A DNA stretch of 64,000 bases. Origin: Akkermansia sp. (lineage in GTDB: Bacteria; Verrucomicrobiota; Verrucomicrobiia; Verrucomicrobiales; Akkermansiaceae). Numbering within the stretch: position 1 is the stretch's first letter; each line of letters begins with the position of its first letter. Position numbers and translations under genes: made by a program. A model generated the notes under the pieces. It ran no database searches. It saw only the letters and a list, made by a program, of their open reading frames with translations, and had not been told where the DNA came from. The stretch spans positions 25,778 through 89,777 of the forward strand of contig JAUNQN010000002.1 of NCBI GenBank assembly GCA_030536145.1, written 5' to 3'. This document shows positions 1 to 64,000 of the stretch, in pieces.

Positions 1-1
1 C

Positions 2-1807
2 AAGAAGCTGAATCCAGAAGCCCCAGACCCGGTAGAAGACGAGGATGAGGATGACGACGAGGAGGACTCCGGCTCCTCCGCCGCTCCGGTGGCTGTTGCC
101 GCTCCCATCGCTCCCGCCGTTATCTCCTCCCTGAAGATGACCGACCTGACGGGTGCCGAGCTGCTGCGCCGCATGTGCTCCCAGGCCGCCTGTGATTTCC
201 GCGTGGAAGACAGCGCCGTGGTGATTTTCCAGAAGGGTGCCGCCTCCCAGCGCATGTCCCGCCGCCAGTGGCAGGTGCGCTCCGCCTTCTTCCAGTCCAG
301 CGGTGACGACGAGGACGCCGGCGATGAGGATGATGATTTCTCCTCCGGCGGTGGTCACAAGTCCCGCAAGATTGACCCGAAGGCCGCCCTCATCAACATG
401 GGCGTGAACTTCCCGCAGGGTTCATCTGCCAAGTACTCCCCCGCCACCGGCATGCTCACCGTGTACAACACGGACGACGAGCTGGACACCGTGGAGGAAG
501 CCGTGAACACCTACCGCCAGAACATGCCCAAGATGGTGAAGGTGAGCGCCAAGTTCGTGGAGATTTCCCAGACGAACGAGGAAGAGCTCAGCTTTGACTG
601 GGTGGTCAATCCCTTCTCCGTGAACAACTCCGGCAGCACCTATGTGGGTGGTACCAACGGCACCAACTCCAGCCCGCTGCGCACCTGGAGCGACTTCGTC
701 TCCTCCGGCGGCTCCGCCTTCGCCAACAACTACAATGGCGACGGTGCATGGCCCATCAACCGCCACGTGCCCGCCTCCACCAATGTCTTGAAGGACAATA
801 TCAACACCACCACCCTGGGTGATGGCCTGGTGACCGGCGGTAACCGCTCCGGCACGGGTGCCGTGACAGCCAACACGCTGACCAACCTGATCAAGGCCGG
901 TTCCGCCGGCCAGTCCCAGAGCACCAGCGCTGCCCCCGGCATCCTGTCTCTCACGGGTATCTTCGATTCCGGCTCCTACCAGATGATTATGCGCGGCCTG
1001 TCCCAGAAGAAGGGCGTGGACGTGATGTCTGCCCCGAGCCTGGTCATCAACGGCGACGAGCCGATGGAGTTTGCTCCCGCTCCCGATGAGCGCATGCAGG
1101 CCCAGGATGATGAAGAAGGTTGCGCCAAGATCGAGGTTGTCCGCCGATTCGTATACCCGATCTCCTACGAAGCCCCGCAGATCAACAGCGGTGGTAACAA
1201 CGGCAACAACAATAACAACAACAACGGCAATTGGGGCGGCGGCGGTCTTCCCGTGGCAGCTCCCGCCAACCCGGACGACTGGGCTGTGGAAGACGTCGGT
1301 ATCATGATGCGCTTCCAGATCGACCCGCTGAAGGAAGGTGAAGGCGACATCATCCACTTCAAGCGCTTCGAGATTCGCGTGGTTGACTTCGAAGGTTTCG
1401 TGAACTACGGTTCCCCGATTACCGCCGGTATCACCAACGAGACGGAAATCGAGCACATCGTGCTGACCGAGAACCGCATCGACATGCCCGTGTTCAGCCG
1501 CCGCTACATCAACTCCAACCCCTGCGTGTATGATGGTCACACCATCGCCATCGGTGGTTTGATTCAGGACGAGGTGCAGAAGGTGGAAGACAAGGTGCCC
1601 GTGTTCGGTGACCTGCCCCTCATCGGCCGCCTGTTCCGCAGCAACGTGGAATCCCACGTCCGCAAGAACCTGATGGTCTTCGTGACCGCAGAGATTCTCG
1701 ACCCGCTGGGCAAGCCGATCCGCCACCGCGACTCCGGCAATGCCGATGGCGCTCCTGCCGCCGCTACCCCGGGCCTGTTCCCGGATGACGGCCTGGTCAA
1801 TCCCTGA
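2..1807 (+). CDS. Secretin (PilQ/GspD-type outer-membrane channel), 5' end outside window
   Basis: The reading frame is open from base 2, so the N-terminus lies before the window. About 600 residues are visible. The C-terminal half is a typical secretin domain: a GVDVMSAPSL segment followed by the late signature VPVFGDLPLIGRLF and a NLMVFVTAEILDP-like end. Such proteins form multimeric outer-membrane gates for type II secretion or type IV pili. Two acidic stretches (bases 38-70 and 304-345) and a nearly pure Asn/Gly loop (about 1186-1245) interrupt the protein. The layout resembles the PilQ-like secretin of Akkermansia (inference). A strong hairpin follows the stop. The exact machine it serves cannot be told, because its operon lies upstream. 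Confidence 0.88.
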   Translation, partial: KKLNPEAPDPVEDEDEDDDEEDSGSSAAPVAVAAPIAPAVISSLKMTDLTGAELLRRMCSQAACDFRVEDSAVVIFQKGAASQRMSRRQWQVRSAFFQSSGDDEDAGDEDDDFSSGGGHKSRKIDPKAALINMGVNFPQGSSAKYSPATGMLTVYNTDDELDTVEEAVNTYRQNMPKMVKVSAKFVEISQTNEEELSFDWVVNPFSVNNSGSTYVGGTNGTNSSPLRTWSDFVSSGGSAFANNYNGDGAWPINRHVPASTNVLKDNINTTTLGDGLVTGGNRSGTGAVTANTLTNLIKAGSAGQSQSTSAAPGILSLTGIFDSGSYQMIMRGLSQKKGVDVMSAPSLVINGDEPMEFAPAPDERMQAQDDEEGCAKIEVVRRFVYPISYEAPQINSGGNNGNNNNNNNGNWGGGGLPVAAPANPDDWAVEDVGIMMRFQIDPLKEGEGDIIHFKRFEIRVVDFEGFVNYGSPITAGITNETEIEHIVLTENRIDMPVFSRRYINSNPCVYDGHTIAIGGLIQDEVQKVEDKVPVFGDLPLIGRLFRSNVESHVRKNLMVFVTAEILDPLGKPIRHRDSGNADGAPAAATPGLFPDDGLVNP

Positions 1808-1836
1808 TTGACAAGCAAGGTTCATTGGTAATCTTA

Positions 1837-1867
1837 CCCGCCTCCCTGCAAGGGGAGGCGGGATTTT
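1837..1867 (+). terminator. Rho-independent terminator after the secretin
   Basis: A perfect 10-bp stem (1837-1846 with 1853-1862), GC-rich, with a 6-nt loop, is followed by ATTTT. It lies 30 nt after the secretin stop. Confidence 0.85.
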
Positions 1868-1889
1868 GCATAGAGTGGAGAGAACCGAT

Positions 1890-2570
1890 ATGACGCGAAA
1901 CAGGATACCCGGGACAAAGCAGGAGCAGCAGGCGGAGCTGCAACAGTGGCTAGAATGGTACGCCGGGTTCCGTGAGGAGATTTCCCAAGGCGCGCAGCTG
2001 CGTACCCTGGAGCTGCGGGAGGCGGAGCTGCTGGAGCGTATCTGCACGGCCTTTGCCCCGGTGCGGGGCGGGCAGGGGGTGCTCTACCTTTCCGGCCTGG
2101 CGTGCGACGACTACCTGCACCCGGAGAATGTGGAACGGGTGAAGGGGCAGGAGGTGCGGGGCGACTGGCGCAGCATTCCCTGGCAGGACCTGTTGGCGTG
2201 CCGTCACGGCCTGGGCTATGTGGATACTTCGGAAGGCGCCTGTTACCTGCTGCCTGCGTGCATGTGCCTGCTCATGGAACGGGAAGAGGATTACTCCCTT
2301 TTGGAAAGCACCCTGTCGCGTTGGGCGGAGCGTGGGTTCTTGGCCCGGTTGACTGCTGGCCAGTTGGCTTGCACTGCCGATTTTGTGAACGAGATGCGCT
2401 TGCGCAAATTCCTGGCGCAGGAAGAGTGCTCCTGCTATAACCCGGAGCATAATGCTTGGAACATACTGTTCCCATGGGAATCCTGCCCTGAAGGAATGTC
2501 TGTGGCACGCGCTGCCGAGGCGGAGATGATTGCCTACATGGAGCGGCACAACATTTACCCCGGTTTGTAA
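1890..2570 (+). CDS. Hypothetical protein, possibly DUF6714-like
   Basis: 226 residues. I chose the ATG at 1890 because GGAG sits 9 nt upstream; a TTG at 1866 would place the start in the T-tract of the preceding terminator. There is no signal peptide or membrane segment. The middle of the protein (a W-x-x-I-P-W segment, then a YLLPACMCLLM segment) recalls the small DUF6714 family, whose members share a 'W..v......al.f....fryyLPAym' pattern. That resemblance is by eye and weak. The C-terminal third contains several Cys and Trp residues (CSCYNPEHNAWNILFPW). Function unknown. The gene stands alone after a terminator. Confidence 0.7.
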   Translation: MTRNRIPGTKQEQQAELQQWLEWYAGFREEISQGAQLRTLELREAELLERICTAFAPVRGGQGVLYLSGLACDDYLHPENVERVKGQEVRGDWRSIPWQDLLACRHGLGYVDTSEGACYLLPACMCLLMEREEDYSLLESTLSRWAERGFLARLTAGQLACTADFVNEMRLRKFLAQEECSCYNPEHNAWNILFPWESCPEGMSVARAAEAEMIAYMERHNIYPGL

Positions 2571-2695
2571 GGCGCGGCAGTGGCGTGCAGGGGTGCGCTT
2601 TCCTAGGGACTCCGGCGCAGGAGAAATGACAGGAAATTGTCTTCTCACCCGCCGGAACGGGGGTATGATTGGTCTGTAGAATGTTACGCTAAACC

Positions 2696-3616
2696 ATGGA
2701 TAGCTTGCCGCCTGTACCAGCCCGCACCCTGCCGGGCAAGGATGAGAACACCTTTTTCACCTCATGGTGGATACTGCCCCTGACCGCGCTTGTCTGCGCG
2801 TTTGTTCCGTCGTCCTTCGTGGAGGGCTTGGCCTGTGTGCCGGATTCCCATAGCGCGGATGCTGCGCGAGAGCTTGCCCTGTCAGCAGCCAGGCTGAGTG
2901 TGCTGGTGATTGTGCTGCTGCTGGTGTGGATGGCGGCCATGGTGCTGCGGCGCGTGAATGGAAAGCAGCTGCGGGTGTGGCCGCATCTGCTGGCCGGCAG
3001 CCTTGCGGTATGCGCGCATCTCTGTATGGGGGCCGTGTGGTTCTTTGCCAGCCTGCTGGTTCACGGGCAGGGGCCATGGGGTGTCTCCCGTGATGACGAA
3101 TACATACGCCACGTGGGCGTGCCGGAGGATATCGACTTCCTGGTGCCGCAAGGGTATGTCCGCCGGGAGATAGGGAATCTTTACGTTCCCGGCAAGCCGG
3201 GGGAGGACTATGTGAAGCGCCTGCATGCAGAGGCCGAGGCCTCTGGCAAGCCCCTGGACATACCCGCCCCGGGCGTGCTGGTGGCCTGTCCCTACACGAG
3301 CCAGCCCGGCATCTACGACATGACCCTGCGCCTGCCGGCGGGTGCCCGCACGGATGGCACATACGAGGTGCAGGTGACAGAGGTGACCACTGGCAACGCA
3401 GTGGAACTGACCACGCCGCTCTCCTGCCGCGTGACACCGGCCCAGTCCGCATCCGGGCAACCTGTGGAGGTGTGTTTCCCGGCCAACAAGGTGTATACCG
3501 GCGACTGGTGCGAGTATTACGGCTCCGCCTGGATCATCAGCTTCAAGCCGGATGCCGGCGGCCCGTCGGAGGAAGTTTCCCGCCAGTATTACCTGATGGA
3601 GGGCTGGATGCGCTGA
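2696..3616 (+). CDS. Hypothetical membrane protein
   Basis: 306 residues. Three hydrophobic segments in the first 125 residues (about 25-45, 66-85 and 101-122) are followed by a soluble C-terminal domain of about 180 residues. That domain looks beta-rich (YDMTLRLPAG, GTYEVQVTEVTTGN) and is probably extracytoplasmic. The ATG at 2696 is 13 nt after a TAGAAT -10-like box (2677-2682) with no convincing -35. I do not recognise the family. It is followed by the tRNA-Glu promoter and is probably monocistronic. Confidence 0.7.
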   Translation: MDSLPPVPARTLPGKDENTFFTSWWILPLTALVCAFVPSSFVEGLACVPDSHSADAARELALSAARLSVLVIVLLLVWMAAMVLRRVNGKQLRVWPHLLAGSLAVCAHLCMGAVWFFASLLVHGQGPWGVSRDDEYIRHVGVPEDIDFLVPQGYVRREIGNLYVPGKPGEDYVKRLHAEAEASGKPLDIPAPGVLVACPYTSQPGIYDMTLRLPAGARTDGTYEVQVTEVTTGNAVELTTPLSCRVTPAQSASGQPVEVCFPANKVYTGDWCEYYGSAWIISFKPDAGGPSEEVSRQYYLMEGWMR

Positions 3617-3675
3617 AAACTCAGGGCGCGGAACCACATATTTCCCAAAAAAAGCGCAAAAAATGATTTTCCGGC

Positions 3676-3704
3676 TTGACGCGGCGCGTAAAACTTGCTA
3701 CCAT
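3676..3704 (+). promoter_or_regulatory. Sigma70-type promoter of tRNA-Glu
   Basis: TTGACG (3676-3681), a 17-nt spacer and TACCAT (3699-3704), ending 32 nt before the mature tRNA 5' end. Confidence 0.8.
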
Positions 3705-3736
3705 GCGCTCGCACCTGTAGGGGGTGCAAGAAACAT

Positions 3737-3808
3737 GTCTGGATCGTCTAGGGGTTAGGACTCAGGATTTTCATTCCTGCAACACGGGTTCGATTCCCGT
3801 TCCAGATG
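3737..3808 (+). tRNA. tRNA-Glu (anticodon TTC)
   Basis: A full cloverleaf can be drawn. The acceptor pairs 3737-3743 with 3801-3807 (one G-T pair). The anticodon stem CAGGA/TCCTG encloses loop TTTTCAT with anticodon TTC. The T arm is ACGGG/CCCGT with loop TTCGATT. The D-arm sequence GTCTAGGGGTTAGGAC closely matches bacterial tRNA-Glu. The discriminator is G, and the 3' CCA is not encoded (GCA follows). It is the only tRNA I can find here. Confidence 0.95.
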
Positions 3809-3816
3809 GCAAAAGG

Positions 3817-3847
3817 CGCCTGCTTCCGATAGGGAGCAGGCGTTTTT
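3817..3847 (+). terminator. Terminator between tRNA-Glu and the MATE gene
   Basis: An 11-bp stem (3817-3827 with 3832-3842, one T-G pair) with loop GATA and TTTTT after it. It ends 8 nt before the MATE start codon, so it also forms most of that gene's upstream region. Confidence 0.9.
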
Positions 3848-3855
3848 CTCTGACG

Positions 3856-5229
3856 ATGGCAAAGGTACTGGACAGATTCTTTGACGCCGGGGAGCTGCGC
3901 AAGCTGCTCGCCCTCATCGGCCCCATGTACATAGCCAACCTGATGCACATGGGCATGGGCGTCATCGATACCATCGTGGCCGGCAAGGCCGGGGCGGTGG
4001 AGCTGGCGGGCGTGGGCCTGGGCAGCGCGGTGAGCGTGCCTATCCTGGTGGCGGTGGGGATGGTGTTCAGCATAATCTGCCCCACCATCTCCCGCATGCG
4101 CGGGGCAGGGCAGCACAGCCGCATCGGCACCGTGCTGCACAGCGGGTTCCGCCTTTCCTTCTGGCTGATGGCGGTGGAGCTGGCGGCGCTGTACGCCGGG
4201 TCTTTCCTCTTTGACTACGTGACGGATGATGCCGCCATGGCGCACACGGCACGGTGGTACGTGTATTTCATGATGGCCGGGGTGCCGGCCAGCGTGTGGC
4301 TGCGCCTGGTGGGCGGCAACTTCGAGGGGCACGGGCAGACGCGCCCGGGCATGTTCGCCGCGCTGGCGGGCTTGGCGCTGAATATACCGCTGAACCTCAT
4401 GCTCGTGTTCGGCTGGGGGCCTGTGCCCGCGATGGGCGGCGCCGGCTGCGGCCTGGCCACAGCCGTTATCCACTGGTGCATGACCTTGGGGCTGGCCGCG
4501 CTCATGTTCAAATCCCGGCAGCACCGGCACGGGGCGCTCTGCATGGTTTCCCGCCGCCGGGTGAACCGCCGGCAGGTGCGGGAAATCCTGCGCCTGGGCA
4601 TACCGCTGGGCATGGCCTCCCTGTGTGAGATGACCTTCTTCTGCGCGCTCACCCCCGTGATTGCCCCGCTGGGCAAGATGGCGGTCTCCGCCCACCAGGT
4701 GGCGCTGAACGTATCCGGCGTGGTGTTCATGCTGCCGCTCAGCCTGAGCATCGCCACCTCCATCCGCGCGGCGTACCATGCCGGGGCGCAGGACAAGGCC
4801 GGGTTCGATGCCCTGGTGCGCACGGCCTCCTGGGCCGGCGGCGTCATCATGGCCATGTTCATGGCCGTGCTGGTCGTCTTCCGCCACGGCATCATCTCCC
4901 TGTACACGGATGAGCCGGAAATCATGCAGATAGCCCTGCCGCTGCTGGTGCTCTGCGCCGTGTACCAGATATCCGATGCCACGCAGGCGTTCATGAGCGG
5001 GCTGCTGCGCGCCGTGCATGATACCAAGGCCATCACCTGGGTGAACATCATCTCCTACTGGGTGGTGGGGTTCCCGCTGGCGGTGGTGCTGGTGCGCACG
5101 GATTGGCTGTGCCCCGCCCTGGGTGCCGCAGGGGCCTGGGTGAGTTTCATTGTGAGCCTCACGCTCACCGCCGTGCTGCTGCTGCACCGCTTCTGCCGCA
5201 CCTACCGCCGTACCTTTCCCCGGGGGTGA
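3856..5229 (+). CDS. MATE-family multidrug/toxin efflux transporter
   Basis: 457 residues, the normal MATE length, with about 12 membrane helices. The N-terminal GPMYIANLMHMGMGVIDTIVAGKAG is a typical MatE start, and the two internal halves show the usual pseudo-repeat. Members exchange Na+ or H+ for cationic drugs or metabolites. I set the start at ATG 3856, where the first helix begins about 18 residues in; the longer frame would read through tRNA-Glu. No SD and no promoter fit between the tRNA terminator and this ATG, so expression probably depends on read-through from the tRNA promoter. Two AT-rich hairpins follow the stop. Confidence 0.93.
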   Translation: MAKVLDRFFDAGELRKLLALIGPMYIANLMHMGMGVIDTIVAGKAGAVELAGVGLGSAVSVPILVAVGMVFSIICPTISRMRGAGQHSRIGTVLHSGFRLSFWLMAVELAALYAGSFLFDYVTDDAAMAHTARWYVYFMMAGVPASVWLRLVGGNFEGHGQTRPGMFAALAGLALNIPLNLMLVFGWGPVPAMGGAGCGLATAVIHWCMTLGLAALMFKSRQHRHGALCMVSRRRVNRRQVREILRLGIPLGMASLCEMTFFCALTPVIAPLGKMAVSAHQVALNVSGVVFMLPLSLSIATSIRAAYHAGAQDKAGFDALVRTASWAGGVIMAMFMAVLVVFRHGIISLYTDEPEIMQIALPLLVLCAVYQISDATQAFMSGLLRAVHDTKAITWVNIISYWVVGFPLAVVLVRTDWLCPALGAAGAWVSFIVSLTLTAVLLLHRFCRTYRRTFPRG

Positions 5230-5252
5230 ACGTGTGCTGGGGCGGTATCCGC

Positions 5253-5292
5253 GCAGTTTTTTGCAAAAAACTGCAAAATCTGAGGGATTTTG
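5253..5292 (+). terminator. Double AT-rich hairpin after the MATE gene, before the L24 promoter
   Basis: A 22-bp palindrome (GCAGTTTTTT, 5253-5262, pairing with AAAAAACTGC, 5265-5274) is followed at once by CAAAATC (5274-5280) and GATTTTG (5286-5292) with a 5-nt loop. They probably terminate MATE transcription; a protein-binding role beside the ribosomal promoter is also possible. Confidence 0.55.
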
Positions 5293-5293
5293 C

Positions 5294-5322
5294 TTGACGT
5301 GCAAACCAAACGCGGGTATATT
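5294..5322 (+). promoter_or_regulatory. Promoter of the L24-SecY ribosomal operon
   Basis: TTGACG (5294-5299), 17 nt, TATATT (5317-5322): one of the best promoters in the window. It predicts a leader of about 55 nt before rplX, A-rich just before the ATG. Confidence 0.88.
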
Positions 5323-5382
5323 ACCGCACCCCCGCATTGCAGGTGCAGTGTGGAGATATAACTAAACACTAACACAAACACG

Positions 5383-5607
5383 ATGAAGACCCACGTGAAG
5401 AAAGGCGACAATGTCGAAATTATCGCCGGCAAGAACAAGGGCAAGCGTGGTGTCGTTCTTTCCCTGAACGCCAAGAAGCAGACCGTGACCGTGGAGGGTG
5501 CCCGCATCCTCAAGAAGGCTACCAAGCCCAGCGAGTCCGACCCCGATGGCGGTATCAAGGAAATCAACGGCGCTATCCACATCTCCAATGTGAAGAAAGT
5601 GAGCTGA
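5383..5607 (+). CDS. rplX: 50S ribosomal protein L24
   Basis: 74 residues, short for L24 (usually about 100). The KOW motif is clear near the N-terminus ([21 protein letters not shown] region), and the C-terminus ends [10 protein letters not shown]24 binds 23S rRNA early in 50S assembly. It is the first gene of this transcript, whereas in most bacteria S17 and L14 precede it in the same operon. The start is preceded by an A-rich leader with no SD. Confidence 0.93.
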
Positions 5608-5679
5608 GGTCCCACCCTCGGTTCCGCGCTTAAGCCATAAACCACTAAACTATAACAAGAGCTGACCCGCTAAAATACT

Positions 5680-6255
5680 ATGAGCACTCCTACTTTGCTT
5701 ACATACTACAAGGAGAAGGTCGTTCCGGCCCTCCAGGCGAAGCATAACTACGCCAACGTGCACCAGATTCCCCGTCTGGAGAAGATCGTTGTCACCACCT
5801 GCATGGGCAAGCAGCCCGACCGCAAGCAGGCTGTTGAGGACGCCGTGGCTGAAATCGCCAAAATCACCGGCCAGAAGCCGGCCATGACCTACGCCCGCAA
5901 GAGCGTTGCCAACTTCAAACTCCGCGAGGGTGAAGTCCTCGGCGCCCGCGTGACGCTGCGCTCCACCCAGATGTGGGAGTTCCTTGATCGTTTCATCAAC
6001 ATCACGGCCCCCAACATCCGCGACTTCCGTGGCCTGCCCACCCGTTCCTTCGACGGCCGCGGCAACTACGCCATCGGTATCTCTGACCAGTCCATCTTCC
6101 CGGAGATTGAGCTGGATCAGATTAAGCGCACCATCGGTTTCGACATCATTTTCGTCACCTCCGCTCCCACGGACGACGAGGGTCGCGACCTGCTTGCCGA
6201 ACTGGGTATCCCCTTCCGCAAGCCCAGCAAGAAGCAAGAAGAAACCGCTAACTAA
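5680..6255 (+). CDS. rplE: 50S ribosomal protein L5
   Basis: 191 residues, full length. Family hallmarks include the VHQIPRLEKIVVTTCMG region, TYARKSVANFKLREG and the IFPEIELDQIK segment. L5 contacts 5S rRNA and the central protuberance. It starts 72 nt after L24, and the leader (ACTATAACAAGAG...AAAATACT) has no convincing SD. S14, which normally follows L5, is absent. Confidence 0.97.
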   Translation: MSTPTLLTYYKEKVVPALQAKHNYANVHQIPRLEKIVVTTCMGKQPDRKQAVEDAVAEIAKITGQKPAMTYARKSVANFKLREGEVLGARVTLRSTQMWEFLDRFINITAPNIRDFRGLPTRSFDGRGNYAIGISDQSIFPEIELDQIKRTIGFDIIFVTSAPTDDEGRDLLAELGIPFRKPSKKQEETAN

Positions 6256-6264
6256 TATACGACC

Positions 6265-6666
6265 ATGGCAGTATTAACCGATCCTATCGCAGACTTCCTC
6301 ACCCGCGTGAAGAATGCCGGTAACGCACGTCTGGAGCAGTTTGCCGTTCCCTACTCTTCCATCAAGGCCGAGATTGCCCGCATCCTCCAGGAGGAAGGCT
6401 ACATCTGGAGCTACGAGGTGACGGGCGAGGGCAAGGACAAGGCCATCAAGGTCAAGTCCAAGTTCACCAAGGATGGCAAGGCCATCATCCAGGATGTCAA
6501 GCGCTGCTCCAAGCCGGGCCGCCGCCAGTACGTCCATTCCGCCGATATCCCCACCGTGATGAACGGCCTGGGTATCTCCATCGTGTCCACCTCTGCCGGT
6601 GTGATGACGGGCGCCAAGGCCCGCAAGCAGCAGATTGGTGGTGAGCTCATCGCTCTCATCTGGTAA
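6265..6666 (+). CDS. rpsH: 30S ribosomal protein S8
   Basis: 133 residues. It begins DPIADFLTRVKNA and ends with the conserved GVMTGAKARKQQIGGELIALIW, which matches the S8 C-terminus. S8 binds the central domain of 16S rRNA and represses spc operons in enterobacteria. It starts 9 nt after the L5 stop; only AATATACGACC precedes the ATG, with no SD. Confidence 0.97.
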   Translation: MAVLTDPIADFLTRVKNAGNARLEQFAVPYSSIKAEIARILQEEGYIWSYEVTGEGKDKAIKVKSKFTKDGKAIIQDVKRCSKPGRRQYVHSADIPTVMNGLGISIVSTSAGVMTGAKARKQQIGGELIALIW

Positions 6667-6687
6667 CCCTTAATCCCGCTAGATATT

Positions 6688-7227
6688 ATGTCTCGAGTAG
6701 GTAAGAAGGTAATTTCTATTCCCGCTGGTGTCACCGTGACCATCAATGGTCAGGACGTGGCAGTGAAAGGCGCCAAGGGCGAGCTCAAGTGGAGCCTGCC
6801 GGAGGGTATCTCCGCTTCCGTGGAGGGCGACGTGCTCTCCGTGAGCCGTGCGGATGATTCCCGCAAGCTGCGCGCCCTTCACGGCACCAACCGTTCCCTC
6901 CTCTCCAACATGGTGGAGGGCGTCTCCAAGGGCTTCGTCAAGGAGCTTGAAATCGTCGGCGTGGGCTTCAAGGCCGCTGTCAAGGGCACTGCCCTGGACC
7001 TCGCCCTCGGCAAGTCCCATCCCATCCTGCACCCCATCCCTGCCGGTCTCACCGTCACCGTGACGGAGAACACCAAGGTGAAGGTGGAGGGTATCGACAA
7101 GCAGGTCGTCGGCCAGTTTGCTGCTGAAGTGCGCGGCTACTATCCCCCGGAGCCCTACAAGGGCAAGGGTGTCCACTACGTGGGCGAGCACATCCGCCGC
7201 AAGGAAGGCAAGAGCGTTGGCAAGTAA
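6688..7227 (+). CDS. rplF: 50S ribosomal protein L6
   Basis: 179 residues, full length. MSRVGKKVISIPAGVTV and the C-terminal PEPYKGKGVHYVGEHIRRKEGKS motif are diagnostic. L6 supports the sarcin-ricin region of the 50S subunit. It is part of the ribosomal transcript, 21 nt after S8, with an AT-rich leader lacking an SD. Confidence 0.97.
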   Translation: MSRVGKKVISIPAGVTVTINGQDVAVKGAKGELKWSLPEGISASVEGDVLSVSRADDSRKLRALHGTNRSLLSNMVEGVSKGFVKELEIVGVGFKAAVKGTALDLALGKSHPILHPIPAGLTVTVTENTKVKVEGIDKQVVGQFAAEVRGYYPPEPYKGKGVHYVGEHIRRKEGKSVGK

Positions 7228-7265
7228 TCATTATTATAACAATCCATTAGAAAGTTTATACAGAT

Positions 7266-7616
7266 ATGAGCACTATCAATCGCAAAGCCATCCGCAACCG
7301 CGTCCATACGCGTATCCGCAAGAAGCTCTCCGGTACGCCTGAGCGTCCCCGCCTGGCTGTATTCTTCTCCAACCAGCACGTCTATGCCCAGGTCATCGAT
7401 GACACGAAGGGCGTGACCCTGTGCTCTGCCTGCACCAAGCAGATTGAGCTGCAGAAGGCCAACAAGGAGACCGCCGCAAAGGTGGGTTCCCTGATTGCCG
7501 AGCGTGCCCTGGCCGCCGGTATCACCGAGGTTGTGTTCGACCGTGGTGGTTTCCTCTACACCGGCAAGGTGAAGTCCCTTGCCGACGCTGCCCGTGAAGG
7601 TGGTCTTAAGTTCTAA
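7266..7616 (+). CDS. rplR: 50S ribosomal protein L18
   Basis: 116 residues. [21 protein letters not shown] and the later [26 protein letters not shown] are standard L18 blocks. The protein carries 5S rRNA into the large subunit together with L5. It starts 38 nt after L6, in an AT-rich leader with no SD. Confidence 0.97.
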
Positions 7617-7633
7617 ACAGAAAGGTTGCAAGC

Positions 7634-8284
7634 ATGAATACTGAAGAAACGAAAGCTCCGGTTGAAGAAGCAACCGTGACCGCTCCCGCTGCCGAGGCTG
7701 CTCCCCAGCGCGGTTTCCGCGGCCCCCGCCGCGACAACAACGGCCGCCCCGGCCGCGGCCCGCGCCGTGAGAACGGCCGCCGCAACGAGGCTCCCGCCGA
7801 GGAAGGTCCCCAGCTGATGGAGAAGGTGGTTTATGTGAACCGCTGCGCCAAGGTTGTGAAGGGTGGCCGCCGCTTCTCCTTCTCCGCCCTCATCGTGGTG
7901 GGCGACCAGAAGGGCAAGGTCGGCTACGGCTTCGGCAAGGCCAACGAGGTTTCCGACGCTATCCGCAAGGGTACGGATGCCGCCAAGCGCGCCATGAAGA
8001 ACGTGGTGGTGGTGAACGAGACGCTGCCGCACGAGACCTACAGCGAGTTCGGCGGCGCCAAGATCGTGCTGAAGCCCGCCGCTTCCGGTACCGGTCTGGT
8101 GGCCAGCGCCAAGGTCCGTTCCGTCCTTGAGGCTGCCGGCGTGAGCAACGTCATCGCCAAGTCCCTGGGTTCCTCCAACGCTGCCAACGTGGTGAAGGCC
8201 ACGATGCAGGCCATGCTCTCCATGCGCACGGCCGACACCGTCCTCTCCGCCCGCGGCAAGAAGAAGAAGGACGCCTCCCTCTGA
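7634..8284 (+). CDS. rpsE: 30S ribosomal protein S5 with a long N-terminal extension
   Basis: 216 residues, about 50 more than typical S5. Residues 1 to about 60 are low-complexity: Glu/Ala-rich first, then Arg/Gly-rich ([20 protein letters not shown]). The S5 core starts at about residue 62 ([31 protein letters not shown]) and is intact. This start has a usable SD-like AGAAAGG, unlike its neighbours. No L30 gene follows, although one usually sits between S5 and L15. Confidence 0.96.
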
Positions 8285-8316
8285 GTTATTAACATTCAAC
8301 AACAGATTACACCATC

Positions 8317-8775
8317 ATGTTGACTCTCAATACACTTCAGCCGAATCCGGGTGCCAAGCACCGCAAGAAGCGCCTCGGCAATGGTGAAAGCTCCGGCCTG
8401 GGCAAGACCTGCGGCAAGGGCAACAAGGGCCAGAAGGCCCGCTCCGGCGGTTCCATCCGCCCGGGCTTTGAAGGCGGCCAGATGCCCCTGCATCGCCGTC
8501 TGCCCAAGAAGGGCTTCAACAACGCCCGCTTCCAGAGCACCATCGCCATCGTGAACCTGTGCCAGCTGGAGGCCTTCTTCGAGGCCGGCGCCACTGTCAC
8601 GGAGAACGAGCTGCGCGCTGCCGGTCTGGTGAAGGGCCAGGTGGACGCCGTGAAGCTGCTTGCCAACGGCAACATCTCCAAGGCTCTGAACGTGACCGTG
8701 GATTTCGCCAGCGCCTCCGCTGTCGAGAAGGTGCAGGCCGCCGGCGGTACCGTCACGGTGCTCAGCCAGGCCTAA
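8317..8775 (+). CDS. rplO: 50S ribosomal protein L15
   Basis: 152 residues. LNTLQPNPGAKHRKKRLGNG, the glycine-rich GNKGQKARSGG block and GFEGGQMPLHRRLPKKGF identify L15, a late-assembly 50S protein. It is the last ribosomal gene before secY and is followed by a 190-nt structured gap. Confidence 0.97.
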   Translation: MLTLNTLQPNPGAKHRKKRLGNGESSGLGKTCGKGNKGQKARSGGSIRPGFEGGQMPLHRRLPKKGFNNARFQSTIAIVNLCQLEAFFEAGATVTENELRAAGLVKGQVDAVKLLANGNISKALNVTVDFASASAVEKVQAAGGTVTVLSQA

Positions 8776-8778
8776 GCC

Positions 8779-8894
8779 ACTGCGGGGCAACCCGCAGTCT
8801 TGCAAATCACTACACAGGAGCCGGGCAGCGCAGCGCTGCCCGGCAACTGTGCAGGATAAGGGAAGGGGAAAACCGCCCGCGCCCGCATCCTGCA
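8779..8894 (+). promoter_or_regulatory. Three consecutive hairpins in the L15-secY gap
   Basis: The gap holds stem 1 (8779-8786/8791-8798, loop GCAA), stem 2 (CCGGGCAGCG 8821-8830/8834-8843, loop CAG) and stem 3 (TGCAGGAT 8850-8857/ATCCTGCA 8887-8894). None has a T-tract, so they are not simple terminators. Attenuation, RNA processing or a regulator site controlling SecY dosage is possible (inference). Confidence 0.55.
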
Positions 8895-8966
8895 AACTGC
8901 GGCCAGGCCACCGCCACGCGCGGCCGCCGCACCCGCTGCCAAACCACTTAATAAACAGTACAGAAT

Positions 8967-10451
8967 ATGATATCTGCGTTTGCCAACACCATGAAGGTCC
9001 CTGAGCTGAGGGCCCGCATCTTGTTTACATTGGCCATGATTGTCATCGTGCGCCTGGGCGTGCATCTTCCCCTGCCGGGCGTGGATGTGCAAACCCTCTC
9101 CGACTTCATGCAGAAGCAGGCGGAATCCGGCGACAGCCCGCTGGGTGCCCTGGGTTCCATCCTCACCATTTTCTCCGGTGGCGGCCTGCAGCAGTGCGGT
9201 ATCTTTGCCCTGGGTATCATGCCCTACATTTCCGCCTCCATTATGACCCAGCTCATGGGTGCCGTGCTGCCCAGCTGGCAGAAGATGCTGCGTGAGGAAG
9301 GCGGGCGCCAGAAGATGACCAAGTACACGCGTATCCTGGCCATCATCATTGCCATCATCCAGGGCTACTTCCTGACCCAGACCCTGCACAATCCCAGCTC
9401 CATTGGCCTGGATGTGCCTGACCTGGTGATGCCCACCGTGAACTCCTGGGTGTTTGCCTTCACCACCATCTTCATCATCGTCACCGGCACCATGTTCCTC
9501 ATGTGGATTGGTGACCAGATTACGGAGCGCGGCGTGGGCAACGGTATCTCCCTCATCATCTCCGTGAACATCATCCACGCCCTGCCGGGTGCCTTCTCCA
9601 TTGCATGGAAGACCTGCGTGATGGGCGGCAGCACGGAAATCAACCCCCTGGGCTCCCTGCTCATGGTGGCTCTCATCCTCTTCATGGTGCTTGTGGTAGC
9701 CTTCGTGGTGGTCATCACGCAGGCCCAGCGCCGCATCCCGGTGCAGTACGCCAAGCGCGTGCTGGGCCAGGGCAAGATGACCCAGGGCGGCACCCAGTAC
9801 CTGCCGCTCAAGTTGAACTACTCCGGCGTGATGCCCGTTATCTTCGCCACCGCCATCATGGCCCTGCCGCAGATGCTCTCCCGCCAGGTATTCTCCCAGG
9901 ACAGCTGGATCAACACCATCATCAACACATGGCTCTCCCCGAATGATATCTACTTCTATATCATCTCCGCAGTCATGATCTACTTCTTCTCCTACTTCTG
10001 GGTGGCCACCATGTTCCAGCCGCCGCAGATTGCAGAGGACCTGAAGCGCTCTGGCGGCTATATCCCCGGCGTGCGCCCCGGCCCCCCCACGGCTGCTTTC
10101 CTGGATGAGACCATGGGCCGCCTGACCTTCGCCGGTTCCCTGTTCCTGACGCTCATCTACTTCCTGCCGAACCTGCTCTCCGTCTTCGGCAACCTGCCCC
10201 AGCTGGTGACCCAGTTCTTCGGCGGCACCTCCCTGCTGATTCTTGTGGGCGTGCTGCTGGACATGATGCGCCAGATTGAGGCCACGCTGCTGCAGAAGAA
10301 CTACGATGGCTTCATGAAGAAGGGCCGTATCCGCGGCAAGTACGCCCACCTGCAGGGCCTGGGCGACCCCGCTGAAGGCCGCGGCATCGTGATTCTCTGG
10401 ATCATCATCGCCGTCCTCGTCCTCGGCGGCGCTGTGGCCCTGGCCAACTGA
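8967..10451 (+). CDS. secY: Protein translocase subunit SecY
   Basis: 494 residues, longer than E. coli SecY (443), with ten membrane helices. Family blocks include RLGVHLPLPGVD near the N-terminus, GIMPYISASIMTQL, GNGISLIISVNI and the cytoplasmic QAQRRIPVQYAKRV loop. SecY forms the protein-conducting channel with SecE and SecG. It ends the L24-SecY transcript; adk, map, infA and the alpha operon do not follow, and a terminator separates it from hisS. Confidence 0.97.
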   Translation: MISAFANTMKVPELRARILFTLAMIVIVRLGVHLPLPGVDVQTLSDFMQKQAESGDSPLGALGSILTIFSGGGLQQCGIFALGIMPYISASIMTQLMGAVLPSWQKMLREEGGRQKMTKYTRILAIIIAIIQGYFLTQTLHNPSSIGLDVPDLVMPTVNSWVFAFTTIFIIVTGTMFLMWIGDQITERGVGNGISLIISVNIIHALPGAFSIAWKTCVMGGSTEINPLGSLLMVALILFMVLVVAFVVVITQAQRRIPVQYAKRVLGQGKMTQGGTQYLPLKLNYSGVMPVIFATAIMALPQMLSRQVFSQDSWINTIINTWLSPNDIYFYIISAVMIYFFSYFWVATMFQPPQIAEDLKRSGGYIPGVRPGPPTAAFLDETMGRLTFAGSLFLTLIYFLPNLLSVFGNLPQLVTQFFGGTSLLILVGVLLDMMRQIEATLLQKNYDGFMKKGRIRGKYAHLQGLGDPAEGRGIVILWIIIAVLVLGGAVALAN

Positions 10452-10474
10452 TTCCGGCAGACAGGATTTCCCCA

Positions 10475-10507
10475 AATCCCCGCACCATTCCGGTGCGGGG
10501 ATTTTTT
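10475..10507 (+). terminator. Terminator after secY
   Basis: Stem AATCCCCGCACC (10475-10486) / GGTGCGGGGATT (10492-10503) with a 5-nt loop, running into a T6 tract. It is nearly identical in stem sequence to the terminator after the malic enzyme gene. Confidence 0.93.
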
Positions 10508-10544
10508 ATTCCGCGCCAGTCTGCGGCATGCATTGTGAAATGCC

Positions 10545-10572
10545 TTGATTCCTTGGCGGAAATTCGTATAAT
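10545..10572 (+). promoter_or_regulatory. hisS promoter
   Basis: TTGATT (10545-10550), 16-nt spacer, TATAAT (10567-10572). It gives a leader of about 24 nt, A-rich and without an SD. Confidence 0.85.
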
Positions 10573-10602
10573 ACGCGCGCAACAAATAACAACATACGAA
10601 CC

Positions 10603-11868
10603 ATGCCTGATGCCAGATTTCAGCCGCTGCCGGGATTCCGCGACTTCGCGCCGCAGGAATGCGCCCTCCGCAACTACCTTTTCAACACGTGGCGGCGTGT
10701 GGCTCACCGCTACGGTTTCGTAGAGTGGGAGGCCCCCACCATCGAGTCCACCGACCTCTACCTCAAGAAGTCCGGCGGTGAGCTGCCCACCCAGCTCTTC
10801 CGTTTCAAGGACCAGGGCGAGCGTGATATCACCGTGCGCCCGGAGCTTACCGCCTCCCTGGGTCGCATTGCCGCCGCATACCAGCGTGAGTATTCCAAGC
10901 CGCTCAAGTGGTTTGAAATCGGCTCCTGCTTCCGCTATGAGAAGCCGCAGAAGGGCCGCCTGCGCGAGTTCGTGCAGTTCAACGCCGACATCCTGGGCGA
11001 GGCAGGGGAGGGCTCCGATGCCGAGCTGATTTCCCTGGCCATCGACTGCATGCGCGAGTTCGGCTTCACCGCGGACGATTTCGTGGTGCGCGTGTCAGAC
11101 CGCGAGGTGTGGCTCAAGTACGCCGCCGACCACGGCGTGGAGGATGAGCGCGTGGGCGATTTCCTGGCCGTGGTGGACAAGTTTGAGCGCGACCGCCCGG
11201 AGTACTGCCAGGAGAAGCTGGATGCCTTCGGCATGAAGCGTGAGGACCTGGTGGCCTTCATAGCCAACCCGCCCGCAGGCTGCTCCCCGCGCTATGATGC
11301 CGTGCTGGAGGAGCTGCGCGCCCGCGGTCTGGAGGACTACGTGCAGCTGGACCTCTCCGTGGTCCGCGGCCTGGCCTACTACACCGGCCTGGTGTTTGAG
11401 ATTTTCGACAAGGGCCACACCCTGCGTGCCGTGGCCGGCGGCGGCCGCTACAACGGTCTCGTCTCCACCCTCTCCAACGGCGCGGTGGACATGCCCGCCA
11501 CAGGCTTTGCCATGGGTGATGCCGTCATCGCCCACCTGATTGAGGCCTGCCCGGCCGCCAAGGCCCTGCGTGATGCCGCCATGAAGCCGAACGCCTGTGA
11601 CGTGTGTATGGTGCTGGCCGCGCCGGAGATGCGCCCGCAAATGCTGGGCCTGGCCTCCGCCCTGCGTGATGCCGGCGTGCGCGTGGACCTGCCGCTTTCC
11701 CCGGCCAAGTTCGGCAACCGCCTCAAGCACGCAGAGAAAATCGGCGCCACGTACGCCCTCATCATCGGCACGGAATACCCGCAGATGGAGCTCAAGAATC
11801 TCTCCACCCGTGAATCCGTGCACACCACCCCGGAGACCCTGCTGGACGAGCTCCTGGGCGACGAGTAA
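10603..11868 (+). CDS. hisS: Histidyl-tRNA synthetase
   Basis: 421 residues, the usual class II HisRS length. Motif 2 (IGSCFRYEKPQKGRLREF), the His-specific LAYYTGLVFEIF stretch, motif 3 (GGGRYNGL) and a C-terminal anticodon-binding domain (about 330-421) are all visible. It charges tRNA-His. It has its own promoter and is followed by a strong hairpin. Confidence 0.97.
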   Translation: MPDARFQPLPGFRDFAPQECALRNYLFNTWRRVAHRYGFVEWEAPTIESTDLYLKKSGGELPTQLFRFKDQGERDITVRPELTASLGRIAAAYQREYSKPLKWFEIGSCFRYEKPQKGRLREFVQFNADILGEAGEGSDAELISLAIDCMREFGFTADDFVVRVSDREVWLKYAADHGVEDERVGDFLAVVDKFERDRPEYCQEKLDAFGMKREDLVAFIANPPAGCSPRYDAVLEELRARGLEDYVQLDLSVVRGLAYYTGLVFEIFDKGHTLRAVAGGGRYNGLVSTLSNGAVDMPATGFAMGDAVIAHLIEACPAAKALRDAAMKPNACDVCMVLAAPEMRPQMLGLASALRDAGVRVDLPLSPAKFGNRLKHAEKIGATYALIIGTEYPQMELKNLSTRESVHTTPETLLDELLGDE

Positions 11869-11914
11869 GCTTTTTCACGTTCCCGCACAGGAACACAACC
11901 GGGCTTTTCCCATC

Positions 11915-11942
11915 AGGCGCACCCCTCCCCGGGGGTGCGCCT
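11915..11942 (+). terminator. Hairpin after hisS
   Basis: An 11-bp GC-rich stem, AGGCGCACCCC (11915-11925) with GGGGTGCGCCT (11932-11942). No T-tract follows, so termination, if it occurs here, may need Rho. Confidence 0.55.
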
Positions 11943-11998
11943 GAATACCGTTTCCGGCATGAAAACTCCGCTAGGGGGCTGATATTGCATATTTTCTC

Positions 11999-12026
11999 TT
12001 GATTCTCCGCGCCCATTGTGTATACT
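11999..12026 (+). promoter_or_regulatory. asd promoter
   Basis: TTGATT (11999-12004), 16 nt, TATACT (12021-12026), giving a leader of about 38 nt before ATG 12072. Confidence 0.82.
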
Positions 12027-12071
12027 CACCCGCGTACGCGCGCAATCAACCGCGCCACATTTGACAAGAAA

Positions 12072-13085
12072 ATGATCAAGAACCCCAGAGTCGCTATTGT
12101 GGGCGCCACCGGTGCGGTGGGCGTCGAAATCCTCTCCTGCCTGGAAAGCCGCAACTTCCCGCTGGCTTCCCTCAAGTTGCTGGCCTCTCGTCGCTCTGCG
12201 GGTAAACAGGTTGCCTTCCGCGGTGAAATGCTGACCGTGGAAGAGCTGACCAAGGATTCCTTCCAGGACGTGGACATCGCCCTGTTCTCCGCCGGCGGCA
12301 GCATCTCCCTGGAGTACGGCCCCATAGCCGCCGCGGCCGGTGCCGTGGTGGTGGACAACTCCTCCGCCTTCCGCCAGGATGCGGACGTGCCGCTGGTGGT
12401 GCCGGAGATTAACGGCGACGCCGCCTTCAACCACCCCCGCAACATCATTGCCAACCCGAACTGCACCACCATCATCACCCTGATGGCCCTGTACCCGCTG
12501 CACCTCAAGTTCGGCCTGAAGATGGTCGTTGCCAGCAGCTACCAGGCTGTCTCCGGCAGCGGGCAGCACGGCATCGCGGAGCTGGAGAGCCAGGTGCGCG
12601 CCATCGTGAACGGCCACCCCGTGGAGATGAGTACCTATCCCCGCCAGATTGCCTTCAACGTGCTGCCGCAGATTGACAAGTTCACGGACACCGGCTACAC
12701 CAAGGAGGAGCTGAAGATGCTCAACGAGGGCCGCAAGATCATGGGCCTGCCGGAGCTGAAGGTGACCTGCACCTGCGTGCGCGTGCCCGTGTACCGCAGC
12801 CACTCCATCTCCTGTGTGGCGCAGTTTGAGAAGCCCGTGGACGTGGAGGCCGCCAAGGCCTGCTTTGCCGGTATGCCCGGCGTGAAGCTCATGGACGACC
12901 CTGCCGCCAACGTGTGGCCCACCCCGCTGGATTCCACCAACGGCGACGACTGCCTGGTGGGCCGTATCCGCAAGGACCTGGCCATCGACAACGCCCTGAA
13001 CCTGTGGGTGGTGGGCGACCAGGTGCGCAAGGGCGCCGCCCTGAACGCCGTGCAGATTGCCGAGCTCCTGGTGAACGGCAAGTAA
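12072..13085 (+). CDS. asd: Aspartate-semialdehyde dehydrogenase
   Basis: 337 residues. It makes aspartate semialdehyde from aspartyl phosphate with NADPH, for lysine/diaminopimelate, threonine and methionine. The NADP-binding GATGAVG (about residues 9-15) and the active-site Cys in NPNCTT are present. I chose ATG 12072, which opens directly into IKNPRVAIVGATGAVG; the longer frame starts inside the promoter's -10 region. ispA follows after 18 nt. Confidence 0.96.
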   Translation: MIKNPRVAIVGATGAVGVEILSCLESRNFPLASLKLLASRRSAGKQVAFRGEMLTVEELTKDSFQDVDIALFSAGGSISLEYGPIAAAAGAVVVDNSSAFRQDADVPLVVPEINGDAAFNHPRNIIANPNCTTIITLMALYPLHLKFGLKMVVASSYQAVSGSGQHGIAELESQVRAIVNGHPVEMSTYPRQIAFNVLPQIDKFTDTGYTKEELKMLNEGRKIMGLPELKVTCTCVRVPVYRSHSISCVAQFEKPVDVEAAKACFAGMPGVKLMDDPAANVWPTPLDSTNGDDCLVGRIRKDLAIDNALNLWVVGDQVRKGAALNAVQIAELLVNGK

Positions 13086-13103
13086 GCAGAAAGGTACGCA
13101 GCC

Positions 13104-13991
13104 ATGCAAGACATCACCTCCCTTATCAAGGAAACGGCCGCCCGCGTGGAGGCCCGCCTGAACGAGCTGCTGCCGGATGAGACCGTGCAGCCCGCCTCCC
13201 TCCACAAGGCCATGCGCTACAGCATCTTTGCCGGTGGCAAGCGCATCCGCCCGCTGCTGTGCATAGAGTCCGCCAAGGCCTGCGGTGCCACGGAGGAGGA
13301 TGCCCTGAACGCCGCCTGCGCCCTGGAGGTGCTGCACACCTACACCCTTATCCACGACGACCTGCCGTGCATGGACAACGACGACCTGCGCCGCGGCCGC
13401 CCCACCAACCACAAGGTGTTCGGCGAGGGCGTGGCCGTGCTGGCCGGTGATGCCCTGCTCACGGAGGCCTTCGCCATCCTGGCCCGCGTGCCGGCCAACG
13501 ACCGCTACACCGTGGGCGACTACGTGGCGGAGTTTGCGTACCGCACCGGCAGCCTGAACCTGGTCGGCGGCCAGGTGCTGGACCTGGAGGGTGAGGGCCG
13601 CGCCCTCTCCGTGGAGGAGCTGCGCGCCATCCACCACGGCAAGACCTCCGCGCTCATCATGGCCTCCACCCGCCTGGGCGGCATGGTGGCAGGCTGCACG
13701 CAGGAGCAGCTGGATGCCCTTACCGCCTACGGCCGCGACCTGGGCTTGGCCTTCCAGATTATCGACGACATCCTGGATGTCACCTCCTCCCCGGAGGTGC
13801 TGGGCAAGAGCATCGGCAAGGATGCCGCCGTGCAGAAGGCCACCTATCCCTCCCTGGTGGGCCTGGAGCAGGCACGCGCAGAGGCGCGAGACCTCACCGC
13901 CTCCGCCCGCGCAGCGCTGGATGTGTTCTCCCCCAAGCGCCGGGAGACCCTGCTGGCCATCAACGATTTCCTGCTCAGCCGCGATTATTGA
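13104..13991 (+). CDS. ispA: Polyprenyl synthetase, farnesyl/geranyl diphosphate synthase type
   Basis: 295 residues. The first Asp-rich motif (DDLPCMDNDDLRRGRPTNH, with the bacterial two-residue insertion) and the second (IIDDILDVT) bind Mg-diphosphate. GGKRIRP binds substrate. It condenses isopentenyl diphosphate with allylic diphosphates to C15 or C20 products. An SD-like AGAAAGG lies before the start. It is transcribed with asd and ends at a bulged hairpin with T7. Confidence 0.94.
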   Translation: MQDITSLIKETAARVEARLNELLPDETVQPASLHKAMRYSIFAGGKRIRPLLCIESAKACGATEEDALNAACALEVLHTYTLIHDDLPCMDNDDLRRGRPTNHKVFGEGVAVLAGDALLTEAFAILARVPANDRYTVGDYVAEFAYRTGSLNLVGGQVLDLEGEGRALSVEELRAIHHGKTSALIMASTRLGGMVAGCTQEQLDALTAYGRDLGLAFQIIDDILDVTSSPEVLGKSIGKDAAVQKATYPSLVGLEQARAEARDLTASARAALDVFSPKRRETLLAINDFLLSRDY

Positions 13992-14023
13992 TTCCGCTAC
14001 GGGCAAATCCCGGCATAGAAAAA

Positions 14024-14057
14024 GGTGCGCCTGCATGTGCAGGCCGCGCCTTTTTTT
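14024..14057 (+). terminator. Terminator after ispA
   Basis: A 12-bp stem with one bulged C (14024-14035 with 14038-14050), then seven T. Confidence 0.9.
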
Positions 14058-14086
14058 CATGCGTGCAAAGCTGCCAAAGTAATTCT

Positions 14087-14115
14087 TTGCAATCTGCGGC
14101 GCATTGTTGTATCAT
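14087..14115 (+). promoter_or_regulatory. Promoter of the SDR-GH75 pair, leaderless geometry
   Basis: TTGCAA (14087-14092), 17 nt, TATCAT (14110-14115). The -10 ends 6 nt before ATG 14122, so transcription should start at or within 1-2 nt of the start codon. Confidence 0.78.
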
Positions 14116-14121
14116 GGCGGC

Positions 14122-14937
14122 ATGGTATGTGAACAGGTTGTCATCACGGGAGCTTCATCGGGCATCGGTGCGGCGTTTGCGCGGCGTTTGGCCGGCGAAT
14201 GCAAGCTGATGGTGCTGGTGGCGCGGCGCGGGGACGTGCTGGAAACCCTGGCGGCAGAGCTGCGCCGGCAGCACCCGCACATGGAGGTGGCCACCGCCCC
14301 ATGCGACCTGGCGGACGAGTCCCAGCGCAAGGTGCTGATGGAGGCCTGCGCCGGGCTGGATTCCGGTGAAATCCTGCTCATCAACAACGCCGGGCTGGGC
14401 GACCACGGTGATTTCTGCTCCAGTGCCCCCGCCCGCAACCGAGACATGCTCCAGGTGAACGTGTGCGCGCTCACGGAGCTGACGCACGCCCTGCTGCCGC
14501 GGATAGTCAGGCAGGGCGGCGGTATCATCAACATAGCCTCCCTGGCGGCGGAGCTGCCCATCCCGGACTTTGCCGTGTACGCCGCTTCCAAGGCCTACGT
14601 GGCCTCTTTCAGCGAGGCCCTGCGCCTGGAGCTGCAGGAATTCGGCATACCCGTGCTGGCCGTGTGCCCCGGGCCGGTCCACACCGGGTTTGGTGATGTG
14701 GCGCGGCGCGCAGGGCAGGGCAGCGGTGACGTGCCGTTCAAGAAATGGTTCTACACCACTATCGACGAGGTGGTGGAGGGCTCCCTGGTCTCCCTGCTGA
14801 AGGGGCGGGCGCGCTACTACCCGTCGCTGAAAATCCGTTTGTCCGCCTGGCTGCTGCGCCTGGCACCGCTGGCGCTGCTGCGCCGCATCATGGCATACCG
14901 CCCCCGCCGTACCTCTAAGAAAACAGACTACTCATGA
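14122..14937 (+). CDS. Short-chain dehydrogenase/reductase
   Basis: 271 residues. Classical SDR: TGASSGIG cofactor motif at the N-terminus, NNAG, and the catalytic Ser with YAASK. Cofactor type and substrate cannot be read from sequence. The C-terminus is hydrophobic and basic (AWLLRLAPLALLRRIMAYRP), so the enzyme may sit on the membrane like other DltE/YqjQ-type SDRs (inference). ATG 14122 was chosen over the in-frame TTG at 14104, which lies upstream of the -10 box. Its stop overlaps the next start (ATGA). Confidence 0.92.
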   Translation: MVCEQVVITGASSGIGAAFARRLAGECKLMVLVARRGDVLETLAAELRRQHPHMEVATAPCDLADESQRKVLMEACAGLDSGEILLINNAGLGDHGDFCSSAPARNRDMLQVNVCALTELTHALLPRIVRQGGGIINIASLAAELPIPDFAVYAASKAYVASFSEALRLELQEFGIPVLAVCPGPVHTGFGDVARRAGQGSGDVPFKKWFYTTIDEVVEGSLVSLLKGRARYYPSLKIRLSAWLLRLAPLALLRRIMAYRPRRTSKKTDYS

Positions 14938-16355
14938 ATACAGAAGAACACGATATGAACACCGGGGAATCCCCCAAGCCCGCCAAGACCTTCCACCCCT
15001 TCCGCTGGTGCCTGCTGGGCGTGCTGGCCGCCGGGGCCGGTTCCCTGTACACGCCCTACCCGGCCCGCCTGGTGGAAGCCGTGCGCGCCCTCGTGCAGCC
15101 CGAGCCCTGCGTGGTGGAAAAGGTGGTGGTGAAATACGTGCAGCCCCCGCTGCCGCCCGTGCCCGACACCCCCGCCGCCACTGCTGATAGCGGCAAGCCC
15201 TGGCACCCGCAGGACAGTTTCTCCATGCCGGAGGTGGTGCTGCCCCCGTTCCCGCCCGCCCTGCCGGAGCAGGCCATGGACGGCTCCTTCTCCCACTTCA
15301 CCAAGCTGGGCGGCGGTATCAACATGAGTTCCCGCGTGAAATTCCAGCCCGGCACCACCGCTGCGCAGGACCGCAAGAAGAAGGATGCCTACCTGGTGGA
15401 ACTGGGCATGAGCCTGTACCAGCCCCATGCCGCCAACGGGCAGGAGCTGCTGCTGGCCAATCCCAAGCTCTCCAAGGTGCTGGCCAAGTACACGGAGCTG
15501 ATGGAGGCCGCCCAGGTATCCCACTGGTACGCGCCGCTCTACCTTCACAAGCAGAACGAGATACGCAAGAACGCCGGCACGCTCTCCAAGCTGATGGACC
15601 GCCACAATTTCTATGATACGGATACCATGCTGGAGATAGCCGCCCCCGGCTCCGGCAGGAAGGTGCTCTGGATCCAGGCGGATATGGACGTGGTTTCCGA
15701 CGGCTCTGACGGCGACCGCCTGCCCACCATGCCGGACAAGGTGGTGAAGAGCGACCACTACCAGCCCTCCACCTCCTACCGCTGGAAGAAGCGCACCAAG
15801 ACGCCCAACCCCCTGCTCAAGGCTTGGCAGGAGCGCCTGGAGAAGCGCGTGAAGGCCAAGGCCTCCGCCGCCTCCATTGCCAGTGCCCGCTCCGTGGTGA
15901 ACGACCTGCTCACCTACAGTTACCTGCTGGCAGAGTACGATCCCTTTATCGTGGTGCCGCTGACGCTGAACGAGGGCAAGGCCTCTGCATACCGGCCCCA
16001 GCCCGGCGACTACGCCGTGGTGGTGGTGGGAGACCGCGTGTTCCCCGCCATCGTGGGTGATTTCGGCCCCAAGACCAAGACCGGGGAGGCCTCCCTGCGC
16101 CTGGCCAAGGCCGTGAACCCCGCCGCCACCCCGTACTCCCGCCCGCTTTCGGACCTCTCCGCCTCCTACATCATCTTCCCCGGCTCCAAGGAAGCCCAGA
16201 ACGGCCCCATCGACTACGCCCGCCTGAACTCCCGCTGCATGGAGCTGCTGGATGAAATAGGCGGCCTGGGCCCGGCCGCGCGCTTTGTGCAGATGGACGA
16301 CCTGCTGCCCCAGCCGGCCCCGGCGCCCGCTCCGGCACCCGCCCCGGCGGGCTGA
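14934..16355 (+). CDS. Membrane-anchored GH75-like (chitosanase-type) protein
   Basis: 473 residues. An N-terminal hydrophobic segment (about 23-43) acts as signal or anchor, followed by a Pro-rich linker. The second half resembles glycoside hydrolase family 75: an Asp-rich ADMDVVSDGSDGD block (D250, D252) and a GDFGPKTKTGEASLRLA block (E385), which fit the catalytic Asp and Glu regions of fungal chitosanases. The C-terminus is an alternating Pro-Ala tail. A second ATG at 14955 is possible. It is translationally coupled to the SDR. Substrate unproven. Confidence 0.78.
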   Translation: MNTEEHDMNTGESPKPAKTFHPFRWCLLGVLAAGAGSLYTPYPARLVEAVRALVQPEPCVVEKVVVKYVQPPLPPVPDTPAATADSGKPWHPQDSFSMPEVVLPPFPPALPEQAMDGSFSHFTKLGGGINMSSRVKFQPGTTAAQDRKKKDAYLVELGMSLYQPHAANGQELLLANPKLSKVLAKYTELMEAAQVSHWYAPLYLHKQNEIRKNAGTLSKLMDRHNFYDTDTMLEIAAPGSGRKVLWIQADMDVVSDGSDGDRLPTMPDKVVKSDHYQPSTSYRWKKRTKTPNPLLKAWQERLEKRVKAKASAASIASARSVVNDLLTYSYLLAEYDPFIVVPLTLNEGKASAYRPQPGDYAVVVVGDRVFPAIVGDFGPKTKTGEASLRLAKAVNPAATPYSRPLSDLSASYIIFPGSKEAQNGPIDYARLNSRCMELLDEIGGLGPAARFVQMDDLLPQPAPAPAPAPAPAG

Positions 16356-16388
16356 GCCGCCCCGCGCGCGCAAGTCCCTGACCCTCAT

Positions 16389-16415
16389 GGCATGCCCAAG
16401 CCGGGCATGCCGTTT
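16389..16415 (+). terminator. Terminator after the GH75-like gene
   Basis: GGCATGCCC (16389-16397) pairs with GGGCATGCC (16403-16411); GTTTT follows. Confidence 0.75.
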
Positions 16416-16495
16416 TGTTATATGACGCAGATGCTCAATCCGGAGGGGATTTTATGCTGGAAACGCGGTTTCATTTGTGGTAGACTCTGCGCGCT

Positions 16496-18163
16496 ATGTT
16501 ATCGGATCGTACCAAGGCAGGAATAGAGCGTGCCCCACACCGCAGCCTTATGCGTGCCACGGGTATGACGGATGAAGACATCCGCAAGCCCTTTATCGCT
16601 ATTTGCAACTCTTTCAACGAGGTAATCCCCGGCCACGTGCACCTGAACAAGGTGGCGGAGCTGATCAAGGAGGAGGTCCGCAAGGCGGGCGGCACCCCCA
16701 TTGAATTCAACCTTATCGGCGTGTGCGACGGCATAGCCATGGCGCACCGGGGCATGAAGTTCTCCCTGGCCAGCCGCGAGCTGATAGCCGACAGCGTGGA
16801 GACCATGCTCTCCGCCCATGCGTTCGATGCCTGCATCTGCATCCCGAACTGTGACAAGATTGTCCCCGGCATGGTAATGGGCGCGCTGCGCTGCAACATT
16901 CCCACCATCTTCTGCAGCGGCGGTCCCATGGCCGTGGGCAAGGGCCGCAACGGCGAGGACCTGGACCTCAACAGCGTGTTCGAGGCCGTGGCCGCCTGCA
17001 CCGCCGGCAAGATTACGGAGGAGGAGCTGCACTACGTGGAGTGCCATGCATGCCCCGGCGCGGGTTCCTGCTCCGGCATGTTCACCGCCAACTCCATGAA
17101 CTGCCTGTGCGAGGTGCTGGGCCTAGCGCTGCCGGGCAACGGCACGCTGCTGGCGCTCTCCGACGAGCGCAAGGAGATGTGGCGCGCCGCCGCACGCCGT
17201 GCCGTGGAGATGGCCAGGCAGGGCGGTCCCCTGCCGCGAGACCTCATCACGGAGAAGAGCATCGACAACGTCTTCACCTGCGATATGGCCATGGGCGGCT
17301 CCTCCAACACGGTGCTGCACACCCTGGCCTTTGCCGCAGAGGCCGGGCTGGACTACGACCTGCGCCGCATCGACACCATTTCCAAGCGCACCCCGAACAT
17401 CTGCAAGGTGGCCCCCAGCTCCCGCTACCACATGCATGACGTGCTGCGCGCAGGCGGTATCATGACCATCCTTGCAGAAATCAACACCATCCCCGGTGCG
17501 CTGAACACGGATGTGCCCACCGTGAGCGGCAAGACCCTGGGCGAGCAGATGGAGGGCCTGCACACGCAGGATCCCGCCGTTATCCGCACGGTGGAAAACG
17601 CCTACTCCAAGGACGGCGGCCTGGCCGTGCTCTTCGGCAACCTGGCAGAGCAGGGCGCCATCGTGAAAAAGGCCGGCGTGCTGCCGGAGATGATGGTACA
17701 CCGCGGCCCGGCGGTCATCTTTGAGAGCCAGGAGGATGCCTGCGCCGGAATCCTGGCGGACAAGGTGAAACCCGGTGATGTGGTGGTGATCCGCAACGAG
17801 GGACCCAAGGGCGGCCCCGGCATGCAGGAGATGCTGGCCCCCACCAGCTACATCATGGGCAAGGGCCTGGGCAACTGCGTGGCCCTGATTACGGACGGCC
17901 GCTTCTCCGGCGCCACGCACGGCGCCTGCATCGGCCACGTGTCCCCGGAGGCCGCGGAGGGCGGCCTCATCGGCCTGCTGAAGGACGGCGATATCATCAG
18001 CATCGACATCCCGAACCGCAGCATCACCGCAGAGCTGAGCGAGGAGGAGATAGCCGCCCGCCGCGCCGTGTGGCAGCCCACCATGCAGGAGATAGACGGC
18101 AAGTGGCTCAAGCGCTACCGCAAGCTGGCCACCAATGCCAGCCGCGGCGCCGTGCTCCAGTAA
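16496..18163 (+). CDS. ilvD: Dihydroxy-acid dehydratase
   Basis: 555 residues, full length. It dehydrates dihydroxy-isovalerate and dihydroxy-methylvalerate in valine, isoleucine and leucine synthesis. Iron-sulfur Cys motifs are present ([29 protein letters not shown]), as is the C-terminal [22 protein letters not shown] block. A TAGACT box ends 9 nt before the ATG but its -35 is poor. A POT-like transporter follows after 24 nt and may share the transcript. Confidence 0.97.
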
Positions 18164-18187
18164 TCCAATTCTCAACACAGAAAACCA

Positions 18188-19666
18188 ATGAGCGAACAAA
18201 ACACAAGCAAAGGAAACCCCATCACGAGATATTTCTCGGAATTCGGCGTACTGAAAGAGTGCGGGCGCGACTTCTGGCTGACCAACTTCATCCAGTTTTT
18301 CGATGGTTTGGCGTATTTCACGCTGATTGCCATCTTTGTGCTGTACCTGGGCAAATACTGCGGGTTCAGTGATGCGGATGCCGCCTACTGGGTGGGCATG
18401 TACACGCTGTTCCTGTCCCTGTTTGCCTTTGCCGTGGGCACCATCTGTGACATCATCGGCCTGAAGCGCACGTACGCCATCGGCTTTGCGGTGCTTATCA
18501 CGGGCCGACTGCTGCTGGGCTGCGGCGTGGATTTCGGTGACATGCTGGGGCTTTCCCAGGCCGCCTCCCGCATCTTCGTGATGGTGGGCATCGGCATCAT
18601 GGCCTTCGGTTCCGCCTTCATGGGGCCGTGCATCACCACTTCCATCCGCCGTTTCACCACGCTGAAGGCCCGCCCCACAGGCTTCAACTTCTACTACATG
18701 TTCATGAACATCGGCGCGTGCCTGGCGGGTTTTGCCATTGTGGACCCGCTGCGCGAGCTGGGCGGAGACCCCGCCGGCTATGCCTGGATTGTGAACGTGG
18801 GTACCTGTTTCAGCGCCCTGGGCTTCATCTTCACCCGCTTTGTGAACGAGGACGCCTACGCGGTGCCTGAGGAGCGCGTGGACAAGGGCTCCCAGGTGAT
18901 GCGCCGCCCGCTGGGCCTGATTGCACAGGTGGCCAGGGAGCGCGCCTTCCAGAAACTGGTGGTGTTCCTGGTGCTCACGCTGGGCGTGCGCCTGGTGTTC
19001 ACCCTGCAGTTCCTGGTGATGCCGCAGTACTACACCCGCACCATCGGCAACGACTTCGACCTGGGCATGATGAACTCCCTGAACCCCTTCATCATCATCA
19101 CGGGCCTCATCCTCATCATCCCCATTATCAACAAGTTCTCCACGGTCAAGCTCATGATTTCCGGCATGTCCATCTCCGCCGCCTCCCTCATCCTGATGGC
19201 GGTTCCGGCAGAGTGGTACTTCGTCATTCCGGGCATCCACACGCTGAACCAGGCGTACTTTGTGGCCATCGTGTTCCAGATTCTCATCTTCGCCTTCGGT
19301 GAGCTGCTGTTCAGTCCGCGCTTCTCGGAGTACGTGGCCCGCGTGGCTCCCAAGGACAAGGTGGCCTCCTACATGTCCCTCTCCGCGCTGCCCATGTTCA
19401 TCGCCAAGCCCATCAACGGCGTCATCGGCGGCCTGCTGGTGTCCTACATGTGCTATGACGGCATCGCCGCCAAGATGGACACGGGCCACACCACCTTCTG
19501 GGGCTCCCCGGAGGGCATGTGGACCATCTACCTTATCATGGCCGTCATCTCCCCGCTGGCCATCATCCTGACCAAGGACATGTTCGTTTCCGACCACCCT
19601 GAGGAGGACGCCGCCGTGGACGAAAAGCGCGAGGAAGAAGAGGAAGCCGCCGAACAGAACGCATAA
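18188..19666 (+). CDS. POT/PTR-like MFS transporter
   Basis: 492 residues with about 12-14 membrane helices. The N-terminal FFDGLAYFTLIAIFVLYL helix and the GLKRTYAIGF loop recall the proton-dependent oligopeptide branch of the MFS. The C-terminal tail is strongly acidic (DEKREEEEEAAEQNA). Substrate, possibly peptides, cannot be assigned. It sits between ilvD and an ankyrin protein with short A-rich spacers and no SD. Confidence 0.85.
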   Translation: MSEQNTSKGNPITRYFSEFGVLKECGRDFWLTNFIQFFDGLAYFTLIAIFVLYLGKYCGFSDADAAYWVGMYTLFLSLFAFAVGTICDIIGLKRTYAIGFAVLITGRLLLGCGVDFGDMLGLSQAASRIFVMVGIGIMAFGSAFMGPCITTSIRRFTTLKARPTGFNFYYMFMNIGACLAGFAIVDPLRELGGDPAGYAWIVNVGTCFSALGFIFTRFVNEDAYAVPEERVDKGSQVMRRPLGLIAQVARERAFQKLVVFLVLTLGVRLVFTLQFLVMPQYYTRTIGNDFDLGMMNSLNPFIIITGLILIIPIINKFSTVKLMISGMSISAASLILMAVPAEWYFVIPGIHTLNQAYFVAIVFQILIFAFGELLFSPRFSEYVARVAPKDKVASYMSLSALPMFIAKPINGVIGGLLVSYMCYDGIAAKMDTGHTTFWGSPEGMWTIYLIMAVISPLAIILTKDMFVSDHPEEDAAVDEKREEEEEAAEQNA

Positions 19667-19688
19667 CCGCCTAACCGTTTTTACCATC

Positions 19689-20627
19689 ATGTCTGACACT
19701 GAACAGAACAACCAACCCCGGACAGAGTGGGGCCCCATTATCAAGGACATGCTCATCCTCATCATTGTGATGGGCGGCCTGGGTGCCCTCTGCAAGCTGG
19801 CCATGCTCCCCTTCCAGGAGGACAACCCCAGCGAGGACCTTATCTCCATTGCCTCCAAGGGCAACGTGAATGAAGCGACCGGCAAGGACGAGGCCTTCGA
19901 GAAGGAACTTGCGGTTTGCCTTGAGGAGGTGGAAAACTTCTCCACCTCTGCCGACAAGGACGGCCGCACCCCGCTGATGTGGGTGGTGTATGCCAACTAC
20001 AACAGCCCGGACCGCGCCCTGGAGACCGAGCTCTCCCGCGAGTACTACATCAAGAAGTTCCTGGCCCTGCCGGGTACCAATGTGAACCAGGTGGACAAGG
20101 ACGGTTTCACCGCCATGCACTGGGCCTCCTGGAGCGGCCTGCCGCTCTCCGTGGCCTTGCTGGCCGAGGCCGGTGCCGATGTGAACACCGCCGACAGCAA
20201 CGGCTATACCCCGCTGATGCTGGCCGCCATGCGCGGCAATGCAGAGGTGGTGCGGGTACTGCTGGCGCTGGGTGCAGCCCCTGGCGCGACCCTGCCGGAC
20301 GGCCGCAAGGCCGCAGACATGTCCGCGAGGAACGCCGCCAATTACGCCGACAGCAACACCGCCTTCTACTCCCTTATCTACAAGAAGGACCGTGAGAAGT
20401 CCTACCGGGAGACTATCACGCTGCTGGCTGAGGGTACTCCCGCTGCCAATGCTGCGGAGTTGGTGGACAGTCTGCGCTCCACGCTGAAAGCCAAGGCAGA
20501 GAAGGCCAAGGCCGCCGAAAAGGCCAAGGCTGCTGCCGATGACAAGGCCGTAGCGGAGCTTGAGGTCAAGGCCGAGGAGGAGGCCGCCGCGGACCCCGTG
20601 ATTAACGGCCAGTCCGAAGAAAAGTAA
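19689..20627 (+). CDS. Membrane-anchored ankyrin-repeat protein
   Basis: 312 residues. One hydrophobic segment (about 20-42) anchors the N-terminus. Ankyrin repeats span about residues 95-215 (KDGRTPLMWVVY, KDGFTAMHWASWSG, SNGYTPLMLAAMRGN). The last 70 residues are an Ala/Lys/Glu-rich helix, probably coiled coil. It likely works as a protein-interaction scaffold. It starts 22 nt after the POT-like transporter and ends 4 nt before the Sel1 lipoprotein. Confidence 0.85.
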   Translation: MSDTEQNNQPRTEWGPIIKDMLILIIVMGGLGALCKLAMLPFQEDNPSEDLISIASKGNVNEATGKDEAFEKELAVCLEEVENFSTSADKDGRTPLMWVVYANYNSPDRALETELSREYYIKKFLALPGTNVNQVDKDGFTAMHWASWSGLPLSVALLAEAGADVNTADSNGYTPLMLAAMRGNAEVVRVLLALGAAPGATLPDGRKAADMSARNAANYADSNTAFYSLIYKKDREKSYRETITLLAEGTPAANAAELVDSLRSTLKAKAEKAKAAEKAKAAADDKAVAELEVKAEEEAAADPVINGQSEEK

Positions 20628-20631
20628 CAAC

Positions 20632-21549
20632 ATGAAATCCGCGGCGCAAGGTAAAGCCCCCCGCCTGCTGCGCGTCCTGCGCAGCGCAGGGCTTCCTTGC
20701 GCCGCGCTTGCTTTTTCCACCCTTGTCTCCTGTGATGGCGATTCCCCGGAATCACGCCAGCCGCAGACCCCGCAGGAGATGTACGCCCGCGCCCAGGAGC
20801 TGCTGCGCCCCAATGTGGAGCACCATGCCAGCGATTTTGCGGGCGCGCTGGAGTATTTGAAAAAGGCTGCAGAGGGGGGGCTGCTGCAAGCCCAGACTGA
20901 TTTGGCCGCCCTGTACCTGGAGGGCGGCAAGGGCGTGGAGAAGAATCCCGCCCTGGCCTATGAATGGTTTGCCAAGGCTGCCGCCGCCGGCAGCAAGGAG
21001 GCCCACGTCTTCCTGGGTATCCTGGAGTATGAGGGCAGGGGTGTGGCCAAGGACCTGCCCGGCGCCGTGGCCCACTGGCGCATTGCCGCTGAGTCCGGCA
21101 TTGCAGATGCCCAGTACCGCCTGGGCATGGCCCTGGTACAGAAGGCGGATTCCATGCAGGAGGGCGTGGAATGGCTGCAGAAGGCCGCCCGCCCCGGCAG
21201 CAGGGATGGCGAGCCCGCCGCCGCCACCGCCCTGGGCAATATCTATGCCAACGGCACCCACGGCGTGCAGAAGGACATGGCGCTGTCCGCCCAATGGTAT
21301 GAGCGCGCCGCCGGCGCCGGTGATGCCCGCGCCCAGATGGTGTTTGCCGTGATGCTGCTTACCGGCGACCCCGTGGAGAAGGACGCGGAGCGCGGCATGG
21401 CCATGCTCCGCATGTCTGCCGGGCAGGACAACCCGCAGGCCATCGCCCTGCTGGTACGCCTGCTGCGCAACGCGGAAAACGCCGAGGACAACGAGCCGGA
21501 AGCCGCCGCTTGGTCCAAGCGCCTGGAGCAGCTCTCCAAGAAGAAATAA
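20632..21549 (+). CDS. Sel1-repeat lipoprotein
   Basis: 305 residues. An N-terminal signal ends in a lipobox with Cys34 (TLVSC). At least five Sel1-type TPR units follow, about 36 residues each (for example AAEGGLLQAQTDLAALYLEG and AAESGIADAQYRLGMALVQ). Such repeats bind partner proteins. It starts 4 nt after the ankyrin gene, so the two are surely co-translated. Confidence 0.88.
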   Translation: MKSAAQGKAPRLLRVLRSAGLPCAALAFSTLVSCDGDSPESRQPQTPQEMYARAQELLRPNVEHHASDFAGALEYLKKAAEGGLLQAQTDLAALYLEGGKGVEKNPALAYEWFAKAAAAGSKEAHVFLGILEYEGRGVAKDLPGAVAHWRIAAESGIADAQYRLGMALVQKADSMQEGVEWLQKAARPGSRDGEPAAATALGNIYANGTHGVQKDMALSAQWYERAAGAGDARAQMVFAVMLLTGDPVEKDAERGMAMLRMSAGQDNPQAIALLVRLLRNAENAEDNEPEAAAWSKRLEQLSKKK

Positions 21550-21789
21550 AGGCGATACGGCAAAATCGCAAAGCTCACCAGCCCGGTTTTGTTGGTGGTG
21601 CCTATCCTCATCTATCTGGCCATATTGGTGCTTGATATGTTTTTTCCGTCAGGCGGCCTTTCCGGGGCATGCGGATTTCCCTGTTCAAGGCATCGTACGC
21701 ATCGGTCGTCCTGCTCTTTGTTGCCGTGAACGCCTTTTTATAGCCGCGTGTAATGAATATTCGCACGAGCAAGTGAAATTCATATTCTC

Positions 21790-21817
21790 TTGCACTCTGC
21801 GCGGCAAGGTGTATACT
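21790..21817 (+). promoter_or_regulatory. Promoter of the uridylyltransferase gene, leaderless geometry
   Basis: TTGCAC (21790-21795), 16 nt, TATACT (21812-21817). ATG follows after 6 nt. GGAGG lies between -10 and ATG but is only 1 nt from the start codon, too close to serve as an SD. Confidence 0.8.
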
Positions 21818-21823
21818 GGAGGC

Positions 21824-23161
21824 ATGAGTGATGATTTTTCCGCCATCGAGGCCAAGATGAAGGGCGTGGGGCTTTCCCGCGCAGCCATAGATGCATTCCG
21901 CCACAGCGTGGGGGTGCTGGTGTCCAACCAGTCCATGCTGATAGGAGAGGAGAGTATAGAGCCCGCGGCCAACGTGGCGGAGTGGGATGAGCTGGTGGCG
22001 GCCACGGCACCTGCGGATGCGGCGCTGCTGGGGCAGACGGTGGTGGTGAAGCTCAACGGCGGGCTGGGTACCAGCATGGGCTTGCAGAAGGCCAAGAGCC
22101 TGCTGGAAATCAAGCCGGGGGTGACCTTCCTGGACCTGATTGTGCGGCAGGTGCAGAGCCTGCGCCGCCAAGCGGGTTGCCTGGTGAGCCTGCTGCTCAT
22201 GGATTCCTTCTCCACCTCTGCGGATACCATGGCGTACCTGGCCCGGTATGCGGAGGACGGATTTGCGGACCCGGGGCAGGTGGAGATGCTGCAGAACCGC
22301 GTGCCCAAGCTGACGGTGGATGCGCTGCAGCCGGTGGAGTTCCCTGCCAACCCGGACTTGGAGTGGTGCCCGCCCGGTCATGGCGACATCTACCCGGCGC
22401 TGGTGGGTTCCGGCTGGCTGGACAAGCTGCTGGATTCCGGCGTGAAGTATGCGTTTGTGTCCAATTCCGACAACCTGGGCGCGCAGATGGATACGCGCTT
22501 CCTGCGCTGGTTTGCGGAGAGCGGCTCCCCCTTTGTGATGGAGGTGACCCGCCGCACGGAGGCCGACAAGAAGGGCGGCCACCTGGCCACGCGCAAGGCG
22601 GACGGCCAGCCTATCCTGCGCGAGGTGGCCCAGTGCCCGGCGGAGGATGTGCCTGCCTTCCAGGATATTGACAGGCACCGCTATTTCAACACGAACAACT
22701 TGTGGATACGCCTGGATTGCCTGAAGGAGTTCCTGGAGGGCCACGGGGGCGTGATGCCCCTGCCGGTGATCCGCAATGTGAAGACGGTGGACCCGCGTGA
22801 TGCCGCCACGCCCAAGGTGTACCAGCTGGAGACTGCCATGGGTGCCGCCATCCAGTGCTTTGCCGGTGCGCGCGCCGTGTGTGTGCCGCGTTCCCGCTTT
22901 TTCCCGGTGAAGACCTGCTCCGACCTGCTCCTGCTGCGCTCTGATGCGGTGGTGATAGATGAGGACGGCTGCATGGGCCTGGCCCCGGAGTGCGGCGGCG
23001 TGGCCCCGGTGGTGCTGCTGGATACGGGCATCTACAAGCTGGTGGAATCCCTGGACAGCCTGGGTGTGCCGTCCCTGAAGAACGTGCAGAAGCTGGTGGT
23101 GAAAAAGCAGCACCGCTTTGCAGAGGGCGAGCCCCTGCAGGGAACGGTGGAAATAGCCTGA
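21824..23161 (+). CDS. UTP-glucose-1-phosphate uridylyltransferase (UDPGP type 1)
   Basis: 445 residues. It makes UDP-glucose from UTP and glucose 1-phosphate. The nucleotide-binding VVKLNGGLGTSMG, the VSNSDNLGAQMD stretch and the FNTNNLWI block are typical of the eukaryote-like UDPGP family rather than GalU. ATG 21824 fits the promoter; the upstream in-frame extension covers the promoter itself. UDP-glucose may feed the glycosyltransferases elsewhere in the window (inference). A release-factor-like gene follows after 10 nt. Confidence 0.93.
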   Translation: MSDDFSAIEAKMKGVGLSRAAIDAFRHSVGVLVSNQSMLIGEESIEPAANVAEWDELVAATAPADAALLGQTVVVKLNGGLGTSMGLQKAKSLLEIKPGVTFLDLIVRQVQSLRRQAGCLVSLLLMDSFSTSADTMAYLARYAEDGFADPGQVEMLQNRVPKLTVDALQPVEFPANPDLEWCPPGHGDIYPALVGSGWLDKLLDSGVKYAFVSNSDNLGAQMDTRFLRWFAESGSPFVMEVTRRTEADKKGGHLATRKADGQPILREVAQCPAEDVPAFQDIDRHRYFNTNNLWIRLDCLKEFLEGHGGVMPLPVIRNVKTVDPRDAATPKVYQLETAMGAAIQCFAGARAVCVPRSRFFPVKTCSDLLLLRSDAVVIDEDGCMGLAPECGGVAPVVLLDTGIYKLVESLDSLGVPSLKNVQKLVVKKQHRFAEGEPLQGTVEIA

Positions 23162-23171
23162 TGTTCCGCCC

Positions 23172-23534
23172 GTGCCGGTCACTCCCGCCAAGCTCGCAGA
23201 GCTAGCCGCGCGCATGCAGGCGCTCGGCGTGCGGGAGTGTGACCTGCAGGAAAAGTTTGTCCGCGGCTCCGGCAAGGGCGGCCAGAAGGTGAACAAGACC
23301 AACAACTGTGTTTGCCTGACCCACATGCCCAGCGGTATTGTGGTGAAGTGCCACCGTGAGCGGGAACGGGAAACCAACCGTTTCCTGGCCCGCCGTACCC
23401 TGTGCGACGAGCTGGACCATCTGCTCAACGGCGCGCCCTCCGCCGTGCAGCGGGAGGCGGAGCGCGCCCGCAAGCGCGGCGGCAGCGCCCGCCCGCGCTC
23501 TGTCCATGTCGTCCACCGTAAAAATGCCCCCTAA
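23172..23534 (+). CDS. Release-factor-like peptidyl-tRNA hydrolase (GGQ domain only)
   Basis: 120 residues. It is the RF-1 catalytic domain alone, with GGQ at 36-38 inside FVRGSGKGGQKVNKTNNCV; the codon-recognition domains of RF1/RF2 are absent. The C-terminus is basic (RARKRGGSARPR), as in ArfB/ICT1 rescue factors, which enter the empty mRNA channel of stalled ribosomes. Rescue is therefore the likely role (inference). The start is GTG 23172, 10 nt after the uridylyltransferase stop. Confidence 0.85.
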   Translation: MPVTPAKLAELAARMQALGVRECDLQEKFVRGSGKGGQKVNKTNNCVCLTHMPSGIVVKCHRERERETNRFLARRTLCDELDHLLNGAPSAVQREAERARKRGGSARPRSVHVVHRKNAP

Positions 23535-23567
23535 TCGGCTCTCTTTTCACTTTTTTCTCAAATCCTA

Positions 23568-23596
23568 TTGACACGGTAGGTGAAAAGGTGTAGAGT
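23568..23596 (+). promoter_or_regulatory. metY-rrf2 promoter
   Basis: A perfect TTGACA (23568-23573), 17 nt, TAGAGT (23591-23596). The leader is about 18 nt. Confidence 0.85.
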
Positions 23597-23621
23597 GTGC
23601 GTGACACAATCTCTTTTCTTT

Positions 23622-24902
23622 ATGTCAGAATACCGATTTGAAACCAAGCAGTTGCATGTGGGGCAGGAGAGCGCGGACCCGGCGAGCGATGCCCGCGCGG
23701 TGCCGATTTATGCCACGGCGTCCTATGTGTTCCATGATGCGGCCCACGCGGAGGCGCGTTTCGGCCTGCAGGACCCCGGCAATATCTACGGCCGCCTGAC
23801 GAACAGCACGCAGGATGTGTTCGAGAAGCGCATGGCGGCGCTGGAGGGCGGCACGGCTGCCCTGGCTGTGGCCAGCGGTGCGGCTGCCATTGCCTACACG
23901 GTGCAGGCGCTGGCTGCCAACGGCGGCCACATTGTGGCGCAGCGCACCATGTACGGTGGCACGTACAACCTGCTGGAGCATACCCTGCCGCAGTTCGGTA
24001 TCACGGCCACGTTTGTGGATATCCACAACCCGGCGGAGGTGGAGGCTGCCATCCGCCCGGAAACCCGTGCCCTGTTTGCAGAGACGATGGGCAACCCCAA
24101 CTGCGATATCCCGGACCTGGATGCGCTGGCGGAGCTGGCGCACCGCCATGGCCTGCCGCTGGTGGTGGACAACACCTTTGCCACGCCTTTCCTGCTGCGC
24201 CCCATTGAGCACGGCGCGGATATCGTGGTGCATTCCGCCACCAAATTCATCGGCGGGCACGGCACCACGCTGGGCGGCGTGGTGGTGGATTCCGGCAAGT
24301 TCGACTGGAAGGCAAGCGGGAACTATCCCGGCATTTCTGCGCCGAATCCCAGCTACCACGGGGCGGTGTTTGCGGATGTGGCGGGCCAGGCGGCCTTTGT
24401 GACCTATATCCGCGCCATCCTGCTGCGCGACATGGGGGCGTGCATTTCCCCCTTTGCTGCGTTCATGCTGCTGCAGGGGGTGGAGACGCTCTCCCTGCGC
24501 CTGGAGCGGCATGCGGCCAATGCGGCGCGCGTGGTGGAGTTCCTGACCAAGCACCCCAAGGTGGCCCGCGTGAACCACCCCAGCCTGCCCGGCCACCCGC
24601 AGCATGGGCTGTACAGGCGCTATTTCCCGAACGGGGGCGGCTCCATCTTCACCTTCGACGTGAAGGGCGGCAAGGAGGAGGCCCACCGCTTTATCGACAA
24701 CCTGGACATCTTCTCCCTGCTGGCCAACGTGGCGGATGTGAAGAGCCTGGTCATCCACCCGGCCACCACCACCCACAGCCAGCTGACGGAAGCCGAGCTG
24801 GCGGAACAGGGAATCACCCCCGGCACCATCCGCCTCTCCATCGGCACGGAGCATATAGACGATATCCTGGCCGACCTGGAGAAGGGCCTGGCCGCCATCT
24901 GA
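23622..24902 (+). CDS. metY: O-acetylhomoserine sulfhydrylase
   Basis: 426 residues. A PLP enzyme of the Cys/Met metabolism family that makes homocysteine from O-acetylhomoserine and sulfide. It shows ETKQLHVGQ at the N-terminus, the [10 protein letters not shown] block and the PLP lysine in [16 protein letters not shown]. The [19 protein letters not shown] insertion is typical of MetY rather than MetB/MetC. An Rrf2 regulator with a strong SD follows in the same transcript. Confidence 0.94.
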
Positions 24903-24919
24903 AGAAAGGAGAAACGCTT

Positions 24920-25363
24920 ATGGTGGTATCTACGAGAGGACGCTACGCCCTGCGCGTGCTGATAGACCTGGCGGAGCGCGGCGACGATGCCCTGGTGCCC
25001 ATGAAACATGTGGCGGAGAAGCACAATATCTCCCTGAAATACCTGGAGCAGATACTGCCGCTCCTGACCCGCAACGGGCTGGTGGAGGGGGTGCAGGGCA
25101 AGGGCGGCGGCTACCGCCTGAACCGCGCCCCGGCGGATATTTCCGTGTATGATATCCTGCAGCTTACGGAGGTGGACCTGACGCCCGTGGCCTGCCTGGC
25201 GGAGGACGCGGACGACTGCCCCCTGCGCCCGGAATGCCGCACGTTCCCCATGTGGAATGAGCTGAACACCCTGCTGGTGGATTTCTTTACGGGGGTGACG
25301 GTGGCGGACCTGATGCGCAAGCCGGGGCAGGGCTCCCCGGAAGGTGGCGGCAGCGGTGCCTAG
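24920..25363 (+). CDS. Rrf2-family regulator with a three-Cys cluster
   Basis: 147 residues. N-terminal winged helix (RGRYALRVLIDLAERG, KHNISLKYLEQILPLLTRNGLV, VQGKGGGYRL). Three Cys spaced C-x7-C-x5-C (CLAEDADDCPLRPEC) could bind a [2Fe-2S] or [4Fe-4S] cluster, as in IscR or NsrR. Placement just after metY suggests it senses sulfur or redox state and controls this operon, CymR-like (inference). AAAGGAG precedes the ATG, one of the clearest SDs here. Its stop overlaps the convergent stop of the AI-2E exporter gene. Confidence 0.92.
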   Translation: MVVSTRGRYALRVLIDLAERGDDALVPMKHVAEKHNISLKYLEQILPLLTRNGLVEGVQGKGGGYRLNRAPADISVYDILQLTEVDLTPVACLAEDADDCPLRPECRTFPMWNELNTLLVDFFTGVTVADLMRKPGQGSPEGGGSGA

Positions 25364-26610
25364 CCCTTGTTCTCCGCTGCGCCGCCCGGTGCCCCGTCGT
25401 CGTCCTTGTTCAGGCTGGGCCAGACGTAGCGGACAAAGACTACCTTGATGCAGGCGGTGAGTGGTACGGCGAGCAGGGCACCTACCACGCCGCCCAGCAC
25501 ATAGCTCCAGAAGAGTACGGAGAACATGACCGTGAGGTCATGCATTTTCACGCGGCTGCCCACCACCTTGGGCTGGATGACCCAGCTGTCCAGGAAGCTG
25601 ACGCTGCCGAAGATGGCGGTGACGGCGATGACGAGCGTGGTATCATGCGAGGAGAACCAGGCGATGAGCACGGCGGGAATCCAGGTGCTGATCATGCCCA
25701 GGTAGGGGATGATGCCCAGGCAGGCGGCGGCCATGCCGATGGTGATGGCGTACGGCAGGCCGGCAATGCGCAGGGCGATGGCCAGCAGCACGCCGTCGAT
25801 AAGGCTGACGAGCATTTGGCCGCGGACAAAGGAAACGATGTTGCCGTTGATTTGCTGCAGGGTTTCCACTATCTCCTCACGGATGGCGGAGTGGCGCATG
25901 GGGATGATGCGGTGCCAGTTTTCCTTGATGCTCTCGCTCTCCACCAGGAAGTAGAACAGGAACACCGGCACCATGATGGTGCCCACCACGGCCAGGCCTA
26001 TGCCGGAAAGCGCCTTGGTGCCGGCGGTGAGCCAGCGCACGGCTTGGGTGACCAGGTAGCCGGAATAGTGGCTGAACGTGGCGGTGAGCTTGTCCGGGTA
26101 GGTGCTGCCTGCGGCTTTCAGCTTGGCGTAGTCTTCCTCCGGCAGGTCCTCTGCGCGGGCCTCGCTCAGTACCTTGTTGTACGCCATGTCCACGCAGTTT
26201 TGCAGCAGCTTGTTGGATTCCAGCATGGTATTGGCGGAGGTGACGGCGCTCTTGACGATGTTTTCCCGGTTGGCCACCAGCTGCCCGCTCTGGTGGACGA
26301 TCTGCGGTACGATGGTGTACGCAAAGCCCGCTACAAAGATACCCGCCGCCATCATCACGATGACTGTGCCGCCGATGCGCGTGTGCACCCTGTTGCTCAC
26401 CCAGGCCACGATGGGGGAGAGAAGGTACGCCAGGAAGCCCGCTATGACCACGGGCAGCAGGACAGGCTGCAGTACCATGAACAGCGTGCCCATGCCGAAG
26501 AGGAGCCCCACGATGAGGGAGACGATGACGACCAGGGCCAGCCCGGTGAGGGCTCCCCAGCAGATGGCGCGCTGCAGGTCGGTCGGGTATTGGTGCTCGT
26601 TGTCAGCCAT
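25360..26610 (-). CDS. AI-2E family transporter (PerM-like)
   Basis: 416 residues with about eight membrane helices in the AI-2E arrangement: two N-terminal helices, a soluble middle domain (about 110-170), then helices including VSLIDGVLLAIALRIAGLPYA and the GIIPYLGMISTWIPAV motif. Members export AI-2 or act as Na+/H+ antiporters. It starts 14 nt after the HAD gene stop and is probably co-transcribed. The convergent stops with the Rrf2 gene share bases and no terminator lies between. Confidence 0.92.
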   Translation of the reverse strand: MADNEHQYPTDLQRAICWGALTGLALVVIVSLIVGLLFGMGTLFMVLQPVLLPVVIAGFLAYLLSPIVAWVSNRVHTRIGGTVIVMMAAGIFVAGFAYTIVPQIVHQSGQLVANRENIVKSAVTSANTMLESNKLLQNCVDMAYNKVLSEARAEDLPEEDYAKLKAAGSTYPDKLTATFSHYSGYLVTQAVRWLTAGTKALSGIGLAVVGTIMVPVFLFYFLVESESIKENWHRIIPMRHSAIREEIVETLQQINGNIVSFVRGQMLVSLIDGVLLAIALRIAGLPYAITIGMAAACLGIIPYLGMISTWIPAVLIAWFSSHDTTLVIAVTAIFGSVSFLDSWVIQPKVVGSRVKMHDLTVMFSVLFWSYVLGGVVGALLAVPLTACIKVVFVRYVWPSLNKDDDGAPGGAAENKG

Positions 26611-26624
26611 GGCGGTGGGGTGGT

Positions 26625-27503
26625 TCAGAGTTTAGGGGCGGAGGAGGTGCCTGCCGCTATCTCCTGTCTCTGGTCATGCAGGATGGCGTTGCCGATTTGG
26701 CGCACGGTCTCGCAGAGGATGTTGAAGAGGTGGCTGCCCTCCCGGTAGTCTGCGGGGGCAAAGAAATCCACGCGGTGCTGGGTGGTCTTGAGCTTGTAGC
26801 ACTTGCGGAAACTGCCCATGGTCTCGTCATCCGGGTTGTACACGGCCACGCTCTGCCCGCCCTGCTGGCGCATCACGGTAAAGCAGGGCACGTCGGTGGG
26901 GCCGTCGCCTATGTAGATCATGTTGCGGAAGGGGATGGGGCGCAGCGTGTCGTTCATGTGGTCGTTCACGTCTTCCGTGTACTGGAGCATGCCCTTGTTG
27001 ATGCGGAAGAGGAACTGGGTCTTGGTGGTGTGGGAGATGACGCGCTTGGGGAAGTTGATGCAGCCGTTCGCCTCGCTGAATTCGCAGGCGAACACTTCCC
27101 GCATGTACGGGCGTATGGCGGAGCCGTCCAGGATGCTTTTCAGCCCGCTGGAGATGATGTAGAACTCTATGTGGATTCCGGCGTACACGTGCTCCTGGCG
27201 CAGGGCTTTCTGAGGGAACTCTTGGAAGAAATCTGGTATGCCGCGGTAGTAGGTGAGCTTTTGCCCCAGGTCTTTCAGTCGCGCGTTGCTCACGCCGTCT
27301 ATGCTCAGGGTGTCCAGCAGCTCTTTCAGGTAGCTCAGCTCGCCGTCCCAGCCCTCTTCCCGGCTGCGGTCGTTGCACCTTTTCCAGAATTGCTCCGCAT
27401 CTATCCCGAACTCCGGGAAGATGGTGTCCTCCTGCATGTTGTGCGGGCTGAGCGTCTGGTCAAAGTCAAAGATGAGGGCAATGGTGTTCTGCGGTACGGG
27501 CAT
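26625..27503 (-). CDS. HAD-superfamily phosphatase
   Basis: 292 residues. Motif I is DFDQTLSPH (nucleophile Asp, though the usual DxDxT has Gln at the third position). A late [10 protein letters not shown] block is motif IV. The insert carries a cap domain rich in aromatic residues. Substrate unknown. A strong promoter lies 6 nt upstream, and the AI-2E exporter follows in the same transcript. Confidence 0.85.
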
Positions 27504-27509
27504 GGCTAT

Positions 27510-27538
27510 ACTATACCGCGTGCGGGCGGCTTCGTCAA
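27510..27538 (-). promoter_or_regulatory. HAD gene promoter, leaderless geometry
   Basis: On the minus strand: TTGACG (27538-27533), 17 nt, TATAGT (27515-27510), then 6 nt to the ATG. This is among the strongest leaderless-type promoters in the window. Confidence 0.85.
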
Positions 27539-27544
27539 TAGCAG

Positions 27545-27576
27545 AAAAACCGCCGCAGTACGCTGGTGCTGCGGCG
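27545..27576 (-). terminator. Terminator after the pseudouridine synthase gene
   Basis: CGCCGCAG/CTGCGGCG stem (27551-27558 with 27569-27576), with a GTTTTT run on the minus strand. Confidence 0.85.
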
Positions 27577-27603
27577 CGCTGGGAGTGGATGGGTGGCTGT
27601 TGT

Positions 27604-28587
27604 CTACTCGTCCCAGTTGTCCTCCGGGTCGTCTGACTCCTGGTCGCTGTGCTTGGGGGCGCTCATGTCCGGCGTGGGGAGTTCCAGGTCAATGAGCCAG
27701 GGCTGGTATTCCGGGGGCAGGGGTGCTTTCAGCGCCACGCGTTCACCGGTGCGCGGGTGGTTGAAGGCAAGCTGCCAGGCGTGGAGCATGAGCCGGCCGG
27801 GCTTGGCTTTCTGGCGCTGGGGGTGGGCGTAGATGGGGTCCCCCACCAGGGGGTGGCCCAGGTGGAGCATGTGCACGCGGATCTGGTGGGTGCGGCCGGT
27901 GTGCAGGGTGCACATGACCAGGGTGGAATCCGTGGCGGCATCATAGCGCAGCACGCGCCAATCCGTGATGGCGGGTTTGCCGCTGCCAGGGTTCACCACG
28001 CACATTTTCATGCGGTTCACGGGGTGGCGGCCTATGTTGGTGAACACGGTGCCTTCATCCTGCCTGGGGCGGCCCTGTACGACGGCCAGATATATCTTGG
28101 AGGTGTCCCGGTGGGCGAACTGGGTGGTGAGGGAGAGGTGGGCGGCATCATTTTTTGCCACGACGATGCAGCCGCTGGTGTCCTTGTCCAGGCGGTGGAC
28201 GATGCCGGGGCGCTCCACGCCGCCGATGCCGGAGAGGTCTCCACAGTGGAAGAGCAGGGCGTTTACCAAGGTGCCGTCCGGGTTGCCGGCGGCGGGGTGT
28301 ACCACCATGCCGCTCTCCTTGTCGATGACGATGACATCGCTGTCCTCGTACAGCACGGAGACGGGTATATCTTGGGGCCGGGCCTCTGCGGCGGCCGGCT
28401 CCGGTATGTTCACATCAATGCGCATGCCTGCCTCCACGGGGGTCTTGGGCTTGGCGGGCTTGCCGTTCACGGTGATGTCGCCGCTTTTGAGCAGGGCCTG
28501 GATGCGTGCGCGTGAGAGCTCCGGGAGTTGGGCTGCCAGGTACTGGTCCAGCCGTGTGCCGGGGGTGGAGTCCGGGGTGATGGTCAT
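27604..28587 (-). CDS. RluA-family 23S rRNA pseudouridine synthase (RluD-like)
   Basis: 327 residues. N-terminal S4 domain ([23 protein letters not shown]), then the catalytic domain with the Asp in HRLDKDTSG and the late [19 protein letters not shown] block. It isomerises uridines in rRNA. It starts 13 nt after nif3 and is the last gene of the hprK transcript. Acidic C-terminal tail. Confidence 0.93.
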
Positions 28588-28600
28588 GGCGGTGCGGTGC

Positions 28601-29359
28601 TTACATGCCGGTGGGGTGGTCTATGAACACGGTGGGCAGGCCGAACGTGCGCTCCAGCAGGGCTCCCAGGGCTTTCACGCCGAAGGTTTCCGTGGCGTAA
28701 TGCCCGGCAAAGAGCATGTTCACGCCCATGTCCCGCGCGGCGTTGGAGACCCAGTGGTTTTCCTCCCCGGTCAGGAAGGTGCCGTAGCCCTTGGCGTGGG
28801 CCTGGTAGATTTCCTCTCCTCCGCCGCCGGAGCAGAGGGCCACGCGCCCGGCGGGTGCTGCGGCATCATGGATAACCCCGGTGACGGCTGCCCCGGTGAG
28901 CGCTGCGTACGCATCCCGCAGTTCTCCCACGGTGCTGGGGTAGGTGCCTGCCAGGCCGATGACGGTGCCGTGGTAGTCCAGCTCCGGGGTGATGTCCTGC
29001 AGCCCCAGGCCGCGGGCTATGCAGGCGTTGTTGCCCAGCTCCGGGTGCATGTCCAGGGGCAGGTGGGCGGAGTAGATGGCCAGGTTGGCATGCAGGGCGG
29101 TTTCCACCTTTTTCTTCCACCATCCGGTCAGGGGGCGCAGGCCGCTCCAGTAGATGCCGTGGTGCAGGATAAGCAGGTCCGCCCCGGCGGCCACGGCGGA
29201 TTCCAGCGTCTGCTGGGAGCCGTCCACCGCCAGCGCCACCTTGGTCACGCAGCCGTTGTTTTCTATCTGCAGGCCGTTGAGCGCCACGGGGGCGTCCTTG
29301 ATTTCGGAGATGCGCAGGGTGGTATCCAGCAGCTTGGTAATATCGGTAAGCGGGGTCAT
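28601..29359 (-). CDS. Nif3-like dinuclear metal-centre protein
   Basis: 252 residues. NIF3/YbgI family: LLILHHGIYW and SAHLPLDMH carry metal-binding His, and a later FAGHYATETFGVKAL block carries another. Members form toroidal hexamers with a two-metal site; a GTP cyclohydrolase I-like role has been proposed for some but is unsettled. Its ATG overlaps the hprK stop, so the two are translationally coupled. Confidence 0.92.
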   Translation of the reverse strand: MTPLTDITKLLDTTLRISEIKDAPVALNGLQIENNGCVTKVALAVDGSQQTLESAVAAGADLLILHHGIYWSGLRPLTGWWKKKVETALHANLAIYSAHLPLDMHPELGNNACIARGLGLQDITPELDYHGTVIGLAGTYPSTVGELRDAYAALTGAAVTGVIHDAAAPAGRVALCSGGGGEEIYQAHAKGYGTFLTGEENHWVSNAARDMGVNMLFAGHYATETFGVKALGALLERTFGLPTVFIDHPTGM

Positions 29360-30330
29360 GATTGTGGGGGGCGTATGGAGTTGTTTTGAATCTGGCGGTG
29401 CAGGCGGCGGGTGAATTCGCTTGCCATGTCGAACCCGCTTTCCTTCAGGTAGCGGCCTAGGGCGGCCACCTCCACCAGGCGGGTCATGTCTCTGCCGGGG
29501 GTAACGGGCAGGTTCAGGGTCTCTATGTCCACACCCAGGATACTGGTGGACTTGTGTTCCATGCCGATGCGCTCCAGCTCGCTGAGCTGGCCGGTGAAGA
29601 GGTCGATGAGCAGGTCCACCTTCTTTTCCCTGCGGTAGGCATTCAGGCCGAAAAGGTTGGTCACGTTGATGATGCCGATGCCGCGGATTTCGATAAAGCC
29701 GCTGCTCAGGTTGGGGGAGGAGGCGATAAGCTCACCGCCGATGTTGCGGATGCGTACCATGTCATCCGCCACCAGGGAGGCACCGCGCTCCACCAGGCCC
29801 AGGGAAATCTCACTCTTGCCGATGCCGCTGGATCCGGTGAGCAGCACGCCCACGCCGCGTACATCCACCATGCAGGCGTGCAGCGTGGTGCTGTCTGCAA
29901 ACTCGTTCTCCAGGATAACCGTGGCGCGGTTCACGAAATTCATCGTCACCAGGCTGGAGTGGAAGATGCACACCTGGTACTGGTCTGCCATCTCCAGCAG
30001 GTCCCCCGGAACCTGGCAGCCGCGGGAGAACACTATGCAGGGAACATCACACCCCAGGATGGCACGCAGGCGCTCCATGCGCTCGCCGGGCTGCATCTGC
30101 TCCCAGTAGGAACATTCCGCCGCGCCGAACACCTGCACGCGCTCATGCGCAAAATAGCCCAGGAACCCCGCCAGCGCCAGGCCGGGCCTGTTCAGGGCCG
30201 GCTGCAGGATATGCCGGGTCATGCCCAGCGGGCTGTTCAGCAGCTGCAGCTCCAGCGTACTGCGGTAGTTCTCGTAAAACCGCGCCACGCTGATGTGGTC
30301 CACTTTCTTCACTATCGGTTCCTTCATCAT
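29356..30330 (-). CDS. hprK: HPr kinase/phosphorylase
   Basis: 324 residues. Walker A GSSGIGKS followed by LVERGASLVADD, and the family signature IEIRGIGIINVTNLFG, are unmistakable. The enzyme phosphorylates a Ser on HPr in response to metabolites. No PTS component is visible here; in Verrucomicrobia and many proteobacteria hprK serves regulatory rather than sugar-uptake roles. Two ATGs (30330, 30327) are possible. It is the first gene of hprK-nif3-RluA-type synthase. Confidence 0.94.
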   Translation of the reverse strand: MMKEPIVKKVDHISVARFYENYRSTLELQLLNSPLGMTRHILQPALNRPGLALAGFLGYFAHERVQVFGAAECSYWEQMQPGERMERLRAILGCDVPCIVFSRGCQVPGDLLEMADQYQVCIFHSSLVTMNFVNRATVILENEFADSTTLHACMVDVRGVGVLLTGSSGIGKSEISLGLVERGASLVADDMVRIRNIGGELIASSPNLSSGFIEIRGIGIINVTNLFGLNAYRREKKVDLLIDLFTGQLSELERIGMEHKSTSILGVDIETLNLPVTPGRDMTRLVEVAALGRYLKESGFDMASEFTRRLHRQIQNNSIRPPQS

Positions 30331-30346
30331 GGCTTTTGCTGTGCCT

Positions 30347-30375
30347 ATTCTACATTATTTCCTCCGCCGCTGCAA
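30347..30375 (-). promoter_or_regulatory. hprK promoter
   Basis: Minus strand TTGCAG (30375-30370), 17 nt, TAGAAT (30352-30347). The leader is about 9 nt. Confidence 0.7.
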
Positions 30376-30567
30376 CCGCAGAATCATGCCGGGCGGAACT
30401 TGTACTTAAGTCAAGGAGAAAAACGGAAGAGATGCAAAAGGTAACAAAAACTGAAGATGAGACTTGAGGTTTTCTTTGCTTTTTGTTCCAACAGGTAAAA
30501 CCCCAAAAAACGAAAAAAGTGAAAATACGAAGTAAAAAACAAGTGTAAAATTGCATTTTTGACCAAG

Positions 30568-30634
30568 CAAATAGAAAAAGTTGTTAAGAAGTGAACAAAA
30601 ATGAAATTTTTCCTTTACTTTTTATTTCTATTTG
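30568..30634. repeat. 10-bp inverted repeat upstream of the AlbA_2 gene
   Basis: CAAATAGAAA (30568-30577) and TTTCTATTTG (30625-30634), 47 nt apart; the second arm ends 1 nt before the -10 box. Possible operator. Confidence 0.5.
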
Positions 30635-30641
30635 TTAAAAT
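30614..30641 (+). promoter_or_regulatory. Candidate promoter of the AlbA_2 gene
   Basis: TTTACT (30614-30619), 16 nt, TAAAAT (30636-30641). The whole area is AT-rich, so chance matches are likely. Confidence 0.5.
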
Positions 30642-30663
30642 ATCCTCAGAAAACTAAAGAACC

Positions 30664-32202
30664 ATGATAGAAGAAGAACTGCACGAACTCATCCGGAAAG
30701 TCCAGCGCCAAGGCTGCGAAGGACAAACCATGGAAATAAAGGCAGCTCGCAGGGGCTGCCCCGAAAAACTCTACGACACCATCTCCGCATTCTCCAACCA
30801 GGATCAAGGCGGCACACTCCTGTTCGGACTGGACGAAAGCAACGACTTTGCCAAGGTCGGCGTCTATGATGCCCAGGCACTCCAGAAGAAAATCATGGAA
30901 TACTGCCTGCAAATGCCCCCCATCGTGCGTCCTGTCATGACCGTGTGCGACGAAGACGGCAAAGTCTTCGTCTCCGCGGAAATCCCTCCCATCGATGTGG
31001 CAGACCGCCCGTGCTTCAAGACATCCCAGGGGCGGCTCAAAGGCGCATACGTCCGTCTGGGCGACGCCGACACGCCCATGACCGAATACGAAGTATACAG
31101 CTACGAGGCCTTCCGCAAGAAATACCGCGACGACATCCGCCCCGTGGAAGGAGTGGGCATGAACATGCTGGATACCGACGCACTGGAGCAGTACATGGAA
31201 AAGGCCCGCAAGGACCGGCCGCACCTGGCCCGCGTGCCGGAAGCGCAGCAGTACGAGCTGATGGGAATCACCCAGGGAGAAAACATCACCCGGGCCGGAC
31301 TGTTCATGTTCGGCCTGTTCCCCCAGGGCTATTACCCCTGCCTGTGCATCACCGCCACGCGCGTACCCGGCACGGAAATAGGCATGGTAGACGAATTCGG
31401 CCACCGCTTTCTCGACTCCAAGCGCATAGAAGGCACCATACCGGAAATGCTGGAGGCCACCCTGGAATTCGTGGAAAAGAACATGCGCATGGCCATGGGG
31501 CTGGACCCGCATACGGGCAGGCGTGTGGATGACCCGGAGTATCCCATGGAAGCCGTGCGCGAAGCCGTGCTGAATGCCCTGGTGCACCGCGACTACAGTA
31601 TGCACACCGAAGGCATGCCCATAGAGGTGAACATGTACGAGGACCGGATGGAAATCCTCAACCCCGGCGGCCTGTACGGGCGGCTTACCGTGGACAAGCT
31701 GGGCCATGCCCAGCCGGATACGCGCAACCCCGCCCTAGTGAGAGCCATGGAACTGTTGGGGGCAACGGAAAACCGCCACTCCGGCATCCCCACCATTCGG
31801 CGCGCCATGGAGCAGCGCAGGCTGCGGCCGCCCGTGTTCATCAACAGGTACGGCGGGTTCAAGGTCGTTTTGTACAACGACTTCGACCCGCCGCCGATGG
31901 ACTTCATGGCAGCGGAAGAGGAACATCCCTACGGTGAGGACACCCCCCCGTACCCCGCGGCCCCGGTGGCACCCGTCCGCAAGCCGGCACCGCCAGCCGT
32001 GGGGGATGAAAAGCAGCTGCTGGAGTTCTGCCGCACCCCGCGCACGCGTGCAGAAATCGTGGCCTACCTCAATATCGCCTCCGCCGCATACGCCCTGCGG
32101 CGGTACCTGGACCCGCTGCTGCAAAGCGGAGCCATCCGCATGACCATTCCGGAGCGCCCTCGCTGCCACAGCCAGCGCTTTGTCACGGTGGAGCGCTGGT
32201 AA
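30664..32202 (+). CDS. AlbA_2/Schlafen-type ATP-binding regulator (RecG-like C-terminus)
   Basis: 512 residues. The N-terminal AlbA_2 (Schlafen) domain shows MEIKAARRGCPEKLYDTISAFSNQDQGGTLLFGLDE. Residues about 290-420 match the HATPase_c_4 module (REAVLNALVHRDYS, MEILNPGGLYGRLTVDKLG, NRHSGIPTIRRAM). A C-terminal winged helix follows a Pro-rich linker. Such proteins are putative transcription regulators and some act in phage defence; function is not assignable here. The 5' part prefers GAA and AAA codons where neighbours prefer GAG and AAG, hinting at different ancestry. Confidence 0.85.
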   Translation: MIEEELHELIRKVQRQGCEGQTMEIKAARRGCPEKLYDTISAFSNQDQGGTLLFGLDESNDFAKVGVYDAQALQKKIMEYCLQMPPIVRPVMTVCDEDGKVFVSAEIPPIDVADRPCFKTSQGRLKGAYVRLGDADTPMTEYEVYSYEAFRKKYRDDIRPVEGVGMNMLDTDALEQYMEKARKDRPHLARVPEAQQYELMGITQGENITRAGLFMFGLFPQGYYPCLCITATRVPGTEIGMVDEFGHRFLDSKRIEGTIPEMLEATLEFVEKNMRMAMGLDPHTGRRVDDPEYPMEAVREAVLNALVHRDYSMHTEGMPIEVNMYEDRMEILNPGGLYGRLTVDKLGHAQPDTRNPALVRAMELLGATENRHSGIPTIRRAMEQRRLRPPVFINRYGGFKVVLYNDFDPPPMDFMAAEEEHPYGEDTPPYPAAPVAPVRKPAPPAVGDEKQLLEFCRTPRTRAEIVAYLNIASAAYALRRYLDPLLQSGAIRMTIPERPRCHSQRFVTVERW

Positions 32203-32228
32203 CAGCACCCCCGTTGCATCAAAGGCAG

Positions 32229-32290
32229 TACCACCCGCCCCGCGGGCATATCCCGGCAAAAGGGTTTGCCATGGGGCGGGGCGGGTGGTA
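32229..32290. repeat. 14-bp inverted repeat overlapping the ROK kinase promoter
   Basis: TACCACCCGCCCCG (32229-32242) and its exact complement (32277-32290). The right arm covers the -35/-10 spacer and the first two bases of the -10. It could be an operator, or a read-through hairpin blocking the promoter. Confidence 0.75.
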
Positions 32291-32294
32291 TACT
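32266..32294 (+). promoter_or_regulatory. ROK kinase promoter
   Basis: TTGCCA (32266-32271), 17 nt, TATACT (32289-32294), 16 nt before ATG 32311. Confidence 0.82.
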
Positions 32295-32310
32295 GTGGAA
32301 AAAACAAGTT

Positions 32311-33255
32311 ATGGCCAAGGCAATAGGAGTAGATTTCGGTGGCACGAGCATCAAGATTGGTGTGACGTGCGGGAGCGAGGTGGTGGAAAAGGCTGAACCG
32401 CTGCCCACGCAGGCGTTCGACAGCCCGCGCAGCATTATGGATGCCATGTGCGCCAGCATCCGCGGGCTGATGGAGCGCCACCCGGATGCGGTGGCGGTGG
32501 GGCTGGGCATGCCCGGCTGGGTGGATTTCTACCGCGGCGTGCTCTACCAGCTCACCAACGTACCCGTGTGGTCGCAGCAGGAACCCGTGCGTGAAATCAT
32601 GGGAGAGGCCCTGGGCCTGCCCATTGTGCTGGACAATGATGCCAACTGCATGGCCTACGCAGAGTGGAAGCTGGGGGCAGGGCGCGGCATGGAGAACATC
32701 GTGTGCCTGACCCTGGGCACCGGCATCGGCGGCGGCATGGTGGTGAACAACCGCATGCTGCGCGCCAAGAACGTATCCTGCGCGGAGCTGGGGCAGACCA
32801 GCATCGACTACCGCGGCAAGGTGGGCACCTTCGGCAATATCGGCGCGGTGGAGGAATACATCGGCAACAACGAGATTGCCGCCTATGCCAGCGAGTGCTA
32901 CAAGGCCGCCGGCATAGACAAGGCCCCTGCGGAGTGTACGCCCTACCTGCTGGATGTGGCAGCCCGCGCAGGGGACACGCTGGCGCGCGGCGTGTACCGC
33001 GATGTGGCGGAAAAGCTGGCCTGCTTGATGATGAACGTGATGTACGCCTTTGCGCCGGAAGCCTTTATCCTGGGTGGCGGCGTGGCAAAGGCCGGGGACC
33101 TGCTGTTCGGCCCGCTGGAGGAGATACTGCGCCGACAGCTGTTCCCTGTGCACGCAGCCAACCTGCGTATCATGCCGGCGCAGTTCGGCGCGGATTCCGG
33201 GCTGGTGGGGGCCGGGCTCATGGCTGCGGACTATGCCGCAGGCACGCTGGAATAA
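32311..33255 (+). CDS. ROK-family sugar kinase lacking the zinc motif
   Basis: 314 residues. The ATP-binding GVDFGGTSIKIG, the DNDANCMAYAEW active site and TLGTGIGGGMV identify a ROK glucokinase or N-acetylhexosamine kinase. The usual zinc site (GH...CxCGxxGCLE) reads GQTSIDYRGKVGTFGNIGAVEEY: the His is Gln and all three Cys are gone, although the surrounding fold is conserved. The start is ATG 32311; the longer frame begins in the promoter. It may phosphorylate imported hexoses for glycolysis with the pyrophosphate-type PFK (inference). Confidence 0.9.
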   Translation: MAKAIGVDFGGTSIKIGVTCGSEVVEKAEPLPTQAFDSPRSIMDAMCASIRGLMERHPDAVAVGLGMPGWVDFYRGVLYQLTNVPVWSQQEPVREIMGEALGLPIVLDNDANCMAYAEWKLGAGRGMENIVCLTLGTGIGGGMVVNNRMLRAKNVSCAELGQTSIDYRGKVGTFGNIGAVEEYIGNNEIAAYASECYKAAGIDKAPAECTPYLLDVAARAGDTLARGVYRDVAEKLACLMMNVMYAFAPEAFILGGGVAKAGDLLFGPLEEILRRQLFPVHAANLRIMPAQFGADSGLVGAGLMAADYAAGTLE

Positions 33256-33297
33256 CGGATATTTTTTGTCATACTCTGAACAGGCACCCCCTGAGCC

Positions 33298-33320
33298 GGG
33301 TTCTATGTAGGTAGGAACCC
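33298..33320 (+). other. Leader hairpin before the large membrane protein gene
   Basis: GGGTTC (33298-33303) pairs with GAACCC (33315-33320), 14 nt before ATG 33335. No T-tract. Role unknown. Confidence 0.4.
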
Positions 33321-33334
33321 TTACCAAGAACGCT

Positions 33335-35227
33335 ATGGAAGAAGAGCAAAACACAGCCGAGACCGCCGCAGGCCAGCCTGCTGCGGAGCCATCCCCTGCC
33401 GCCCCCAAGTTGTCCGCAGCAGTGCTGCCGAAGGAGCCCACCAAGCCCGGACTCAAGCCCACCGGCCCGGCGGAGGACCCCTCCTGGTGGCGCGCAGGCT
33501 GGATTCCGCTGGTGGTGCTGGTGCTGGTTGCTGTTTCCGCAGACCTGCTCTGGCCGCGCATCTGCACGGGCAGCGGTGATTTCCCGGCCCTGGGGTTGGG
33601 TGCCGCGCTGGGCGGCGTGCTGTACCTGGCCGCTATTCTGATACTGCGGCGGGACCTTTCCCGCGGGGAGCAGCTGCTGCTGGGCGGCATGGGCCTGGTG
33701 GGCATGGTGGCGCTGCTGTACTGTGGCAGCACCTTTGCCTGGATAGGGCTTATGCTGCTTCCCCTGCTGGTGATAGTCCTGGGCAACTCCGCCATACCGG
33801 TGGACAACACCAGGCGCTATCGCTCCTGGTGGGGATACTGGCTGGCGCGCCGCAATGCGGAAGACCCGGCCCGTGCGCGCTGGCGCGCCGTGCTGCCCAC
33901 CCTGGTCAGCGTGGTGGTGGGCGTGGTGCTCTTTGCCGCTTTCCTGGGTATCTTTGCCAGCGGCAACCCGGTGGTGGAAAAGGTGTTTGATGCCGTACGC
34001 GATGCCTGGAACCGCCTGCTGGAGTACCTGAACCTGGACTGGGACCTGTGGCTGCACGTGCTGCGCTGGATAGCCGGTATCCTGGGTTTCGGCCTGCTCA
34101 CCCTGCGCCGCAGCGGCATGTCTGCGCCTGCGGCTGCCCCCGCCGCCCCGGCCAAGCCTGCGGGTGTCTCCCTGCTGCCGCAGCTGCCGCTCATGTCCCT
34201 CATCGGCATCAACCTGGCTTTCCTGGTGGCCACCTCCACGGATATCGCCTTCCTGTGGTTCGGCAAGGTGCCGGAGGGAATCTCCCAGACCGCCTACCTG
34301 CATGACGGCGCAGATTCCATCACCTGGGCCTCCGTGCTGGCGGCGGGTATTCTGGTGTTCCTGTTCCGCAGCGGCGGCAGCTCCCGCACGCGGGGCTCCT
34401 GCCGTTTCCTGGGCTTTTTCCTAGTGCTGCAAACCTTCCTGCTGGCGCTGAGCGTGTACCTGCGCCTGTACCACCAGATCGCGGATTTGGGTTTCACGCA
34501 GCGCCGTATCCTGGCGGCGGAATTCATGCTGCTGGGCCTGGCTGGCCTGGTCATCCTGGTTACCTATATGATGCGCGGCGGTGCGTTCCGGCGCTATGTG
34601 GGCTACTGCGTGGGCATCATGGGGCTCATGTGCTTCTCCTTTGCCGTTAATCCCCCCGCCTCCCTGGCGGCGGACCTGAACATGGCTTTCATGGATTCCC
34701 ACCGCCACTGGAAGTTTGAGCCGCGTGATTTCGCCAATGGGCGTTTCGACCCCGCAGACAACCTGGAATTCGCCCTCCGCGTGTATGATGATTCCGCCCG
34801 CCCGGGCCACCCGGTGGTGATGGCTGAGGATACGAAACCCGAGCGCGAATTCCTGGCGCGGAAGATGCACCTTGCCGCCCGTGAGGTGGAGTCCCGCCAC
34901 AAAGAGGACCGCTGGACCCTGTGGAACTGGCGCATGCAGAAGAACCTGCCCGCCGCTGCCAAAATCAAGGCCCGTTTCGACTGGGATGAAAACGGCCGGG
35001 TGAAGGACAACCAGGCGGGTTCCCGCCCGGAGGCCCAGCAGACTGCCGAAGCGGCTCCCGCGCCCGCCGCTCAGCCCGCAGCCGAGCCTGCGCCGGAAGC
35101 AGCACCGGAAGTTGCAGTTCCTGCCGAAGCGGCTCCCGCGCCCGCCGCTCAGCCCGCAGCCGAGCCTGCACCGGAAGCGGCACCGGAAGGCGCGGCTCCT
35201 GCCGAGCCGGCCGCCGCGCAGGAATAG
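33335..35227 (+). CDS. Large polytopic membrane protein, possibly DUF4153/DUF4173-like
   Basis: 630 residues. The Pro/Ala-rich N-terminus (1 to about 45) is cytoplasmic. About 10-12 membrane helices span about 53-450. The YLRLYHQIADLGFTQRRILAAEF segment recalls the 'Y...yGlt..R' feature of DUF4173/DUF4153 proteins; this is by eye. A soluble region (about 455-560) precedes a Pro-Ala-Glu tail made of a 26-residue unit repeated about twice. Function unknown. It ends in a clear terminator. Confidence 0.72.
   Translation: MEEEQNTAETAAGQPAAEPSPAAPKLSAAVLPKEPTKPGLKPTGPAEDPSWWRAGWIPLVVLVLVAVSADLLWPRICTGSGDFPALGLGAALGGVLYLAAILILRRDLSRGEQLLLGGMGLVGMVALLYCGSTFAWIGLMLLPLLVIVLGNSAIPVDNTRRYRSWWGYWLARRNAEDPARARWRAVLPTLVSVVVGVVLFAAFLGIFASGNPVVEKVFDAVRDAWNRLLEYLNLDWDLWLHVLRWIAGILGFGLLTLRRSGMSAPAAAPAAPAKPAGVSLLPQLPLMSLIGINLAFLVATSTDIAFLWFGKVPEGISQTAYLHDGADSITWASVLAAGILVFLFRSGGSSRTRGSCRFLGFFLVLQTFLLALSVYLRLYHQIADLGFTQRRILAAEFMLLGLAGLVILVTYMMRGGAFRRYVGYCVGIMGLMCFSFAVNPPASLAADLNMAFMDSHRHWKFEPRDFANGRFDPADNLEFALRVYDDSARPGHPVVMAEDTKPEREFLARKMHLAAREVESRHKEDRWTLWNWRMQKNLPAAAKIKARFDWDENGRVKDNQAGSRPEAQQTAEAAPAPAAQPAAEPAPEAAPEVAVPAEAAPAPAAQPAAEPAPEAAPEGAAPAEPAAAQE
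35043..35210 (+). repeat. 78-bp tandem repeat inside the membrane protein C-terminus
   Basis: The block beginning TGCCGAAGCGGCTCCCGCG occurs at 35044 and again at 35122, with a third degenerate partial copy near 35200. It encodes a 26-residue Ala/Pro/Glu unit, so copy-number change keeps the frame. Confidence 0.8.
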
Positions 35228-35260
35228 TCCCGGGTATCCGTCCCTCCTTTTGGCAAATCA

Positions 35261-35292
35261 CGTCCGCCCCGCAGCAGGGGCGGACGCTTTTT
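35261..35292 (+). terminator. Terminator after the membrane protein gene
   Basis: A 10-bp stem CGTCCGCCCC (35261-35270) / GGGGCGGACG (35277-35286), then CTTTTT. Confidence 0.92.
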
Positions 35293-35316
35293 ATGGCCGC
35301 CGCAGGTGAAAACAAG

Positions 35317-35345
35317 TTGCCATGCCGCCGGGGAAGTGGTATAGT
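35317..35345 (+). promoter_or_regulatory. Lipoprotein promoter, leaderless geometry
   Basis: TTGCCA (35317-35322), 17 nt, TATAGT (35340-35345), 7 nt to ATG 35353. Confidence 0.8.
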
Positions 35346-35352
35346 GCCGTGT

Positions 35353-35772
35353 ATGAAGATAACCCCTTTACAGAGCAGCAAGGCGGTGGGCTACCCCGTG
35401 CGCGCGCTGGCGCTGGCCGCAGCGGCTGCAGCACTATCCTCTTGCGAGCAGCAGGTAGTGGGCAGCGAGCCCAACCAGGCGGCGGAGCCCACGCCACCCC
35501 CGCAGAAACTGCCCGGCAAGTATCCGGCCAAGGGGGATACTCCCGCCAAGCAGGAACCTAGGCAGGCCCCCAAGCCGCAGCCCCTGCCTGGCGCCCGGGC
35601 GGTACCGGGTGAAAGTTCCGTGCGGGAGCCGGAGCTCCCGCCCCAGCCCCTGCCGGGCGAGCCCCCTGAGCCGTCTCCCAAGGCCCCTGAGGGTTCCAAT
35701 GCCATCCCGCCGGATGAGGTTCCCCAGGCCCTGGGCGGGGATGTGCCCATGCTGATCAAGGAGAAGGAGTGA
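35353..35772 (+). CDS. Proline-rich lipoprotein
   Basis: 139 residues. The signal peptide ends at a lipobox, ALSSC, with Cys31. The mature part is almost wholly Pro, Lys, Gln, Glu and Ala (PPPQKLPGKYP, LPGEPPEPSPKAPEG) and probably disordered, perhaps a spacer reaching through the periplasm. No family recognised. ATG 35353 fits both the signal peptide and the promoter; the longer frame starts upstream of the -35. It ends in a terminator. Confidence 0.78.
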   Translation: MKITPLQSSKAVGYPVRALALAAAAAALSSCEQQVVGSEPNQAAEPTPPPQKLPGKYPAKGDTPAKQEPRQAPKPQPLPGARAVPGESSVREPELPPQPLPGEPPEPSPKAPEGSNAIPPDEVPQALGGDVPMLIKEKE

Positions 35773-35797
35773 GTTCCGCTCCCGTGCCTTTCCAAGC

Positions 35798-35829
35798 GCC
35801 GTGTCCCGCTGCGGGGCTCGGCCTTTTTT
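35798..35829 (+). terminator. Terminator after the proline-rich lipoprotein gene
   Basis: A stem of about 11 bp with one mismatch (35798-35808 with 35812-35822), then CTTTTTT. Confidence 0.85.
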
Positions 35830-35854
35830 GCACCCCTGTGCCGCAGGAATGCAG

Positions 35855-35886
35855 AAAGGGCAGCAGCCGTTCGGCTGCTGCCCTTT
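35855..35886 (-). terminator. Strong symmetric hairpin after pfp
   Basis: A 15-bp perfect stem AAAGGGCAGCAGCCG (35855-35869) / complement (35872-35886) with a 2-nt apex. It lies between convergent genes and can act in both directions. Confidence 0.8.
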
Positions 35887-35912
35887 GAGGTGTTGTGAAG
35901 CGCGTGCGGGGC

Positions 35913-37166
35913 TTAGGCCTCCGGGGAGGCAAGCACCTTGCGCAGGCGGGCAAAGCGGGGCAGGGCCTGCACGGTCTTCATGCCAGTGTCACCCTGGATA
36001 AGGGGCAGGGCGTAGTCGATGAAGGCCATCTCGATGCCGTTGCCGGCAGCGTTGATCCACTCGCGGGGAACCTTGCGCTCAAAGTTGGCCACGCTCTCCA
36101 GGGGCAGGAGCTTGGTGTTGCACACATACTGCCCGTACAGGGTGTTGCGCTCAAAGGCAACCATCTTGTCGGTGTCGCCCTCGATGGCGGCGGTCACAGC
36201 CGTCTTGCCGGCCAGGTAGGCCTCCATGGCATCCGTGGTGGAGGCCAGGTGGGTGGCGCAGCGCTGCAGCAGGGAGGGCTCGATGGCGCGGACCTTGGCG
36301 GACTTGATGCGCTCGCGCACCACCTCGGCCAGCTTGTTGGCCAGGCCGCCCAGCTGGGCGTGGCCGAAGCCGTCGTTGCCGTTGGTCTTGGCCTCGGAGA
36401 TGAACTTGCCGTCCTTGTCGTGGATGCCCTCGGACACCACCACCATGCACTTGCTGGTGGCGTTGTAGATGCGCTCCACGTCATCCAGGAAGGCGTCCAT
36501 GTCGAAGTCCACCTCCGGGAGGTAGATCAGGTCCGGACCCTCACCGGCGTAGTTGGCCAGGGCGGCGGCGGCGGTGAGCCAGCCGGCGTGGCGGCCCATC
36601 ACCTCGATGATGGTGACCATGCCGGTGTCGTAGCAGCTGGCGTCATGCTTCACCTCCATGCAGGAGGTGGCGATGTACTTGGCGGCAGAGGCGTAGCCGG
36701 GGCAGTGGTCGGTGCCGAAAAGGTCGTTGTCGATGGTCTTGGGAATGCCCATCACGCGGCACTCGTAGCCGCTCTTCTGCATGAACTTGGAAATCTTGTT
36801 GCAGGTGTCCATGGAGTCGTTGCCGCCGTTGTAGAAGAAGTAGCGGACATCGAACTTCTTGAAGGTCTCCAGAATCTTCTCGTAATCGGTGGGGTCCACA
36901 TCGGGGTCCTTCATCTTGTAGCGGCAGGTGCCCAGGGCGGAGGAGGGGGTGAACTTGAGCAGCTCCAGCTCCACGGGGTCTTCCATGCTCATATCATAGA
37001 GCTGCTGGTTGAGTACGCCGGTGATGCCGTGGGCGGCACCGAAGACGCGGGTAATCTGGGGAGCGTTGAGGGCGGTCTGGATAGCGCCCAGGATGCTGGC
37101 GTTGATCACGGCGGTGGGGCCGCCGGACTGGCCGATGATACATGCACCTTTGAGTTCTTTGTTCAT
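35913..37166 (-). CDS. pfp: Pyrophosphate-type 6-phosphofructokinase
   Basis: 417 residues. It phosphorylates fructose 6-phosphate reversibly. The phosphoryl-donor signature is GGNDS, where ATP enzymes have GGDGS, and the catalytic loop reads PKTIDND, with the Lys typical of pyrophosphate-dependent enzymes. MGRHAGWL and the YLPE motif are conserved. The family call is firm; the donor is inferred from these residues. The promoter gives a leader of about 65 nt. It is convergent with the lipoprotein gene and divergent from the 37355 gene. Confidence 0.92.
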   Translation of the reverse strand: MNKELKGACIIGQSGGPTAVINASILGAIQTALNAPQITRVFGAAHGITGVLNQQLYDMSMEDPVELELLKFTPSSALGTCRYKMKDPDVDPTDYEKILETFKKFDVRYFFYNGGNDSMDTCNKISKFMQKSGYECRVMGIPKTIDNDLFGTDHCPGYASAAKYIATSCMEVKHDASCYDTGMVTIIEVMGRHAGWLTAAAALANYAGEGPDLIYLPEVDFDMDAFLDDVERIYNATSKCMVVVSEGIHDKDGKFISEAKTNGNDGFGHAQLGGLANKLAEVVRERIKSAKVRAIEPSLLQRCATHLASTTDAMEAYLAGKTAVTAAIEGDTDKMVAFERNTLYGQYVCNTKLLPLESVANFERKVPREWINAAGNGIEMAFIDYALPLIQGDTGMKTVQALPRFARLRKVLASPEA

Positions 37167-37240
37167 AATCGAGAAAACGAGAGATTGTTTTTTCCTTTCT
37201 GTTGCGCCGGTAGGGCAGGGGTGCCCGCTGCGCGCGGGCG

Positions 37241-37269
37241 ATTCTACCTGAAAAGCGGCCGCATGGCAA
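37241..37269 (-). promoter_or_regulatory. pfp promoter
   Basis: Minus strand TTGCCA (37269-37264), 17 nt, TAGAAT (37246-37241). Confidence 0.78.
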
Positions 37270-37319
37270 GCCCAAAATCTGCTATGTGCAGCGTTTTTGG
37301 CGCAGCGGTGAATGAAATG

Positions 37320-37348
37320 TTGACAACGCGCGACGGGTGGTGTTCAAT
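37320..37348 (+). promoter_or_regulatory. Lipoprotein promoter, leaderless geometry
   Basis: A perfect TTGACA (37320-37325), 17 nt, TTCAAT (37343-37348), 6 nt to ATG 37355. Confidence 0.75.
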
Positions 37349-37354
37349 GGGGGC

Positions 37355-37831
37355 ATGCGTATTTGCCTCTCCCTGCTTGGCCTGACCTGCCTGCTTGCCG
37401 CGTGCACCCAGGTGCGCACCACCCGTATCACGGATGTGACGGACCTGCCGCTCAAGACCACGGAGGTGCCGGACTGGAGCTGGGAGAAAAGCCCCCTGCG
37501 CGCCAATGCGCGCTATGCCATGTACCGCGCCCACACCGCCACCCAGAAAAAGGCTCGCCTGGGGGACTACTACTACCTGGACTGGTATGACGCGGAGCCG
37601 GACAAGCCCGTGCGCGTGGTCATGAGCTACACGCAGGCTGCCACCGGCTCCCGCGTGCTTACCCGCACCGTGGAGTACGCCCAGCCGCGCCCCAAGCCCG
37701 GCAAGCGCAGCAACCACTTCTTCTTTGACGGAGAGGACCGCGCCAAGGGCGGCGATATCATGACCTGGCGCATGGACCTGTACTGCGACGGCCGCCCGGT
37801 GGACCACCGCCAGTCCTACCTCTGGCAGTAA
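37355..37831 (+). CDS. Small lipoprotein of unknown function
   Basis: 158 residues. Short signal peptide with lipobox LLAAC (Cys17). The mature domain alternates charged and aromatic residues (GDYYYLDWYDAEPDKPVRVVMSY, SNHFFFDGEDRAKGGDIMTWRM), so it is probably a small beta-sandwich. No family recognised. ATG 37355 fits the promoter and signal; the in-frame GTG upstream lies in the -10 area. lepA follows, with its own promoter. Confidence 0.8.
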   Translation: MRICLSLLGLTCLLAACTQVRTTRITDVTDLPLKTTEVPDWSWEKSPLRANARYAMYRAHTATQKKARLGDYYYLDWYDAEPDKPVRVVMSYTQAATGSRVLTRTVEYAQPRPKPGKRSNHFFFDGEDRAKGGDIMTWRMDLYCDGRPVDHRQSYLWQ

Positions 37832-37857
37832 AGCGCGGGGAAATCCTGGGAATGTTC

Positions 37858-37886
37858 TTGACTTGCGGCCCGTTTGCCTGTATCCT
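37858..37886 (+). promoter_or_regulatory. lepA promoter
   Basis: TTGACT (37858-37863), 17 nt, TATCCT (37881-37886), 11 nt to ATG: a very short leader. Confidence 0.75.
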
Positions 37887-37897
37887 CCCCGCGCACT

Positions 37898-39703
37898 ATG
37901 GCTACGGATATCAGGCTCAAGCGTAATTTCTCCATCATCGCGCACATCGACCACGGCAAGACGACCCTCTCCGACCGCTTGCTGGAGTTCACCCATACCA
38001 TCGGTGAGCGTGACAAGCAGGACCAGCTGCTGGATGCCATGGACCTGGAGAGGGAGAAGGGCATCACCATCAAGTCCCACCCGGTCACCATGCGCTACAA
38101 GGCCAAGGACGGCCAGGTGTATGAGCTGAACCTGCTGGATACGCCCGGGCACGTGGATTTCTCCTATGAGGTATCCCGCTCCCTGGCCGCGTGCGACGGC
38201 GCCCTGCTGATTGTGGATGCCGCGCAGGGTGTGGAGGCCCAGACCCTGGCCAACATGCACCTGGCGCTGGACCAGCAGCTTGCCATCGTGCCCGTGGTGA
38301 ACAAGATTGACCTGCCCAGCGCCAACCTGCCCAGCGTGTACCACCAGCTGGAGGATGTGGTGTGCATTCCGCGGGAGGAGGCCATCCTCTGCTCCGCGAA
38401 GGCCGGCATCGGCATCGAGGAGGTGCTGGAGGCCGTGGTGACCCGCATGCCCGCCCCCAAGCCGGCGGAGGACGACCGCCTGCGCGCGCTGGTGTTCGAT
38501 TCCGTGTACGATGCCTACCGCGGCGTGGTCTCCTACGTGCGCCTGGTGAGCGGCACCGTCTCCCGCGGCATGAAGGTGAAACTCTTTGCCACGGATGACA
38601 CGTACGAGGTGAAGGAAGTGGGCATCTTTACCCCCAAGATGCAGGCCGTGGATTCCCTGGAGACGGGAGACGTGGGCTACATCATCGCCAACATGAAAAC
38701 GGCCGCCGATGTGAAGATTGGCGACACGTACACCAACCTGATGAACCCGTGCGACGAGCCGCTGCCCGGTTTCAAGGAAATCCGCCCCATGGTGTTCTCC
38801 GGCATCTACCCCGTGGATTCCGCGGACTATGAGGCACTGAAAGCCGCCATGGCCAAGCTGCAGATCAATGATGCGGCTTTCACCTACATGGGTGAGAGCT
38901 CCGTGGCGCTGGGATTCGGTTTCCGCTGCGGTTTCCTGGGCCTGCTCCACATGGAGATTATCCAGGAGCGCTTGCGCCGCGAGTTCAACATGGACGTGAT
39001 TTCCACCTATCCCTCCGTGATTTACGAGGTGACCAAGACCGACGGCACGGACCTGACGGTGGACAACCCCAGCATCCTGCCGGACCCGCAGGAAATCCAG
39101 GAAATCCGTGAGCCCATGGTGAAGGTGTTCATCATGATTCCCAGCACGTACATCGGGGATATCATGCGCATTGTCATGGAGAAGCGCGGAGAGGTCAACC
39201 ACACGGAAACCATCGACGACACCCGCGTGATGCTCACCTGCCGCATCCCCATGGCGGAAATCCTGGTGGATTTCAACGACAAGCTCAAGAGCACCACCCG
39301 CGGCTACGGCTCCATGGATTACGAGTACGACGGCTACCAGGCCGCCAAGCTGGTGAAGATGGACATGATGATTGCCGGAGAGCCGGTGGATGCCTTCTCC
39401 ATGATTGTGCACCGTGACCGCGCGGAATCCCAGGGCCGTGAGCTGGCGCAGAAGCTCAAGGAGGTGATACCCCGCCAGCTTTTCACCGTGGCCATCCAGG
39501 CCTGCATCGGCGGCAAGATTATTGCCCGTGAGAGCATTTCCCCCATGCGCAAGAACGTGACCGCCAAGTGCTACGGAGGCGACGTGACCCGCAAGCGCAA
39601 GCTGCTGGAGAAGCAGAAGGAGGGCAAGAAGCGCATGAAGGCCATCGGCAAGGTGAACATCCCGCAGGAGGCGTTCATCAACGTGCTCAAGAGCGGGGAT
39701 TGA
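37898..39703 (+). CDS. lepA: Elongation factor 4 (LepA)
   Basis: 601 residues, standard LepA. GTPase motifs: G1 in [11 protein letters not shown]3 DTPGHVD, G4 NKIDLP. The family-specific C-terminus ([23 protein letters not shown]) is intact. It acts on ribosomes during initiation or back-translocation. ATG 37898 opens into [17 protein letters not shown] and fits the promoter. Confidence 0.97.
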
Positions 39704-39728
39704 TTCCCCTGCACAGGACTTTTCCACA

Positions 39729-39760
39729 GGGGGCGCGGCCGCAGCGGCTGCGCCCCTTTT
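39729..39760 (+). terminator. lepA terminator
   Basis: GGGGCGC/GCGCCCC outer stem (39730-39736 with 39750-39756) with an inner GC-rich stem, then TTTT. Confidence 0.8.
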
Positions 39761-39792
39761 GCGTCATCACGCGCGCGCAGGGCACTATGCGC

Positions 39793-39820
39793 TTGCATGC
39801 GCGGGGAAAAAGCCTATAAT
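39793..39820 (+). promoter_or_regulatory. Malic enzyme promoter
   Basis: TTGCAT (39793-39798), 16 nt, TATAAT (39815-39820). The leader is about 20 nt. Confidence 0.82.
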
Positions 39821-39848
39821 TCCCGCCGAACATTCCGCGTATAGAAAA

Positions 39849-41165
39849 ATGAGTACGAATCTGGAAGAAAAAGCATTGCAATACCATGAGACCCCGCGCC
39901 CCGGCAAGCTGGAGGTGCTGCCCTGCAAGTCCTGCTTCACCATAGACGACCTTACCGTGGCCTATTCCCCCGGCGTGGCTGTTCCCTGCCTGGAGATTGA
40001 GAAGGACAAGGCCAATTCCGCCCGCTATACCAACCGCAGCAACCTGGTGGGTGTCATCAGCAACGGTACCGCCGTGCTCGGCCTGGGCAACATCGGCGCG
40101 TATGCCTCCAAGCCCGTGATGGAGGGCAAGGGCCTGCTGTTCAAGATTTATGCAGACGTGGACGTGTTCGACATCGAGCTGGACATCTCCAAGCCGGAAA
40201 CCCTTATCGAGGTCATCAAGACCATGGAACCCACCTTCGGCGCCATCAACCTGGAGGATATCAAGGCCCCGGAATGTTTCTACGTGGAGCAGCGCCTGCG
40301 TGAGGAAATGAACATCCCCGTGTTCCATGACGACCAGCACGGCACCGCCGTGATTACCGGCGCCGCCCTGCTGAACGCCGCCCACCTGACCGGCCGCATG
40401 CTGCAGGACATGAAGTGCGTGGTGAGCGGCGCCGGTGCCGCCGGCATTGCTTGCGCCAAATTCTACATGGCCCTGGGTGTGCGCCGTGAGAATATCTACA
40501 TGTTTGATTCCAAGGGTCTTATCCATGTGGGCCGCCTGGACCTGCACCCCACCAAGGCCATGTTTGCCCAGAGCGAGGACTGCACCATGGAGGTGGCCTT
40601 GCAGGGCGCGGATATCTTCCTGGGCCTTTCCAAGAAGGGCCTGCTCAAGCAGGATATGGTGCGCAGCATGGCTCCCAATCCCATCATCTTTGCCTGTGCC
40701 AACCCGGACCCGGAAATCACCTACACGGAGGCCAAGGAGGCCCGCCCGGACTGCATCATGGGTTCCGGCCGCAGCGATTGGCCCAACCAGGTCAACAACG
40801 TGAGCTGCTTCCCGTACATCTTCCGCGCCGCGCTGGATATGCAGGCCACCACCATCAATGAGGCCATGAAGATTGCCGCCGCCCGCGCCTTGGCAGACCT
40901 GGCCCGCGAATCCGTGCCCGCAGAGGTGGTGCAGGCCAACGGCGGCGTGCCCCTGGAGTTCGGCCTGGACTACATCATCCCCAAGCCCTTCGACCCGCGC
41001 ATGATCGAGTACCTGTGCCCCGCCATTGCAGAGGCCGCCGTAATCTCCGGCGTGGCCCGCCGCCCCATGCCGGACAAGGCAGAATACATTGCCCACCTCA
41101 AGCAGCGCGTGGAGTCCGTGCACCAGCGCACCCACGCCCTGGTGGACAGCTACAAGGCCAACTGA
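39849..41165 (+). CDS. NAD(P)-dependent malic enzyme (short form)
   Basis: 438 residues. It decarboxylates malate to pyruvate. The [24 protein letters not shown]-like, [12 protein letters not shown] and [12 protein letters not shown] (nucleotide-binding) blocks are typical. The phosphotransacetylase-like C-terminal domain of long MaeB enzymes is absent. Cofactor choice cannot be read. It is flanked by a good promoter and terminator, so it is monocistronic. Confidence 0.94.
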
Positions 41166-41194
41166 TTCGCCACGCGCTCTCGGTAAATGCCAAA

Positions 41195-41228
41195 AATCCC
41201 CGCACCTGGCCAGTGCGGGGATTTTTTT
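41195..41228 (+). terminator. Terminator after the malic enzyme gene
   Basis: AATCCCCGCAC (41195-41205) / GTGCGGGGATT (41213-41223), then a T7 tract. The same stem core is found after secY. Confidence 0.92.
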
Positions 41229-41249
41229 GTCTCTTGATAGGGAAGGGGG

Positions 41250-41663
41250 TTACTTGAGATACTTGGACATGGATTCCTCCACGGCCTTTTCCACCTCCTT
41301 CTGGCCCTCCGGGCCATGCAGGTACTCCAGGAACTCCGTGTCGCTCATCTCCGGGTGGTTGGCGCGCACGGACGTCTGGATCTCGTTCAGGGAACTGCCG
41401 ATAAAGACACCGTACGCCACGCCGGCGGCGAGAATCAGGCCGCTGATGGCCAGGCCGATGATGCTCAGGAGCTTGCCGGTGCTCTTGGCGGGATAGGTGC
41501 AAAGGCCGATGATGCCAAGGATCAGGCCCACGGGCAGGCAGAATACGGAGCAAACGATGGACAGGATACCCAGGACAACGCCGGACTGTTTCTGCGGGGC
41601 GGGAACGGCGGCGGGAACGGCAGCCGTGGCGTTTTCAGGAATGGGGGGCAATTCTTCAGACAT
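41250..41663 (-). CDS. DUF4190-like small membrane protein
   Basis: 137 residues. A Pro/Ala-rich cytoplasmic N-terminus is followed by two hydrophobic segments sharing the pattern LGIIG-x4-YPA-x-S-x-G-x3-SIIGL with the 42223-42447 protein, so the two are paralogues. A soluble, acidic tail of about 55 residues follows (MSDTEFLEYLHGPEGQKEVEKAVEES). Similar proteins occur beside DUF2752 genes in other phyla. Function unknown. It has its own promoter and stands next to its DUF2752 partner. Confidence 0.8.
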   Translation of the reverse strand: MSEELPPIPENATAAVPAAVPAPQKQSGVVLGILSIVCSVFCLPVGLILGIIGLCTYPAKSTGKLLSIIGLAISGLILAAGVAYGVFIGSSLNEIQTSVRANHPEMSDTEFLEYLHGPEGQKEVEKAVEESMSKYLK

Positions 41664-41693
41664 GGTTCTTGTGTTTCAATGGTTGGTGCGCCC

Positions 41694-41722
41694 ATTCTAC
41701 GCTACGCCGCAGGGCTGGTCAA
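41694..41722 (-). promoter_or_regulatory. Promoter of the 137-aa membrane protein gene
   Basis: Minus strand TTGACC (41722-41717), 17 nt, TAGAAT (41699-41694). Confidence 0.78.
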
Positions 41723-41778
41723 GCGCAAAAGGCGCGGCAGCTCCCGGCTGTGCGCGAACTGTTAGGATTGCCGCCGGT

Positions 41779-42144
41779 TCAGGGGCGCAGGCAATCGAAG
41801 GCGGGCAGGGGGATGTTCCTCAGCACCATGTAGAGCAGCAGCACCCCCATGCCGACGTACAGCATGGCGTTGAACCGCTGGGGGTGGCGGATGAAGCACA
41901 GGGCCGGCAGCCAGGCCAGGCTGGGCAGCAGCAGCAGGTTGCACTGCAGCGAGTACGCCCATTCTCCGCGCATGAGTGCGTATACCGCCCGCGTGCTGCC
42001 GCAGCCGTAGCACAGCAGCCCCGTGTGCTCATGCAGCAGGCACTTGGGCAGCCACGGCGTATGCACGTCTGTGCAGAGGGCCACCAGTATAACCAGCAGG
42101 ACCAGGCCGCAAAGGATGGATGCAGGGTGGAACAGGTTTCTCAT
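41779..42144 (-). CDS. DUF2752 membrane protein
   Basis: 121 residues. The family motif CLLHEHTGLLCYGCGSTRAVYALMRGEW is present, with its paired Cys (C-Y-G-C) and the Arg of 'GCGSTRA'. Two to three membrane helices. Biochemical role unknown. ATG at 42144 was chosen since the helix starts soon after; the longer frame would run through a strong hairpin. It lies between two paralogous DUF4190-like genes. Confidence 0.85.
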   Translation of the reverse strand: MRNLFHPASILCGLVLLVILVALCTDVHTPWLPKCLLHEHTGLLCYGCGSTRAVYALMRGEWAYSLQCNLLLLPSLAWLPALCFIRHPQRFNAMLYVGMGVLLLYMVLRNIPLPAFDCLRP

Positions 42145-42156
42145 GTCAGAACCAAA

Positions 42157-42193
42157 ATACCGGCACTGCGCCCGGGCGGGGCGGTGCCGGTAT
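42157..42193 (-). terminator. Hairpin just upstream of the DUF2752 gene
   Basis: ATACCGGCAC (42157-42166) / GTGCCGGTAT (42184-42193), with TTTT on the minus strand after it. It ends 12 nt before the DUF2752 start, so it either terminates the preceding gene or tunes read-through. Confidence 0.7.
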
Positions 42194-42222
42194 GGTAGGG
42201 AACGTGCGGTGGAATCCCGCAA

Positions 42223-42447
42223 TTACAGGAGTTGCAGCATAATGGAGCCGACAACGCCGATGGCACCCAGCACGAGACCGATGATGCTCATGGTGCGCCC
42301 GGAGGAACCGGCGGGGTACTTGTTGATGCCGATAATGCCGAGAACCACGCCGACAATGCCGCAAAAGAGGCCGGTAATCAGGGCCCAGATGGCCAAGGCA
42401 TTGGACTGGGGCTGCTGGGGCTGCTGCTGAATCTGTTCGTTTTCCAT
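42223..42447 (-). CDS. DUF4190-like mini membrane protein (paralogue)
   Basis: 74 residues. A Gln-rich N-terminus (QIQQQPQQPQ) and two hydrophobic helices carrying LGIIG-x4-YPA-x-S-x-G-x3-SIIGL, like the 137-residue protein downstream. It lacks that protein's C-terminal tail. The gene has a promoter 42 nt upstream and a terminator-like hairpin after it. Confidence 0.8.
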   Translation of the reverse strand: MENEQIQQQPQQPQSNALAIWALITGLFCGIVGVVLGIIGINKYPAGSSGRTMSIIGLVLGAIGVVGSIMLQLL

Positions 42448-42495
42448 AAAAATACAGGTTATTGAGTTTTATCGGACAAAAAAGAGTCCACCGCC

Positions 42496-42524
42496 ATGAT
42501 AGCACGGATTCGGATACTGTACAA
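42496..42524 (-). promoter_or_regulatory. Promoter of the mini membrane protein gene
   Basis: Minus strand TTGTAC (42524-42519), 17 nt, TATCAT (42501-42496); leader about 42 nt. Confidence 0.72.
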
Positions 42525-42578
42525 TCCCAAATTGCCTCAGGCTCGCGTTTGTGAAAAAATACCCTAATGCAGGCGCGT

Positions 42579-43847
42579 TCAGTCCTCTCCCTTGTCCGTG
42601 TAGATGAACAGTGCAATGGCGGCGCTGGAGACGGCCAGGATGGCGCACTGCCACTGGGGGAGGATTCCGGCGCTCTTCATGGCTCCCTGGATGACCACGG
42701 CCAGCATGCCCACAAAGCAGTCCATCAGGTTTCCGGCGGCAATGACATCGCCGCGCTTGTCGTCGTCCGCGCGGTCTTGCAGGCGGGCGTTCAGGGGCAC
42801 CAGGTAGCCGGAGGCCGTGAACCCGGTGAAGGTGAGTGCCAGGTAGAACACGGGGGTGCCGTAATCCACCAGTGCCATGGCGGTGCAGCCTGCCACCATG
42901 CCCATGCCGCCCGCGTGCGCCACCCACATGCGGATTTTGGAGGCGCAGATGATGGAGGCCGCCAGGCCGCCCAGGATGGCGCCGCCGCTCAGCCAGGCAA
43001 AGAGCACGGCGGAATCCTTCTGCTGGCCCAGCACCTGCATGAAGTCGGCGGTGCTTTCCACGGGGTTGGCCTCTGCCGCCATTTGCAGCACAATGAGCAT
43101 CATGATGCCCGCTATGAACCAGAAGTAGGAGACGCCGATGGCGCTGTTGCGCAGCACGCGCGTGCCCCACAGCATGCGCAGCTGGGTGAAGTGCTGCCAG
43201 AGCAGGCTCCACTGGAAGGGGCGCGTGCCCTGCGGCTTGAAGCGCGGCATCCACAGCCCCAGCAGGAATACCAGCACGGCGCCTGCGGTGCATACCGCGC
43301 AGGGCAGGGCGGCGGCCTCCCACCCGTGGGAGGGACCCCACTCCCGCAGCAGCATGTACACCACGGAGAGCGCGCCGATCTGCCCGCCCAGCAGCGCCAG
43401 CATGGAGGTGATTTCCAGTATGCCGCTGGCAAAGCCGATGTTTTCCGAACCCACGATGTCCTTTACCAGCCCCTTCTTGGCAGGGCTGAAGAACATGGCC
43501 TGGATGCAGAAGCCCGTGAAGCAGCCCAGCGCCAGCCACAGGTTGTGCAGGTACAGGCCTGCGGTCATGCCCGCCAGCACCACCACCTGCAGCAGCACCA
43601 TGTACTGCAGCAGGCGCGTCTTGCAGTAGCGGTCCGCCAGCCACCCGCCCAGGGGGGAAAAGAGCACGAAGGGCAGCACCACCAGGATGGAGAGCGGGTA
43701 CTGCAGCTCCTGCGCCATCCATATTCCCAGCGCTATCAGCAGGAACTGCACCCCTTTCTCATTCAGGGAATTCATGCACTGGATCACCACCAGGCTCCAG
43801 AAAGCCCCCCATGGTGATTTGTTATGAGTCTGCTCCAAATCGGCCAT
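42579..43847 (-). CDS. MFS transporter, LplT-like
   Basis: 422 residues from the ATG at 43847, with about 12 helices. The NSLNEKGVQFLLIALG start and the FFSPAKKGLVKDIVG loop resemble LplT (lysophospholipid flippase) and related carriers. No acyltransferase domain is fused. Two earlier in-frame ATGs (43859, 43856) lie on the -10 box itself, so the 43847 start is preferred. Substrate is an inference. Confidence 0.85.
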   Translation of the reverse strand: MADLEQTHNKSPWGAFWSLVVIQCMNSLNEKGVQFLLIALGIWMAQELQYPLSILVVLPFVLFSPLGGWLADRYCKTRLLQYMVLLQVVVLAGMTAGLYLHNLWLALGCFTGFCIQAMFFSPAKKGLVKDIVGSENIGFASGILEITSMLALLGGQIGALSVVYMLLREWGPSHGWEAAALPCAVCTAGAVLVFLLGLWMPRFKPQGTRPFQWSLLWQHFTQLRMLWGTRVLRNSAIGVSYFWFIAGIMMLIVLQMAAEANPVESTADFMQVLGQQKDSAVLFAWLSGGAILGGLAASIICASKIRMWVAHAGGMGMVAGCTAMALVDYGTPVFYLALTFTGFTASGYLVPLNARLQDRADDDKRGDVIAAGNLMDCFVGMLAVVIQGAMKSAGILPQWQCAILAVSSAAIALFIYTDKGED

Positions 43848-43854
43848 GCCTGCC

Positions 43855-43883
43855 ATCATACCCTACTCACCCTGCCGTGAAAA
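43855..43883 (-). promoter_or_regulatory. MFS promoter, leaderless geometry
   Basis: Minus strand TTTTCA (43883-43878), 17 nt, TATGAT (43860-43855), 7 nt to ATG 43847. The -35 is modest. Confidence 0.62.
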
Positions 43884-43907
43884 GCCAAAAGCGCGGCACG
43901 CACGGGC

Positions 43908-43937
43908 AAAAAAAGCGCGCCCCGCTTGGGGCGCGCT
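43908..43937 (-). terminator. Terminator of the trxB-Sel1 transcript
   Basis: A 10-bp stem AGCGCGCCCC (43914-43923) / GGGGCGCGCT (43928-43937), followed on the minus strand by a T-tract. Confidence 0.92.
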
Positions 43938-43960
43938 GAAAGGGGGGATGCGGGGGAGGG

Positions 43961-44593
43961 TTAGTTCCAGCCCTGGTCCTGCATGAAGAGGGCGGCGTTC
44001 TTGTGGCCGCCGGCAGCGGCCTTGCTCACCCACATGCGGGCGGTTTCTGCGTTCTGCGGCACGCCTGTGCCGTGGAAGTAGCAGCGGCCCAGGTTGTACA
44101 TGCCGTTGGTGTTGCCGCCCTTGGCTGCGGCCTGGAAATACTGGGCGGCCTTGGCTTCGTCCTGTGCCACGCCCTCGCCGTTCTGGTAGCAGAGCCCCAC
44201 GTTGTTCTGGGCCTTGGCGTTGCCCTGTTCAGCGGAGCGGTTGTACCAGTAGAAGGCGGTCTGGAGGTTGCGGGGCACGCCGGCGCCGTCCAGGTAGCAG
44301 CCGCCCAGGTTGTTCTGGGCATCGGCGTTGCCGTTCTCTGCGGCCTTGGCGTACCACTGGGCGGCCTTGGCGGTGTCCTGGGGCACGCCGTGGCCAAAGT
44401 CGCAGCACTTGGCAAGCATGAGCTGGGATTCTGCGTTGCCGGCCTGGGCCTCCTTCAGGAACAGGGGGATGGCCTGTGCGTACTGGCCTGCGTTGTACAG
44501 GGCCTGGGCTTCCCGCACGGCGGCGGACTGGGTGGTGCAGGATGCCAGCAGGCCGGCGGCGGCCATGGAGAGGATGATGGCGTATGTTTTCAT
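43961..44593 (-). CDS. Sel1-repeat lipoprotein
   Basis: 210 residues. The signal peptide ends at GLLASC (Cys19). Four Sel1 units of about 36 residues follow (AQAGNAESQLMLAKCCDFGHG, AENGNADAQNNLGGCYLDGAG, AEQGNAKAQNNVGLCYQNGEG, AKGGNTNGMYNLGRCYFHGTG), unusual in carrying a Cys at the same place in each. It starts 29 nt after trxB in the same transcript. With its regular Cys and thioredoxin-reductase neighbour, a redox link is conceivable (speculation). Confidence 0.9.
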   Translation of the reverse strand: MKTYAIILSMAAAGLLASCTTQSAAVREAQALYNAGQYAQAIPLFLKEAQAGNAESQLMLAKCCDFGHGVPQDTAKAAQWYAKAAENGNADAQNNLGGCYLDGAGVPRNLQTAFYWYNRSAEQGNAKAQNNVGLCYQNGEGVAQDEAKAAQYFQAAAKGGNTNGMYNLGRCYFHGTGVPQNAETARMWVSKAAAGGHKNAALFMQDQGWN

Positions 44594-44622
44594 AGTGCGG
44601 TGTTGTGTGGGGAAAGGAGGGG

Positions 44623-45561
44623 TCAGTCCAGGGTGTTCAGGTAGCGCTCTGCATCCAGCGCGGCGCGGCAGCCCATGCCGGCGGCGGAGATGGCCTGGCG
44701 GTACACGGGGTCGCCCACGTCGCCGGCCACAAAGAGGCCGGGGGTCTTGGTGGCCGTGGAGCCGGGGTTGGAGATGATGAATCCGGCGGCATCCACATCC
44801 ACCAGGTTGCCGAGGAACTTGCTGTTGGGCACGTGGCCGATGGCCATGAAGACGCACTTGAGCTCCAGCTCCTTCTGCTCACCGGTGACGGTGTCCTGCA
44901 GGGTGATGGAGCTTACCTCGCCGGCATCGTCCGTATGGTAGGCGGCGATGGTGCTGTTCCACACGGGCTGGATCTTGGGGGCGTTCAGCACGCGCTGCTG
45001 CATGGCCTTGCTGGCGCGCAGCTGGTCACGGCGGTGGATGAGGTAGACCTTGGAGGCGAAACGGGTGAGGAAGGATGCCTCCTCACAGGCGCTGTCGCCG
45101 CCGCCTACCACGCACACGGGAACATCACGGTAGAAGGCACCGTCACACGTGGCGCAGGCGGTCAGGCCGTGGCCGATGAGCTCCTTCTCCCCCTCTATGC
45201 CCAGGTAGCGGGCGGTGGCGCCGGTGGCCACGATGACGGCCTGTGCTTGGTAGGCACCGCCGGAGGTGGTGACGGTGAAGAGTCCGCTGCAGGCTTCCTG
45301 CGTGACGGAGAGCACCTCCTCAAAGGCGTAGCGGGTACCGAATTTCTCCGCCTGCTGGTACATGTTGTACATCAGGTCCGGGCCGTTGATACCCTCCGGG
45401 AAACCGGGGAAGTTCTCAATCTCCGTGGTGGTGGTGAGCTGGCCGCCAATCTGGCCGCCGGTGAACACCAGGGGCTTCAGGTCCGCGCGTGCGGCATAGA
45501 TGGCAGCCGTGTACCCGGCAGGGCCGGTGCCGATGATGATAAGCTTTTCTGCACTGTTCAT
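44623..45561 (-). CDS. trxB: Thioredoxin reductase
   Basis: 312 residues. FAD-binding GTGPAGYTAAIYAARA at the N-terminus, the redox-active ACATCDGAFYRD (CxxC) in the NADPH domain, and a late GLFVAGDVGD block. It reduces thioredoxin with NADPH. ATG 45561 is chosen because it opens into the FAD motif and fits the promoter. It is transcribed with a Sel1 lipoprotein. Confidence 0.96.
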   Translation of the reverse strand: MNSAEKLIIIGTGPAGYTAAIYAARADLKPLVFTGGQIGGQLTTTTEIENFPGFPEGINGPDLMYNMYQQAEKFGTRYAFEEVLSVTQEACSGLFTVTTSGGAYQAQAVIVATGATARYLGIEGEKELIGHGLTACATCDGAFYRDVPVCVVGGGDSACEEASFLTRFASKVYLIHRRDQLRASKAMQQRVLNAPKIQPVWNSTIAAYHTDDAGEVSSITLQDTVTGEQKELELKCVFMAIGHVPNSKFLGNLVDVDAAGFIISNPGSTATKTPGLFVAGDVGDPVYRQAISAAGMGCRAALDAERYLNTLD

Positions 45562-45567
45562 GGCAGG

Positions 45568-45596
45568 AGTATAGCATACCGCGCGCGCGGTGGAAA
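45568..45596 (-). promoter_or_regulatory. trxB promoter, leaderless geometry
   Basis: Minus strand TTTCCA (45596-45591), 17 nt, TATACT (45573-45568), 6 nt to ATG 45561. Confidence 0.72.
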
Positions 45597-45643
45597 GCCC
45601 AAAATCCGTGCCTTTTCCCGTGGTCGCGCGAGGGACTGCGGGT

Positions 45644-46864
45644 TCAGAAGCTGATGGCGACCTGCATGCCGCCAATGAATTCCGCCGGGGTGGCGGCCCC
45701 GGAGGGACGGAAGATGTATTCCGCATGGGGAAGGAGCGTCATGTGGGGGGCCACGGCCCAGGAGTACATGAGCTCCACCGCGCATTCGCGCCGGTGGTCC
45801 TGCCCGCCGGCGGGGGCACCGTCTGCGGAGGTGCGCCCGTACGGCGGGCAGCCCTTGGCCAGGGAGGCGGCCAGTCCCAGGAAGTCCGCATCACTATCGG
45901 CAAACGGGTAGAATTTGAACCCCAGGGAAATTTCTGCGGTGGGGGCATCCTGCTGCCGCAGGCAGTACCCGGCGCGGGCGAACATGCTGAGCTCATGGCT
46001 GAGGTCGCAGTCCACGCTGCATTCAATGCCGAAGGCATCCCGGTTCAGCCCGCCGGAGTGGGCGGCGGAGAGGTGGCGGTAGAACGGGGCAATGCGGTAT
46101 TCCGTGGAATCCCCGTGCCACAGGCCGTATTCCGCCACCACGCAAAAGCCGTCCAGCTCCCGGTTGCGGAAGGGGTTGTCCTGCCGCAGGTAGCTGCTGC
46201 CCGTGTAGGAGGCGGCAATCTGGATGAAATCGTTGTGCCCCAGCTCCTGCTGGATGATGATGCCGACGTTGCCGTCCGGCATGGGGAGTACGGATGAGGC
46301 GTTGAGGGCGCCGTTTGCAAAGCCGGCGGAGGTGCAGAGCAGGTCCAGGTAGTTGCTGGTATCCAGCACGCCGGCAATGATGCCGGAGCGCCTGTGGTTC
46401 AGGAACTGGATGACGGAGCATTCCGGTATGCCGTAGTTGGGCTTTTTCTCCCGCTTCCACTGCGGGGTGGCGATGCAAGCTGCCCCTTCTCCCAGCGCGT
46501 GGCCGTGGCGCGTGCGGTGGCTCAGCGGGGCGCGTCCGCTGAACTGGGCGCGCAGCCAGGTGCCGCCGTGGCCGGTGTCTGCCAGCACCCGCTGGGTGAG
46601 CTGCAGGTCTGCCAGCAGGTATTCCCGCCCGGTTGTTCCCGTATCCGTGTGGTCCGCATGCCAGGCGGAGAGCTTGAGGCAGGCCCCCCACTGCAGGCCC
46701 AGGTTCCTGTATGCCGCCTGCTTGTACGCAGGAAGGTTTTCCGGGGGGGCGCAGGCGTCCAGCTGGTCCAGCCACTCGCCGGGTTTCATGTCTGCCAGGG
46801 TGCAGGGGCTTCCTGTCAGCAGCGCAGCTGCCAGGAACAGGGGGCGGATGGTGTGGTGTTTCAT
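45644..46864 (-). CDS. OprB-like carbohydrate porin
   Basis: 406 residues. A signal peptide (MKHHTIRPLFLAAALLTGSPCTLA) is followed by a short helical region and then many alternating, aromatic-rich strands ending in Phe (FIGGMQVAISF), as in outer-membrane barrels. The overall arrangement fits the OprB sugar-porin family; the match is by pattern only. It is the third gene of malQ-lipoprotein-porin, which supports a role in maltodextrin uptake (inference). Confidence 0.75.
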   Translation of the reverse strand: MKHHTIRPLFLAAALLTGSPCTLADMKPGEWLDQLDACAPPENLPAYKQAAYRNLGLQWGACLKLSAWHADHTDTGTTGREYLLADLQLTQRVLADTGHGGTWLRAQFSGRAPLSHRTRHGHALGEGAACIATPQWKREKKPNYGIPECSVIQFLNHRRSGIIAGVLDTSNYLDLLCTSAGFANGALNASSVLPMPDGNVGIIIQQELGHNDFIQIAASYTGSSYLRQDNPFRNRELDGFCVVAEYGLWHGDSTEYRIAPFYRHLSAAHSGGLNRDAFGIECSVDCDLSHELSMFARAGYCLRQQDAPTAEISLGFKFYPFADSDADFLGLAASLAKGCPPYGRTSADGAPAGGQDHRRECAVELMYSWAVAPHMTLLPHAEYIFRPSGAATPAEFIGGMQVAISF

Positions 46865-46883
46865 GGCGGGGCGGCGGGGGCAA

Positions 46884-47162
46884 TCAGTACGCGCTGCGCG
46901 GGGTGCGGGGCAGGATACGCCGCAGGGCTGCGGCACGGCGGGCCTTGGGCTGCGGGCGGTGGTGCTTGTGCCGCGCGTGGCCGGGGCTGCCATCGGGCCG
47001 GGCTGCGGTGCCTGCGGCACCGGGCGCTTCCGGGGGCGGCGCGGCGCTGTGCCGGCAGGAGCCCAGCCCGCCGGATACCAGGAGACAGGCGCAGAGGAGC
47101 AGGAGGTTTCCCATGCTTACCGGTCTACGCCCGCTGTGCCCCTGTGAGGAGATTTTTTTCAT
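46884..47162 (-). CDS. Small basic lipoprotein between malQ and the porin gene
   Basis: 92 residues. A hydrophobic stretch LLLLCACLLVSGGLGSC ends in a plausible lipobox, then a Pro/Ala/Arg/His-rich tail (GHARHKHHRPQPKARRAAALRR). A second start at 47114 (MGNLLLL) would give 76 residues and a more compact signal. No family known. Position 18 nt after malQ and 19 nt before the porin supports it as a real operon member. Confidence 0.55.
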   Translation of the reverse strand: MKKISSQGHSGRRPVSMGNLLLLCACLLVSGGLGSCRHSAAPPPEAPGAAGTAARPDGSPGHARHKHHRPQPKARRAAALRRILPRTPRSAY

Positions 47163-47180
47163 GGTTGCTGTGCTGGAAAA

Positions 47181-48896
47181 TCATGCGCGCTCCGCCTCCC
47201 GGGAGAGGCCGCGTATCCATGCACTCTGGGGCATCTGCACCGCCTGGGCCGCCGTGAACGGCATGCGGGGGCGCCAGTTGGTGCCGCCCTCTGTGCCGGG
47301 GGTGTTCAGGCGCACGGGCAGGTCGAACAGCTCTGTCCACATCAGGCAGGCGAAGGCGGAGCGGCAGCGGAGCAGGGCGCGGATGAGCGCGTCCTTGATG
47401 TCCGCATCCCACGCGCGCAGGCTCTGCATGCGGTCCAGCCCGGCGTAGTCCCCCAGCCAGCAGAGCACGCGGGCGCAGTCACGCCCCACCAGAATGCGGC
47501 GGCGCAGCTCCTGCGGATCCAGCGTGGTGTCGTGCACGGCCTCCTCCGCCGCCTTCACGTTGGCGTACCAGTCGTTCCAGTCGTTGCACAGGGGCGGGAA
47601 ATCATGTGTGGCGTATGTGGCAAAGGAGCAGGGGGAGTAGGTGTGGCCTTTCACAATCTGCTGCTTGGCATCTATCTCCCAGTGGGGAATCTTGAACCCG
47701 GCGATGCGCAGGAAGGAGAGGTCCGGGCGCACATAGTCCGGCACGCAGCCCAGGTCCTCGCCGATGACGATTTGCTCCGGCGCGGCCTTGAGAATCTGGC
47801 GCAGCAGGTGGTCCCCCTGCATCAGGTTGGCCTTGCGGTCCGCGGCTTCCCAGTCCGGGCGGGGGCGGAACCCGGGGCGGCGCCCGCCGCAGCGCGCGGC
47901 GGCCTCGTCCGGGGAGAGGTTCAGGAATTCCGGGTTGCGGTCCGGCATCCAGGGGAAGGCGTAGATGCGGTAGAAGCCCAGGATATGGTCTATGCGGTAC
48001 ATTCGGAAGATTTCCGCCAGCTTGCGCACGCGGCGGTTCCACCAGGAGAACCCGTCGCGCTCCATCACATCCCAGCGGTACAGGGGTATGCCCCAGTTCT
48101 GCCCCCACTTGGCGGTGAAGGGGTCCTCCGCAAAGTTGCCCTCCGCAGGGGCGCCGCCGCTCCAGTCCATGTCAAACAGGTAGCGCTGGAAGAACACGTC
48201 CGCGCTGGCCACGGAGATGCCGATGGGGATATCACCCATGAGCAGCACGCCGGCGGCATCCGCATGGGCGCGCACCATGGCCCATTCCCGCGCGCAGAGC
48301 CACTGCAGCCACTGCTGGTAGCGCTTCTGGTCGCGGGCATCCTCCGTGTCGTTTGCCATGCGGCGGATGATATCCGGGTTCTGCTCCGGCCAGGTCCACC
48401 AGGCTGCGGAGCCGAAGGCGATGCAGGCCACGCGGAAGCAGGCGTAGTCGTCCAGCCAGTCCTGCCCGGCGCACCAGGCATCAAACTCCGCGCGGGCGGC
48501 GGCGTGCTCCTCCCCGTCCCGGAAACGGCGCCAGGCCTGGGCAAACAGGTGGCGCTTGTAGGTGCGCACGCGTGCGTAGTCCACATAGTCCCGCCCGCCG
48601 GGCAGCTGCTGCGGGGGCAGGTCATGCGGGTAGGGCGGTATTTCCCCCATGCCGGGAATGCGCTCCAGGGTAAGGTAGAGCGGCTCCAGCGCCACGGAGC
48701 TGATGGCGGAGTAGGGGGAGGGGGCGTCATCCTCTCCCACGGCGTTCACGGGCAGCAGTTGCAGGAATCCCACCCCGCTCTGCGCCGCCCAGTCTATCCA
48801 CTCCTCCAGGGCCGCCAGGTCGCCTATGCCGCCGTCATGGGCGCGGCGCAGGGAAAACAGCGGTATCAATACTCCGGTTTTGCGTTCCAGCTTCAT
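47181..48896 (-). CDS. malQ: 4-alpha-glucanotransferase
   Basis: 571 residues, GH77. It transfers maltosyl units between glucans. Visible blocks: LQLLPVNAVGEDDAPSPYS near the N-terminus, the nucleophile Asp in MYRIDHILGF, the acid/base Glu in IVIGEDLGCVP and the THDFPPL loop. It heads a transcript with a small lipoprotein and a porin, suggesting glycogen or maltodextrin handling. Leaderless-type promoter. Confidence 0.95.
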   Translation of the reverse strand: MKLERKTGVLIPLFSLRRAHDGGIGDLAALEEWIDWAAQSGVGFLQLLPVNAVGEDDAPSPYSAISSVALEPLYLTLERIPGMGEIPPYPHDLPPQQLPGGRDYVDYARVRTYKRHLFAQAWRRFRDGEEHAAARAEFDAWCAGQDWLDDYACFRVACIAFGSAAWWTWPEQNPDIIRRMANDTEDARDQKRYQQWLQWLCAREWAMVRAHADAAGVLLMGDIPIGISVASADVFFQRYLFDMDWSGGAPAEGNFAEDPFTAKWGQNWGIPLYRWDVMERDGFSWWNRRVRKLAEIFRMYRIDHILGFYRIYAFPWMPDRNPEFLNLSPDEAAARCGGRRPGFRPRPDWEAADRKANLMQGDHLLRQILKAAPEQIVIGEDLGCVPDYVRPDLSFLRIAGFKIPHWEIDAKQQIVKGHTYSPCSFATYATHDFPPLCNDWNDWYANVKAAEEAVHDTTLDPQELRRRILVGRDCARVLCWLGDYAGLDRMQSLRAWDADIKDALIRALLRCRSAFACLMWTELFDLPVRLNTPGTEGGTNWRPRMPFTAAQAVQMPQSAWIRGLSREAERA

Positions 48897-48904
48897 GGTG
48901 GACT

Positions 48905-48933
48905 ATACTACCACACCCACCCCCGCCTGACAA
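48905..48933 (-). promoter_or_regulatory. malQ promoter, leaderless geometry
   Basis: Minus strand TTGTCA (48933-48928), 17 nt, TAGTAT (48910-48905), 8 nt to the ATG. An overlapping TATAGT (48907-48902) could be used instead. Confidence 0.7.
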
Positions 48934-49017
48934 ACGGAAAAAGCGCATTCTGCCCCCTGTGGCGAGGGATGCGCGGGCGGCGGGGCAAAAATCTATAGCA
49001 TACATGCAAAATGTGCT

Positions 49018-49045
49018 TGAAAAAGCACGGCTCCTGTGGTATTTG
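49018..49045 (+). promoter_or_regulatory. Candidate promoter of the DksA-like gene
   Basis: TTGAAA (49018-49023), 16 nt, TATTTG (49040-49045). The -10 is weak. Confidence 0.45.
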
Positions 49046-49051
49046 AGGGGA

Positions 49052-49087
49052 CGGCCTGACGCAGGCGGTGCCAGAACCGCCGGGCCG
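49052..49087 (+). promoter_or_regulatory. 5'-leader hairpin of the DksA-like gene
   Basis: Inner stem GGCGGT/ACCGCC (49064-49069 with 49076-49081) and outer CGGCC/GGCCG (49052-49056 with 49083-49087). It would sit at the very 5' end of the predicted mRNA, so it may protect the message or regulate it. Confidence 0.5.
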
Positions 49088-49110
49088 GAACCTTAACACA
49101 ATAGCTAGTC

Positions 49111-49956
49111 ATGACCAAGAAGGAAAGCGCTCCCGCCAAGAAAGCCGAGCCTGCCAAGAAGGCCTCCCCGGCCAAGAAAGCCTGTGCCGCCAAGAAAAAG
49201 CCTGCCGCCGCCGATGCCGTGAAAGAGGAGGCTCCTGCCATGAAGGCCGCCGCCGCCAAGCCTGCCGCTCCCAAGGCCAAGGCAGAGCCCAAAAATACCA
49301 AGGCTGCTGACAAGAAGCCCAAGCCCGCGGGCGAAAAGCCGGCAGCCGGCAAGCCTGCGGCTGAGAAAGCCAAGCCGGCCGATGCCAGGAAGCCCAAGCC
49401 GGAGGCTCCTGCCAAGGAGCAGCTCTCCGAGGTGGAGAAGGCCAGGATTGTCAAGCTCCGCGCCACTATGGACCTGCTGAAGGCAGATCCGGAGTGGCCC
49501 GCCTTCCTGCAGGAGCAGAAAGCCGCCCTGCTCAAGCTGCGCGACAGCATCCTGCCCAACATGCAGAACGTGACCCGCGACCACCTGCGCAGCGGCAACT
49601 CCAATGTCTCCTCCTCCTCCGGCCAGCACATCGGCGATGCCGGCAGCGAGGCCGAGGTGCGCGACCTCACCATCCGCCTGCTGGACAAGGACCGCGAGCA
49701 GCTTTTCGAGATTGACGCCGCCCTGGAGCGCATACGCTTAGGGTTTTACGGCATCTGCGAGGTCTCCCTGGAGCCCATTCCCAAGAAACGCCTGCAGGTC
49801 CGCCCCTTCTGCCGCCTGACCGTGAAATGCCAGGAGGAGTACGAGAAGAAATACGGCTCCTACGCCAACTACAAGGCCAAGAACAGGGATGACGTCGGCT
49901 TCGGGAATATACAAAATAGCATGGAAAATGCAATTTCTCTTGACGACGACGAATAA
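49111..49956 (+). CDS. DksA/TraR-like protein with a histone-H1-like tail and degenerate zinc finger
   Basis: 281 residues. Residues 1 to about 105 are Lys/Ala/Pro low complexity with repeated PAKKA-type units, like bacterial H1 homologues. Residues about 110-265 are DksA/TraR-like: a coiled coil, then GFYGICEVSLEPIPKKRLQVRPFCRLTVKCQEEYE. The canonical C-x2-C...C-x2-C is broken: C216 is kept but its partner is S219, and C240 is kept but its partner is T237, with an extra C234. It may bind RNA polymerase or DNA. The L33 promoter lies in its 3' end. Confidence 0.85.
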   Translation: MTKKESAPAKKAEPAKKASPAKKACAAKKKPAAADAVKEEAPAMKAAAAKPAAPKAKAEPKNTKAADKKPKPAGEKPAAGKPAAEKAKPADARKPKPEAPAKEQLSEVEKARIVKLRATMDLLKADPEWPAFLQEQKAALLKLRDSILPNMQNVTRDHLRSGNSNVSSSSGQHIGDAGSEAEVRDLTIRLLDKDREQLFEIDAALERIRLGFYGICEVSLEPIPKKRLQVRPFCRLTVKCQEEYEKKYGSYANYKAKNRDDVGFGNIQNSMENAISLDDDE

Positions 49957-49967
49957 TCGTGTAAAAT
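49940..49967 (+). promoter_or_regulatory. rpmG-rpsR promoter inside the 3' end of the DksA-like gene
   Basis: TTGACG (49940-49945), 16 nt, TAAAAT (49962-49967). The -35 encodes the LDDD end of the upstream protein. Confidence 0.8.
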
Positions 49968-49997
49968 AGGCGCCCCGCAAGTCAACAATCGTTATTT

Positions 49998-50171
49998 ATG
50001 CCAAGAGATATCATCATCCTCGAATGCACCGAAGCCAAGGCGGAAGGCAAGACGCCCTCCCGCTACGTCACCACGCGTAACAAGAAGAGCCTCCGTACCC
50101 CCGGCCGTCTTGAGAAGGTCAAGTTCAACCCCTACCTCAAGCGCCGCACTCTTCACCGCGAGATGCGCTAA
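49998..50171 (+). CDS. rpmG: 50S ribosomal protein L33
   Basis: 57 residues. [13 protein letters not shown]...[11 protein letters not shown] and the C-terminal [16 protein letters not shown] are diagnostic. Only one Cys remains, so this is the zinc-free (C-minus) form of L33. It is paired with S18, 27 nt downstream, on a separate promoter. Confidence 0.95.
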
Positions 50172-50198
50172 ACCCCTACCATAGAAAACAAGCAAGCT

Positions 50199-50444
50199 AT
50201 GATGACCGAATTCAAGAGCGTTGAGCGTCGTATCCGTTTCCGCACCTGCAACAAGTCCATGCCGCACCGCCGCATCGACATCCCCGCCGGTGCCGTGGAT
50301 ATGTGCAACCCCGAATTCCTCTCCAAGTTCACCTCTGAGACGGGTAAGATCCTGCCCCGCCGCGTCACTGGCGTGTCCGCCAAGATGCACCGCAAGATCA
50401 CGCGTGAGATTCGCCGCGCCCGTGCCGTGAACCTTCTTCCCTGA
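50199..50444 (+). CDS. rpsR: 30S ribosomal protein S18
   Basis: 81 residues. The [31 protein letters not shown] end is the S18 core that binds 16S rRNA with S6. The usual neighbours S6, SSB and L9 are absent; L33 precedes it instead. A start one codon later is possible. A structured RNA follows its stop. Confidence 0.95.
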
Positions 50445-50449
50445 TTTTA

Positions 50450-50545
50450 GCAGCTCAGGGCTGTCTCGACGCGCATAGGGCCGTCGTTGACTGAGCGCGA
50501 AACGGAGCTTGTGCGCCTAGGCATGCAAGCTCCGCTGCTTTTTTT
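50450..50545 (+). ncRNA. Three-stem structured RNA with T-tract between rpsR and folE2
   Basis: P1 closes 50450-50453 with 50535-50538. P2 combines TCAG/CTGA (50455-50458 with 50491-50494) and CGACG/CGTCG (50467-50471 with 50482-50486). P3 is CGGAGCTTG/CAAGCTCCG (50503-50511 with 50526-50534). TTTTTTT follows (50539-50545). The ATG of folE2 lies 25 nt further on, after an SD-like AAGGAAGG. It can be the S18 terminator, a transcription attenuator or riboswitch for folE2, or a small RNA. I cannot match it to a known riboswitch class. Confidence 0.55.
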
Positions 50546-50570
50546 CCAAGGAAGGAAACACCGCAGTAGC

Positions 50571-51368
50571 ATGAAGGAACTCAAGGACACGCAGAACGAG
50601 CCGGATACCCGTCAGGTCTCCATAGACCGCGTGGGTGTACGCGGTATCCGCTTTCCCATAGTGGTGAGCGACAAGGAGCACCGCACGCAATCCACGGTGG
50701 CCACCGTATCCCTGATGGTGGACCTGCCGGAGGAGTACAAGGGCACGCACATGAGCCGCTTTGTGGAGGCCCTGCATGAGCACAAGCGCTACCTGGACGT
50801 GCACACGGCCGTGCGCCTGCCGAACCGCCTGCTGGACAAGCTGGCCGCGCAGCGCGCGCACGTGGAGATAGAGTTCCCCTTCTTCCGCACCAAGAAAGCC
50901 CCCGTGACCGGCATGGAGGGCATGATGGACTATGACGTACGCTTCGTCATCGATGCCGACCGCGACGGCGGCAACCAGTTCACGCTGACCATCAAGGTGC
51001 CGGTGACCACGCTGTGCCCGTGCTCCAAGGCCATGAGCGAGCGCGGCGCGCACAACCAGCGCGGCATAGTGACCTATTCCGTGCGGTTCAGCGGTTCCGC
51101 GGTGTGGATTGAGGACCTGATAGACCTGATAGAGGGCTGCGCCAGCTGCCAGCTGTATAGCCTGCTCAAGCGCCCCGATGAGAAGTACGTGACGGACCGC
51201 GCGTATGAGAACCCGGTGTTTGTGGAGGACCTGGTGCGCAACGTGGCGGTGGCCACGGAGCACTACAAGGCCTTCAGCTGGTACCGCGTGGAGGCGGAGA
51301 ACTTCGAGTCCATCCACAACCACAGCGCCTACGCCATGGTGGAGCGCAAGCTGGACCGGGAGCCGTGA
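50571..51368 (+). CDS. folE2: GTP cyclohydrolase I, type IB
   Basis: 265 residues. It converts GTP to dihydroneopterin triphosphate, the first step of folate and of 7-deazaguanine (queuosine) synthesis. Family blocks: PVTTLCPCSKAMSERGAHNQRG and CASCQLYSLLKRPDEKYVTDRAYENPVFVEDLVRN. Type IB enzymes work with metals other than zinc, and often replace FolE under zinc limitation. SD AAGGAAGG precedes the ATG. Its stop overlaps the next start (GTGA). Confidence 0.94.
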   Translation: MKELKDTQNEPDTRQVSIDRVGVRGIRFPIVVSDKEHRTQSTVATVSLMVDLPEEYKGTHMSRFVEALHEHKRYLDVHTAVRLPNRLLDKLAAQRAHVEIEFPFFRTKKAPVTGMEGMMDYDVRFVIDADRDGGNQFTLTIKVPVTTLCPCSKAMSERGAHNQRGIVTYSVRFSGSAVWIEDLIDLIEGCASCQLYSLLKRPDEKYVTDRAYENPVFVEDLVRNVAVATEHYKAFSWYRVEAENFESIHNHSAYAMVERKLDREP

Positions 51369-52303
51369 ACGTTTTCTCCACCTGCTGGAACAGCTCCCGC
51401 CACAAGGACGGCGGGGCCATGTGCGACGAAATCCGCGAGCTGGGGTTCGACCGCATAGAGGCATCCCACGGCCTGGCCCTTTCCATGATGCCGGGCATAA
51501 TCAAGGCCGTGGAGGAGAAGCGCATACGCGTGGAAGGCGTGCACAATTTCTGCCCGGCACCCATTGATGTGCCCGGTGATGCGCCGGATGCGTACCAGTT
51601 CACCTCCTACCGCGCAGAGCGGCGTGAGCGCGCCATGCGGCTCACGCAGGAGACGCTGATGGTGGCCGCGCGCCTGGAGGCGCGCTATGTGGTGCTGCAC
51701 ATGGGCTCCATAGACCTGTTCAAGCGCCGCCATGCCACGCGCCCGCTGGAGCGCATGGCGCGCAACGGCGAGGTGGGCACCAGGGAGTACGCCCGTATCA
51801 AGGGCGAGCTGGTGCGCAAGCGCTACAAGCTGGCCCCGCTGTATTACGAGCGCGCCAGGGAGACCCTGCACCAGCTGGCGGAGCAGGCTGCCAAGTACAA
51901 CCTGGTGCTGGGGGTGGAGGGCCGCAGCCATTTCGAGCAGGTGCCGGGGGAGCTGGAAATGCCCCGCTTGATGGAGGAGTTTGCAGACAATCCTCACGTG
52001 ATGTACTGGCATGATTTCGGTCACATACAGCGCAAGCACAACCTGCTGCTGCTCAACCATGACCAGTATTTGAAAAAGCTCAGCCCGTACATGTACGGCG
52101 GGCATGTGAATGATGTGCAGTGGCCCAGCCGTGACCACCGCGCCCCCTTCTACGGCGGGGATGTGGATTTCCGCAGCCTGCTGCCGCGCTATTTCCGCCG
52201 CTCCATGCCGCTCACTTGGGAGCTTTCATCCTCCGTGAAGCGGGAGGATATCCTGCATGCTAAGGTGCTGTGGGACGAGCTGATGCAGCAGGTGCCGGAG
52301 TAG
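51365..52303 (+). CDS. TIM-barrel isomerase/endonuclease-IV-like protein
   Basis: 312 residues. Sugar phosphate isomerase/epimerase (AP endonuclease 2) superfamily. Likely metal ligands are the Glu in VLGVEGRSH, His-Asp in YWHDFGH, His in GGHVND and Glu in TWELSSS. The reaction is not assignable. It starts with GTG, overlapping the folE2 stop, so translation is coupled; a shared pterin or deazaguanine pathway is possible (inference). It is convergent with a glycosyltransferase gene 11 nt away. Confidence 0.82.
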   Translation: MNVFSTCWNSSRHKDGGAMCDEIRELGFDRIEASHGLALSMMPGIIKAVEEKRIRVEGVHNFCPAPIDVPGDAPDAYQFTSYRAERRERAMRLTQETLMVAARLEARYVVLHMGSIDLFKRRHATRPLERMARNGEVGTREYARIKGELVRKRYKLAPLYYERARETLHQLAEQAAKYNLVLGVEGRSHFEQVPGELEMPRLMEEFADNPHVMYWHDFGHIQRKHNLLLLNHDQYLKKLSPYMYGGHVNDVQWPSRDHRAPFYGGDVDFRSLLPRYFRRSMPLTWELSSSVKREDILHAKVLWDELMQQVPE

Positions 52304-52314
52304 GGTGCTCCCTC

Positions 52315-53424
52315 TTACTTGCGGTTAATCCTGATTTGCAGGATGGGGAGGAAACTGAAGAGATAGACCCCCATCCGGTTGCGGCTTTTCTTGATTTTCA
52401 GGCAGGGAAGCCCGAAAATGTAGACGCGTGTGGCATCCTCCTTTGCCTTGATGGTCAGCAGCGGAAGCAGGTAGAACAGATTCCAGGTGGTGCGTGTGTG
52501 CCAATATTTTGCAGAATTTTCATCCAGCCCCCATTGGGGGGTCTTGGCCGGCCTGCCGGAGGCGATGTGTGTCTTGCCCTGCCACGGCCCCAGTGCATAA
52601 CCGTGCAGCTGGGCGGCTACCACGGGATGGACCAGCCCCTCTATGGTGCGCAGGAGCTCCACGGGCACGGCGGGATAGGGCTCCCATATCCACTTCATAT
52701 CGTCTGTGGATCCCATGTAGGCACCGAAGTGCTCCCGGATAATCGACTCCACCTCCCTGTGGCTGATGTTCACGCTCTCGTCATCCGTGGAGAACCCGCC
52801 CAGGCGGAAACTGGTGAAATTGTGCGGCACGTACACCGGCTTGGCCCCACTGAGCAGCAGGCGCACCACCAGGTCGTAATCTGCGGCGCTGCGGTATTGT
52901 GGAAAGCGGAAACCGCCGTGCCGGCGCAGCAGGTCCGTGCGCGTGAACATGGTCTGGTGGCAGAACGGCATGGTGTATGGGAATGATCCTATCTGCGGGT
53001 ACTCCACATACTGGGGTTTCCCTTCCAGGCTGATGCAGGTGCGGGGGGCGTAGGAGAAATCCGCCTGGGCACGCTCCAGCATTTCCACGCTGCGCGCCAC
53101 GCCCTCCGCATCATGCCAGAAGTCGTCCGAGTTCAGGAAGGCCACATACTTTCCCCTGGCCAGGCGGATGCCCTTGTTCATGGCATCGTAGATTCCCTTG
53201 TCCGGCTCTGAAATGCAGGTCAGCCGGCCGTTGCCCTCATACTCGCGGATGAGCTCTACGGTGCCGTCTTGCGAGCCTCCGTCTATCACCAGGTGCTCGA
53301 TATTCGGGTAAGTCTGACCCTGCACGGATTCCACGCTGGTGCGGAACTGGGATTCGCGCTGCCCTTTGACGAGCTGGTAGGTTACGGTAATGACAGTTAC
53401 CAGGGGATTGCTAGGGTCACTCAT
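52315..53424 (-). CDS. Family 2 glycosyltransferase
   Basis: 369 residues, GT-A fold. VTVITVTYQ at the N-terminus, IEHLVIDGGSQDGT, and the sugar-nucleotide block GKYVAFLNSDDFWH. About 90 C-terminal residues are basic and carry aromatic repeats (VYIFGLPCLKIKKSRN). It shares about the first 230 residues with the neighbouring 388-residue protein, pointing to gene duplication. Third gene of a three-glycosyltransferase run; probably surface glycan synthesis. Confidence 0.93.
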   Translation of the reverse strand: MSDPSNPLVTVITVTYQLVKGQRESQFRTSVESVQGQTYPNIEHLVIDGGSQDGTVELIREYEGNGRLTCISEPDKGIYDAMNKGIRLARGKYVAFLNSDDFWHDAEGVARSVEMLERAQADFSYAPRTCISLEGKPQYVEYPQIGSFPYTMPFCHQTMFTRTDLLRRHGGFRFPQYRSAADYDLVVRLLLSGAKPVYVPHNFTSFRLGGFSTDDESVNISHREVESIIREHFGAYMGSTDDMKWIWEPYPAVPVELLRTIEGLVHPVVAAQLHGYALGPWQGKTHIASGRPAKTPQWGLDENSAKYWHTRTTWNLFYLLPLLTIKAKEDATRVYIFGLPCLKIKKSRNRMGVYLFSFLPILQIRINRK

Positions 53425-53439
53425 GGAGGCGGGGCTGCT

Positions 53440-54606
53440 TTAGTGTCTGGGAGAACGGCGCCATACGGGGATGCCGAGGAATTTCCACACGCTGGTGCCG
53501 GAAACGCGGTGGTTGATATCCAGGAAGGGAATCAGGCCGAAAAGGTACCAGCGCATGCGCTTGCGGGCAAACTGCATGGTGAAGCCGAGCATGGGCAGGA
53601 AGCCGAAGACCTGGTAGAGGCGCATGCCGGACTTGAGGGTGCGGGTGCGGAGAACCGGCAAACCCAGGAGGGAGGAATAGCGCCACCCGTGCCCCATGTG
53701 CGGCACGTTGTTGAGGATGCAGTCCTGGCTCACGATGCGCTCCATGCGCTGCAGGCGGCGCAGGCCGTCCATGTTGGCAGGGCCGTATGCATCTGCCAGA
53801 CTGCGTATGGCGGCAGGGTGGAGCAGGCCGGTGAGCGTACGGAAAAGCTCCTCCGGCATGTAGCCGCATTCCAGCTCGTCCAGAATGGGAGAAGGCATGA
53901 GCGGCTGCAGCTGGCGCTCCCGCGCCTTGCGGGATTCCCGGATGGTGGTTTCCGGCTGGGTGAAGGATGCACCGCCCCTGCGGAACGTGGTGAAAGTCAG
54001 GGGGACGTACACGGGCTTTGCCCCGTTCACCAGCAGGTGCAGGATCATGTCGTAATCCGCTGCAATGCGGAACTCCCCATCCGCAAATCCTCCTGCGGCG
54101 CGCATGGCGTCCACCCGCGTAAGCATGGTCTGGTGGCAGAACGGCATGGCACTGCACACGCTGCCCAGCTCCGCCATGGCATAGCCGGCCTCCCGGCCGT
54201 TGTCATACAGGTTGCGGCAGGGGGCGTAGGAGAACACGGCCTGCGCGCGCTCCAGGCACTCCACGGAGTAGGCGGCGCCGCGCGGGTCGTGCCAGTAGTC
54301 GTCTGAATTCAGGAAGGCGATGTACTTTCCTGTGGCAGCCCTCAGGCCCTTGTTCATGGCATCGTATATGCCGGAATCCGGCTCAGAGATGATGCGTATG
54401 CCGCGCTTGCCCTCATACTCCTTCAGGATATCCAGGGTTCCGTCGGTGGAGGCACCGTCCACGATGATGTGCTCAATGTCCGGGTGGGTTTGCTGCAGGA
54501 CGGAATCGATGCACTGGCGGAGGTATTCCACGCGCCGGCCGTGCACGATGTTGAACACCACCGTGACTACCGTGAGCCTAGGCAGGGGCTGGTTGGCGTT
54601 TGTCAT
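53440..54606 (-). CDS. Family 2 glycosyltransferase (paralogue)
   Basis: 388 residues. Same organisation as its downstream neighbour: LTVVTVVFN, IEHIIVDGASTDGT and GKYIAFLNSDDYWHD. The C-terminus is basic and aromatic (MRWYLFGLIPFLDINHRVSG). ATG 54606 overlaps the TGA of the preceding glycosyltransferase (ATGA) and is preferred over ATG 54615 and 54654. Confidence 0.93.
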   Translation of the reverse strand: MTNANQPLPRLTVVTVVFNIVHGRRVEYLRQCIDSVLQQTHPDIEHIIVDGASTDGTLDILKEYEGKRGIRIISEPDSGIYDAMNKGLRAATGKYIAFLNSDDYWHDPRGAAYSVECLERAQAVFSYAPCRNLYDNGREAGYAMAELGSVCSAMPFCHQTMLTRVDAMRAAGGFADGEFRIAADYDMILHLLVNGAKPVYVPLTFTTFRRGGASFTQPETTIRESRKARERQLQPLMPSPILDELECGYMPEELFRTLTGLLHPAAIRSLADAYGPANMDGLRRLQRMERIVSQDCILNNVPHMGHGWRYSSLLGLPVLRTRTLKSGMRLYQVFGFLPMLGFTMQFARKRMRWYLFGLIPFLDINHRVSGTSVWKFLGIPVWRRSPRH

Positions 54607-55574
54607 CTGCTCCATCGTTTGAGAAGGCGGGTAAGGCGTTTCCAGTAGTACCACGGCCCCAGGGCGGCGCTGCCGCAGAGTACCTTTTGCAGCAGTCGGC
54701 GGTTCTTGTCGGACAATGTATCCGGCAGGGTTTCCGGGGTGAGGGAGAGCTTTCGCAGGGCAGCCCTCACCTTGGCGGCACAGGTGCGCTGGGCACGGTG
54801 GGGCGCCATGGAGCGTATGCGGCGCAGGGCGTGGGCGGCAAAGTCAGTCAGGTATGACTCCCGCTGAGCCGCTGCGGGGTGGGCTGCCAGGTGGCACGCC
54901 AGGTGCCTGGTGGCATTTGCCAGGTCAGCGCAAAGCATGCAGCCGCGGGAGGAGAGGGAATCCGGGCATGCGTGGTAGGAGTAGCCGCAAGAGGGGCTGA
55001 GTATGATTTCCCGGCACAGGGGGAATGCCATGTGGGTGAACAGGGTGTCCTCCCCGTAGCTCACGTCCTCTGCGAAGCGTATGCCGTGTTCCCGCAGCAT
55101 GGCGGTGCGGTACAGCTTGCCCCAGGCATACAGGCGCAGCTGCATGCCCGGCCGGGAGCTGGCCTTGGCCTCTCCGGTGCAGGCGGGGCGCGGTGTGCTT
55201 GCCTCTCCGCTGCACCTGCAGTGCCCGCCTATGATACAGTCCGCCAGCGGGTGGTTCTGCGTCTCGGCCAGCAGTTCCGGCAGGAAATCCGGTTCCACGC
55301 TGTCATCCCCGTCCACAAAACAGATGTAGTCTCCCGTGGCCGCGTCCATCCCGGCGTTGCGCGCAGCGGAAACGCCGCTGTTCTCCTGGTGGATGACCCG
55401 TATGCGCGGGTCTTCTGCGGCCATCTTGTCCAGCAGCTTGGCAGAGTCGTCGGACGAGCCGTCGTTCACGCATATAATCTCCATGTCCTGCACGGGGGAG
55501 GCGCACACGCTCCCCAGGCTCCTGTGCAGGAAAGGAGCTGAATTGTACACGGGGATGATGACGGAAAGTTGCAT
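54603..55574 (-). CDS. Family 2 glycosyltransferase
   Basis: 323 residues from ATG 55574, which opens into QLSVIIPVYNSAPFLHRSLGSV. IICVNDGSSDDS and GDYICFVDGDDSVEPD are the donor-binding blocks. The C-terminal third is less typical, basic and Cys-rich (four Cys within about 30 residues around SSRGCMLCADLANA). It is the first gene of the run, behind a strong promoter and a short GC-rich leader hairpin. Confidence 0.93.
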   Translation of the reverse strand: MQLSVIIPVYNSAPFLHRSLGSVCASPVQDMEIICVNDGSSDDSAKLLDKMAAEDPRIRVIHQENSGVSAARNAGMDAATGDYICFVDGDDSVEPDFLPELLAETQNHPLADCIIGGHCRCSGEASTPRPACTGEAKASSRPGMQLRLYAWGKLYRTAMLREHGIRFAEDVSYGEDTLFTHMAFPLCREIILSPSCGYSYHACPDSLSSRGCMLCADLANATRHLACHLAAHPAAAQRESYLTDFAAHALRRIRSMAPHRAQRTCAAKVRAALRKLSLTPETLPDTLSDKNRRLLQKVLCGSAALGPWYYWKRLTRLLKRWSR

Positions 55575-55608
55575 GTCTACCGGGGAAGCCCTCCTAAGGG
55601 CCGGTGCG

Positions 55609-55629
55609 GCGCGGGGCTTGCCCCCGCGC
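55609..55629 (-). promoter_or_regulatory. 5'-leader hairpin of the glycosyltransferase operon
   Basis: An 8-bp all-GC stem (55609-55616 with 55622-55629) beginning about 4 nt from the predicted transcription start. It lacks a T-tract on the minus strand, so it may stabilise the mRNA 5' end. Confidence 0.5.
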
Positions 55630-55639
55630 TGCAATTGCC

Positions 55640-55668
55640 AGTATAGGATTAGTGGGGAAACTAGTCAA
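55640..55668 (-). promoter_or_regulatory. Glycosyltransferase operon promoter
   Basis: Minus strand TTGACT (55668-55663), 17 nt, TATACT (55645-55640). Confidence 0.85.
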
Positions 55669-55683
55669 GCCCGAAAGGAATGC

Positions 55684-55712
55684 TTGTCATGCAACGATGT
55701 ATCTGATACAAT
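55684..55712 (+). promoter_or_regulatory. ABC exporter operon promoter
   Basis: TTGTCA (55684-55689), 17 nt, TACAAT (55707-55712), back to back with the glycosyltransferase promoter (16 bp between the -35 boxes). Confidence 0.82.
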
Positions 55713-55752
55713 AGCGGTGTTGGCTGAAACTGTACAGGGCAAGAAGCAAGGC

Positions 55753-57582
55753 ATGGGCGCGGTGATGCTCCCTGTCATCCGGCGCTATGTGTTCAGTACT
55801 GCCCGGGTGAGGCGCATGGTAGTGGGTGGAGTGGTGGCGGGTGTCTTTGCAGCTGCCGCCTCCGGTTTCGGCCTGCCGGTCATGCTCCAGAAGGTGCTGC
55901 CGGTGGTGTTCGGCAAGGAACCCCCTCCGGAGCTGCTGCAGGGATGGCTGGTGCGGCATGTGGCCCCGGAGCAGATGGACTCTGTGCTGATGTGGGGCGC
56001 CGCCCTGTTTATACCGCTGGTGATGGCGGTGCGCGGCATATCCACCTACCTGAACACCTACCTGCTGACCCGTGGCGGCATGCTGGCGCTGTCGGATATG
56101 CGTACGGACCAGTTTGCGCGCCTGCAGTGGCTTTCCTTTTCCTTCCATGACCGCCGCAGCCGCGGTGACCTGATGACTGCGGTTATCCAATACACCCAGA
56201 ATGTGCAGCAGGGCATGATAGGCGTGATGAATGACCTGGTGCTCCAGCCGCTCACCCTGGTGGCAGCCGCCGCGTACCTGGCATACGCGGCGCTCACCAG
56301 CCATGCCGGGGCCATGCTGCTGGGCAATATCGTTATCTCCGCCGCCTGCATCCCGGTCATCCACTTTGTGGGCAAGAAACTTATCAAGCACGTCCGCAAG
56401 GCCCTCGTCGGCATGAATGTCATCACCTCCATTGTGGAGGAAACCCTCTCCGCCCAGCGTGAGGTGCGTGCCTTTAACCTGGAGAGCCTGCGTGAGCAGA
56501 TGCTGAAGGAGGCCATCCGCTATTTCAATCGCCTGCTGATACGCGTGGCGGCCTGGCAGCAGTCCCTTGCCCCGCTGGTGGAGATAGTGACGGCGCTGGC
56601 TCTCTCCTACGCCCTGTTCCACGGGGCGCATGACGGGCTGAGCCTGGAGCAGTTCAGCGCCATAGCCACGGCCTTCTATTTCTGCTATGATCCCGTGAAG
56701 CGCCTGGGTGCCACGGCCAACAGCTGCCAGATGATACGCGTGGGTGTGGAGGGGTTGAACGATATCCTGCTGGCGAAGGACGAGACCCCGGAGCCGGCAG
56801 AGCCGCTTTCCCTGCCGCAGCCCACACCGGGCGCGGTGGCGTTCCGCAACGTGCGGTTCAGCTATGAGCCGGATACCCCCGTGCTGAAGGATATCACCGT
56901 GAGCGTGCCGGCGGGGCAGGTGGTGGCCCTGGTGGGTCCCAGCGGTTCCGGCAAGACTACCTTTATCAACCTGATATGCCGCTTTTATGATGTGGACAGC
57001 GGCAGTGTGGAGATAGACGGTGTGGATGTGCGCCGCCTGACGCGTACGGAACGTACCGGGGCCATTGCCCTGGTATCCCAGTTTGCCGCCCTGTTCCGCG
57101 GCACCATCCGTGAGAACATAGGCGCGGGACGCCCCGCCGCCGCTGCGGATGAGGTGGAGCAGGCCGCCAGCCGCGCCCGGGTGGACGAGTTTGCCCTGCA
57201 GGACCCCGCCGGGTACGACCGCATGCTGGAGGAGGGCGGAGCCGGGCTTTCCGGCGGGCAGCGCCAGCGTGTCTCCATTGCCCGTGCATTCCTGAAGAAT
57301 GCCCCCATCCTCATCCTGGATGAGGCTACCTCCGCCCTGGATATGAAGAGCGAGGCCGCCATCCAGGAATCCCTGGAGGAGCTGGCCAAGGGCCATACCA
57401 CCTTCATCATCGCCCACCGTTTCAGCACCATCCGCATGGCGCAGCGCATCCTGGTGTTTGAGCACGGGCGCATAGTGGCAGACGGCACGCATGACACGCT
57501 GTACCGGGAGTGCATGCTCTACCGCCACCTGTATGATGAGCAGGTGCGGCAGGCGCAGGAAGGAAAGGAGGCGGCATGCTGA
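55753..57582 (+). CDS. ABC exporter half-transporter (MsbA-like), first of a pair
   Basis: 609 residues. Membrane domain of six helices (about 10-320) fused to an ATPase: Walker A GPSGSGKT near 395, signature LSGGQRQR near 498, Walker B ILILDEAT near 520. I used ATG 55753; ATG 55765 also fits, and a TTG at 55720 sits 7 nt after the -10. It overlaps the next gene by 7 nt, so they probably form a heterodimer exporting lipid-linked glycan, lipid or peptide. Confidence 0.92.
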   Translation: MGAVMLPVIRRYVFSTARVRRMVVGGVVAGVFAAAASGFGLPVMLQKVLPVVFGKEPPPELLQGWLVRHVAPEQMDSVLMWGAALFIPLVMAVRGISTYLNTYLLTRGGMLALSDMRTDQFARLQWLSFSFHDRRSRGDLMTAVIQYTQNVQQGMIGVMNDLVLQPLTLVAAAAYLAYAALTSHAGAMLLGNIVISAACIPVIHFVGKKLIKHVRKALVGMNVITSIVEETLSAQREVRAFNLESLREQMLKEAIRYFNRLLIRVAAWQQSLAPLVEIVTALALSYALFHGAHDGLSLEQFSAIATAFYFCYDPVKRLGATANSCQMIRVGVEGLNDILLAKDETPEPAEPLSLPQPTPGAVAFRNVRFSYEPDTPVLKDITVSVPAGQVVALVGPSGSGKTTFINLICRFYDVDSGSVEIDGVDVRRLTRTERTGAIALVSQFAALFRGTIRENIGAGRPAAAADEVEQAASRARVDEFALQDPAGYDRMLEEGGAGLSGGQRQRVSIARAFLKNAPILILDEATSALDMKSEAAIQESLEELAKGHTTFIIAHRFSTIRMAQRILVFEHGRIVADGTHDTLYRECMLYRHLYDEQVRQAQEGKEAAC

Positions 57583-59363
57583 AGCGCTACCTGTATTTTG
57601 CGCGGCAGTTCCTGGTGCCGCACCTGGTGCTGCTGGGCGTGGTGTTTCTCACGGGTATCGTGGCGGCCTCTGCCAGCGGCCTGGGAGTGCCCATGATGGT
57701 GAAATACGTGTTCCCGCTGGTGTTCAACAGTGACACCGGGGCCACGCCGGAGCTGGTGCAGCGCGTGCCGCGCCTGGCGGAGCTGGACCGCTCCACGCTG
57801 CTGTGGTGCGCCTGTGCGCTGCTGCCGCTGGTGTTCCTGGTGCGCGGGTTTGCCCTGTGGGCAAATGCCGTGCTGGTGAACCTGCTGGGCCTGCGTATCC
57901 TGGAGAGCCTGCGCATGAAGGTGTTCCGCCGCGTGCAGGAACTGCCTGTGGCCTTTATGGAGAAGCGCCGCAAGGGAGATGTGATCAGCCGTATTGTGGC
58001 AGATACGCAGAACGTGCAGATGATTCTCTCCAACGTGGCCAACGACCTGATCAAGCAGCCCATTACCGCACTTTGCGGCATGGTGGCGTTTATCTCCCTG
58101 CTGGTGATGAGCGGGAACGGCCTGCTGTTCTTCGTGAACATCATCTTCATTGCCCTGGCAGCATGGCCCATTGTGTCCTTCGGCAAGCGCATCACCCGCA
58201 AGGCCCTGCTGGCCCAGCAGGGGCTGGGTGAGCTGAATACAACCCTGCAGCAGAACCTGGAAACCCAGCGTGAGGTGCGTGCCTACGCCATGGAGGAAAA
58301 GGAGATAGCTGCCTTCCGCGGTGCCTCCGACAACTATTGCAGCCAGTACGTGAAACTGGTGAAATACCAGAAGGCCCTGGTACCGGTCATGGAGATTGTG
58401 ACCGCCGTGGCCCTGGCCGTGCTCATGGTGCGCGGGCGCCTGTGCAACATGAAGCTGGATGATTTCATGGCCATGGCGGGTGCCCTCTTCTTTGCCTTTG
58501 ACGGCCTGAAGCGCGCCGGAAACGCCTTCAACCGCTTCAACGAGGCCCAGGGTTCCCTGCAGCGCCTTTCTGAAATCCTGCTGGAGCCCAACGATATGCC
58601 CGACCCGGAGCAGCCCGTGGAGCTGCCGGAGCGCGTGCAGGGTGAGATTGCCTTCCGCCATGTCACCTTTGCCTATGATGAGCAGCACACCGCGCTGCGG
58701 GATATAGACCTGGTGATTCCCCCCGGCCAGATTGTGGGGTTGGTGGGCCCCAGCGGCGCAGGAAAGACCACCTTTGCCAACCTGATCCCCCGTTTCTATG
58801 ATGCCACCGCCGGCGCGGTGGAGGTGGACGGCGTGAACGTGAAGGATGTGCGCGCCGCAGACCTGCGCCGCCAGCTGGCCTATGTGGGGCAGCAGGCCCT
58901 GCTGTTCACCGGCAGCATACGGGAGAACATAGCCCTGGGCAAGCCCGGCGCCACGGAGCAGGAGGTGCTGGCTGCGGCGGATGCCGCCGCCGTTTCCAAG
59001 TTCCTGGATTCGCAGACGGAAGGTATTGATACTCAGCTGGGGCAGGGCGGCAACGGGCTTTCCGGCGGCCAGCGCCAGCGCGTGGCTATTGCCCGCGCCT
59101 TTGTGAAGGATGCCCCCATCCTTATCCTGGACGAGGCCACCGCCTCCCTGGATGCGGAGAGCGAGCGCGAGATCCAGCAGGAGCTGGACCGCCTGGCCCA
59201 GGGCAGGACCACGCTCATCGTGGCCCACCGGTTCAGCACCATCCGCCATGCCCACCGTATCCTGGTGTTTGATGCAGGCCGCATTGTTGCAGATGGTACG
59301 CACGCGGAGCTGTATGAATCCTGCCCGCTGTACAAGGAGCTGTACGACCGCCAGGGCCTGTGA
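57576..59363 (+). CDS. ABC exporter half-transporter (MsbA-like), second of a pair
   Basis: 595 residues. Same architecture as its partner: six helices, Walker A GPSGAGKT near 390, signature LSGGQRQR near 493, Walker B ILILDEAT near 515, and a catalytic Glu in both halves. The membrane domain retains QNVQMILSNVANDLIKQP, typical of lipid flippases of the MsbA branch. The start lies inside the previous gene. A TolC-like lipoprotein gene follows with its own promoter. Confidence 0.93.
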   Translation: MLKRYLYFARQFLVPHLVLLGVVFLTGIVAASASGLGVPMMVKYVFPLVFNSDTGATPELVQRVPRLAELDRSTLLWCACALLPLVFLVRGFALWANAVLVNLLGLRILESLRMKVFRRVQELPVAFMEKRRKGDVISRIVADTQNVQMILSNVANDLIKQPITALCGMVAFISLLVMSGNGLLFFVNIIFIALAAWPIVSFGKRITRKALLAQQGLGELNTTLQQNLETQREVRAYAMEEKEIAAFRGASDNYCSQYVKLVKYQKALVPVMEIVTAVALAVLMVRGRLCNMKLDDFMAMAGALFFAFDGLKRAGNAFNRFNEAQGSLQRLSEILLEPNDMPDPEQPVELPERVQGEIAFRHVTFAYDEQHTALRDIDLVIPPGQIVGLVGPSGAGKTTFANLIPRFYDATAGAVEVDGVNVKDVRAADLRRQLAYVGQQALLFTGSIRENIALGKPGATEQEVLAAADAAAVSKFLDSQTEGIDTQLGQGGNGLSGGQRQRVAIARAFVKDAPILILDEATASLDAESEREIQQELDRLAQGRTTLIVAHRFSTIRHAHRILVFDAGRIVADGTHAELYESCPLYKELYDRQGL

Positions 59364-59384
59364 CGCGCGTGACAGGATGGGAGC

Positions 59385-59412
59385 TTGCAACGGTGGTGAA
59401 ATCTGATATGAT
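59385..59412 (+). promoter_or_regulatory. TolC-like lipoprotein promoter, leaderless geometry
   Basis: TTGCAA (59385-59390), 16 nt, TATGAT (59407-59412), 6 nt to GTG 59419. Confidence 0.75.
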
Positions 59413-59418
59413 AGGGAC

Positions 59419-60669
59419 GTGAAAGCGCTGTTGTGTGCAAGTTTGGCGATAGCTGCTGTGGTCCTGCAGGGCTGCAGCCTTCAGAAGCGTTTGTCCCGTG
59501 CCACGGCCAGGATGGAGGCGCGCTATGAGAAGCTGGAAACCTGGGAGAACCTGCCCGTGCGCACCATCTCTTGGAACCAGGCCGTGGCCATCATGCGCAC
59601 CGGGAACCAGGAAATCATCTCTGCAAACAACTCTGTCACCAGGGCCCACCGGGAATCCATGCGTATTTACACGGATCTGATTCCCACTGTCTCCTACTAT
59701 GCGTACATGAACCGCACCCTGGAGGACTTGACACGCTCATGGGACGGCTCATCGCTGTATTCCAACGTCAACGTCAATTTCTTCCTTCCCACGCTTACCC
59801 AGCTCCCTTACCGCGTGTATTCCAACAAGGTGACCGCCTTCAGCGCCGTGAAATCCGTGGAGGCAGCGGAGCGTGAGGCTGTATCCAAGCTTTACCAGAT
59901 GGTGCGCAAGCGTGAGCTGGCGCTCCGGCTCCGTGAGCTGGAATCCGCCCAGCCTGTAGAGGAGGGTGCCAAGCAGGGCCTGGAGGCGGAATCCGTGAAA
60001 GGTGACCTGGAATACTACCAGGCGGTGGCCAAGGTGCTGGGCAATGCCTCTGCCCGCTGGAATATCCTGCCGGAGACCATGCCGCGCCTGCAGTGGAAGG
60101 ACTACCGCCACCGCTTGGACAAGCTGGATTCCCTGGTGGTGCTCAAGTTTGTACTGGACCTGGAGCGCAGCCGCATGGAGCAGTACGGTATAGCCCTGCA
60201 GTACCTGCCCACGCTGAATACCAGCCTGTACAGCCCCTCCCTGTTCAGCTCCTCCGGCGGCACGTACCAGGGCACCTTCCTCAGTTCCAAGGATACCCGG
60301 CTCAACCTGAGTTTGAGCTACTCCCTGGATACGCGCATGGATATCTGGACGCGTTTCCGCGATTCCCAGGACCGCTACCGCCTGGCGCAAAGGAAGGTGG
60401 AGCTGGACATGCGGGAGCACAAGAGTAAGATAGATGCCCTGAAGCGCAGTGTGGACGAGTATGAAAACTGGAAGGGCTACATGGCCAAGCGCATGGAGTT
60501 CATCCGCACTACCCCGGCGGAGGATGCGGATTCCTTCCTGGAGCGCAACAAGGCGCTGGCGGATATGAGGCGTGAGCTCATCAAGCAGGAGCAGCAGGCC
60601 GTAGATACGGAGGCCGCGCTCATCCTGGAGTACGGCATGCCCGGGCTCACCCCCATGAAGTTTGAGTAA
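59419..60669 (+). CDS. TolC-like outer-membrane lipoprotein
   Basis: 416 residues. Signal peptide with lipobox VLQGC (Cys19). The rest is mostly long amphipathic helix with two strand-rich parts (TDLIPTVSYYAYMNRTL...VNVNFFLPTLTQLPYRV and LPTLNTSLYSPSLF...LNLSLSYSLDTRMDIW), the OEP arrangement of two helical hairpins and two barrel segments. It is shorter than TolC (about 470). It starts with GTG. It may form the outer gate for the ABC pair upstream, although no membrane-fusion protein gene is present. Confidence 0.8.
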   Translation: MKALLCASLAIAAVVLQGCSLQKRLSRATARMEARYEKLETWENLPVRTISWNQAVAIMRTGNQEIISANNSVTRAHRESMRIYTDLIPTVSYYAYMNRTLEDLTRSWDGSSLYSNVNVNFFLPTLTQLPYRVYSNKVTAFSAVKSVEAAEREAVSKLYQMVRKRELALRLRELESAQPVEEGAKQGLEAESVKGDLEYYQAVAKVLGNASARWNILPETMPRLQWKDYRHRLDKLDSLVVLKFVLDLERSRMEQYGIALQYLPTLNTSLYSPSLFSSSGGTYQGTFLSSKDTRLNLSLSYSLDTRMDIWTRFRDSQDRYRLAQRKVELDMREHKSKIDALKRSVDEYENWKGYMAKRMEFIRTTPAEDADSFLERNKALADMRRELIKQEQQAVDTEAALILEYGMPGLTPMKFE

Positions 60670-60678
60670 CCCGCGCCC

Positions 60679-61605
60679 TCACCCGAACAGGGGGGTGGAG
60701 TAGTAGCGGTCTGCGGAATCCGGCAACAGGGCCACCACGGTCTTGCCCGCCATGTCCTCCCGGCAGGCCACCTGTGTGGCCGCGTACAGCGCTGCCCCGC
60801 CGGAGATGCCCACCAGCACGCCGTCCAGCCGCCCCAGTTCCCGCGCCGTGGCAAAGGGCGCCTCGTCATCCACCGCCACCAGCTCGTCATACGCGGTGCG
60901 GTCCAGCGTGGCGGGTACAAAGTTGGCACCTATGCCCTGGATTTTGTGCGGGCCGGCCTGGCCGCTCCCCAGCAGGGGGGAGGATGCCGGCTCCACGCCG
61001 ATGATGCGCACGCCCGGCTTCTGCTCCCGCAGGTAGCGGGCCACTCCGGTAATGGTGCCGCCGGTGCCTATTCCGGCCACAAAGGCATCCACCGTGCCAT
61101 CCGTATCCCGCCAAATCTCCGGCCCCGTGGTGGCATAGTGCGCGGCGGGGTTCACGGGGTTCTCAAACTGCCCGGCAATCAAGGAGCCGGGCAGGGCGGC
61201 CTGCAGCTCCTGCGCCTTGGCCACGGAGCCTGCCATGCCCTGCGCCCCGGGGGTGAGCACTATCTCCGCTCCGTATGCCTTCAGGATATTGCGGCGCTCC
61301 ACGCTCATGGTGTCGGGCATGACCAAGATGGCCCGGTACCCGCGCGCGGCCGCCACCATGGCCAGGCCAATGCCCGTGTTGCCGCTGGTGGGCTCTATGA
61401 TGGTGCCGCCCTTCTGCAGGCGCCCGCTGCGCTCCGCCTCATCTATGATGGCCAGCCCCACGCGGTCCTTCACGGAACCGGCCGGATTCAGGTACTCCAG
61501 CTTGACCAGCAGGCGCGCCTTCACACCGTGCGCGGCGTTGTAGTTCACCGGTTCCAGCAGCGGCGTGCCGCCTATCAGCTCCTCTATCCTGGTGTAGATT
61601 CTCAT
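60679..61605 (-). CDS. cysK: Cysteine synthase
   Basis: 308 residues. It makes cysteine from O-acetylserine and sulfide. The PLP lysine is in LNPAGSVKDRVGL, and PTSGNTGIG, GTGGTITGVARYL and GISGGAA are conserved. SD AGGAGA and a 17-nt-spaced promoter precede it, so it has a normal leader. It is convergent with the TolC-like gene only 9 nt away. Confidence 0.96.
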   Translation of the reverse strand: MRIYTRIEELIGGTPLLEPVNYNAAHGVKARLLVKLEYLNPAGSVKDRVGLAIIDEAERSGRLQKGGTIIEPTSGNTGIGLAMVAAARGYRAILVMPDTMSVERRNILKAYGAEIVLTPGAQGMAGSVAKAQELQAALPGSLIAGQFENPVNPAAHYATTGPEIWRDTDGTVDAFVAGIGTGGTITGVARYLREQKPGVRIIGVEPASSPLLGSGQAGPHKIQGIGANFVPATLDRTAYDELVAVDDEAPFATARELGRLDGVLVGISGGAALYAATQVACREDMAGKTVVALLPDSADRYYSTPLFG

Positions 61606-61627
61606 GGCGTTGTTCTCCTATCCGCCC

Positions 61628-61656
61628 ATGCTACCACATCTGCCCCGCCTTGGCAA
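61628..61656 (-). promoter_or_regulatory. cysK promoter
   Basis: Minus strand TTGCCA (61656-61651), 17 nt, TAGCAT (61633-61628). The leader of about 15 nt contains an SD. Confidence 0.82.
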
Positions 61657-61683
61657 GCACGCGCTTGAAGCCATGCCAAACAG

Positions 61684-61713
61684 GCGGGCGGAGCCTGTGC
61701 GGCCCCGCCCGTC
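61684..61713 (-). terminator. GC-rich hairpin between the His-rich lipoprotein gene and cysK
   Basis: GGGCGG and CCGCCC arms with an inner GCC/GGC stem. No clear T-tract on either strand. Confidence 0.4.
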
Positions 61714-61744
61714 CCATCGCTGTCCTTCCTGCTTGCCCCGGCCT

Positions 61745-61915
61745 TTAGCGGCGGTGGTGATGGTGGTGCTGCGGAGCCGGCGCGTGGTGGTGGTACCCGC
61801 CATTGTACCCCATGTGGGCTACATGCCCTGCATGGTGGTGGTGCCAGCAGCAGGAGGAGGAAACGGCGGCAAGCACGGCAATGGCCGCGCACTTGATGAT
61901 GTTCTTCATATTCAT
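61745..61915 (-). CDS. Tiny histidine-rich lipoprotein
   Basis: 56 residues (a second ATG at 61909 gives 54). A short signal (KNIIKCAAIAVLAAVSSSC) leads to a lipobox-like SSSCC. The mature 35 residues hold about 14 His in runs (WHHHHAGHVAHMGYNGGYHHH, QHHHHHRR) with Gly, Tyr and Pro. Such tails bind Ni, Zn, Co or Cu. It may buffer metal at the membrane (inference). The signal-plus-His layout makes chance unlikely, but no SD or good promoter was found. Confidence 0.65.
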   Translation of the reverse strand: MNMKNIIKCAAIAVLAAVSSSCCWHHHHAGHVAHMGYNGGYHHHAPAPQHHHHHRR

Positions 61916-62083
61916 GGTATGCAGGTTCTGATTTGATGGTTCATGCCGCCTTGCAGGCGGCCTTCATCTACTCGGCGCGCTAGGAACGGATTTTTGTTTT
62001 GTTTTTTATCTGTTTTGGAAATTAATTTGTTTTTCCGTGCCAGCCTGGCAAGCCTCCAATGCGCGCATGTTAGGCGAATTTTC

Positions 62084-62112
62084 TTGACTTCGGCGCGCTT
62101 GGAAGCTAGGAT
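62084..62112 (+). promoter_or_regulatory. rfb operon promoter
   Basis: TTGACT (62084-62089), 17 nt, TAGGAT (62107-62112). It lies 213 nt upstream of rfbA, and 9 nt before the ATG of a short frame. Confidence 0.72.
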
Positions 62113-62121
62113 GGCGGCGGT

Positions 62122-62310
62122 ATGGAAGTTGTTCTCCTTTTCCTCTGTCCGGCGGTCACCTTCGGCTTGCACGAGAGCGTGGATAAATCTTTCGCCGGTG
62201 CGCAGGCTTGCAGCTCCGTCCTCAGAGCGTACAGTATGCAGGGGGACGTAGCCTCCATAGGGAATGCCTCTGCCGGCGGTGGTGCCGAGGCCGGGTACAA
62301 GGCTCTGTAA
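62122..62310 (+). CDS. Candidate short leader ORF before rfbA
   Basis: 62 residues, starting 9 nt after the -10 box and ending 15 nt before rfbA. The N-terminus is hydrophobic (MEVVLLFLCPAVTFG), the rest Gly/Ala-rich with no known motif. Position, not content, is the only support; it could be mere leader sequence. Confidence 0.25.
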   Translation: MEVVLLFLCPAVTFGLHESVDKSFAGAQACSSVLRAYSMQGDVASIGNASAGGGAEAGYKAL

Positions 62311-62325
62311 TTCATTCACTTCGAT

Positions 62326-63213
62326 ATGAAAGGTATTGTGTTGGCAGGCGGCTCCGGGACGCGCTTGTACCCCATCACCAAGGGGGTTAGCAAGCAGATG
62401 CTGCCTGTGTTTGACAAACCCATGATCTACTACCCGGTTTCCACGCTCATGTTGGCGGGAATCCGGGAAATCCTCATCATTTCCACCCCGCGTGACCTGC
62501 CCGCTTTCCGTGAGTTGCTGGGAGACGGGAGTGATTTCGGTGTGCAGTTTTCCTATGCGGAGCAGCCCTCGCCGGATGGCCTGGCGCAGGCCTTTATCAT
62601 CGGCAAGGATTTCATCGGCGATGATTCTGCCTGCCTGGTGCTGGGTGACAACATCTTCTTCGGTGAAGGGCTGCGCGGCAAGCTGGTTACCGCTGTGCAG
62701 AATGCGGAACATGAGGACAAGGCCACCGTGTTCTGCTACTTTGTGGCAGACCCGGAGCGCTACGGCGTGGCGGAATTCGATAAGGACGGGAACTGCATCT
62801 CCATCGAGGAGAAGCCTGCCGAGCCCAAGAGCAACTATGCCGTTGTCGGCCTGTACTTCTACCCCAACGGGGTGGTGAAGGTGGCTGCCGGCATCAAGCC
62901 GTCCGCCCGCGGTGAGCTGGAAATCACCTCCGTCAACCAGGCCTTTCTGGAAAAGAACGCCCTGAAGGTGCAGACCATGGGGCGCGGCTACGCGTGGCTG
63001 GACACAGGCACGCATGATTCTCTGAGCGAGGCCTCCACCTTTGTGGAGGTTATAGAAAAGCGCCAGGGGCTCAAGATTGCCTGTCTGGAGGGTATTGCAT
63101 ACGAGCAGGGGTGGATTTCCGCCGACAAGCTCCGCGAGCTGGCGCAACCGATGCTCAAGAATCCCTACGGCCAATATCTCCTTTCCCTTTCCAAGAAACG
63201 CATCCGCAAATGA
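62326..63213 (+). CDS. rfbA: Glucose-1-phosphate thymidylyltransferase
   Basis: 295 residues. It makes dTDP-glucose. [46 protein letters not shown] and [10 protein letters not shown] are the family signature. First gene of an rfbA-rfbC-rfbD run for dTDP-L-rhamnose. The rfbC ATG overlaps its stop (ATGA). rfbB is not between A and C, so it must be further on. Confidence 0.97.
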
Positions 63214-63779
63214 ACGTTATCCCTACCGCTATTCCCGGCGTTGCCATCATCGAGCCCCGTGTGTTTGGTGATGAGCGTGGCTATTTCTTTGAATCTTTTT
63301 CTTCCGAGTCCTTCCGCAAGGAGGTGTGCGATACCGTGTTTGTGCAGGACAACGAGTCCAAGTCCTGCTACGGCGTGGTGCGTGGTTTGCACTACCAGAA
63401 AGCGCCGCATTGCCAGAGCAAGCTGGTGCGCGTGGTGAAGGGTGCTGTGCTGGACGTGGCGGTGGACATCCGCAAGGGCTCCCCCACCTACGGCCAGCAC
63501 GTGGCCGTGGAGCTGACGGCGGAGAACCACCGCCAGCTCTTCATCCCCCGCGGTTTTGCCCATGGTTTTGCCGTATTGAGCGAGGAGGCCGTGTTCCAAT
63601 ACAAGTGTGACAACTACTACGCCCCGCAGAGCGAGGGCGGCATCGCGTGGGATGACCCCGCCCTGGGCATAGACTGGAAGCTGCCCAAGGGGGCTATCAT
63701 CCTCTCCGCCAAGGACACCGGCCGCTGTGCGCTGGCCGATGCCCCCGCTGATTTCGATATCAACACCCCCCTCTACTGA
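63210..63779 (+). CDS. rfbC: dTDP-4-dehydrorhamnose 3,5-epimerase
   Basis: 189 residues. Cupin epimerase: [22 protein letters not shown], the catalytic His in [19 protein letters not shown] and [16 protein letters not shown]. It epimerises C3 and C5 of the dTDP-keto sugar. Translationally coupled to rfbA; rfbD follows after 5 nt. Confidence 0.97.
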
Positions 63780-63784
63780 TAGCC

Positions 63785-64000
63785 ATGAATGTTCTAGTGA
63801 CAGGAGCAAACGGCCAGCTGGGCAACGAGATGCGCCGCATAGCCGCAAGCGGTGCCACGCCCCACCGCTACATCTTTACCGATGTGGCCGAGCTGGATAT
63901 CACCGACCCCGCCGCCATCGGGGCGATGCTTGGCGCGGAACAGGTGGATGCTATCGTCAACTGTGCCGCCTACACCAACGTGGACAAGGCGGAGGAGGAT
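63785..64000 (+). CDS. rfbD: dTDP-4-dehydrorhamnose reductase, cut by window end
   Basis: 72 residues are visible before the window ends. The NAD(P)-binding MNVLVTGANGQLGNEM and the CAAYTNVDKAEED block (the conserved 'aAyT.Vd.AE') identify RfbD. It reduces the keto sugar to dTDP-L-rhamnose. Confidence 0.93.
   Translation, partial: MNVLVTGANGQLGNEMRRIAASGATPHRYIFTDVAELDITDPAAIGAMLGAEQVDAIVNCAAYTNVDKAEED

Follow-up and report, generated by a model that had tools for sequence, protein, structure and literature searches.

A probable zinc-independent DksA-family regulator with a histone H1-like tail in Akkermansia, and a recurrent A-run frame break in its relatives

A gene in a 64,000-nucleotide stretch of an Akkermansia genome (hereafter the window) raises the question of what a DksA-type protein does with a lysine-, alanine- and proline-rich tail resembling histone H1, and of what has become of its zinc finger. 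The most important point in the answer lies in the window's relatives: in sister lineages, as their sequences indicate, tail and domain are parted by a conserved and recurrent frame break at a run of A. From the window alone, which an earlier sequence-only reading had covered, the break could not have been noticed. The gene probably encodes a zinc-independent DksA-family RNA polymerase regulator with an H1-like disordered tail, which in the shifted lineages would be recoded into two products.

In the window itself, tail and domain share one open frame with no frame break, and this copy is the plain in-frame form, for which recoding is unnecessary. A Lys/Ala/Pro tail of about 105 residues ahead of a DksA-type domain, as first proposed, was borne out within a single ATG-initiated frame of 281 residues (Table 1). 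A start codon near residue 105 was sought and not found: the in-frame ATG, GTG or TTG codons before the domain are codons 1, 37 and 44, and the ATG at codon 120 falls within the first predicted helix. The view of the tail as an untranslated artefact was rejected on the positions of these start codons, the tails of relatives and the composition of the tail, and the fusion stands as a true one. Specifically, residues 1-130, which end just before the domain anchor, form a long low-complexity stretch of the AlgP type with 67% K+A+P and a pI of 10.0, and nearly all loci sampled across the class have a K/A/P tail ahead of the domain. Judged from these comparisons, the partnership of tail and domain is old and the fusion real. 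The composition of the tail, like that of the free product expected in shifted lineages, is similar to the K/P/A-rich, H1-like repeat region of Pseudomonas aeruginosa AlgP (AlgR3), which is described as a DNA-binding protein at polyphosphate granules; in AlgP, however, the repeats lie C-terminal to another domain, there is no DksA domain, and the portion of the source at hand reports no frame break (PMC9239181). The polycationic and presumably disordered tail would hold the factor on DNA, RNA or polyphosphate.

Table 1. Features of the tail-DksA gene and its downstream neighbours, in window coordinates.
Feature	Position	Strand	Basis
Tail-DksA fusion gene, 281 aa, one frame	49111..49956	+	ATG start, stop-free; PF01258 match
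K/A/P-rich H1-like tail, about residues 1-105	49111..49425	+	Composition, pI; similar tails in nearly all relatives
KKK codons AAG AAA AAG (A5 only)	49192..49200	+	Read from sequence
DksA-fold domain (coiled-coil hairpin + globular part)	49426..49956	+	Profile, predicted structure, alignment
D176, hairpin-tip Asp, invariant	49636..49638	+	Alignment A4 column D73, 45/45
Eroded zinc site	49756..49830	+	Sequence, alignment, Cys tallies
C216	49756..49758	+	
S219	49765..49767	+	
C234	49810..49812	+	
T237	49819..49821	+	
C240	49828..49830	+	
rpmG, ribosomal protein L33, 57 aa	49998..50171	+	PF00471 E 2.3e-13, only genome match; a single Cys remaining of its CxxC pairs, by sequence
rpsR, ribosomal protein S18, 81 aa	50199..50444	+	PF01084 E 2.4e-19, only genome match
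folE2, FolE2-type GTP cyclohydrolase	50571..51368	+	PF02649 E 2.1e-94; NF010200 above cut-off

A survey of the class gave a match in 270 of 285 genomes, from which part of the loci were read and to which two further order searches were added, and within Akkermansia 73 of the 76 genomes searched carry the gene. The counts of frame breaks, cysteines and runs of nine or more A (A9+) use each genome once, duplicates having been removed. The 56 named loci come nearly all from Akkermansia metagenome assemblies, with domain identities of 62-84%; the domain of A. glycaniphila is 60% identical to that of the window. In three genomes of the genus (G022, G054 and G075) the domain was unmatched, and the contigs of several others end within the repetitive tail.

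In 17 of the 73 Akkermansia loci the domain is not in the frame of the tail; these loci fall into two clades, one of them sister to the window's lineage. The same holds for all four genomes of g12, a genus belonging to a different family of the home order. The arrangement is the same in 21 of 21 shifted loci: the tail frame crosses a run of nine or ten A (A9 or A10) at a KKK motif and reaches a stop 0-4 nt after it, and the DksA frame is -1 relative to the tail frame. The relatives' slip site thus uses the same residues as the KKK motif listed for the window, and its positional equivalence to that motif is an assumption. In the in-frame Akkermansia tails, KKK is spelled A9 in 0 of 34. Contig ends truncate the upstream side, leaving the starts outside the sequence, in four of the 17 Akkermansia and one of the four g12 shifted loci; the tails run to about 117-194 aa in 13 Akkermansia loci and 62-120 aa in three g12 loci, lengths that are approximate, as start codons were set by a script rule. 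Complete tails of shifted relatives contain 80-92% K+A+P and have a pI of 11.1-11.8. The domain is readable in 204 loci, and 19 of these contain A9 or longer within the predicted tail, namely 17 of the 21 shifted loci (four contig-cut shifted loci being unscored), L301 and the in-frame L295. Outside Akkermansia, A9-A10 thus exists in frame too, as A9 in L295 and as A10 in the second run of L301.

The shifted state has at least two origins within Akkermansia, on well-supported (starred) branches, and a further one in g12. Median pN/pS of the domain is 0.196, 0.045 and 0.154 in the three shifted groups and 0.086, 0.096 and 0.033 in the in-frame groups, so purifying selection still acts on the DksA domain of the shifted groups. 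The relatives combine a slippery run, its presence in several species and a second frame under selection, and the frame break, conserved and recurrent in sister lineages, looks programmed. The shifted lineages likely make the fusion and, as a second product, a free H1-like protein. Recoding at the A-run would yield a free protein of about 60-195 aa in addition to the fusion, while the window lineage would make the fusion only; were recoding to give both products, one site would set the ratio of a chromatin-like protein to a polymerase factor. The closest known likeness, which concerns the relatives and not the window copy, is poly-A recoded dnaX (Thermus, and the two-ORF dnaX of other bacteria), where a comparable A9-A10 run is used and, in the two-ORF form, the short product is reported to terminate right after the shift site (PMC5009743, PMC3711429). 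The gene family is another one, however, and in the shifted relatives the site lies nearer the N-terminal side, so that the long product gains a catalytic-type domain.

As to how the two frames would be joined, the sequences lean slightly towards transcriptional slippage over a ribosomal shift, although both are possible and may act together. The lean rests on the fact that every site has at least nine A: selection against slippage is reported as evident in many bacteria at nine A, and the run in Thermus dnaX is of that length (PMC1088944). Insertions into transcripts of A/T runs are described as climbing exponentially with run length (PMC5574713), and because a single added A moves reading to the -1 frame, slippage is favoured. 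That ribosomes slip by -1 on a phased A_AAA_AAG or A_AAA_AAA, stimulated by a downstream hairpin, is nonetheless a quite possible account of the same loci. Such heptamers, reported as known shift motifs (PMC4066793, PMC3711429), lie within the run in the right phase, and hairpins follow it in 4/4 loci of clade I and 8/8 of clade IIa (z -3.5 to -7.5), with compensatory changes at 2 of 21 pairs in clade I and 5 of 18 in clade IIa. In two of the four g12 loci a short hairpin stands about 11 nt past the run, and in the others it is weaker or more distant. Among in-frame tails, 1% of 480 windows fall under z -3.4, in a comparison of 25 hand-chosen genes (22 of family f1, three from outside the genus family or from other genera) with 17 shifted ones; windows just as strong occur at other places in the tails of two in-frame genes (L109, -6.44; L053, -5.74). 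Against a purely ribosomal mechanism, all 21 runs have 9 or 10 A although a ribosome would need only 6-7, and an upstream SD-like element is absent from 21/21. The main stems of clades I and IIa, moreover, begin about 15-28 nt after the run, while a spacing of 5-8 nt is given as usual (PMC4066793) and one of 3-14 nt has been reported (PMC5009743), and the five loci of clade IIb show no hairpin in this position (z -0.1 to +1.6). An Rfam search around the gene gave no match. A further conjecture, and a doubtful one, is that the shifted relatives have acquired, in at least three independent origins, a self-tuning switch in which the fusion, as a secondary-channel factor, would feed back on slippage and so set the ratio of H1-like protein to regulator.

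The domain that this fusion carries has, by profile and by model, a DksA fold. PF01258 matches the window domain with 34.5 bits (cut-off 24.9, E 2.1e-8) and 45 of 45 relatives at E <= 0.01, and this gene is its single match in the 2.63-Mb, 99.8% complete genome; the NCBIfam DksA models stay below their curated cut-offs (TIGR02420, 48.6 of 115.5 bits; NF033459, 56 of 105; PRK10778, 18.3 of 289). A search of a plasmid collection returned distant matches only, none with 80% query coverage. A family profile built from the 45 domains finds Chlamydia Dks (6ptg, E 2.3e-31), Pseudomonas DksA2 (4ijj) and E. coli DksA (1tjl). The DksA/TraR-type assignment of the sequence-only reading was also checked by predicting the structure of residues 104-281 (mean pLDDT 82), and the model gives the coiled-coil hairpin and globular part of DksA: it aligns with 1tjl at Z 12.6 (119 residues, 2.3 A), 4ijj at Z 12.6 (122 residues, 3.6 A, 27% identity), 5vsw at Z 12.3 and 6ptg at Z 11.0 (86 residues, 2.4 A), the best-scoring unrelated chain reaching Z 8.0. 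The hairpin tip of E. coli DksA carries two Asp, and in the window protein an acidic tip residue, D176, is shared by all 45 aligned relatives. By analogy of fold and family, the domain would bind in the secondary channel of RNA polymerase, where classical DksA works in synergy with ppGpp, and would do so without need for zinc, in the manner of Pseudomonas DksA2. The hairpin and globular fold are shared with E. coli DksA (1tjl, 5vsw, 7khi; Z 12.2-12.6), which differs in having a four-Cys zinc finger and no tail.

In the finger region of the window protein, two of the four ligand cysteines remain, plus C234, so that the positions read C/S/T/C in place of the classical four Cys. All five residues, C216, S219, C234, T237 and C240, are present where the sequence-only reading had placed them, but their half-lost state is no peculiarity of this gene: C/S/T/C is the rule among its relatives, found in 73/73 Akkermansia loci, 17/20 loci of other genera of the family, 30/44 of other families of the home order and 49/60 of other orders sampled (the rest of the latter being seven C/C/T/C, two C/C/D/C, one C/C/C/C and one C/S/S/C), and it is the commonest pattern in most of the sampled class. 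Relatives with four intact cysteines, for which the survey also looked, do exist in 6/6 loci of one distant order, that of G091, and otherwise only in the single locus just listed. In the order of G103, C/S/T/C occurs in 0 of 29 loci, which instead read C/T/S/G (22), C/T/S/A (4) or C/T/T/G (3). These tallies come from an expression that requires Cys at position 216 and is thus blind to its loss, and which missed 1/21, 2/62 and 1/30 loci in three groups; in the alignment of 45 relatives, C216 is the sole invariant Cys position. C234 is found in 58/73 Akkermansia loci versus 1/159 loci in five other groups. The simplest reading is that an ancestral C4 finger eroded stepwise with the first Cys retained; from these distributions, the loss of two of the four ligands is old and class-wide, and C234 is a gain within part of Akkermansia.

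The proposal that C216 and C240, perhaps with C234, form a disulfide that alters activity, and hence a redox switch, is unlikely on this distribution. C216 and C240 are both present in 73/73 Akkermansia loci, and a four-Cys DksA is reported as a thiol sensor in Salmonella (PMC4815678). Outside Akkermansia, however, the two part company, C240 being gone where C216 is kept in 29/29 readable loci of one order and 13/44 loci of other families of the home order; a redox pair as a general reading was therefore rejected, and a redox role, if there is one, may be confined to the Akkermansia lineage, where every locus keeps both cysteines. The two-Cys DksA2 of Pseudomonas aeruginosa is, moreover, described as a zinc-free substitute (PMC9213440).

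The genes that lie downstream make a zinc-independent, DksA2-like factor a better fit than a redox switch. The gene order is dksA-rpmG-rpsR-folE2, which bears out the ribosomal neighbourhood noted earlier. By sequence, L33, S18 and the DksA domain each retain the first Cys only of a CxxC pair, and FolE (PF01227) has no match in the genome. An S18-like sequence follows the gene in 68/68 Akkermansia loci with sufficient flank; among the 50 named loci for which 1.1 kb or more of downstream sequence is available, 29 have L33-S18-FolE2 and the remaining 21 L33-S18 only. Elsewhere Zur is described as controlling DksA2, zinc-free L33 and FolE2, which stand in for their counterparts during zinc starvation; folE2 and the zinc-free ribosomal proteins belong to the same zinc-sparing set as the zinc-free DksA2 (PMC8000910, PMC9213440). 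The window gene is not a second copy of this kind: unlike DksA2, a zinc-starvation paralogue, it is the only PF01258 gene of its genome, and a palindrome scan found no Zur-box-like palindrome at 17/21 or better upstream of it. The set thus seems to be fixed in zinc-free form as sole copies, which suggests that Akkermansia would hold permanently what other bacteria induce only in zinc starvation. DksA2 (4ijj) shares with the window protein the fold and the presence of only two zinc-type cysteines, but keeps C/T/C/A where the window has C/S/T/C and lacks an H1-like tail. Chlamydia trachomatis Dks (6ptg), the nearest solved relative by profile, likewise has eroded zinc ligands with C/S in the first pair, but reads C/S/T/S with a single Cys in a 132-residue chain without a K/A/P tail. 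What the sequence-only reading said of fold, tail fusion and ribosomal neighbours was therefore upheld, whereas its special two-Cys redox switch was not, the pair not being kept together. After folE2 comes a xylose-isomerase-like TIM barrel gene (PF01261, 51365-52303), whose start overlaps the end of folE2.

Two further accounts would leave the shifted lineages without a recoded fusion. It is improbable that they simply have two genes, with the DksA domain translated from its own start after the tail stop by reinitiation or a coupled start. An ATG, GTG or TTG does lie between run and domain in 17/21 loci (the domain TTG and absences of the L014/L017 type excluded), and in 7/21 a start is accompanied by an SD-like 4-mer. 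These starts, however, lie at different positions from locus to locus and mostly lack an SD-like sequence, and in L014 and L017 the DksA frame contains no ATG, GTG or TTG between the run and the domain's own TTG. Downstream of the run, moreover, the sequence is once more basic and rich in K/A/P, and in no locus does a stop interrupt the DksA frame across the run. That the breaks are dead genes, replication-slippage phase variation or homopolymer assembly errors is very improbable: homopolymer runs are error-prone, all named shifted sources are metagenome assemblies and one locus, L151, resembles such a case, but a single phase holds in 21/21 loci, whereas under phase variation roughly one in three should be in frame, domain pN/pS is low in the shifted groups, the clade I sequences stem from two separate record series (JAKSOT/JAKSOU; JAUNHW/JAUNNT), and the nearby stop is retained while surrounding bases vary. 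L151 (A9, +1 relation) was itself set aside as a further recoding case, its 99% identical relative L277 being in frame without an A8 run.

Should recoding occur in the relatives, a single gene would give a bacterial H1-like protein and an RNA polymerase factor tethered to the same tail, with at least three origins. Poly-A recoding would then have a new use, one that links nucleoid-type proteins to the control of ribosomal transcription, and the in-frame and shifted states among sister lineages would offer a natural experiment. In the open-access literature, no paper was found that mentions DksA and frameshift together with either Verrucomicrobia or lysine-rich sequence, or Akkermansia together with transcriptional slippage; eight papers mention both DksA and transcriptional slippage. 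Across the class, the motif KK(A/P)..A9 occurs in 33 of 384 genomes, six of them in the Akkermansia part of the sample, where five have it at the tail-DksA gene; 4 of 30 such loci retrieved carry a DksA domain, all of them already-known sites.

In a single genome of another order, L301 (G429:C1) has a short basic tail, an A10 run, a TGA 3 nt on and a DksA frame at -1. This A10 precedes the finger motif by about 846 nt, a second A10 is in frame, and the locus is a candidate fourth origin of the frame break. In a further locus of another order, L278 (G196:C36, about 13173-13598), a 2190-aa open frame with sequence that looks helicase-like by eye ends C-terminally in a second DksA-like domain, which is 75% identical to that genome's ordinary copy.
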